DNA from: a virus
DNA: 28,746 bases
Strand: one strand, 5' to 3'
Virus record (IMG/VR): IMGVR_UViG_3300021185_002091
Coordinates: 1 to 28,746 of that record
The translations under genes and the position numbers were made by a program. This document shows positions 1-28,746 of the stretch, one piece after another. The first letter of the stretch is position 1; each line of letters starts with the position of its first letter. The notes below the pieces were generated by a model. That model saw only the letters and a program-made list of their open reading frames with translations, ran no database searches and was not told the DNA's origin.

Positions 1-32
1 TTATTAATAACTCAAATTGAGAGGACAAAAAA

Positions 33-1718
33 ATGGCATTTCAAGTATCACCAGGCGTCCAAGTCAATGAAATTGACGCATCGGGCGTAATACCTGCAGT
101 CTCAACCAGTATTGGTGGATTCGCAGGCGCTTTTAATTGGGGTCCAGTAAACGAAGTTAAAACGGTTGGTTCAGAAACAGAACTAGCAAGTATCTTCGGA
201 GCACCGGACGACAATACAGCAAAATACTTTTTAACTGCAGCATCATTCTTAAAGTATGGTAACGCACTAAAAGTAGTACGAGCAGCAACTGACGGTCAAA
301 AAAACGCGACCGACGGAACTGCACAACTTATTAACAATTTAGAAGACTTTGAAGGTCAATCTATTGCTACTGGGACATTTCACGCAAGATATCCCGGAAA
401 ATTAGGTAATTCTTTACAGGTCTTAGTCGCAACAAATGCGGCTTCACACGCACTATTACCCTCCGGCGTTCAAGCGGCCTTTGACGTAGCTCCAGGAACA
501 TCCGATACTGCCGCGGCATCATCATTCACTGTTGCAGCAGACGAGATGAATATCGCAGTCGTTGATGTACTAGGGGAGTGGACTGGAGTAGCTGGATCAG
601 TTCTAGAAACTTTCCAACTCGTTTCTCAGGCCTCAGATTCTAAAAAGCCTGATGGAACATCCAATTACTATAAAGAAGTAATTAACAGAACATCTAAGTA
701 CGTCTACTCAAATTTAGTTCCGACTGGATTGACCGATGCTGGAGATGTTATCGGTGACGTGACTGCAAATACGACTTTTACCACTATCAGTACAGTGATC
801 GAGTTCGACCTTGTGAATGGAACTGACGATAATGCGCCAACTTACTCAGAGATTGGTACTGCATTAGACTTCTTAGCAGATGCTGAAACAGTTGATGTTA
901 ACTTGTTGTTTGCATATCCAGACGCCGACGGCGAAAAATATATTGCAGATAAACTAATTTCCATATGTGAAGCTAGAAAAGATTGTATGGCTTTTGTATC
1001 TCCGCCGATCGAAAACTCGGTTGGTACTTCAAGTCCTGCTGCAGACGTAAAAGCTTGGGCTGATACACTTGCATCAACTTCTTATGCTTCAACAGATTCT
1101 GGCGCTGTTTATGTTTATGATAAATATAGCGACGTATACAGGTGGTTAGGAGCTTCAGGGCTTTGTGCTGGTCTTTGTGCGAACACAGATAACGTTGCCG
1201 GAGCTTGGTTCTCGCCAGCCGGTACAACAAGAGGTCAACTTTTCGGAGTTACTAAATTAGCATATAATCCTACTAAGGCTGATAGAGACACGCTTTACAA
1301 AGCAAGAGTTAATCCTCTCGTTTCTTTCCCTGGACAAGGTACAATGTTATTTGGAGACAAAACATTATTGAGCAAGCCAAGTGCATTTGATAGAATCAAC
1401 GTAAGAAGATTATTCATTGTAATTGAAAAAGCAGTCGCGACTGCAGCTAAAGGACAACTTTTCGAATTCAACGATGAGTTTACTAGAGCTCAATTTAGAA
1501 ATCTTCTTGAGCCATTCTTAAGAGATGTAAAAGGAAGACGTGGTGTTACAGACTTTAGAGTCGTATGTGATACTACAAACAACACAGGTCAAGTAATTGA
1601 TGCTAATAGATTTGTTGCTGATATCTTTATCAAGCCTTCAAGGTCTATTAACTTCATCTCACTTAACTTTATTGCAACAAGAACCGGAGTCGATTTCTCA
1701 GAAGTCGCCGGTAGTTAA
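33..1718 (+). CDS. gp18: Contractile tail sheath protein (gp18-like)
   Basis: Sheath subunit that surrounds the tail tube and contracts during DNA injection. The 561-aa product has the conserved N-terminus of T4-like sheaths (FQVSPGVQVNEID, residues 3-15), a variable middle, and the conserved C-terminal domain ending INFISLNFIATRTGVDFSE, the part that forms the handshake between subunits. It is shorter than T4 gp18 (about 659 aa), as is usual in marine relatives with smaller surface domains. The ATG is preceded by the ribosome site GAGAGGA at about 20-26. Its promoter lies outside the window. The tail tube gene follows after 14 nt, so the two are likely cotranscribed late. Identification rests on recalled family features plus gene order. 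Confidence 0.96.
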   Translation: MAFQVSPGVQVNEIDASGVIPAVSTSIGGFAGAFNWGPVNEVKTVGSETELASIFGAPDDNTAKYFLTAASFLKYGNALKVVRAATDGQKNATDGTAQLINNLEDFEGQSIATGTFHARYPGKLGNSLQVLVATNAASHALLPSGVQAAFDVAPGTSDTAAASSFTVAADEMNIAVVDVLGEWTGVAGSVLETFQLVSQASDSKKPDGTSNYYKEVINRTSKYVYSNLVPTGLTDAGDVIGDVTANTTFTTISTVIEFDLVNGTDDNAPTYSEIGTALDFLADAETVDVNLLFAYPDADGEKYIADKLISICEARKDCMAFVSPPIENSVGTSSPAADVKAWADTLASTSYASTDSGAVYVYDKYSDVYRWLGASGLCAGLCANTDNVAGAWFSPAGTTRGQLFGVTKLAYNPTKADRDTLYKARVNPLVSFPGQGTMLFGDKTLLSKPSAFDRINVRRLFIVIEKAVATAAKGQLFEFNDEFTRAQFRNLLEPFLRDVKGRRGVTDFRVVCDTTNNTGQVIDANRFVADIFIKPSRSINFISLNFIATRTGVDFSEVAGS

Positions 1719-1732
1719 TTAGGAGAAGAATA

Positions 1733-2260
1733 ATGGCAATTTTAGGCGTAGACGATTTTAAATCTAAGCTAGTAGGCGGTGGTGCACGTTCTAACATGTT
1801 CAAAGTAACATGTAACTTCCCTGCTTATGCTCAAGGTGACGTTGAACTATCTTCCTTCATGATTAAGGGTGCTCAGTTTCCTTCATCAGTCGTAGCTCCT
1901 GTCCCTGTATTATTCAGAGGCAGACAACTACAACTAGCTGGTGACAGAACTTTTGAACCTGTAACATTAACAGTGATTAATGATACTGGTTTTGAAGTAA
2001 GAAACTCATTCGAAAGATGGATGAATGGTATTAGCGAACACAACAATAACACTGGTCAAAGTAATCCTACCGATTATATGGCTGACATTATTGTTGAGCA
2101 GTTAAACAAGCAAGGCGAAGTAACTAAGACTTACGATATGCGTGGTTGTTTCCCAACTAATCTTTCTACAATCGAACTTTCATACGATAATGAAAATCAG
2201 ATTGAAGAATTTACAGTTGAGTTACAGGTACAATATTGGGAGTCTGGAACTACTTCTTAA
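1733..2260 (+). CDS. gp19: Tail tube protein (gp19-like)
   Basis: Major subunit of the inner tail tube through which DNA passes. The 175-aa length is close to T4 gp19 (about 163 aa). The C-terminal part holds the motif CFPTNLSTIELSYDNE followed by a beta-rich end (VELQVQYWE) typical of phage tube proteins. The start has a good AGGAGAA site just upstream. It sits between sheath and portal, the standard T4-like order. A second gene at 7590 shares the CFPTNLS motif and overall length and is a likely paralog. Confidence 0.95.
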   Translation: MAILGVDDFKSKLVGGGARSNMFKVTCNFPAYAQGDVELSSFMIKGAQFPSSVVAPVPVLFRGRQLQLAGDRTFEPVTLTVINDTGFEVRNSFERWMNGISEHNNNTGQSNPTDYMADIIVEQLNKQGEVTKTYDMRGCFPTNLSTIELSYDNENQIEEFTVELQVQYWESGTTS

Positions 2261-2266
2261 AAGCTG

Positions 2267-2274
2267 TATAAATA
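2267..2274 (+). promoter_or_regulatory. Late promoter, TATAAATA, before portal gene
   Basis: Exact match to the T4 late promoter element recognised by gp55-type sigma. Predicted transcription start is near 2280. The leader then folds into an 8-bp G/C-rich hairpin (2284-2304) before the portal gene. Confidence 0.85.
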
Positions 2275-2283
2275 ATATTAAAC

Positions 2284-2304
2284 GAGGGGAGTTAATCTCC
2301 CCTC
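2284..2304 (+). promoter_or_regulatory. Leader hairpin downstream of late promoter
   Basis: GAGGGGAG (2284-2291) pairs perfectly with CTCCCCTC (2297-2304) around a TTAAT loop. No T-run follows, so a simple intrinsic terminator for gp19 is unlikely. It begins about 4 nt after the predicted late start, so a 5'-protective mRNA structure is the better reading. Confidence 0.6.
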
Positions 2305-2328
2305 CGATAATATTGAGGTAAATAGAAA

Positions 2329-3819
2329 ATGGCAGAACTTTTTGGTTTTGAGATCAATAGAAAGGGAAAAGAGCTTCCAGAGCTTCCTTCTTTTGTTCCA
2401 GACACAGACGAAGACGGTGTTGGCGTTATCAACAGTGGTGGTCACTTTGGCCAGTATGTTGATATTGACGGTGATACTGCAAAAAACGAAGTAGATCTTA
2501 TATACAAATATAGAGATGTTGCTTCACATCCAGAATGCGATGCAGCCGTAGAAGATATTATAAATGAAGCAATTGTAGGTGACAATAAATCAGCACCTAT
2601 TGAAATTGTAATGGATGAAATGGAAGCATCCGATAAAATTAAAAAACTTATGAAAGAAGAGTTTGAGAACATTATCTCACTACTCAAGTTTAATAGTTAC
2701 TCACACGACATTTTTAGAAAATGGTATGTAGATGGTAGATTGCCTTATCATATTATTATCGACAACAAAAACCCTAAGAAGGGTATTCAAGAATTAAGAT
2801 ACATTGATCCGACTAAATTAAGAAAGATCAAGGAAATAGAAGAAGAAACCGATCCTAGAACTGGTGCGAAAATTATCAAAAAGTCTGAAGAATACTTTTT
2901 GTTCCAAGATACTAAGATGCAAGGTGACGACAAAGGATTAAAGATACACCCCGATTCAATAGCATATTGTACTTCGGGAATGTTAGATCCAAGTAGAAAA
3001 AGAATATTATCGTTCTTACATAAAGCGATTAAGCCAGTTAATCAGCTAAGAATGATGGAAGACTCATTGGTTATCTACAGAATTAGTAGAGCGCCAGAAA
3101 GAAGAATTTTTTATATTGATGTAGGTAACCTTCCTAAGGGTAAAGCTGAAGAATACCTAAAGAATATTATGGGTCAATACAGAAATAAATTAGTATATGA
3201 CGCTGCTACTGGAGACATTAAAGATGATCGTAAGCACATGTCGATGTTGGAAGACTTCTTCTTACCGCGTAGAGAAGGTGGTAGAGGTACAGAAATTTCA
3301 ACCTTACCGGGCGGAGAAAACCTCGGACAAATTGACGACATTATCTACTTTCAAAAGAAATTATACAAGTCGCTCAACGTTCCAGCTAATCGTTTAGAGC
3401 AAGAGTCTGGATTTAATCTAGGTAGATCTACTGAGATATCTAGAGATGAAGTTAAGTTTAAGAAGTTTTTAGATAGATTAAGAAAAAGGTTTAGTGATCT
3501 ATTCTTACAATTGCTAAAAACGCAGTTAATGCTAAAAGGCATTATTACTAAAGAAGATTGGTTGAAATGGAAGGAAGATATATACTTTGACTTCATTGAA
3601 GATAATTACTTTAGTGAATTAAAAGAAGCTGAGATAACAAGAGAACGTTTCGAAATGTTAGCTCAAATGGATGAGTATGTTGGAAAATATGTATCTAATG
3701 AATGGATTCGTAAGAACATCTTACGACAAACTGATGATGAGATCGCAGAAATTCAAAAACAAATCGCTGCTGAAAAAGCATCAGGCGATATTGAAGATGA
3801 TGACGACCTTGACATTTAA
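2329..3819 (+). CDS. gp20: Portal vertex protein (gp20-like)
   Basis: Dodecameric portal at the DNA-packaging vertex, which also nucleates prohead assembly. The 496-aa protein (T4 about 524) has features of the family: an N-terminal acidic segment, a stretch around residues 60-90 (YRDVASHPECDAAVEDIINEA), the RAPERRIFYIDVGNLPKGKAE segment near 254-274, and the FNLGRSTEISRDEVKFKKF segment near 363-381 familiar from gp20 marker-gene work. The C-terminus is acidic (IEDDDDLDI). It is preceded by a perfect late promoter and followed by the small core gene. Confidence 0.96.
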   Translation: MAELFGFEINRKGKELPELPSFVPDTDEDGVGVINSGGHFGQYVDIDGDTAKNEVDLIYKYRDVASHPECDAAVEDIINEAIVGDNKSAPIEIVMDEMEASDKIKKLMKEEFENIISLLKFNSYSHDIFRKWYVDGRLPYHIIIDNKNPKKGIQELRYIDPTKLRKIKEIEEETDPRTGAKIIKKSEEYFLFQDTKMQGDDKGLKIHPDSIAYCTSGMLDPSRKRILSFLHKAIKPVNQLRMMEDSLVIYRISRAPERRIFYIDVGNLPKGKAEEYLKNIMGQYRNKLVYDAATGDIKDDRKHMSMLEDFFLPRREGGRGTEISTLPGGENLGQIDDIIYFQKKLYKSLNVPANRLEQESGFNLGRSTEISRDEVKFKKFLDRLRKRFSDLFLQLLKTQLMLKGIITKEDWLKWKEDIYFDFIEDNYFSELKEAEITRERFEMLAQMDEYVGKYVSNEWIRKNILRQTDDEIAEIQKQIAAEKASGDIEDDDDLDI

Positions 3820-3824
3820 AATAT

Positions 3825-3832
3825 TATAAATA
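3825..3832 (+). promoter_or_regulatory. Late promoter, TATAAATA, before core/protease genes
   Basis: Exact TATAAATA only 6 nt after the portal stop codon. Predicted start near 3838 gives a 16-nt leader to the small core protein gene, containing the ribosome site GAAGGA. Confidence 0.8.
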
Positions 3833-3853
3833 TATAACGAAGGATAAAAATAA

Positions 3854-4021
3854 ATGAGTATTGAAAATTTAATTAATGATGTAAAAAATGGCGATAACGT
3901 TGCTGCTAGTAAGCAGTTTAATTCAGTTATGGCCGACAAATTAACTGCTGCTCTTGATGCAAAGAAGATTGAAATTGCTTCTTCATTACAAGACAGGCAG
4001 GCCTCTAAAGAAGAGGAATAA
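3854..4021 (+). CDS. Small prohead core protein (gp67-like by position)
   Basis: A 55-aa reading frame starting MSIENLINDVKNGD and ending QASKEEE. It lies exactly where T4-like phages carry small internal core genes (67/68), between portal and protease. The product is helical-looking, charged and without hydrophobic segments, as expected for a scaffold core component that the prohead protease degrades. The start has a GAAGGA site 12 nt upstream and sits just behind its own late promoter. Sequence similarity to gp67 is not obvious by eye, so the name is positional. Confidence 0.7.
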   Translation: MSIENLINDVKNGDNVAASKQFNSVMADKLTAALDAKKIEIASSLQDRQASKEEE

Positions 4022-4037
4022 CAACGGAAATAAGTAA

Positions 4038-4691
4038 ATGAAACTTATAGCAGAATATAACGACAGTAACCTAGAGGTTATTGAAGAGAAAGTTAACGGT
4101 AAAAAGACCCTTTGTATAGAGGGTGTTTTCATGCAAGCCGATGCCAAGAATAGAAATGGCCGGATATATGAAAAGAGCATTTTAGAAAATGCAGTTAACA
4201 AATATGTAAAAGAACAAGTAAGTCAAGGTAGAGCCGTTGGGGAATTAAACCACCCTGAAGGTCCTACTATTAACTTAGATAAAGTTTCACATAAGATTAC
4301 TGAACTCAAATTTGACGGAAGTAATGTTATTGGAAAGGCATCAATCTTAGAAACCCCTATGGGACAGATCGTAAAAGGTCTTCTCGAAGGTGGCGTTAAG
4401 CTTGGTGTATCAAGTCGTGGTATGGGAAGTCTTGTGCAAAAAAATGGCACTATGTATGTGAAAGATGACTTTATGTTGTCTACCGTAGATATCGTTCAGG
4501 ACCCTTCAGCTCCAGAGGCATTTGTCAATGGAATTATGGAAGGTGTTGATTGGGTATGGAATAATGGTGTACTTTGCCCACAAGAAGTTGAGAAAATTGA
4601 GACTGAAATCAAGGAAGCTCGAAACATGAGATCATCTGATGTAGAGATTAAAGCTTTTAAAAATTTCCTCTCTAAACTTGTAAATTCTTAA
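4038..4691 (+). CDS. gp21: Prohead maturation protease (gp21-like)
   Basis: Serine protease that cleaves scaffold and capsid proteins during head maturation. The 217-aa product matches the T4 length (about 212 aa). Family landmarks are the catalytic His in VGELNHPEG (His72), the catalytic Ser in LGVSSRGMG (Ser125 region) and the segment DIVQDPSAPEAF (151-162). Together these mark the herpesvirus/HK97-type prohead protease fold. Placement between the core protein and the scaffold is canonical. It belongs to the late head operon read from the promoter at 3825. Confidence 0.95.
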   Translation: MKLIAEYNDSNLEVIEEKVNGKKTLCIEGVFMQADAKNRNGRIYEKSILENAVNKYVKEQVSQGRAVGELNHPEGPTINLDKVSHKITELKFDGSNVIGKASILETPMGQIVKGLLEGGVKLGVSSRGMGSLVQKNGTMYVKDDFMLSTVDIVQDPSAPEAFVNGIMEGVDWVWNNGVLCPQEVEKIETEIKEARNMRSSDVEIKAFKNFLSKLVNS

Positions 4692-4705
4692 TAGGAGAAT
4701 AAATT

Positions 4706-5842
4706 ATGTCTAATGACGAAAATAAATATGGTTTAGTCGAAGACGTATCAGAAAGTGAGGAGCTCGTTGAAGACGAACAAGTTCAAGACGAAGAAATCAT
4801 AGAAGCTAAAGCTAGAAAAGAAGCTGAAGAGAAGGACGAAGACGAAGAGGAAGTCAAGGAGTCTGACGAAGACGACGAAGACGAAGAAGAAGTCAAGGAA
4901 GATTCCGATGAGGATGACGACGAAGACGAAAAACCTGTAGTCGAAATGCCTAAAACTAAAGCTGCTATTATGGCATCAGTGAATGATATGTTGAAGAAAT
5001 CAAAAAAACTAGACGCACAAAAGATTTATGCAAGTGTTTGTAAAACTATGGAAAGTGACGAAGGTGATGACGAAGAAGAAGAGAAGCCAGTTAAGGAAGA
5101 CGTAAATGTCGACCATATTGACTACTCTGAAGATTTAGAATCATTGGTGGCTGAAGAAGCTACACTATCCGACGGTTTTCAGGCAAAGGCTGGAATCATC
5201 TTTGAAGCTGCTTTAAAATCTAAAGTAGGTGCAGAGATTGATAGACTAGAATCTGAGTACGTCGCTAACCTTGAAGAAGAAGTAACTGAAATCAAGTCTG
5301 AGCTCGTAGAAAAGGTAGATTCTTACCTTAACTATGTTGTTTCTAACTGGATGACAGAGAACGAAGTTGCAGTAAGTACTGGTCTTAGGACTGAGATTGC
5401 TGAGGACTTTATGTCTTCTTTACAGTCAGTGTTTAAAGAACACTATATCGAGGTTCCAGAAGGTAAGGTAGACCTAGTCGACGAATTAGCCGACCAAGTT
5501 GCTGAACTGGAAGAATCATTAAATAAATCAACGGAAGATAATATCGCACTAACTGAGTCTGTTTCCTCTTTGGAAAGAGCCGAAGTTGTTAGAAATGCAT
5601 CTTCTGGGCTAGCATTGACTGAAGCTGAAAAGCTTGCATCTTTGGTAGAAGATATTGATTTTGACGACGCAGAATCTTTCGAAATGAAAGTGAATGTTGT
5701 TAAAGAATCATACTTCAGATCTGAAGCTCAAGAATCAGTAGATGAAGCTCAAAACTTAGTTGGTACTGACGAAGCTCCGGCTGATATCAGTGATGTTATG
5801 GCTAGATACACTTCAGCTATTTCAAAATATAACAAAGTCTAA
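4706..5842 (+). CDS. gp22: Major prohead scaffold protein (gp22-like)
   Basis: Internal scaffold that shapes the prohead and is then degraded by gp21. The 378-aa product is longer than T4 gp22 (about 269 aa), mainly because of a very acidic N-terminal region (residues ~18-75 are almost all Asp, Glu and Lys). The rest is predicted to be long alpha-helix or coiled coil (for example EEEVTEIKSELVEKVDSYL and LADQVAELEESLNKS), which fits a core-forming protein. The ribosome site is AGGAG. Identification is by composition and its place directly before the capsid gene. Confidence 0.88.
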   Translation: MSNDENKYGLVEDVSESEELVEDEQVQDEEIIEAKARKEAEEKDEDEEEVKESDEDDEDEEEVKEDSDEDDDEDEKPVVEMPKTKAAIMASVNDMLKKSKKLDAQKIYASVCKTMESDEGDDEEEEKPVKEDVNVDHIDYSEDLESLVAEEATLSDGFQAKAGIIFEAALKSKVGAEIDRLESEYVANLEEEVTEIKSELVEKVDSYLNYVVSNWMTENEVAVSTGLRTEIAEDFMSSLQSVFKEHYIEVPEGKVDLVDELADQVAELEESLNKSTEDNIALTESVSSLERAEVVRNASSGLALTEAEKLASLVEDIDFDDAESFEMKVNVVKESYFRSEAQESVDEAQNLVGTDEAPADISDVMARYTSAISKYNKV

Positions 5843-5857
5843 TAGGGGAAACTAAAA

Positions 5858-7225
5858 ATGTTTAACGCAGACAAAAACTTAATGGAAAAGTGGGCTCCAG
5901 TTCTCGGGCACGCAGATGTTCCATCAATTCAAGACAGTCATAAAGCAGCAGTAACTGCTCGATTGTTAGAGAACCAAGAAATCTCAGCTAGAGAAGAAGC
6001 TCAAGCTGTGCAAGGTAACTTCATCGGTGAAGCTGCTGGTAACGTAGTAGGTGCTGGTATGGGTGCTGCTGCTGCTGGTGCGATCAAAGGATTCGATCCT
6101 GTTTTGATCTCTCTAGTAAGAAGAGCTATGCCTAACTTGATTGCTTATGATATCGCTGGCGTTCAGCCAATGAGCGGACCTACTGGTCTTATCTTTGCAA
6201 TGAAGTCAAGATATACTAACCAATCTGGTGACGAAGCACTATTTAACGAAGCTAATGCTTCTTTCTCTGGTGATGCTTCTGTTACTCAAGAAGCTGGACC
6301 TTCTGGTCTAGAATCTGCTGCTGATGACGGCGACAACAACTTAGGAACTGGTGAAACTTCTGGTGAAATCGTTTCTGACGTTGCTGGTGGTCTTTCAACA
6401 GCTGCAGCTGAAGCACTAGGCGACGGCGGTGGTACTACTTTCGGTGAGATGGCTTTCTCAATCGACAAGGCTACTGTTACTGCTAAGTCAAGAGCTCTTA
6501 AAGCTGAATACACAATGGAGCTTGCTCAGGATCTTAAGGCTGTTCACGGTCTAGATGCTGAAGGTGAGCTTGCTAACATCCTTTCTTCTGAAATCCTTGC
6601 GGAAATCAACAGAGAAGTTGTTAGAACTGTAAACAGAAAAGCTACTTTGGGTGCTGGTCAGTCAAGCGTTGCTGTTAAAGGTATCTTTAACTTGCACACT
6701 GATTCAGACGGCAGATGGTTGGCTGAAAAAGCAAAAGGTCTTATTGTGCAAATCGAAAGAGAAGCTAATGTGATCGCTAAAGCTACAAGAAGAGGAAAAG
6801 GTAACTATGTAATCTGTTCTTCTGACGTTGCTTCAATCCTAGCTGCTTCTGGTATGCTTGATTATAGCCCTGCTTTGACAACTTCTTTGAATGTTGATGA
6901 TACTGGTAATACTTTTGCTGGTGTTCTTAACGGTAAGTTCAAAGTATATGTTGATCCATATGCAACTGGTACTAATCCTGACTACGTAACTGTAGGTTAC
7001 AGAGGTAACACTCCATACGACGCAGGTCTTTTCTATTGCCCATACGTTCCTTTAACTATGGTTAAAGCAATTGGTGAAGAAGACTTCCAGCCAAGAATCG
7101 GTTTTAAAACTAGATATGGTATGGTTGCTAACCCGTTCGTAGCTACAGACGGAACAACTGGTGCTGATAGAGCTAACCCTTACTTTAGAATCTTTAGAGT
7201 AGACGGTATTATGCAAAACAGCTAA
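5858..7225 (+). CDS. gp23: Major capsid protein (gp23-like)
   Basis: Main hexamer subunit of the head, HK97 fold. The 455-aa product has recognisable gp23 segments: FDPVLISLVRRAMPNLIAYDIAGVQPMSGPTG (about 79-110, the region used for capsid-gene surveys), MAFSIDKATVTAKSRALKAEYT, and the C-terminal RIGFKTRYGMVANPF. A gp21-type processing site ([L/I]xE) is present at FIGE (Glu58), which would release an N-terminal delta domain as in T4. A Gly/Ala/Asp-rich low-complexity stretch occupies about 143-192. Codons are strongly biased to GCT, GGT, TCT and AGA. No gene 24 follows, as in cyanophage relatives. Confidence 0.97.
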   Translation: MFNADKNLMEKWAPVLGHADVPSIQDSHKAAVTARLLENQEISAREEAQAVQGNFIGEAAGNVVGAGMGAAAAGAIKGFDPVLISLVRRAMPNLIAYDIAGVQPMSGPTGLIFAMKSRYTNQSGDEALFNEANASFSGDASVTQEAGPSGLESAADDGDNNLGTGETSGEIVSDVAGGLSTAAAEALGDGGGTTFGEMAFSIDKATVTAKSRALKAEYTMELAQDLKAVHGLDAEGELANILSSEILAEINREVVRTVNRKATLGAGQSSVAVKGIFNLHTDSDGRWLAEKAKGLIVQIEREANVIAKATRRGKGNYVICSSDVASILAASGMLDYSPALTTSLNVDDTGNTFAGVLNGKFKVYVDPYATGTNPDYVTVGYRGNTPYDAGLFYCPYVPLTMVKAIGEEDFQPRIGFKTRYGMVANPFVATDGTTGADRANPYFRIFRVDGIMQNS

Positions 7226-7246
7226 TCTTTAATTAGATTACAGTTT

Positions 7247-7272
7247 AAAGGGACCTTCGGGTCCCTTTTTTT
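7247..7272 (+). terminator. Intrinsic terminator after major capsid gene
   Basis: AAAGGGACC (7247-7255) and GGTCCCTTT (7260-7268) form a 9-bp stem closed by a TTCG tetraloop, followed by a T-run to 7272. This is a textbook rho-independent terminator with the extra-stable C(UUCG)G loop, ending the head operon. Confidence 0.95.
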
Positions 7273-7277
7273 ATGCG

Positions 7278-7285
7278 TATAAATA
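7278..7285 (+). promoter_or_regulatory. Late promoter, TATAAATA, after capsid terminator
   Basis: Exact TATAAATA six bases after the terminator T-run. The predicted start (about 7291) is the first base of a small hairpin. It drives the 71-aa gene at 7338. Confidence 0.85.
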
Positions 7286-7290
7286 ATATT

Positions 7291-7305
7291 GTATCATTAT
7301 GATAC
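7291..7305 (+). promoter_or_regulatory. 5'-terminal leader stem-loop
   Basis: GTATCA (7291-7296) pairs with TGATAC (7300-7305) around TTA. The stem starts exactly at the predicted late transcription start, so the mRNA would begin base-paired. Confidence 0.5.
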
Positions 7306-7337
7306 AGACATAACACACATACACACAGGAGGTAAAT

Positions 7338-7553
7338 ATGTCAAATGGAAAATCAGGGTTCGAAATTAGAGCCGACTTACTAAACCAAGCTCAAGGTATA
7401 CTTGAGGGAAATATCCACAGGAAAATTGATCAGGTTCACGAACACAACAGTAGAAATGAGGATAACCCAAAAGTTGTACCTGCTAGACAACTAAAGGCAT
7501 CTGATGTTATTTCGGTAGCGAAGGAGCTGAATGAGTTTGTTAACGAAAAATAA
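7338..7553 (+). CDS. Conserved small phage protein, function unknown
   Basis: A 71-aa product with no membrane segment. The N-terminal part (GFEIRADLLNQAQGIL, residues 7-22) looks like a conserved motif I associate with small proteins beside gene 23 in marine T4-like phages, but no function is known to me. The start follows a strong AGGAGGT site. It has its own late promoter and a leader hairpin, so it is made late and may be a virion or assembly component. Function is not assigned. Confidence 0.75.
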   Translation: MSNGKSGFEIRADLLNQAQGILEGNIHRKIDQVHEHNSRNEDNPKVVPARQLKASDVISVAKELNEFVNEK

Positions 7554-7576
7554 TTAACTCTTAGCAGATGGATTGG

Positions 7577-7584
7577 TATAAATA
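7577..7584 (+). promoter_or_regulatory. Late promoter abutting start codon (possible leaderless mRNA)
   Basis: Exact TATAAATA ends 5 nt before the ATG at 7590. With the T4 spacing (start about 6 nt after the element), transcription would begin at or next to the A of the start codon. There is no Shine-Dalgarno sequence upstream of this ATG. Confidence 0.75.
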
Positions 7585-7589
7585 GATAT

Positions 7590-8048
7590 ATGACTACACA
7601 AAATAAAAACTTTTTGAGTCCTACCGGATTTCAATTTAAAATAGATTCTACTCAATATGCTAATGTTGAGTATTTTTGTACGGCTGTAACTCTTCCCGAC
7701 TTATCATTAGGTGAAGCACCGAATCCTTACAAAGGATCTAACTTAGCTTTTACCGGTGATAGGATCACTTTCGGCGATCTTGCAATACGATTTAATGTAA
7801 CAGAAGATATGGAAAACTATATTGAAATGTTTAATTGGATGCACAAGATTATTGAAAAGGGCGAAGCGTTTAAGTCTGATGCAACTTTATCTATTTTAAG
7901 TAGTCACAATAACGTTACGAAAGAGATTACTTTTAGAGACTGTTTCCCTACCAATCTATCTGCTGTTGAATTTTCTACTCAGCAAACAGATATAGAATAC
8001 CTGCAAGCTGACGTGACATTAAAGTATACATACTACGAAATTAAGTAA
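7590..8048 (+). CDS. Tail tube-like protein, gp19 paralog (cyanophage 'gp3' position)
   Basis: The 152-aa product resembles the tail tube protein at 1733: both have a (R)xCFPTNLS motif (here DCFPTNLSAVEFSTQQ, about 111-126) followed by a short beta-rich C-terminus, and similar length. It starts with the compact segment FLSPTGFQFKI. In related marine phages the gene here is often labelled gp3 (tail terminator) or tail protein. I can support only a tube-fold paralog. It could be a tube initiator, terminator or minor tube ring. No other in-frame ATG lies close, so the leaderless start at 7590 is the best choice. Confidence 0.75.
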   Translation: MTTQNKNFLSPTGFQFKIDSTQYANVEYFCTAVTLPDLSLGEAPNPYKGSNLAFTGDRITFGDLAIRFNVTEDMENYIEMFNWMHKIIEKGEAFKSDATLSILSSHNNVTKEITFRDCFPTNLSAVEFSTQQTDIEYLQADVTLKYTYYEIK

Positions 8049-8052
8049 CGTA

Positions 8053-8060
8053 TATAAATA
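8053..8060 (+). promoter_or_regulatory. Late promoter, TATAAATA, before uvsY
   Basis: Exact TATAAATA just after the tube-paralog stop codon. The predicted start near 8066 coincides with the first base of a 6-bp hairpin. Confidence 0.8.
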
Positions 8061-8065
8061 TATAC

Positions 8066-8081
8066 TGTAATGCATATTACA
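8066..8081 (+). promoter_or_regulatory. 5'-terminal leader stem-loop before uvsY
   Basis: TGTAAT (8066-8071) pairs with ATTACA (8076-8081) around a GCAT loop. It begins at the predicted late transcription start. Confidence 0.5.
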
Positions 8082-8101
8082 ATGTATAAAATGGAAATAT
8101 T

Positions 8102-8548
8102 ATGAATAATTTAGAACAAATACTTGAGATGTGGAAAAAAGATTCTGTCATCGATGAACTTCAATTAGATCAATCAGCACGAGATTCTGCAAAGCTTCAT
8201 TCGAAGTACCTAGAACTATATTCTGTAAATAAGCTTAGATATAAAAAGCTTGACCTAGAATTTAAAGTTTTACTTAAAGATAAGTTTATGCACTATAACG
8301 GCAAACTAAGTCAAGAAGAATTAGACTCTAGAGGCTGGGGTTACGATCCTTTAAACGGACTTACTGTCTTAAAGGGTGATATGGATAAATGGTATGACGC
8401 TGATCCGCTCATTCAAGAACACCAAGCCAAGATGCATTACACGCAAGAACTAATTGACACTTTAAAAGAAATACTTGACAACATTAAGTGGAGACATCAG
8501 AACATTAAAAATATTATTGAATGGAATAAATTTACTAGTGGAATGTAA
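8102..8548 (+). CDS. uvsY: Recombination mediator UvsY
   Basis: UvsY loads the RecA-like UvsX onto gp32-coated single-stranded DNA. The 148-aa product (T4 about 137) has the family pattern: an N-terminal W-x4-D-x-ID segment (MWKKDSVIDELQLD), HSKYLELYSVNKLRYKKL, a basic-aromatic region (DKFMHYNGKLSQEEL), DADPLIQEHQAKMHYTQE and a C-terminal helix ending NIIEWNKFTSGM. Its stop overlaps the uvsW start (TAATG), so the two are translationally coupled. The ribosome site is weak (GGAAATATT), which fits an RNA with a structured leader. Confidence 0.9.
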   Translation: MNNLEQILEMWKKDSVIDELQLDQSARDSAKLHSKYLELYSVNKLRYKKLDLEFKVLLKDKFMHYNGKLSQEELDSRGWGYDPLNGLTVLKGDMDKWYDADPLIQEHQAKMHYTQELIDTLKEILDNIKWRHQNIKNIIEWNKFTSGM

Positions 8549-10056
8549 TGGAAAAAATAGTCGTTAAGAAAAAGAACGAGGTATTTCTAAGTGTTATAAC
8601 TGAACCAGGAATAGAAATGGAGTTGTCAGAACACTTCTGTTTTTATGTACCAGGTTATAAGTTTATGCCGTCATACAAAAATCGTATGTGGGATGGTAAG
8701 ATACGATTGTACGATTTAAGAAAGAAACAAATTTACGCGGGACTTTATAAGTACCTTATTGAATTTGCGAATGCTCGTAATTATGAGTTTATAGTAGAAG
8801 ATAATTCTATGTATGGACGGCCCGATATTGAAGAACTTCATGATATTGAAAGTTTGCTGAAACAGGTGACGCTCACGGCTAACGGAGATAGTATAACACC
8901 TAGAGATTATCAACTAAGTGCGCTCTCACATGCGTTAACTAATAAAAGTTCGTTGTTATTAAGCCCGACCGCTTCTGGAAAAAGCTTAATTATATATTTA
9001 GCGGTTAGATACTACTTAGAGATGTACGATAAAAACGTTCTTCTCATAGTGCCTACTACTTCGCTTGTTGAGCAAATGTATTCGGATTTCGGAGATTACT
9101 CAACAAAGGATGATTGGTCCGTTGACGATAATTGTCATAGAATATATTCTGGTAAAGAAAAATACAATTTAAAGCATAGGGTTATAATCACTACATGGCA
9201 ATCAATTTATAAGATGCAGACTCCTTGGTTTGAAGAATACGGAATGGTGATCGGCGATGAAGCTCATAATTTTAAAGCTAAGTCATTGACTGCTATATTA
9301 GAAAAATGCGTTAATGCGCAATATAGAATGGGTACGACTGGAACTTTAGACGGAACTCAAACTCATCAGTTAGTATTAGAGGGTTTATTTGGCCCTGTAC
9401 ATAAAGTAACTACTACTAAAAAGCTGATAGAGGAAAACTCTTTATCACAACTGGACATATTTGTCTTGTTATTGAAATATAGTGATGAACATTGCAGATT
9501 AGTATCGAAGATGAAGTACCAAGAAGAGATTGACTTTATTGTAAAATACGAACCGCGGAATAATTTTATAGCAAATTTAGCGATGGATCAAGAAGGGAAC
9601 TCGCTGATATTATTCCAGTTTGTCGATAAGCACGGAAAACCATTGCACGATTTATTAAAGAAAAAGTTTGATGAATTACCAAGAAATACGAGGAGGTTGT
9701 TTTATGTCTCAGGTGAGACCGACGTGGATACGAGGGAAGAGATTCGAGCGATTACAGAGAAGCAGGACGACGCGATTATTGTCGCTAGTATGGGCACTTT
9801 TTCTACAGGTATTAATATTAAGCGTTTACACAACATTATTTTTGCTTCACCGAGTAAGTCTCAAATTAGGGTTCTTCAAAGTATCGGACGAGGATTAAGG
9901 AAGTCTGCAGATGGTATAGATACTAAGGTATATGATATTGCTGATGATTTACATTGGAAGGCCCGAAAGAATTATACGTTAAATCATGCTGGAGAGCGCA
10001 TTAGAATATATAGTAAAGAAAAATTCGACTATAAAATACACGGTATAAATATATAA
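8548..10056 (+). CDS. uvsW: UvsW-type superfamily 2 helicase
   Basis: Helicase that unwinds branched DNA and R-loops and in T4 shuts off origin-dependent initiation late in infection. At 502 aa it matches T4 UvsW (about 503). Visible motifs: Q-like TPRDYQ (117-122), Walker A SPTASGKS (139-146), DEAH box (237-240), motif III GTTGT, and a motif VI region QSIGRGLRK near 440. The N-terminal segment with WDGKIRLYD is the UvsW substrate domain. It is coupled to uvsY by a 1-nt overlap and is read from the late promoter at 8053. That late timing agrees with its role in T4. Confidence 0.95.
   Translation: MEKIVVKKKNEVFLSVITEPGIEMELSEHFCFYVPGYKFMPSYKNRMWDGKIRLYDLRKKQIYAGLYKYLIEFANARNYEFIVEDNSMYGRPDIEELHDIESLLKQVTLTANGDSITPRDYQLSALSHALTNKSSLLLSPTASGKSLIIYLAVRYYLEMYDKNVLLIVPTTSLVEQMYSDFGDYSTKDDWSVDDNCHRIYSGKEKYNLKHRVIITTWQSIYKMQTPWFEEYGMVIGDEAHNFKAKSLTAILEKCVNAQYRMGTTGTLDGTQTHQLVLEGLFGPVHKVTTTKKLIEENSLSQLDIFVLLLKYSDEHCRLVSKMKYQEEIDFIVKYEPRNNFIANLAMDQEGNSLILFQFVDKHGKPLHDLLKKKFDELPRNTRRLFYVSGETDVDTREEIRAITEKQDDAIIVASMGTFSTGINIKRLHNIIFASPSKSQIRVLQSIGRGLRKSADGIDTKVYDIADDLHWKARKNYTLNHAGERIRIYSKEKFDYKIHGINI
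10044..10051 (+). promoter_or_regulatory. Late promoter abutting start codon of Sm-like gene
   Basis: Exact TATAAATA inside the uvsW 3' end, finishing 5 nt before the ATG at 10057. This spacing is the same as at 7577, so transcription would again start at the AUG. The alternative is coupling to uvsW translation, since the uvsW stop directly abuts this start. Confidence 0.65.
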
Positions 10057-10428
10057 ATGGAATCAATCGAAAACGTAGATGTAAGACATTTTAAACTGAC
10101 AAACGGCGAAAATTTAATTTGCTATGTCCAATCAGCTTCAGAGCATGCATTCATTGTAGAACGGCCTGCGGCCGTGCAGGTTTCACCTGCTGGAATGTGG
10201 ACTTTTGCGGATTGGTTTCCTTTTTCTGACAAGAAAGTGTTTAAGATTATGAAGCGCTTTGTTATTAACCATACAGAGGTTGTAACTGAGACAAAAGAAT
10301 CATATATTAAGTATTCTTGTCAAGATGAGATTAAAGAAACTATAGAAACATATAGTGATGACTATGATTATGATATGGAGAGCGATCAATTTGAATTTGA
10401 TGAAACAGAGACGAAAACAATACATTAG
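10057..10428 (+). CDS. Sm-like (LSm-fold) phage protein 1
   Basis: The 123-aa product begins with HFKLTNGENLICYVQ, the first beta-hairpin of an Sm-type barrel, followed by VERPAAVQVSPAGMWTF and a hydrophobic strand with KKVFKIMKRFVINHTEV. A second gene at 24365 has the same layout (RLTTGDEIICNVEE), so the two are paralogs. The C-terminal third is very acidic (YSDDYDYDMESDQFEFDETET). Such proteins are common in marine T4-like phages and are annotated as Sm-like or Hfq-like; RNA binding has not been shown to my knowledge. Its 5' end abuts a late promoter, and a leftward promoter lies just beyond its 3' end. Confidence 0.7.
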   Translation: MESIENVDVRHFKLTNGENLICYVQSASEHAFIVERPAAVQVSPAGMWTFADWFPFSDKKVFKIMKRFVINHTEVVTETKESYIKYSCQDEIKETIETYSDDYDYDMESDQFEFDETETKTIH

Positions 10429-10457
10429 TATACCCCTATCCTCAAGTGGACTCTTAT

Positions 10458-10486
10458 ATTATATCACGCTTTTCGCGATTTGTACA
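10458..10486 (-). promoter_or_regulatory. Leftward TGTACA/TATAAT promoter (antisense)
   Basis: Read on the minus strand: TGTACA (10486-10481), 17-bp spacer, TATAAT (10463-10458), with TGA just before the -10 box (extended -10). This is the same architecture as the seven rightward copies in the window. Predicted start is about 10451. No minus-strand gene lies downstream, so the product would be RNA antisense to the Sm-like gene and uvsW. Confidence 0.7.
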
Positions 10487-10530
10487 CCTTTTTATGCAAA
10501 AAAACTAAATTAATTTAATGAAAATAACGA

Positions 10531-10559
10531 TGTACATTTAGTGCATACTGTGTTATAAT
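10531..10559 (+). promoter_or_regulatory. Early-type promoter for gp55
   Basis: TGTACA (10531-10536), 17-bp spacer, TATAAT (10554-10559) with a TGT extended -10. It lies 23 nt before the gp55 start and back-to-back with the leftward promoter, the two -35 boxes being 44 bp apart. Confidence 0.85.
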
Positions 10560-10581
10560 ATACTATTATCGGGAGAAATAC

Positions 10582-11157
10582 ATGACTAAAAAAATCAAAC
10601 CAAAAGATAAACCACATTACGTAAACAATAAGGAATTTTCTCAAGCTGTTATGGATTACGCGATTTCAGCTAGAGCCGCAAAGGAAGCTGATAAAGCCAC
10701 TCCCACGGTAACTAACTATATTGCATCTTGCTTTATGAAAATATCCGAAGGCCTGTCCCACAGACCGAACTTTGTTCGGTACACTTATCGTGAGGAAATG
10801 GTTATGGATGGCGTAGAGAATTGTCTTCGTGCAATCAATAACTATAAAATTGACACTGCTACACGAACAGGTAATCCAAACGCATTTAGTTACTTTACTC
10901 AAATATGTTTCTTTGCATTTATACGCAGAATTACTAAAGAGAAAAAGCAACAAGAGATTAAGTTTAGATTTATCGAAAAGATGGGAATCGAAGACTTTGC
11001 TGCTATGGGAATGGATGATGCAGGTGCGCAACAAACTATGGAATATGTTGATACTCTTAGACAAAGAATCGATAAGATTAGAGTAAAAGATGATAAGATT
11101 AAAGAGTTTGCAAAAGCAGAAAAAGAAAAAGAAAAACTAGAATTGTTTATGGTATAA
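10582..11157 (+). CDS. gp55: Late-transcription sigma factor gp55
   Basis: Small sigma-like protein that directs host RNA polymerase to TATAAATA late promoters, which are abundant in this window. The 191-aa product matches T4 gp55 (about 185). Recognisable parts: MKISEGLSHRPNFVRYTYREEMVMDGVENCL (about 52-82) and FSYFTQICFFAFIRRITKEKKQQ (about 102-124), corresponding to the sigma region-2-like core. The C-terminus is lysine/glutamate-rich and ends with hydrophobic LELFMV, like the T4 gp55 tail that binds the sliding clamp. It has an early-type promoter and is followed by gp47 with no gap. Confidence 0.93.
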   Translation: MTKKIKPKDKPHYVNNKEFSQAVMDYAISARAAKEADKATPTVTNYIASCFMKISEGLSHRPNFVRYTYREEMVMDGVENCLRAINNYKIDTATRTGNPNAFSYFTQICFFAFIRRITKEKKQQEIKFRFIEKMGIEDFAAMGMDDAGAQQTMEYVDTLRQRIDKIRVKDDKIKEFAKAEKEKEKLELFMV

Positions 11158-11158
11158 T

Positions 11159-12220
11159 ATGAAAGTAGCTATTTTAAATGATACACACTGTGGTGTAAGA
11201 AATTCATCTGATATTTTTCTAAAGTATCAAGAAAGATTTTACGAAGAGATATTTTTTCCATATTTAAAAGAGAATAATATTAAGAACATTTTACATCTAG
11301 GAGACTATTATGAGCACAGAAAATTCGTTAACTTTAAAGCACTCAATGCTAATCGTAAGCATTTTCTTGAGCCTATGCGTGATGCCAGCATTACCATGGA
11401 TATTATACCCGGAAATCATGATGTCTATTTCAAAAACACTAACGAGTTGTGCAGCCTCAAAGAGTTGCTTGGTTATTTTACCAGTAATGTAAACATTATT
11501 ATGAAACCTACTGTACTAGATTACGATGGTTTAGGTGTAGCAGTGATTCCGTGGATTAATAACGCTAACTATAAAGAGTACGTTGATTTTGCTATGAAGT
11601 GTAAAGCTCCAATACTGGGTGCTCACTTAGAACTTGCTGGCTTCGAAATGATGGCAGGTATTACTAATCCACACGGAATGAACGCTGAAATATTTTCACG
11701 GTTTGAAAAAGTATTATCTGGACATTTCCATACAAGATCGTCACAAGGTAATGTCGACTATTTAGGATCTCAGTTCGAATTTACATGGGCTGATGTTGAT
11801 GATCCAAAATATTTTCATATATTAGATACAGAAACGCGAGAAGTTACAGCGGTGCGTAATCCTATTACTATGTTTAAAAAGATTGTATATGATGATACTA
11901 ATAATGATTATAGCAACTTTGACTTTACTGACTGTGAGCACAAGTTTATTAAACTAATCGTATTAACTAAGAACGATTTATATATGTTTGACAAATTTGT
12001 TGATAAGCTTCAAAGCATAGAAACTTACGAATTAAAAATCGCTGAAAGCTTTGAAGAATATTTAGGTGAAAGTGTTGAAGATGAAAAAGTATCTTTAGAA
12101 GATACAACTGAATTATTGGATTCTTATGTAGAAGCGGTTGATACCGAATTAGATAAAGATCATTTGAAAATTGAATTGAGAAAGCTTTATACAGAAGCTC
12201 AGAACTTAGAGGTAGTATGA
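11159..12220 (+). CDS. gp47: Recombination endonuclease subunit gp47 (Mre11/SbcD-like)
   Basis: Nuclease subunit of the gp46/47 complex that resects DNA ends for recombination-dependent replication. The 353-aa product (T4 about 339) shows the metallophosphoesterase set: NDTHCG (Asp8, His10), LGDYYEHRK (Asp49), GNHDVY (Asn86, His87, Asp88), GAHLEL (His156) and GHFHTRS (His189, His191). All metal ligands appear intact. Its ATG shares the TAATATG junction with the gp55 stop, and its end overlaps gp46 by ATGA, so expression is coupled. There is no clear ribosome site of its own. Confidence 0.95.
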   Translation: MKVAILNDTHCGVRNSSDIFLKYQERFYEEIFFPYLKENNIKNILHLGDYYEHRKFVNFKALNANRKHFLEPMRDASITMDIIPGNHDVYFKNTNELCSLKELLGYFTSNVNIIMKPTVLDYDGLGVAVIPWINNANYKEYVDFAMKCKAPILGAHLELAGFEMMAGITNPHGMNAEIFSRFEKVLSGHFHTRSSQGNVDYLGSQFEFTWADVDDPKYFHILDTETREVTAVRNPITMFKKIVYDDTNNDYSNFDFTDCEHKFIKLIVLTKNDLYMFDKFVDKLQSIETYELKIAESFEEYLGESVEDEKVSLEDTTELLDSYVEAVDTELDKDHLKIELRKLYTEAQNLEVV

Positions 12221-13932
12221 TAAATTTTAAAAGTGTTAGTTGGAAAAATTTCCTTTCGACTGGTAATGACACAATTAAAGTACAATTAGACAGAACTCCA
12301 TCAACCCTTATTGTCGGTTCGAATGGTGCAGGTAAGTCAACGATGCTGGATGCATTATCTTTTGGATTGTTTGGTAAACCACATCGTGATATTAAGAAAG
12401 ATCAAATGATCAATAGTATCAATAAGAAAGGCACTATTGTCGAGGTTGAATTTGCTATTGGTAGTTCAGACTTTAGAATATTAAGAGGTATTAAACCTAA
12501 CAAGTTTGAAATCTGGCAAAATGGTAATATGATCAATCAGTCGTCCAATGCTAGAGATTACCAGAAATTTTTAGAACAAAACATTCTTAAGTTAAATCAT
12601 AAGTCATTCCATCAGGTTGTTGTATTAGGTAGTAGTTCCTTTATTCCCTTTATGCAATTACCTGCATGGTCTCGTAGATCTGTTATTGAAGATCTATTAG
12701 ACATTAATATATTTAGTAAGATGAACACGTTGCTAAAAGAGCGTAATTCTAAGATAAAAGAAGAGCTCAGTGAGATTAATCATTCTTTAGATTTATACAA
12801 AGCTAAAATGGACACTCAATCCAAATATATTAAAGATTTACAAGCAATCAATAAAGATATGATTGCGTCAAAAGAAAATTCAATTGAAGCATACGAAGAT
12901 GATGTAAAGGCATTGGTCAATCAATCCGCAGATCTAGGTAAAAACCTTGACGCGTTAACAGAGCTTGAAAATAAAAAATCAGATGAACTGTCTAGGAAAG
13001 TATCCGATATTAAGTCGGAAGATAAATTGTTTAAATCTAAAATTAAAGATTTAGTAAGTCAAGCAAAATTCTTTGAAGAAAACGAAATATGTCCTACGTG
13101 CGATCAAGATATCGATGCTAGTATTAAAGACGACAAACTAAGTCGTATTAAAGAAACAGCCGCAAATATACAACAAGGCATGAAGGAGTTATCCCTAGAT
13201 AATGATAAATGCGCTTCTCAGTTACTAGAATGTCAAAATAATATGAAAGAGCTTTTAGGCAAGCAACGTCAGATTAACTCTAATAACGATAAAATCAATA
13301 TCATGCAGAGAGAAATCGAAAAGATTCAGAAAGAGATTAGTACTTTGTTACAATCATCTGGTGATATAAAAGTTGCTAAAGACGAGCTAAATACACTTCG
13401 TGATAGCAAAGACTCAATAACAGAAAAAAAACTAGAGTATGTAGAAGAGCGCACGTACAATGAAGTTATAGGCGAGATGCTGAAAGATACGGGCATAAAA
13501 ACTAAAGTAATTAAACAGTACTTACCTGTCATGAATAGACTTATCAACCAGTACTTACAAGTGCTTGATTTCTTTGTCGCATTTCACCTAGATGAGAACT
13601 TCACCGAAACTATCAGATCACGCCATCGCGATGCATTTAACTATGCGTCATTTAGTGAAGGCGAGAAGCAAAGGATAGATTTATCATTGCTATTCACTTG
13701 GAGACAGATTGCTAAGATGAAAAATTCAGCATCTACGAATCTACTCGTATTAGACGAAACCTTTGATTCTTCTCTTGATCATGATGGAATCGACAATCTA
13801 ACTAAAATTCTAAACACTCTAGAAGATGGCACGAATGTATTCATTATATCCCATAAGGGCGATATCCTAGAGAATAAGTTTAGATCTAAGATCGAATTTA
13901 TTAAAGAGCGCAACTTCTCTAAGATCAAATAG
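12217..13932 (+). CDS. gp46: Recombination endonuclease subunit gp46 (Rad50/SbcC-like ATPase)
   Basis: ATPase partner of gp47. The 571-aa product (T4 about 560) has Walker A GSNGAGKST (34-42), a long coiled coil from about 170 to 420 broken by the zinc hook CPTC (Cys292, Cys295) that dimerises the arms, the ABC signature FSEGEKQR (from 479) and Walker B LLVLDETFD (from 509), then a His switch in IISHK. All catalytic elements are present. Overlap with gp47 is 4 nt. No clear terminator follows; the next gene has its own promoter. Confidence 0.96.
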   Translation: MINFKSVSWKNFLSTGNDTIKVQLDRTPSTLIVGSNGAGKSTMLDALSFGLFGKPHRDIKKDQMINSINKKGTIVEVEFAIGSSDFRILRGIKPNKFEIWQNGNMINQSSNARDYQKFLEQNILKLNHKSFHQVVVLGSSSFIPFMQLPAWSRRSVIEDLLDINIFSKMNTLLKERNSKIKEELSEINHSLDLYKAKMDTQSKYIKDLQAINKDMIASKENSIEAYEDDVKALVNQSADLGKNLDALTELENKKSDELSRKVSDIKSEDKLFKSKIKDLVSQAKFFEENEICPTCDQDIDASIKDDKLSRIKETAANIQQGMKELSLDNDKCASQLLECQNNMKELLGKQRQINSNNDKINIMQREIEKIQKEISTLLQSSGDIKVAKDELNTLRDSKDSITEKKLEYVEERTYNEVIGEMLKDTGIKTKVIKQYLPVMNRLINQYLQVLDFFVAFHLDENFTETIRSRHRDAFNYASFSEGEKQRIDLSLLFTWRQIAKMKNSASTNLLVLDETFDSSLDHDGIDNLTKILNTLEDGTNVFIISHKGDILENKFRSKIEFIKERNFSKIK

Positions 13933-13997
13933 TTATAAGAATCTCGGTTTATATAAAAAATACGTATAAAAACTATATACTATTTTCGCAAAAAGTG

Positions 13998-14026
13998 TGT
14001 ACAAACACCTCGTATCGTAGTATAAT
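13998..14026 (+). promoter_or_regulatory. Early-type promoter for CobT-like gene
   Basis: TGTACA (13998-14003), 17-bp spacer, TATAAT (14021-14026). This is the only member of the family without TG at the extended -10 position (TAG instead). An A/T-rich stretch including TTTTCGCAAAA precedes the -35. Confidence 0.85.
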
Positions 14027-14054
14027 ATACCTATATTAAAGATAAGGAGTTAAT

Positions 14055-16193
14055 ATGTATCACAATTCAAGTCTACCAAAATTATTAGCGAAAGAGAATC
14101 TTACGATTCGTCATGGTAACTATCAGACCCCATGGTTTGACATCAAAAACCGTGTTCTCGGCCTTCCTCTGTGGAAGGACATGGGTAAAGACGTATATGA
14201 CTTATTTGTAGGTCATGAAGTTGGTCATGCATTAGAAACTCCATATGAAGGATGGCACGACAGTCCTGAAAAACTTCAGGGTTGTCCTAGGTCCTATATT
14301 AACGTAATAGAAGATGCTAGGATTGAGAGAAAAGTAAAAACTAGATATCCTGGTTTAGTCGGTCCATTCTCTAGAGCGTACGCTAACTTATTCGAAGACA
14401 ACTTTTTTGGAACTGAAGACATCGATGTTTCAGAACTAAGAATTATTGATAAAATTAATCTTCAAGCTAAAGTCGGCTCTCATGTTGATATAGAGTTTAC
14501 TGACGAAGAGCAAGTCTTTATGGATAGAGCTATGAGAACTGAGGACTTTCAAGAAGTCTTAGAACTTGTTAAAGACATCGTAGCTTACGATAAAACACAA
14601 GAAGAAGATAAAGAGGAAGAAGAAACTCCAGACGAAAACAAATTTGACGAGACTGATGAAACTGAATCAGAAGAAGAAAGTGATCCTTCACAGCAAGGTG
14701 GAGATGATCAATCTGACGATCAACAAGAACAAAACACTCCTAATTCTTCAGGAGATGAAGAAGACGAAGAAGATAACGGACAATCTGACGAAGGTTCTGT
14801 TTCTCTTGGTGACGGAGCGGACGGACATAATGGTGTTTCAGTAACAGATGAAGCTTTTAGAAAAGCAGAAAAATCACTACTTGACACTGACGAAGATGGT
14901 CAACAAACACTTGTCGTTTCTGATATTCACAAAGAGATCAGAAAAAAGATAGTTGTTGACTTTAAAGATCTTCAAGCAGAGAGAGCTATTTCAACAGAAC
15001 ATGCCGGTGAGTATATCTTAGAAGATATTGCTAAGGCAACTCTGGAATATCCTACGTATATCAAGACAACTAAAAGAAGTGTTGCTGTCGCAGTTAAAGA
15101 ATTCGAAATGAGAAAGGCCGCTACTCAGTGGGCTAAAGCGACAACCGCAAAAACAGGAGTTATTGACGTAAACAAACTGTTTTCATACAAGACTAATGAG
15201 GACATATTCAAACAAACAACTAGACTTCATGATGCTAAAAGCCATGGAATGATAATGTTGATTGACTACTCAGGATCTATGTATGAGTCATTGCCTAATG
15301 TTTTAGATCAGCTAATTCACTTAGTATTGTTTTGTAAGCAAGTTAATATTCCTTTTGACGTCTATGCGTTTACAACACAAAACAGCAATATTGATTATTA
15401 CGATCTTAAAACTCAAGGTTTACTGTTTGATGGAGATATGGATTTAGATGGAATAAGCATGCCGCTTTTGACTTCTTCAAGTCTTAAAAAATCAGATTTT
15501 GAAGCTTCTCTTAAAGCTCTTCATATTAGAGCAACGGCTAGTTCTTATGTATCAAGGCAGATAATTGGAAAATCAGAAGACTTTGGTTCAACTCCGTTAA
15601 ATCAAGCTTTGATTATGTCACATCATCTAATTAAAGAATTCAAAGTTAAGCACGCAATCGAAAAAATGAATCTAGTCGTTTTCTCTGACGGAGATGCGAA
15701 CAGAATGCAAGCTTACCAGGATCAATCTCTTGAAGATAACAAAGTAACTTCTCACGGATTGTGGAAAGGTGTTAACATGATGATTGACGGAAAGTTAGTA
15801 AAATCCGAAGCTAGAGAGGGAGCGACAGCGGCAATATTAGAAAATATAAACAAAAGACTTGCCACAAACTGCATCGGATTCTTTATGGCTGATAACAACA
15901 GAGATTTTAACTTTAAAGTCGACGATATTTGTGGTAATGCTTGGGCTGAAGATGAAAGAAAAGAAGCTCAAAAAGAGTACAGAAAAAACAAATGTGTTGT
16001 TAGAACTAACGCTCTTGGATACAATGAATTTTACTTAATTAAAGGCGGTAACAATCTTGAAACTGCTGATGACGATTTCGAAGTTACTTCAGATCACACT
16101 AGAGGCCAAATGGCTACTGCGTTTAAAAAGTACTCTAAGAGCAAAAAGCAGAACAAGGTTCTTATGACCACATTCGGAAGATGTGTCGCATAA
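14055..16193 (+). CDS. Metallopeptidase-like and VWA domain protein (CobT-like)
   Basis: A 712-aa protein with three parts. The N-terminus carries the zinc-peptidase motif HEVGH (54-58) and, 25 residues on, NVIEDARIE (83-91), which fits the third metal ligand of gluzincin peptidases. Residues ~188-265 form an extremely acidic linker. The C-terminal half is a von Willebrand A domain with an intact MIDAS start DYSGS (404-408) and SDGDA (about 544-548). Phage homologs are often called CobT because the VWA part resembles the cobaltochelatase subunit. The next gene is a MoxR/CobS-type AAA+ ATPase, so the pair likely works as a AAA+/VWA machine. No CobN-like chelatase subunit is seen, so cobalt insertion is doubtful. 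The ribosome site is AAGGAG. Confidence 0.85.
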   Translation: MYHNSSLPKLLAKENLTIRHGNYQTPWFDIKNRVLGLPLWKDMGKDVYDLFVGHEVGHALETPYEGWHDSPEKLQGCPRSYINVIEDARIERKVKTRYPGLVGPFSRAYANLFEDNFFGTEDIDVSELRIIDKINLQAKVGSHVDIEFTDEEQVFMDRAMRTEDFQEVLELVKDIVAYDKTQEEDKEEEETPDENKFDETDETESEEESDPSQQGGDDQSDDQQEQNTPNSSGDEEDEEDNGQSDEGSVSLGDGADGHNGVSVTDEAFRKAEKSLLDTDEDGQQTLVVSDIHKEIRKKIVVDFKDLQAERAISTEHAGEYILEDIAKATLEYPTYIKTTKRSVAVAVKEFEMRKAATQWAKATTAKTGVIDVNKLFSYKTNEDIFKQTTRLHDAKSHGMIMLIDYSGSMYESLPNVLDQLIHLVLFCKQVNIPFDVYAFTTQNSNIDYYDLKTQGLLFDGDMDLDGISMPLLTSSSLKKSDFEASLKALHIRATASSYVSRQIIGKSEDFGSTPLNQALIMSHHLIKEFKVKHAIEKMNLVVFSDGDANRMQAYQDQSLEDNKVTSHGLWKGVNMMIDGKLVKSEAREGATAAILENINKRLATNCIGFFMADNNRDFNFKVDDICGNAWAEDERKEAQKEYRKNKCVVRTNALGYNEFYLIKGGNNLETADDDFEVTSDHTRGQMATAFKKYSKSKKQNKVLMTTFGRCVA

Positions 16194-16230
16194 TACTGCT
16201 AAAAAATGTATACTTTTTTTCAAAAAAAGG

Positions 16231-16259
16231 TGTACAAACCCCTAGAACCATGGTATAAT
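16231..16259 (+). promoter_or_regulatory. Early-type promoter for CobS-like gene
   Basis: TGTACA (16231-16236), 17-bp spacer, TATAAT (16254-16259) with TGG extended -10. Directly upstream is a symmetric T7-C-A7 tract (16214-16228), which could act as an UP-like element or a weak hairpin end for the preceding transcript. Confidence 0.85.
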
Positions 16260-16291
16260 ATACACATACACAATTGATAAGGAACTACATT

Positions 16292-17416
16292 ATGAAAGAC
16301 ATGAAAATCTCAACACAAAATATTTTAAAAGAACTGGCTACAAATTATCCAGATCAAACTGCGTTCAGAAAGAACGTGATTGAATCCACGGCAAAGTCCA
16401 TGGGTTACACAGGAAAAGACTTTTATCCTATGCTTACAGCAGAAACAAGAGTCAAAATAGGCACTTACGATTTAAGCGCTTTACTACAAACTGTAGAGGT
16501 TGACAATAAGGTGATAGACATTTCGTCTGCAGCAAAAATGCAATCGATCGTTAACGAAGAAAAATCATTCGCAAAAGCGGATCCAACGTTTGTTCCATGG
16601 GGAGCATTTCACGATGTTGTAAAAATGATTAAGTCGCAGATGTTCTATCCTGTATACGTTTCTGGTTTATCTGGAAATGGTAAAACTTTTATGGTAGAGC
16701 AAGCTTGTTCAAAACTAAACAGAGAATTTATAAGGGTTCAAATTAACCCTGAAACTGACGAGGATGATTTACTTGGTGGATTTAGACTTATTAACGGAGA
16801 GACTGTATTCTCTAAAGGACCAGTTCTTAAAGCGATGGAGAACGGCGCGATCCTTCTTCTCGACGAAATCGATAGAGCTACAAATAAAATTATGTGTCTT
16901 CAAGGTATTCTTGAAGGTAAACCTGTTCTCGTTAAGAAAACGGGTGAAACAATTACTCCTGCGCCTGGCTTCAATGTTATAGCAACTGCGAATACTAAAG
17001 GTAAAGGATCAGAAGATGGTAGGTTTACTGCTGCTTCAATCATTGACGAAGCTTTCTTAGAAAGGTTTACTGTTGCAATTGATCAGAAGTTTCCATCACC
17101 ATCTATCGAAACTAAAATACTTAACAATCATATGACTAAGTTCGGTACAGAAGATACTGACTTTGTTGAAAAGCTAGTTACATGGGCAGACATCATTAGA
17201 AAAACATTTTATGATGACGGAGTAGATGAAGTTATTTCAACTAGAAGGCTTTGTCACATCGCACAAACTTTCTCTATCTTTAAGAATAGAGCTAAGGCGA
17301 TTGACTTATGTATCGCTAGGTTTGATGATGACACTAAGTCAGCTTTCTTAGATCTTTACACAAAGGTCGATGATGGCGTATTAAACATTGAAGAGGAAAT
17401 TAATGAAACAGCCTAA
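16292..17416 (+). CDS. cobS: MoxR/CobS-like AAA+ ATPase
   Basis: A 374-aa AAA+ ATPase with Walker A GLSGNGKT (125-132), Walker B ILLLDEID (187-194) and a sensor-1 region VIATANTKG (about 229-237), the layout of MoxR/CobS proteins. Cyanophages commonly carry this gene under the name cobS. I start at the ATG at 16292, served by AAGGA, rather than the upstream in-frame TTG at 16274, which lacks a ribosome site. Its neighbour encodes the VWA partner that such ATPases act with. In the absence of other cobalamin genes, remodelling of a protein complex is as likely as chelatase work. Confidence 0.88.
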   Translation: MKDMKISTQNILKELATNYPDQTAFRKNVIESTAKSMGYTGKDFYPMLTAETRVKIGTYDLSALLQTVEVDNKVIDISSAAKMQSIVNEEKSFAKADPTFVPWGAFHDVVKMIKSQMFYPVYVSGLSGNGKTFMVEQACSKLNREFIRVQINPETDEDDLLGGFRLINGETVFSKGPVLKAMENGAILLLDEIDRATNKIMCLQGILEGKPVLVKKTGETITPAPGFNVIATANTKGKGSEDGRFTAASIIDEAFLERFTVAIDQKFPSPSIETKILNNHMTKFGTEDTDFVEKLVTWADIIRKTFYDDGVDEVISTRRLCHIAQTFSIFKNRAKAIDLCIARFDDDTKSAFLDLYTKVDDGVLNIEEEINETA

Positions 17417-17687
17417 TTACAAATTTAACGAAGGAGCTCTTATTAAAGAGTTCCAATCGTATATTGATTCTACATACGGACAGCATTATGGCCAAGGGGG
17501 ATTGCAATCTTCCGAAGTCATAATTGATCGTGGCCATGGCCTTGGATTTTTCCTCGGTAATGTCGACAAATATAATGCTAGGTATGGTAAGAAAGGAACT
17601 TCAGAAGATCATAGAAAAGATCTTATGAAGGTACTACATTATGGATTACTTGCGCTTTATGAGCACGATAGGTCTAACTCAAAATAA
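17403..17687 (+). CDS. DUF3310-like small protein
   Basis: A 94-aa product from the ATG at 17403, which has AGAGGA just upstream; an in-frame TTG at 17388 is less likely. The core GHGLGFFLGNVDKYNARYGKK (about 44-64) followed by DLMKVLHYGLLALY resembles the DUF3310 pattern (GLxxFxLGNVxKY ... EDLxKAxxYL), a family in many phages sometimes named nucleotide kinase-like without firm proof. It overlaps the CobS-like gene by 14 nt and is in the same transcript. Function is not assigned. Confidence 0.65.
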   Translation: MKQPNYKFNEGALIKEFQSYIDSTYGQHYGQGGLQSSEVIIDRGHGLGFFLGNVDKYNARYGKKGTSEDHRKDLMKVLHYGLLALYEHDRSNSK

Positions 17688-17691
17688 AAGG

Positions 17692-17720
17692 TGTACAAAC
17701 ACGTGAAACTGTGTTATAAT
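17692..17720 (+). promoter_or_regulatory. Early-type promoter for sliding clamp
   Basis: TGTACA (17692-17697), 17-bp spacer, TATAAT (17715-17720) with TGT extended -10, in the 61-nt gap before gp45. Confidence 0.87.
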
Positions 17721-17748
17721 ACTGGTAACAAATTAAAAAAGGTAAATT

Positions 17749-18414
17749 ATGAAAATATCAAGTGAAACTATTAACATCCTGAAAAACTTTTCGGGAATAA
17801 ATGCGAATTTAGTCTTTAAGCCTGGAAAGGAACTTAAGACTATTTCCGAAGCAAAAACCATTATGGCCAATGCATCAATCCTAGAGGACTTTCCTCAAAC
17901 GTTTGGCGTGTATGATCTTAATGAATTTTTGTCTCTGTACAATCTTATGGATGAACCTGACTTAGAATTTAGCGATAAGTTCTTAACAATGTCTGATGGT
18001 TCTCAAAGGATTAAGTACTACTATTCTGAGATTGAGATTCTTACACAACCTAGTAAAGATATCAATATGCCAGAGTGCGAAGTTATCCTAGATCTTTCGG
18101 CCACAAACCTAGATAAGATTAGGAAAGCTGCTGCAGTTCTTGGACATTCAGAATTAGCTTTCAGTAGTCGAGGTGGCGGGGTCATTGCTTCTGTATTCAA
18201 TGAGAAAGATTCTACTGCGAATACATTTGACATTGATCTAGGCACATCATCTACTGAAACCTTTAATTACGTATTTAGTATTTCAAATCTGAAAATGCTA
18301 CAAGGTGATTATAAGGTATCGATTTCATCTAGGCTAATCTCCAACTGGAGAAATGCGGATAATCCTTTGGATTATTTTATCGCTTTAGAGAAATCATCAA
18401 GTTTCGGTGTATAA
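17749..18414 (+). CDS. gp45: DNA polymerase sliding clamp gp45
   Basis: Trimeric clamp that tethers gp43 to DNA and, in T4, also activates late transcription through gp55. The 221-aa product agrees with T4 gp45 (about 228). The N-terminus MKISSETINILKNFSGINANLVFKPG is the familiar clamp start (sxxTxxILKNFxxIN), and the alternating beta-strand/helix pattern with DYFIALE near the end fits the PCNA-like fold. The gene is directly followed by a late promoter for the next gene, whereas the clamp loader genes follow further on. Confidence 0.93.
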   Translation: MKISSETINILKNFSGINANLVFKPGKELKTISEAKTIMANASILEDFPQTFGVYDLNEFLSLYNLMDEPDLEFSDKFLTMSDGSQRIKYYYSEIEILTQPSKDINMPECEVILDLSATNLDKIRKAAAVLGHSELAFSSRGGGVIASVFNEKDSTANTFDIDLGTSSTETFNYVFSISNLKMLQGDYKVSISSRLISNWRNADNPLDYFIALEKSSSFGV

Positions 18415-18417
18415 ATA
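18410..18417 (+). promoter_or_regulatory. Late promoter, TATAAATA, before 92-aa gene
   Basis: Exact TATAAATA overlapping the gp45 stop codon. Predicted start near 18423 gives a long leader (about 98 nt) with two hairpins. Confidence 0.85.
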
Positions 18418-18436
18418 ACTATGCACAGAAAAAATT

Positions 18437-18452
18437 CTCATAATATTATGAG
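18437..18452 (+). repeat. 16-nt perfect palindrome in late leader
   Basis: CTCATAATATTATGAG is its own reverse complement. As RNA it could fold as a short stem-loop; as DNA it could be a dimeric protein site. It lies between the late promoter and the shared leader hairpin. Confidence 0.5.
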
Positions 18453-18460
18453 GATAATAC

Positions 18461-18489
18461 GAGAAGATGCCGAATTGGTCGGGTCTCTC
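18461..18489 (+). promoter_or_regulatory. Shared leader RNA hairpin, copy 1
   Basis: The 19-mer GATGCCGAATTGGTCGGGT (18466-18484) is identical to one at 20957-20975. Inner stem: CCGA pairs with TCGG around ATTGG. Outer stem: GAGA(A)GA (18461-18467) pairs with TCTCTC (18484-18489) with one bulged A. The outer stem sequence differs from copy 2 yet still pairs, which suggests selection on RNA structure. Similarity to copy 2 continues to the ribosome site GGAGAAACAAA. Confidence 0.7.
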
Positions 18490-18520
18490 ATAATTAGTCT
18501 ACTTTGCAAAGGAGAAACAA

Positions 18521-18799
18521 ATGACTGAACTACAAGATAAAGTCCTTCCATCAGAAGGCGAAGAGCAACAAGCTCCACAACTGTCTCTACAAGACATCGC
18601 AACTTTCGTACAGATTATCGATATCTGTTCTAAAAGAGGCGGTTTTGAAGGACAGGAAATGGAAGCTGTTGGTGGTCTAAGAAACAAGACTGTAGCATTT
18701 CTAAATGCTGCATCTGAAGCTCAAGGACAAGATGCTCCACAGGGTATGGTACCAGAAGGTGCCGATCTACCTGAAACAGTTGAAGCTGAAGAAGCTTAA
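18521..18799 (+). CDS. Conserved hypothetical late protein (92 aa)
   Basis: A 92-aa acidic protein. The middle segment LQDIATFVQIIDICSKRGGFEGQEMEAVGGLRNKTVAFLNA (about 23-63) looks like a compact helical domain and resembles small proteins I recall from cyanophages, none with a known role. The C-terminus is disordered-looking and Glu/Pro-rich. It has its own late promoter, the shared leader hairpin and a G/C-rich terminator, so it is an independent late unit placed inside the early replication cluster. A virion-associated or assembly role is an inference from timing only. Confidence 0.75.
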   Translation: MTELQDKVLPSEGEEQQAPQLSLQDIATFVQIIDICSKRGGFEGQEMEAVGGLRNKTVAFLNAASEAQGQDAPQGMVPEGADLPETVEAEEA

Positions 18800-18816
18800 A
18801 TTGTATTAGCTTAATT

Positions 18817-18839
18817 CGGGGGTAGCTCCCCCGTATTTT
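18817..18839 (+). terminator. Hairpin terminator after 92-aa gene
   Basis: CGGGGG (18817-18822) pairs with CCCCCG (18828-18833) around TAGCT, followed by TATTTTA. The T-run is short, so termination may be partial; the downstream clamp-loader genes show no promoter of their own and may need readthrough from 17692. Confidence 0.75.
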
Positions 18840-18865
18840 ATTAATTTTATTATGAAGGATATATT

Positions 18866-19123
18866 ATGGATCGCAATGAAACATCACGCTTAATTGAAGC
18901 ACTCAAAAAGGGAACTGTTACAGTAACCTTTCAAAAGGTTGACTCAGACGAAATTAGAGTTATGCCTTGTTCTCTCAACCCAATTGTTCTAGAAGCTAAT
19001 GGCGTTAAAACCGTTATCGAAAACGTAGATCCAAGCACTGATCATATCGCTGCTTGGTCTTTGGATAAAGACGCATGGCGTTCTTTTAGACTAGATACAG
19101 TTCTTGGTTGGGAGGTACTATAA
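18866..19123 (+). CDS. WYL_2 / SH3-barrel fold protein
   Basis: An 85-aa protein with the pattern TVTVTFQKVDSDEIRVMPCSL (about 17-37) and the C-terminal AAWSLDKDAWRSFRLDTVLGWEV (about 62-84), which fits the WYL_2 (DUF2693) family of small Sm-like SH3 beta-barrels seen in T4-like phages. The role is unknown; nucleic-acid binding is suspected from the fold. The ribosome site is GAAGGA. Its stop codon directly abuts the gp44 start, so it is cotranscribed with the clamp loader. Confidence 0.75.
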   Translation: MDRNETSRLIEALKKGTVTVTFQKVDSDEIRVMPCSLNPIVLEANGVKTVIENVDPSTDHIAAWSLDKDAWRSFRLDTVLGWEVL

Positions 19124-20059
19124 ATGTCAGAATTTCTTTGGGTTGAAAAATATCGACCACAGAAAATTCAAGATTGTATTTTGCCGGAATCAATCAAGAA
19201 AACTTTTGAAGATATTGTTAGAGGAGGTGACCTACACAATATGCTTCTTACCGGGACAGCCGGCTTAGGTAAAACAACAGTCGCGAAAGCTCTGTGTAAT
19301 GAACTTGACTTAGATTTTCTTTTGATCAATGGATCCGAAGAGTCTGGCATTGACACGCTTCGAAATAAGATTAAACAATTTGCATCTACCGTTTCGTTAC
19401 AAGGAGGCTACAAAGTAGTTATTCTTGACGAAGCAGATTATCTTAATGCTCAATCAACACAACCCGCATTGCGTGGTTTCATTGAGGAGTTCTCGAATAA
19501 TTGTCGGTTTATATTGACATGTAATTTCAAGAATCGAATCATTGAACCATTGCATTCTCGTTGTACTACAATTGAGTTTAACGTTTCTAAAAAAGATTCA
19601 GCTCCACTTTGCGGGCAGTTTTTACATCGATGTGAGGTTATTCTAAACCAAGAAAACATTGATTACGATCGCAAGGTTGTAGCTGAGCTTATTATGAAAC
19701 ATATGCCTGATTGGCGCAAGGTTCTTAATGAACTGCAGCGTTACAGTAGTAGCGGTACTATTGACACAGGCATCTTAGTATCTTTATCGGAAGTATCTCT
19801 CAATGATCTTATGATTCATTTGAAAGAGAAGAACTTTAAAGGTATGCGTCAGTGGGTAAGTAACAATATTGATTCCGAACCTGCAGCAATTTATCGTAAG
19901 ATTTACGATAATATGAATGACTATATTGATCCTCAGAGTATACCTCAATTGGTACTTATTCTTGCGGACTATCAATATAAGAATTCCTTTGTTGCGGATC
20001 ACGAACTTAATACGGTTGCTTGTCTTACTGAGGTAATGGCAGGGGTTTCATTCCGATGA
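19124..20059 (+). CDS. gp44: Clamp loader large subunit gp44
   Basis: AAA+ ATPase that, with gp62, opens and loads the gp45 clamp. The 311-aa product (T4 about 319) has the N-terminal FLWVEKYRPQKIQDCILP typical of loader subunits, Walker A GTAGLGKT (44-51), the Walker B box ending DEAD (102-105), and the SRC motif (145-147) that supplies the arginine finger. The C-terminal part is helical, as in the loader collar. It overlaps gp62 by ATGA, the standard T4 coupling. Confidence 0.95.
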   Translation: MSEFLWVEKYRPQKIQDCILPESIKKTFEDIVRGGDLHNMLLTGTAGLGKTTVAKALCNELDLDFLLINGSEESGIDTLRNKIKQFASTVSLQGGYKVVILDEADYLNAQSTQPALRGFIEEFSNNCRFILTCNFKNRIIEPLHSRCTTIEFNVSKKDSAPLCGQFLHRCEVILNQENIDYDRKVVAELIMKHMPDWRKVLNELQRYSSSGTIDTGILVSLSEVSLNDLMIHLKEKNFKGMRQWVSNNIDSEPAAIYRKIYDNMNDYIDPQSIPQLVLILADYQYKNSFVADHELNTVACLTEVMAGVSFR

Positions 20060-20436
20060 GCCCCTTCGATTATCTAAACGCAATCAACACAACTAAAAAG
20101 GATATAATGGTTGATGATGTAGCTGAAAAAGCATACACGTCATTTATGGTTAATCGTGGCCTATCGTATTTTCCTGACACAATTCTGTTCGCAAATGAAA
20201 TGAATGTGCATCACCATATAGATCATCGTCTTCAATTTGATTTTTTTATAAATATAATTAAGAAGAAGAAAAGATTCTCTAAATGGGCAAAGCCTATCAA
20301 CATAGAGAACTTGGAACTTATAAAAGAATATTATGGATATAGTAATGAAAAAGCTAAATCTGTATTGTCATTGTTAAATGACGAACAAATTAACGAATTG
20401 AAATTAAGGATGTATAAAGGTGGAAAACGAAAATAA
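20056..20436 (+). CDS. gp62: Clamp loader small subunit gp62
   Basis: The 126-aa product is encoded between gp44 and regA with overlaps on both sides, the invariant position of gene 62. It is shorter than T4 gp62 (about 187 aa). The N-terminus SPFDYLNAINTTKKDIM and the segment YTSFMVNRGLSYFPDTILFANEMN (about 27-50) are the parts I associate with gp62 of marine relatives. It contributes the fifth subunit of the loader. A TATAAATA inside this gene (20247) lies in the codons for FINI and is probably chance. Confidence 0.88.
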   Translation: MSPFDYLNAINTTKKDIMVDDVAEKAYTSFMVNRGLSYFPDTILFANEMNVHHHIDHRLQFDFFINIIKKKKRFSKWAKPINIENLELIKEYYGYSNEKAKSVLSLLNDEQINELKLRMYKGGKRK

Positions 20437-20854
20437 TATTGAAGTCCAGTGGACTCCAGCTTCTATGTTGGAGATTACTCTCAACGAACCAGATGACTTT
20501 CTCAAAATTAGAGAAACATTAACCCGAATTGGAGTAGCGTCTAGAAAAGATCAAAAGCTATACCAATCATGTCATATATTGCACAAACAAGGAAGATACT
20601 TTATTGTGCACTTTAAAGAGTTATTCTTATTAGATGGGAAACCTTCTAATCTAATGTTGAACGATATCCAGCGTAGGAATACAATTGCTACATTGCTGGC
20701 AGATTGGGGACTCGTAACTTTTGTTACTGCCGATCAAGCTAAAGATATTGCACCGTTAAGACAGATTAAAGTAATTCCATTTAAGGAAAAAACAGAATGG
20801 CAACTATGTCCTAAATACAATATAGGAAATAGTAATAATGGAGAAAAAAATTAA
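20420..20854 (+). CDS. regA: Translational repressor RegA
   Basis: RNA-binding protein that represses early phage mRNAs, including its own in T4. The core LEITLNEPDDFLKIRETL followed by TRIGVAS.KDQKLYQSCHIL and GRYFIVHFKELF matches RegA throughout, and the end PKYNIGNS matches the T4 tail. From a GTG at 20420 (AAGGA 10 nt upstream) the protein is 144 aa; T4 RegA is 122 aa and begins near MIEITL, which corresponds to an internal ATG at 20465 here (129 aa). I list the longer form because it has the better ribosome site, but the shorter start is possible. Confidence 0.92.
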   Translation: MENENNIEVQWTPASMLEITLNEPDDFLKIRETLTRIGVASRKDQKLYQSCHILHKQGRYFIVHFKELFLLDGKPSNLMLNDIQRRNTIATLLADWGLVTFVTADQAKDIAPLRQIKVIPFKEKTEWQLCPKYNIGNSNNGEKN

Positions 20855-20930
20855 AGAAGCATGGAAGACTTTTCATAAGTTTATGAAGTCTGGCAGACTA
20901 AATAAAGTTTGCAAGAAATGCTTAAACTAA
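20838..20930 (+). CDS. 30-aa basic CxxC mini-protein
   Basis: A short frame overlapping the regA 3' end, preceded by AGGAAA 8 nt before the ATG. The peptide is very basic (MEKKIKEAWKTFHKFM at the start) and ends RLNKVCKKCLN, with one CxxC pair. It ends 12 nt before the hsp20 late promoter. It is too short to place in a family; a zinc knuckle or a translation-coupled leader are both conceivable. Lysine richness and the good ribosome site favour a real gene. Confidence 0.45.
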   Translation: MEKKIKEAWKTFHKFMKSGRLNKVCKKCLN

Positions 20931-20942
20931 CAACGAGAGTTG

Positions 20943-20950
20943 TATAAATA
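20943..20950 (+). promoter_or_regulatory. Late promoter, TATAAATA, before hsp20
   Basis: Exact TATAAATA; predicted start near 20956, inside the outer stem of the shared leader hairpin. Confidence 0.85.
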
Positions 20951-20951
20951 A

Positions 20952-20981
20952 ATGTGGATGCCGAATTGGTCGGGTCCACAT
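20952..20981 (+). promoter_or_regulatory. Shared leader RNA hairpin, copy 2
   Basis: ATGTGGA (20952-20958) pairs perfectly with TCCACAT (20975-20981). The internal TGCCGAATTGGTCGGG is identical to copy 1 at 18468-18483 and contains CCGA/TCGG with an ATTGG loop. If transcription starts at 20956, only GGA/TCC of the outer stem remains in the RNA. The downstream sequence to GGAGAAACAAA also resembles copy 1. Confidence 0.7.
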
Positions 20982-21011
20982 ATTAATCTTGCTTTAAATA
21001 GGAGAAACAAA

Positions 21012-21467
21012 ATGGTAAGAAATACTATGAACGTACCGCGTTCACTATTCATTGGATTTGATCCAATATTAAATGAACTTGAAAGAATCCACCAAGCTGG
21101 AAGATCTCAGGACAACTATCCACCCCATAACGTCGTAAAGATCGATAATGATAACTTCAATATCGAACTCGCTGTTGCAGGATTTTCGGAAGAAGATATT
21201 GCAGTTGAAGTTAAGGATGGTATTCTTTTAATTAAGGGTCAACATGTTGATGACGATGAACGTGAATATGCGCACAAAGGGATTTCATCCCGCAAATTTG
21301 AGAAGTCCTTCCGACTCTCTGAATTTGTCGTAATAGACGGGGCCAATCTTGTGAACGGAATACTTGTGGTGAATGCCAGGGTTGAAGTTCCAGAAGAAAG
21401 GCGTCCTAGGAAGATCGAAATCGGGTCTGCTGGGGCATCAAAGAAGAAGGAATTTATTCAAGAATAG
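21012..21467 (+). CDS. hsp20: Small heat-shock protein (Hsp20/IbpA family)
   Basis: ATP-independent chaperone with an alpha-crystallin domain. The 151-aa product starts MVRNTMNVPRSLFIGFDP, like IbpA-type proteins. The crystallin domain runs from about 37 to 130 (PPHNVVKIDNDNFNIELAVAG, then EVKDGILLIKGQH and SRKFEKSFRLSEFV), with the C-terminal IEIGS. The frame is open upstream to 20952, through the leader hairpin, but AGGAGAAACAAA marks 21012 as the real start. Hsp20 genes next to gene 43 are usual in cyanophages. The late promoter points to a role in virion assembly or late protein folding. Confidence 0.93.
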   Translation: MVRNTMNVPRSLFIGFDPILNELERIHQAGRSQDNYPPHNVVKIDNDNFNIELAVAGFSEEDIAVEVKDGILLIKGQHVDDDEREYAHKGISSRKFEKSFRLSEFVVIDGANLVNGILVVNARVEVPEERRPRKIEIGSAGASKKKEFIQE

Positions 21468-21469
21468 AT

Positions 21470-21520
21470 TCCGGTGAGCAGCGAAAACTCAGTGGATTGT
21501 AATAATCAATTTACTGGAGT
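21470..21520 (+). promoter_or_regulatory. Two mutually exclusive hairpins over a ribosome site
   Basis: Hairpin A: TCCGGTGAG (21470-21478) with CTCAGTGGA (21488-21496), one mismatch. Hairpin B: 21487-21499 with 21507-21520, about 13 pairs with one bulge and a TAATAAT loop. They share 21488-21496 and cannot coexist. Hairpin B buries the GGAG (21516-21519) of the 39-aa gene. This could be a translational switch, or hairpin A may just be the hsp20 transcript end. Confidence 0.45.
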
Positions 21521-21526
21521 CAAATC

Positions 21527-21646
21527 ATGGGTTACATACGTAAACACAAAGATGGCATTAGGACTGGATTCGAGCTGATATTTTTAATGTGTGGAATTTT
21601 AGCAATTTCACCCGTTATAATTTATTTGCAGCTGAATTCATTCTAA
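21527..21646 (+). CDS. 39-aa single-span membrane protein
   Basis: Small frame with GGAG 7 nt before the ATG. The peptide has a basic N-terminus (MGYIRKHKDGIRTG) and one hydrophobic stretch, residues ~16-36 (ELIFLMCGILAISPVIIYLQL), ending NSF. This predicts one transmembrane helix with the basic end in the cytoplasm. It sits between hsp20 and a terminator, likely in the late hsp20 transcript. No family is recognised; small late membrane proteins in phages can be holin-like, spanin-like or exclusion factors, but nothing here decides that. Confidence 0.6.
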   Translation: MGYIRKHKDGIRTGFELIFLMCGILAISPVIIYLQLNSF

Positions 21647-21658
21647 AGGAATCGGAGC

Positions 21659-21682
21659 GGGAGAGATCACTCTCTCCCAATT
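21659..21682 (+). terminator. Hairpin terminator before gp43
   Basis: GGGAGAGA (21659-21666) and TCTCTCCC (21671-21678) form a perfect 8-bp stem with a TCAC loop, followed by AATTTT. The T-run is short but the stem is strong. It separates the late hsp20 unit from the gp43 promoter. Confidence 0.8.
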
Positions 21683-21729
21683 TTCCTACATAAAAGTGCA
21701 ACATTTTTACATTTTTTCGTACATAAAAG

Positions 21730-21758
21730 TGTACAACATGTTTAAAATATGATATAAT
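21730..21758 (+). promoter_or_regulatory. Early-type promoter for DNA polymerase
   Basis: TGTACA (21730-21735), 17-bp spacer, TATAAT (21753-21758) with TGA extended -10. A second TGTACA sits at 21760-21765 and is followed after 17 bp by TATACT (21783-21788), directly before the gp43 ATG. Confidence 0.85.
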
Positions 21759-21788
21759 ATGTACATATAAAATTGATATGGTTATACT

Positions 21789-24305
21789 ATGAACACAAAA
21801 TTTTACACTAACGTTTCTCGTTATGGCAATTCATTGCTATATCGTGGTTATAAAAACGGTAAAAAAATACAAACAAAAATTAAATACCAACCTACTTATT
21901 TTGTAAGTACGGCAAAACCTTCTAACTGGAAATCACTCGATGGAGCTAATGTATCTCCAATCAATTTTGATTCTATGCGCGACGCGAAAGAATGGTTACA
22001 GGTAAATTCTCAAGTTGTCGGTAGACACATCTACGGTAATAACAAACATATTCCTGCTTTTATCAACGACGAATTTCCAGGTGAAATCGCTTTTGATAGA
22101 AACCAAATTAATGTATCTACGATCGATATCGAGGTGCAATCAGATGCAGGTTTTCCAGAGCCAGAACAAGCAGCTCACGAAATTACAGCTATCTGTATGA
22201 AAAACAATATTGACAACACATTTTATGTGTGGGGTCTTAAAGACTATGATGTAGAAAATAGCATCATGCAAGAAAATCGTGTGGTCTATAAACACTGCAA
22301 AACCGAATCAGAACTTTTACTTGAATTTATTGCACATTGGTCTTTACCATCGCAATGTCCAGATGTAATTACCGGTTGGAATTCACGCTTCTTTGATATA
22401 CCTTACATTGTAAATCGAATCATAAAAATCCACGGTGAAGAGTTTGTTCGTAGATTATCTCCATGGGGATTAATTGACCGTCGTGATATTACAACAATGC
22501 AACGTAAACAAATGGCATATGAAATCCAGGGCATTGCTCAAATGGATTATCTTGACTTGTTTAAAAAGTTTGGTTACTCTTATGGTCCACAAGAAACATA
22601 CAAACTAGATCATATTGCATCGGTAGTTCTTGGTGAGAAGAAACTAAGTTATGAAGAGCACGGCAATTTGCATACTTTATATAAGCATGATCATCAAAAG
22701 TTTATTGACTATAACATTAAAGACGTTGATCTGGTAGATCGATTCGAAGATAAAATGGGATTGATTACACTTGCTTTAACTATGGCATATCGCGGCGGTG
22801 TAAACTACAGCGATGTCATGGGCACTACTGCAATATGGGATGCTATCATATTCCGTAATCTATATGCGAATCAAGTTATAATTCCATTCGCCGAAGAGAA
22901 GTTTAAAACTCCATATCCGGGTGGTTATGTTAAAGATCCACATGTTGGAATGCATGAATGGGTAGTTTCTTTTGATTTAAACTCACTATATCCATCTATT
23001 ATTATGCAAAATAACATGTCACCGGAAACTATTATTCCAGGCAAAGTCGCTAATGTCAATGTTGATAATCTTCTTTCCGGAGAAATTAAACCTAGACTTG
23101 ACGCTAATGAATGCGCTTCTGCATCAGGTCAGTATTTTAAAACTGATAAGCAAGGTATTCTACCAAAGATTATCGATGAAATGTATAGTGAGCGTGTTGT
23201 CATTAAACGACAAATGATTGCGTCTCAAAAAGAACTTGAAAGGATAGACAAAAATGATAAACAAGAACTATACAGAGTACAACGTGATATTGCCATTGCG
23301 GAAAACCAACAGATGTCTATTAAGATTCTTCTTAATTCTCTCTATGGTGCTCTCGGCAACAAGTATTTCAGATTCTTCGATCAGCGAATCGCGGAAGGAA
23401 TTACACTTACTGGACAGCTTACAATCCGATGGGCTGAAAAGGCAATCAACACTTACCTCAACTCAGTGCTTAAAACTAAGAAAGACTATGTTCTTGCGAT
23501 CGACACCGATTCAGTGTATGTTTGCCTAGATGATCTTGTATCAGCTGTTAACCCAAAAAATCCATTAGAGTTTGTCGACACTGTTTGTAAAGAAAAGCTT
23601 GAAGATGTTCTAGAAAAATCTTACGGTGATTTGTTTGATATCATGGGTGGTATTGAAAATCGTATGGTGATGAAACGTGAAGCTATTGCTGACCGTGGAA
23701 TATGGACTGCCAAGAAACGTTATATTCTAAATGTTCTAGATAATGAAGGTGTTCGTTATGCTGAACCTAAATTAAAAATCATGGGCATCGAAGCAATTAA
23801 GTCTTCCACCCCAGCTCCATGTCGTGAAGCTCTAAAAGAAATGTTTAAGACTATTATCGGAGGAACCGAACGTGATGTTCAAAACAACATCGAATCATTC
23901 CGAACATACTTTAAAACGTTATCTCCAGATCAGATTGCATTTCCACGCGGTATTACAAATCTAACTCAGTTTAGAGATAAACAAACAATCTATCGAAAAG
24001 GAACACCGATCCACGCACGTGGAGGTATCTTATACAATAAGATGCTAAAAGATCTTTCACTAGATAAACAATATAACAAAATTCAAAATGGCGAAAAGAT
24101 TAAGTTTATATACTTACGAACACCAAATCACATCAAGGAAAATGTAATTTCTTTCTTAGATTACCTTCCTGAAGAGTTTGGCTTACATCGTTATATTGAT
24201 TACGATACACAATTCAACAAAACATTCTTAGATGTTATTGACCCGATTCTATCGGCTGTTGGATGGAATTCTAAAGAGATCGCGACACTCGATGAATTCT
24301 TCTAA
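21789..24305 (+). CDS. gp43: DNA polymerase gp43 (family B)
   Basis: Replicative polymerase with 3'-5' proofreading. At 838 aa it is somewhat shorter than T4 gp43 (about 898). Exonuclease motifs: STIDIEVQSD with Asp113/Glu115, NSRFFDIPY with Asp203, and a YNIKDVDLV region. Polymerase motifs: DLNSLYPSI (from 396), KILLNSLYGALGNKYFR, and the catalytic DTDS (from 572). All expected catalytic acids are present and no intein or split is seen. It has its own early promoter and is not in an operon with the clamp genes. Confidence 0.97.
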   Translation: MNTKFYTNVSRYGNSLLYRGYKNGKKIQTKIKYQPTYFVSTAKPSNWKSLDGANVSPINFDSMRDAKEWLQVNSQVVGRHIYGNNKHIPAFINDEFPGEIAFDRNQINVSTIDIEVQSDAGFPEPEQAAHEITAICMKNNIDNTFYVWGLKDYDVENSIMQENRVVYKHCKTESELLLEFIAHWSLPSQCPDVITGWNSRFFDIPYIVNRIIKIHGEEFVRRLSPWGLIDRRDITTMQRKQMAYEIQGIAQMDYLDLFKKFGYSYGPQETYKLDHIASVVLGEKKLSYEEHGNLHTLYKHDHQKFIDYNIKDVDLVDRFEDKMGLITLALTMAYRGGVNYSDVMGTTAIWDAIIFRNLYANQVIIPFAEEKFKTPYPGGYVKDPHVGMHEWVVSFDLNSLYPSIIMQNNMSPETIIPGKVANVNVDNLLSGEIKPRLDANECASASGQYFKTDKQGILPKIIDEMYSERVVIKRQMIASQKELERIDKNDKQELYRVQRDIAIAENQQMSIKILLNSLYGALGNKYFRFFDQRIAEGITLTGQLTIRWAEKAINTYLNSVLKTKKDYVLAIDTDSVYVCLDDLVSAVNPKNPLEFVDTVCKEKLEDVLEKSYGDLFDIMGGIENRMVMKREAIADRGIWTAKKRYILNVLDNEGVRYAEPKLKIMGIEAIKSSTPAPCREALKEMFKTIIGGTERDVQNNIESFRTYFKTLSPDQIAFPRGITNLTQFRDKQTIYRKGTPIHARGGILYNKMLKDLSLDKQYNKIQNGEKIKFIYLRTPNHIKENVISFLDYLPEEFGLHRYIDYDTQFNKTFLDVIDPILSAVGWNSKEIATLDEFF

Positions 24306-24313
24306 AATAACTG

Positions 24314-24342
24314 TGTACAAAACACTAAAGTCGTGTTATAAT
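24314..24342 (+). promoter_or_regulatory. Early-type promoter for Sm-like 2 operon
   Basis: TGTACA (24314-24319), 17-bp spacer, TATAAT (24337-24342) with TGT extended -10. It serves the tightly overlapping run from 24365 to about 27171. Confidence 0.87.
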
Positions 24343-24364
24343 ATACCACATACAGGAGAAAAAT

Positions 24365-24640
24365 ATGAAAATAGTAAGATTGACAACAGGTGATGAAATC
24401 ATTTGTAATGTCGAAGAAACAGAAAACTCGGTTGCGATAACTGATGCATTTTCTATGGTAGCTACTGAACCTGGCAAAATCGGATTTATTCCTTTTATGG
24501 CCTATGCAAAAAATGATCGATTTGTAATTGATAAGAAATTTGTAGTTATGGTCGTAGATCCAGTTGAAGAAATTGTAGATCAAATTAGATCTATGACTAG
24601 CGGTATCGTAACTCCACCAAAACAAGGAATTATAGTATGA
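24365..24640 (+). CDS. Sm-like (LSm-fold) phage protein 2
   Basis: A 91-aa protein starting MKIVRLTTGDEIICNVEE, the opening hairpin of an Sm barrel, then AITDAFSMVATEPGKIGFIPF and a hydrophobic strand KKFVVMVVDPVEEI. It parallels the protein at 10057 but lacks the acidic tail. The two differ in timing: this one follows an early-type promoter, the other a late one. The ribosome site is AGGAG. Its stop overlaps the next start (ATGA). RNA binding is inferred from the fold only. Confidence 0.7.
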   Translation: MKIVRLTTGDEIICNVEETENSVAITDAFSMVATEPGKIGFIPFMAYAKNDRFVIDKKFVVMVVDPVEEIVDQIRSMTSGIVTPPKQGIIV

Positions 24641-25050
24641 GCAAGAACTGGGTAGAAGACATCGAAAAGATGCAAGATAAATTTGGTACTCTTGATTGGG
24701 TATTCGATAATAAAGAAGACACAGAAAAGCTAAAGCGGTTCTTAAAGTTTCGTATTGACTTCTTACAAGAAGAACTAGACGAAACCAAAACTGCGTACGA
24801 AACAATGGATGGTGAAGAAATCGTTGATGGTTTAATCGATCTATGTGTTGTAGCAATCGGAACGCTTGATGCTTTTGGTGTTGATGCGTATAAAGCTTGG
24901 GATGAAGTTCTTAAAGCTAATATGACAAAAAATGTTGGCGTAAAAGAAGGTCGACCAAATCCACTGGGACTTCCAGACCTCATGAAACCTGAAGGTTGGA
25001 AAGCTCCATCTCATGAAGGTAACCATGGTATCTTTAACGATATTCGATAG
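24637..25050 (+). CDS. MazG-like nucleotide pyrophosphohydrolase
   Basis: A 137-aa all-alpha protein with the MazG metal-binding pattern EELDE (Glu45, Glu46, Glu49) and EIVD (Glu61, Asp64), the EExxE...ExxD signature of NTP pyrophosphatases. The C-terminal NPLGLPDLMKPEGWKAPSHEG is a tail I recall in phage homologs annotated as phosphoribosyl-ATP pyrophosphohydrolase-like. It probably hydrolyses a nucleoside triphosphate, but the substrate cannot be read from sequence. It is linked by overlap to Sm-like 2 upstream and the primase-like gene downstream. Confidence 0.8.
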   Translation: MSKNWVEDIEKMQDKFGTLDWVFDNKEDTEKLKRFLKFRIDFLQEELDETKTAYETMDGEEIVDGLIDLCVVAIGTLDAFGVDAYKAWDEVLKANMTKNVGVKEGRPNPLGLPDLMKPEGWKAPSHEGNHGIFNDIR

Positions 25051-25942
25051 TATATACGATAACAAAACTGTCAAGCGAGTTGATTATAATTCGTTTGATG
25101 ACTTTGAAAAAGTATTATACAAATTGGCCAATAGTGATAAGTATCAGAAAAAAGCTGATGCTCCTTTAATATCACCGGCCACATATAAGACCGAAACTAC
25201 TCGAGCTAATGCGAATGTTGTTAGTTGGGGTGGTTTCGGCATTGTCGATGTCGATGATTATGAAGGATCTATTGATGATATTCATGAAAAGTATTCTAAA
25301 TACAAATACGTTTGCTATTCGACAGCAAGCTCAACCGAAGCACATCCAAAGTTTAGATTAGTATTTCCATTAACACAATATGTTGATGCTGATAAAATCA
25401 AACATTTTTGGTTTGCACTAAACAAAGAAATAGGAGACATCGCAGATGCCCAAACAAAAGATCTTAGCAGAATGTACTACGTCCCTTCAAGATACAAAGG
25501 GTCGTATAACTTCATATTCACACACGATGGAATTACCATGGATCCAAATGAACTCATGGAACGACACAGATACGTCGTACAAAATGAATCGTTTTTCGAT
25601 AAGTTACCTGACTCTATTAAAAGGAGTCTTATACAACATCGACAAGAAAAACTCAATAACACTGACTTTTCATGGACAGGATATCAAGACTGCCCTTTTG
25701 TAAATAAGAAACAAATTGAAGATTACAAAAAAATTACTGGCTCTGGCTGGTATTTACAGATGTACAAAATTATGGTTTCTACCGCAGGCAATGCAATGCA
25801 GAGAGGTTATCCCATCTCAGCAAAAGAAATTGCCTGGATTTGTTCAGACTTGGACAATGACACTGGTGGATGGTATGGTAAACGGGATATGGTAAAAGAA
25901 GCAGAAAGAGCAATTGATTTTGTCTTTCGAAATAATATATAG
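25025..25942 (+). CDS. Primase-like (AEP-type) protein
   Basis: A 305-aa protein from the ATG at 25025, which has GAAGG upstream; an in-frame ATG at 25013 gives 309 aa. The N-terminal half looks like an archaeo-eukaryotic primase core: IVDVDD (Asp75, Asp77), then YSTASSTEAHPKFRLVFPL (His107), then DAQTKDLSRMYYVPS (Asp141, Arg149), matching the DxD, sxH and hD-type motifs of primase/VirE-N domains. The C-terminal half is helical and may be a helix-bundle domain. T4's own primase gp61 is of the unrelated DnaG type. It could be a second primase or an inactive relative. Confidence 0.6.
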   Translation: MVSLTIFDSIYDNKTVKRVDYNSFDDFEKVLYKLANSDKYQKKADAPLISPATYKTETTRANANVVSWGGFGIVDVDDYEGSIDDIHEKYSKYKYVCYSTASSTEAHPKFRLVFPLTQYVDADKIKHFWFALNKEIGDIADAQTKDLSRMYYVPSRYKGSYNFIFTHDGITMDPNELMERHRYVVQNESFFDKLPDSIKRSLIQHRQEKLNNTDFSWTGYQDCPFVNKKQIEDYKKITGSGWYLQMYKIMVSTAGNAMQRGYPISAKEIAWICSDLDNDTGGWYGKRDMVKEAERAIDFVFRNNI

Positions 25943-25951
25943 GAGAAAAAA

Positions 25952-26218
25952 ATGGAAATTAAAATGTTACATAATCACGTCTTAGTGACAGCGGCTGAAA
26001 AAGAGGAAACTACAGCAGGTGGTATTATCCTTACGGCTGATACTACAAAGGGCTCAAAACCAGCTTTAGTATTAGATGTAAGCGGAGGCGCACTCGGTAA
26101 GGTTATGTCAGGAGATAGAGTATTTCTTGATTGGAGTAAGGCAATGCCGGTAGATTACGATGGAAATGCTGCAGCGATTATTGATGTTGAACATATCAAG
26201 GCGGTGATAAGTGTATAG
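25952..26218 (+). CDS. GroES-like co-chaperonin (gp31 analog)
   Basis: An 88-aa Cpn10 fold protein: MEIKMLHNHVLV, the mobile loop EKEETTAGGIILTADTTKG with the hydrophobic IIL tripeptide that docks on GroEL, then PALVLDVSGG, VMSGDRVFLDWS and AIIDVEHIKAVI. No GroEL is encoded here, so it would work with the host chaperonin. T4 gp31 does this to fold the major capsid protein. Here similarity to bacterial GroES is visible directly, unlike T4 gp31. The ribosome site is AGGAGA. Confidence 0.9.
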   Translation: MEIKMLHNHVLVTAAEKEETTAGGIILTADTTKGSKPALVLDVSGGALGKVMSGDRVFLDWSKAMPVDYDGNAAAIIDVEHIKAVISV

Positions 26219-26630
26219 GTACAGAGTTTATATCACGAGAGTAGTTGATGGAGATACTGTTGACGTAGATGTTGACTTAGGTTTTAGTACAGTTCTAAAA
26301 AAGCAAAGAGTTCGAATGATGGCAATTGATACTCCAGAATCTAGAACCAGAGATTTAGAAGAAAAATTCTATGGTAAACAATCAAAGTACTTTTTAGAAG
26401 GTTTATTAAAAGATCAAAAAATTCAACTAGTGTCTCACGACAAAGGTAAGTTCGGTAGAATTTTAGGTGAACTCTTTATAGACGGATTAGAAACTTCAGT
26501 TAATCAAACTATGATTAATAACAATCATGCTGTTCCATATTACGGTGGTAATAAAGAAGAAACTGAAAACCATCATATGGCAAATCGCAAAGCTTTAAAC
26601 GAACAAGGTATTGTATATGTGGCTAAGTGA
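26211..26630 (+). CDS. Thermonuclease (SNase) family nuclease
   Basis: A 139-aa staphylococcal-nuclease-like protein starting at GTG with AAGG upstream. The catalytic set is present: DGDT (Asp13, Asp15), Arg35, DTPE (Asp40, Glu43) and GKFGR with Arg83, in the same order and nearly the same spacing as the classic enzyme. No signal peptide is seen, so it acts in the cell or is packaged. Host DNA breakdown is a reasonable role but inferred. It overlaps GroES by 8 nt. Confidence 0.88.
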   Translation: MYRYRVYITRVVDGDTVDVDVDLGFSTVLKKQRVRMMAIDTPESRTRDLEEKFYGKQSKYFLEGLLKDQKIQLVSHDKGKFGRILGELFIDGLETSVNQTMINNNHAVPYYGGNKEETENHHMANRKALNEQGIVYVAK

Positions 26631-27171
26631 TTTAAAAAATCATATTGACGGATTAAAATTTACTGTTACTCAAGAAGATGTTGAAAGACACACTAACGAA
26701 TATAATAGCGTCGAAGGATACCAAGATAAGTCTGGTTATTCAAGCCGAGCAAATGTTGATTCAGAGTACGTCGAGGAACACCTCGCGAAAACTTTTCCAG
26801 ATGATTTAGAAAAAATTACTGAGAATCCGTTAAAGTTTTTTGCGGATATTAGATTGCAATCGGATTATAAAACACTTATTGACTTTAAAGAAATAGCAGG
26901 AGATTTTTTTAATCCTCAGCATGACGTTGAAAGATATCTAAGAGCGTTTGCCGAAGGTAAACTAACACACTTTTGTTTTTATAGAACGAATAGAGAAAGA
27001 GCTGATAAAAATATACCATTAGTAATAGAAGCAAATACCGAGTTGACAGTTGAGTTCTTATGTATATCAGATCCTCATACTGTGTTTTCTTGCAAACCAA
27101 CTAAGTATGGTAGTATTCCAATTAAAAGTATAATGCAAATGTCCAAGCACTCAGAATATTGTATTTTGTGA
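26617..27171 (+). CDS. Protein of unknown function (184 aa)
   Basis: I do not recognise this gene. The ATG at 26617 has AAGG at 26605-26608; an in-frame TTG at 26611 is less likely. The 184-aa product starts MWLSDLKNHIDGLKFTVTQ, is mixed alpha/beta in appearance, has no membrane segment or signal peptide, and has a C-terminal part with LVIEANTELTVEFLCISDP (about 135-153). It overlaps the thermonuclease gene and ends the operon that starts at 24365. Confidence 0.7.
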   Translation: MWLSDLKNHIDGLKFTVTQEDVERHTNEYNSVEGYQDKSGYSSRANVDSEYVEEHLAKTFPDDLEKITENPLKFFADIRLQSDYKTLIDFKEIAGDFFNPQHDVERYLRAFAEGKLTHFCFYRTNRERADKNIPLVIEANTELTVEFLCISDPHTVFSCKPTKYGSIPIKSIMQMSKHSEYCIL

Positions 27172-27180
27172 AAAAAAGTG

Positions 27181-27209
27181 TGTACATTCTAAGTTACTTG
27201 TGTTATAAT
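27181..27209 (+). promoter_or_regulatory. Early-type promoter for nucleotide-metabolism genes
   Basis: TGTACA (27181-27186), 17-bp spacer, TATAAT (27204-27209) with TGT extended -10. It lies 29 nt before the DUF5664-like gene and probably reads through gp42, the deaminase and the tRNA. Confidence 0.87.
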
Positions 27210-27238
27210 AACCATATCAAAATTAAAAAGGCATTATT

Positions 27239-27544
27239 ATGAAATTCGATGAAGGCAAAGCTCCACTAGCTTTAATTCCACCAGAAGCATTATTAGAAAT
27301 CGCTGAAGTCTTTGGCTTCGGTGCTGAAAAGTATGGCGTAAACAACTGGCGTGATGACGGTGATTCAACCAGTAAGCTACGAACTTATTCATCAATTCAA
27401 AGGCATCTTAACGCATGGCATGCAGGTGAAGACCTAGATCCAGAATCTGGTAAAACACATTTATCTCATGCCGCAACTCAATTAATGATATTAATGATGC
27501 ATTGCACAGAACATCCAGAACTAGACGATAGGTATAAAAAATGA
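27239..27544 (+). CDS. dATP/dGTP diphosphohydrolase-like (DUF5664) protein
   Basis: A 101-aa protein with the pattern FDEGKAPLALIPPEALLEIAEVFGFGAEKYG (2-32), NNWRDD, RHLNAWHAGEDLDPESG (about 55-71) and HLSHAATQLMIL, which fits the phage DUF5664 family related to MazG-type dNTP hydrolases. Some members act on dATP/dGTP in phages with modified bases. The family fit is by memory. The stop overlaps the gp42 start (ATGA), linking it to cytosine nucleotide metabolism. Confidence 0.7.
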   Translation: MKFDEGKAPLALIPPEALLEIAEVFGFGAEKYGVNNWRDDGDSTSKLRTYSSIQRHLNAWHAGEDLDPESGKTHLSHAATQLMILMMHCTEHPELDDRYKK

Positions 27545-28206
27545 TTTATTTAAACGCAATTAGAGAACACTTCAAACAGGAACTTGCAGAAGAAAACTTT
27601 GTTATCGACCGCAATGGTAGTAAAACTATTGAATTGCTAGGTGCATCATTTCATGCTAGTGAACCTGCTATCTTCGGTACTCCTAATCAGGAATATATCG
27701 ATGCAGAACTTTCGTGGTACGAATCACAGTCTACAAATATTAATGACATATATGGAACCGATTTTGATTCTAAAAATCCACCTGCAGCATGGAAAATGAC
27801 TGCAAACGAACACGGTGAAATCAATTCAAATTATGGTCATTTGATTTTTAATGAAAAGTATCATGCTCAATATGACCAAGTTCTTATTGAATTGACTAGT
27901 AATCCCGATTCTCGTAGAGCGTCAATGATTTATCAACGTCCTTCGATATGGGTAGAATATAATGACCAAGGCAAAAACGATTTTATTTGTACAAATGCTG
28001 TGACATACTATATTCGTGATGGTGCATTACATTGTGTAGTTCAAATGCGATCTAACGATGTGATCTTTGGTTACCGTAATGATTATGCGTGGCAGGAATA
28101 TGTGTTATGTTCACTAGCAGACGATTTAAGTGTTAATGATGGTGATATCCATTGGCAAGTACAAAACTTACACGTTTACGAACGTCATTTTGATTTGGTA
28201 AAGTAA
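27541..28206 (+). CDS. gp42: dCMP hydroxymethylase-like enzyme (gp42; thymidylate synthase superfamily)
   Basis: Converts dCMP to 5-hydroxymethyl-dCMP with methylene-tetrahydrofolate if the T4 parallel holds. The 221-aa product tracks T4 gp42 (about 246 aa) almost end to end: NFVIDRNGSKTIELLGASF, INSNYG, NPDSRRASMIYQRPS, the catalytic Cys in DFICTN (Cys150) and MRSNDVIFGYRNDYAWQ. Asp181 in RND occupies the place where thymidylate synthases have the Asn that selects dUMP, as in T4 (Asp179), so dCMP is the predicted substrate. The last ~24 residues of T4 gp42 are missing. The gene is followed at once by dCMP deaminase. A plain thymidylate synthase is the less likely alternative. Confidence 0.85.
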   Translation: MIYLNAIREHFKQELAEENFVIDRNGSKTIELLGASFHASEPAIFGTPNQEYIDAELSWYESQSTNINDIYGTDFDSKNPPAAWKMTANEHGEINSNYGHLIFNEKYHAQYDQVLIELTSNPDSRRASMIYQRPSIWVEYNDQGKNDFICTNAVTYYIRDGALHCVVQMRSNDVIFGYRNDYAWQEYVLCSLADDLSVNDGDIHWQVQNLHVYERHFDLVK

Positions 28207-28667
28207 TGAATTGGGACACTGCAAAAATTTATAAATGGGATAAACGCTATTTAGCTTTAGCCGAACATATTTCTACATGGTCGAAAGATCCGTCACGAAA
28301 GATTGGTGCGGTGGCCGTTGGAGAAAAGGGACAAGTGTTAGCTCAGGGTTATAACGGGTTTCCACGTGGAATATCTGATGATGATTCTATGTACGAGAAT
28401 AAAGTTACAAAATACCAGCATGTTGTTCATGCTGAAATGAATTGTATATATAATGCTACATACAATGGAACGTCACTTGATGGAGCTACAATGTATATAC
28501 ACGGATTACCGGTTTGTTCCGAATGTGCGAAAGGCATTATTCAAGTCGGTATAAAAAGGGTAGTCACTAATGAGATTGACAGCACCATGCCAGAGCGCTG
28601 GGTTGATTCGACTCAATTGACTAAAAAAATGTTTGATGAAGCCGGAGTTATTTACGACTTTATCTAA
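28206..28667 (+). CDS. cd: dCMP deaminase
   Basis: Deaminates dCMP to dUMP, feeding dTMP synthesis. The 153-aa product has the zinc site HAE (His75, Glu77) and PVCSEC (Cys104, Cys107), and the family segments KDPSRKIGAVAVG and AQGYNGFPRGI. It is shorter than T4 Cd (about 193 aa). The start overlaps the gp42 stop by one base (TAATG). Together the two enzymes compete for dCMP, balancing modified cytosine and thymine. Confidence 0.93.
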   Translation: MNWDTAKIYKWDKRYLALAEHISTWSKDPSRKIGAVAVGEKGQVLAQGYNGFPRGISDDDSMYENKVTKYQHVVHAEMNCIYNATYNGTSLDGATMYIHGLPVCSECAKGIIQVGIKRVVTNEIDSTMPERWVDSTQLTKKMFDEAGVIYDFI

Positions 28668-28675
28668 AGCGTTAT

Positions 28676-28746
28676 GCGCTTGTAGCTCAGCTGGATAGAG
28701 CATCGGCCTTCTAAGCCGAGGGTCTCAGGTTCGAATCCTGACAGGC
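28676..28746 (+). tRNA. tRNA-Arg (anticodon UCU), 3' end cut by window
   Basis: Cloverleaf parts: acceptor 5' strand GCGCTTG (28676-28682), D arm GCTC...GAGC, anticodon stem TCGGC/GCCGA with loop CTTCTAA giving anticodon TCT, variable GGGTC, T arm TCAGG-TTCGAAT-CCTGA, then CAGGC of the acceptor 3' strand at the window edge. It reads AGA/AGG, the Arg codons most used in the phage genes here. It begins 8 nt after the deaminase stop. Confidence 0.95.

Follow-up and report, generated by a model that had tools for sequence, protein, structure and literature searches.

Organization of the locus

The small heat-shock gene hsp20 is located in a T4-like replication block of the window, the 28 746 nt stretch of viral DNA analysed here, in which the gp45 clamp gene is followed by the 92-aa gene, the 85-aa gene and the genes for gp44, gp62, RegA, Hsp20 and DNA polymerase gp43, in that order. 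The leaders of hsp20 and of the 92-aa gene share a hairpin, and their features are as follows (window positions, with the evidence in parentheses).

18410–18417, + strand: late promoter TATAAATA of the 92-aa gene, sharing bases with the end of gp45 (sliding clamp) and found in most relatives of this leader (sequence)
18435–18454, + strand: a further hairpin, UUCUCAU/AUGAGGA, 5' of hairpin I in the 92-aa leader (90% of cells paired, compensatory changes at three pairs)
18461–18489, + strand: copy of hairpin I in the 92-aa leader (fold; 31.3 bits with model R1; independent covariation; weak ROSE_3 match)
18498–18515, + strand: candidate Shine–Dalgarno (SD) hairpin UCU-A-CUU / UGCA / AAG-G-AGA of the 92-aa leader (sequence)
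18521–18799, + strand: 92-aa protein, phrog_13789, function unknown (phrog match; AlphaFold2)
20943–20950, + strand: T4-type late promoter TATAAATA of hsp20, directly 5' of hairpin I (sequence)
about 20956, + strand: presumed late start site of hsp20 (T4 TATA-box spacing; stem pairing from nt +6 in relatives)
20952–20981, + strand: hairpin I of the hsp20 leader (fold; model R1; covariation; ROSE_3 match)
20987–21005, + strand: hairpin II of the hsp20 leader, the proposed thermosensor (de novo RNAalifold; covarying outer pair; predicted melting)
21012–21467, + strand: hsp20, small heat shock protein with an alpha-crystallin domain (Pfam PF00011, E 1.6e-17; phrog_432, E 4e-35)

An earlier, sequence-only reading of this DNA had noted that the two leaders share the 19-mer GATGCCGAATTGGTCGGGT, and indeed there are exactly two copies in the window, both on the + strand (18466–18484 and 20957–20975), where 0 are expected by chance even with up to three mismatches (100 shuffles). 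Folding computed for each copy reproduced the hairpin drawn in that reading, namely (AUGU)GGA-U-(bulged G20960)-CCGA / AUUGG loop / UCGG-G-UCC(ACAU) before hsp20 and GAGA(A)GA-U-(bulged G18469)-CCGA / AUUGG / UCGG-G-UCUCUC before the 92-aa gene, with folding z-scores of -3.9 and -2.2, respectively. The hsp20 hairpin scored 41.3 bits (E 5e-11) against model R1, in the training set of which the window copy is included. Other details required amendment. Both copies lie behind a late promoter as described, but whereas TATAAATA adjoins the hsp20 hairpin, the other promoter is 43 nt 5' of its copy; the outer stem is paired in both copies, but relatives preserve its pairs only from about nt +6 after TATAAATA; CCGA/UCGG, the inner stem, is invariant within the window but elsewhere varies with compensation; and the supposedly shared tail before the ATG, an A-rich run after GGAG, is one base shorter in the 92-aa leader.

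The T4 late TATA box is located approximately one helical turn 5' of the transcription start (PMC2988020). Across 122 leaders, the lower stem of hairpin I is 93–100% paired at nt +6 to +10 after TATAAATA and 46–61% paired at +1 to +4. Since stem pairing starts at about +6, in agreement with the T4 TATA spacing, the hsp20 transcript should open with hairpin I, whose outermost pairs (AUGU), located between promoter and presumed start site, are probably not transcribed. A second hairpin, with a CUUGCU anti-SD motif, had been missed in the earlier reading: in it UCUU(G)CU (20987–20993) pairs with the SD sequence AGGAGA (21000–21005), and the ATG of hsp20, 6 nt 3' of this hairpin, is left outside.

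The 92-aa leader has a conserved order of its own, consisting of TATAAATA, the extra hairpin with its covarying pairs, then hairpin I, an AGUCUA that does not vary, and the SD sequence. The pairs of its candidate SD hairpin are conserved and almost invariant, and hence give no covariation signal. An alternative helix, GGAUAAU/AUUAGUCU (18450–18500), is near-invariant with two covarying pairs; by its sequence, UCU could pair either with the upstream GGA or with the AGA at the SD sequence, hinting at a possible switch. The GATAAT of this leader resembles a -10 box, and its spacing to hairpin I is about that of TATAAATA in hsp20. The 92-aa protein gave no Pfam match and no PDB relative, and AlphaFold2 predicted a two-helix hairpin with modest confidence (mean pLDDT 72). 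Directly 3' of it, the 85-aa protein (18866–19123) matches a WYL_2 (Sm-like) domain (E 2.8e-7).

Similarity to ROSE_3 elements

The shared hairpin had been taken to match no known element. This view did not hold, for at relaxed thresholds Rfam gives ROSE_3 (RF02523) as the clear best match to the whole hsp20 leader (20952–21017, full model, 31.4 bits, E 2.4e-5). The match to the 92-aa leader is weaker (19.8 bits, E 0.028). The next-best family for the hsp20 leader, freshwater-2 RNA (RF02980), was weak (20.9 bits, E 0.13) and was set aside. At the curated threshold Rfam gave no match here, the ROSE_3 cut-off being 43 bits against 31.4 bits for the hsp20 leader; this cut-off, which is the curator's threshold and not a structural feature, was reached by no phage tested. 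In order, the ROSE_3 consensus contains GAUGCCGAA...CGGGUC, ACUcGCU, AGgAG and AUG, and nearly all the matches listed in a scan of bacterial genomes with a ROSE_3-like pattern belonged to Pseudomonas or its close relatives. Contigs labelled as Bifidobacterium and Rhodobacteraceae metagenome-assembled genomes also match the Pseudomonas-type pattern, and are possibly mis-binned.

The hsp20 leader (20952–21011) has the features by which ROSE elements are recognized: it is the 5' UTR of a small heat-shock gene, it begins with a stable hairpin of the ROSE_3 type, and in its 3' hairpin a U(U/C)GCU motif pairs with the SD sequence around a bulged G. The 92-aa leader (18461–18520) has a hairpin I of the ROSE_3 type but no U(U/C)GCU motif, its anti-SD sequence being UCUACUU. 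It is thus near certain that the hsp20 leader has a ROSE-like two-hairpin layout, and it likely acts as a thermometer, a temperature response that we infer.

Covariation of the two leaders

Thirty-four diverse hsp20 leaders were aligned with MAFFT and folded unguided with RNAalifold, which recovered both hairpin I and the SD/anti-SD hairpin. In this alignment 92.6% of cells were paired, compared with 79.4% after shuffling, and the covariation score was 0.40 compared with 0.16; in both cases 0 of 500 shuffles reached the real value, and sliding the partner column by one lowered pairing to about 55%. Double changes were found at eight of the nine hairpin I pairs, even the core CCG pairs co-changing in a few lineages; the least change was at the bulged G and at the U.G pair beneath it. 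At the flank of hairpin II, at the positions immediately preceding CUUGC and following AGGAG, there were 58 C:G, 20 U:A, 2 C:A and 0 U:G combinations, a bias whose Fisher P value of 7e-17 is inflated because the sequences are related. An A precedes CUUGC in 21 of 101 leaders and is mostly unpaired there.

For the 92-aa leader, 94.2% pairing over the whole structure compared with 86.7% after shuffling (0 of 500), and its hairpin I covaries strongly and independently of that of hsp20. The compensatory changes in relatives support the earlier proposal of a cis-acting, covarying RNA element in leaders behind late promoters. The hairpin had also been described as duplicated; what the window contains is rather two conserved leaders on two genes, and since both recur across phages with separate compensatory changes, a local duplication is ruled out.

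Distribution among phages

The sequence-only reading had staked its proposal on further copies in related phages, and these proved abundant: in marine T4-like phages at large the hairpin again lies 5' of hsp20 and of the 92-aa gene. A scan of IMG/VR for an exact 17-mer gave dozens of contigs with the hairpin 5' of hsp20 or of the 92-aa gene, together with unrelated chance matches. When TATAAATA was followed by GATGCCG within 3–9 nt and the 3' arm was left free, about 75 different leaders with a paired 3' arm were obtained, and the downstream gene, wherever readable, was hsp20. GC-rich or in-gene matches of the DNA pattern scans, which are without leader context, were put down to chance. Hairpin I loops vary from GAAA-type tetraloops up to longer stems. 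Among loci picked by Hsp20 protein similarity alone, all 80 (36 distinct leaders) had hairpin I, YUYGC and TATAAATA; in shuffled leaders hairpin I appeared in 40 of 1600.

Of the named phages, C48C1, HTVC008M, Melnitz-3, Mosig, S-PM2, P-SSM4, ACG-2014d, S-CAM1, P-SSM7, S-SCSM1, S-RIM12, ACG-2014f and Pseudomonas phage Paride were each found by a structure parser to have hairpin I and YUYGC before hsp20, a layout that shuffles of these leaders seldom reproduced. In S-SSM4 and P-HM1 it is visible by eye if likely mis-annotation of the hsp20 starts is allowed for, and among the named phages examined it is absent from S-TIM5. The annotated hsp20 start looks wrong in P-HM1 (NC_015280; 151), being a GTG inside hairpin I, and in S-SSM4 (HQ316583; 277), where a better ATG lies upstream, behind an SD sequence. 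Paride belongs to another family (Arenbergviridae) and has hairpin I and CUUGC before hsp20 (108–207). In whole-record searches ROSE_3 matched the hsp20 leaders of Melnitz-3 (E 1.6e-6), C48C1 (E 1.3e-4) and, weakly, P-SSM4 (E 0.28). The element is near-universal on hsp20 of the marine T4-like phages examined, well-studied cyanophages and pelagiphages included, and is carried by some cyanophage leaders even though no TATAAATA was found there.

In long phage records ROSE_3 hits the leaders of hsp20 and of the 92-aa gene, and R1 and RF02523 together match essentially only these two on long contigs, on which ground a general late-mRNA element was rejected. An extra R1 match on one 101-kb contig falls within coding sequence, and the DLP_6 match scores weakly and includes non-standard pairs; there were further weak matches besides.

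Predicted melting of the hsp20 leader

For the window's hsp20 leader alone, the predicted SD/anti-SD pair probability was 0.91 at 5 °C, 0.83 at 20 °C and 0.53 at 42 °C, a gradual melting, while predicted pairing of hairpin I stayed at about 0.98 or above from 5 to 42 °C. Over 106 leaders, the SD sequence was predicted to be paired at 10 °C with a mean of 0.89, compared with 0.67 when the spacers were shuffled. Runs that took in coding sequence and shuffled all of the upstream part failed to separate real from shuffled leaders, whereas leader-only runs with spacer-only shuffling did so; when everything 5' of the SD sequence was shuffled, some coding sequence included, SD closure was as strong as in the real leaders. 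Nearest-neighbour energies also leave out the non-standard pairs of ROSE elements. As the broad shuffle does not discriminate and such pairs are ignored, we treat folding energies as supportive evidence of little weight by themselves. Marine hosts experience a modest temperature range, which counts against a thermometer.

Proposed function and comparison with known systems

Our working hypothesis, which we consider quite probable, is that the hsp20 leader (about 20956–21011) is, as part of a phage late mRNA, a short ROSE-like RNA thermometer of two hairpins, its start site and temperature response being those presumed above. Transcription would start at about 20956, so that the stable hairpin I would cap the 5' end of the mRNA. 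In the cool, CUUGCU would fold onto the SD sequence AGGAG to form hairpin II, and the mRNA for the small heat-shock chaperone would be poorly translated; upon warming, hairpin II but not hairpin I would melt, and the ribosome site would open.

In bacteria, small heat-shock genes are already known to carry ROSE-like thermometers. In the Pseudomonas ibpA leader, U(U/C)GCU masks the SD sequence in the second of two hairpins, and on warming hairpin II melts while hairpin I does not (Krajewski et al., PMC3669281). The phage leaders share with this ROSE_3 element a length of about 60 nt, the location before a small heat-shock gene, a hairpin I of the form GAUGCC...GGGUC with a bulged G, and a hairpin II in which U(U/C)GCU pairs with the SD sequence and the start codon lies outside. 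They differ in that they often stand behind a T4-type late promoter, in that hairpin II is A+U-rich and weaker, the loop region is 3–9 nt and ROSE_3 scores do not reach the curated cut-off, and in the reuse of hairpin I on an unrelated gene. Classical ROSE elements of rhizobia and E. coli ibpA, which likewise precede small heat-shock genes and pair U(U/C)GCU with the SD sequence in their thermosensing hairpin, comprise three to four hairpins (PMC3669281) rather than two. The cyanobacterial hsp17 thermometer likewise masks the ribosome site in a small heat-shock gene leader, but by a single hairpin (PMC4477652), whereas the cyanophage leaders have the two-hairpin ROSE-like layout. In the open-access literature searched, we found no report of ROSE thermometers in phages or cyanophages, and a ROSE-type leader in phages seems not to have been described previously. 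As the layout is near-universal on hsp20 of the marine T4-like phages examined, viruses of a dominant marine group may adjust a chaperone to temperature in this way.

What the 5' hairpins of ROSE elements do is, according to PMC3669281, not fully understood. Hairpin I looks like a separable module, either a 5' stabilizer or a protein site, because its copy before the 92-aa gene is without U(U/C)GCU and because more distant phages have the 92-aa gene without a hairpin I leader; a separable module would explain the reuse. The same distribution suggests that hairpin I may have been recruited to the 92-aa gene later. Its presence by itself on another gene, whose ribosome-site hairpin differs, makes the role of the first ROSE hairpin testable.

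One alternative, doubtful but worth weighing and compatible with thermosensing, is that hairpin I is chiefly a protein-binding operator, by which Hsp20 would repress its own leader until clients titrate it away, like IbpA in E. coli, with the 92-aa gene as a second target. The same bulged-G hairpin is indeed present before a gene that encodes no chaperone and has a different anti-SD sequence, and E. coli IbpA binds the ibpA 5' UTR in a manner that requires Arg93 (PMC10474464). Hsp20 is thus the leading, if indirect, candidate binder, since IbpA represses its own leader via Arg93 and most phage Hsp20s keep this residue: among 114 of them the equivalent is Arg in 101, that of the window included, and Lys in 13, while the Tyr34 site is always aromatic and the Arg97 site always Lys or Arg. 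The Hsp20 of C48C1 likewise has Lys. The likeness to IbpA self-repression extends to translational control at a chaperone gene leader, as proposed here for the phage, and a mostly retained critical arginine, RNA binding by the phage protein being putative. Against this, IbpAs of alpha- and gamma-proteobacteria have Arg93 in general, so that it is unspecific evidence, Lys at this position is inactive in E. coli yet present in the 13 phage proteins, the Lys98 site is unconserved, and the RNA site of IbpA is not placed on hairpin I in the text consulted (PMC10474464). A further step, that hairpin I is read in trans, most likely by phage Hsp20, and links hsp20 and the 92-aa gene in a small regulon, we hold to be unlikely; if true, such a regulon would sense protein aggregation as well as temperature, and would give the first ROSE hairpin a function.

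Distinctly improbable, in our opinion, is that hairpin I merely stabilizes the 5' ends of abundant late mRNAs against 5'-end-dependent decay. Its stem does start at the presumed transcription start, and a stabilizing role has been proposed for hairpin I in Pseudomonas (Krajewski et al., PMC3669281), but a pure stabilizer needs neither a conserved U-G bulge nor the GAUGCC/GGGUC core, would be expected on many late genes and not two, and leaves the covariation of hairpin II unexplained; moreover, in the clade of the window about 40 nt separate the copy before the 92-aa gene from the presumed 5' end. That the hairpin is a DNA-level downstream part of the late promoter, or a chance local duplication, is scarcely credible despite the close, regular spacing to TATAAATA at hsp20, given its occurrence in cyanophage leaders in which that promoter was not found, the variable distance from TATAAATA to hairpin I before the 92-aa gene among relatives, and dozens of compensatory double changes.
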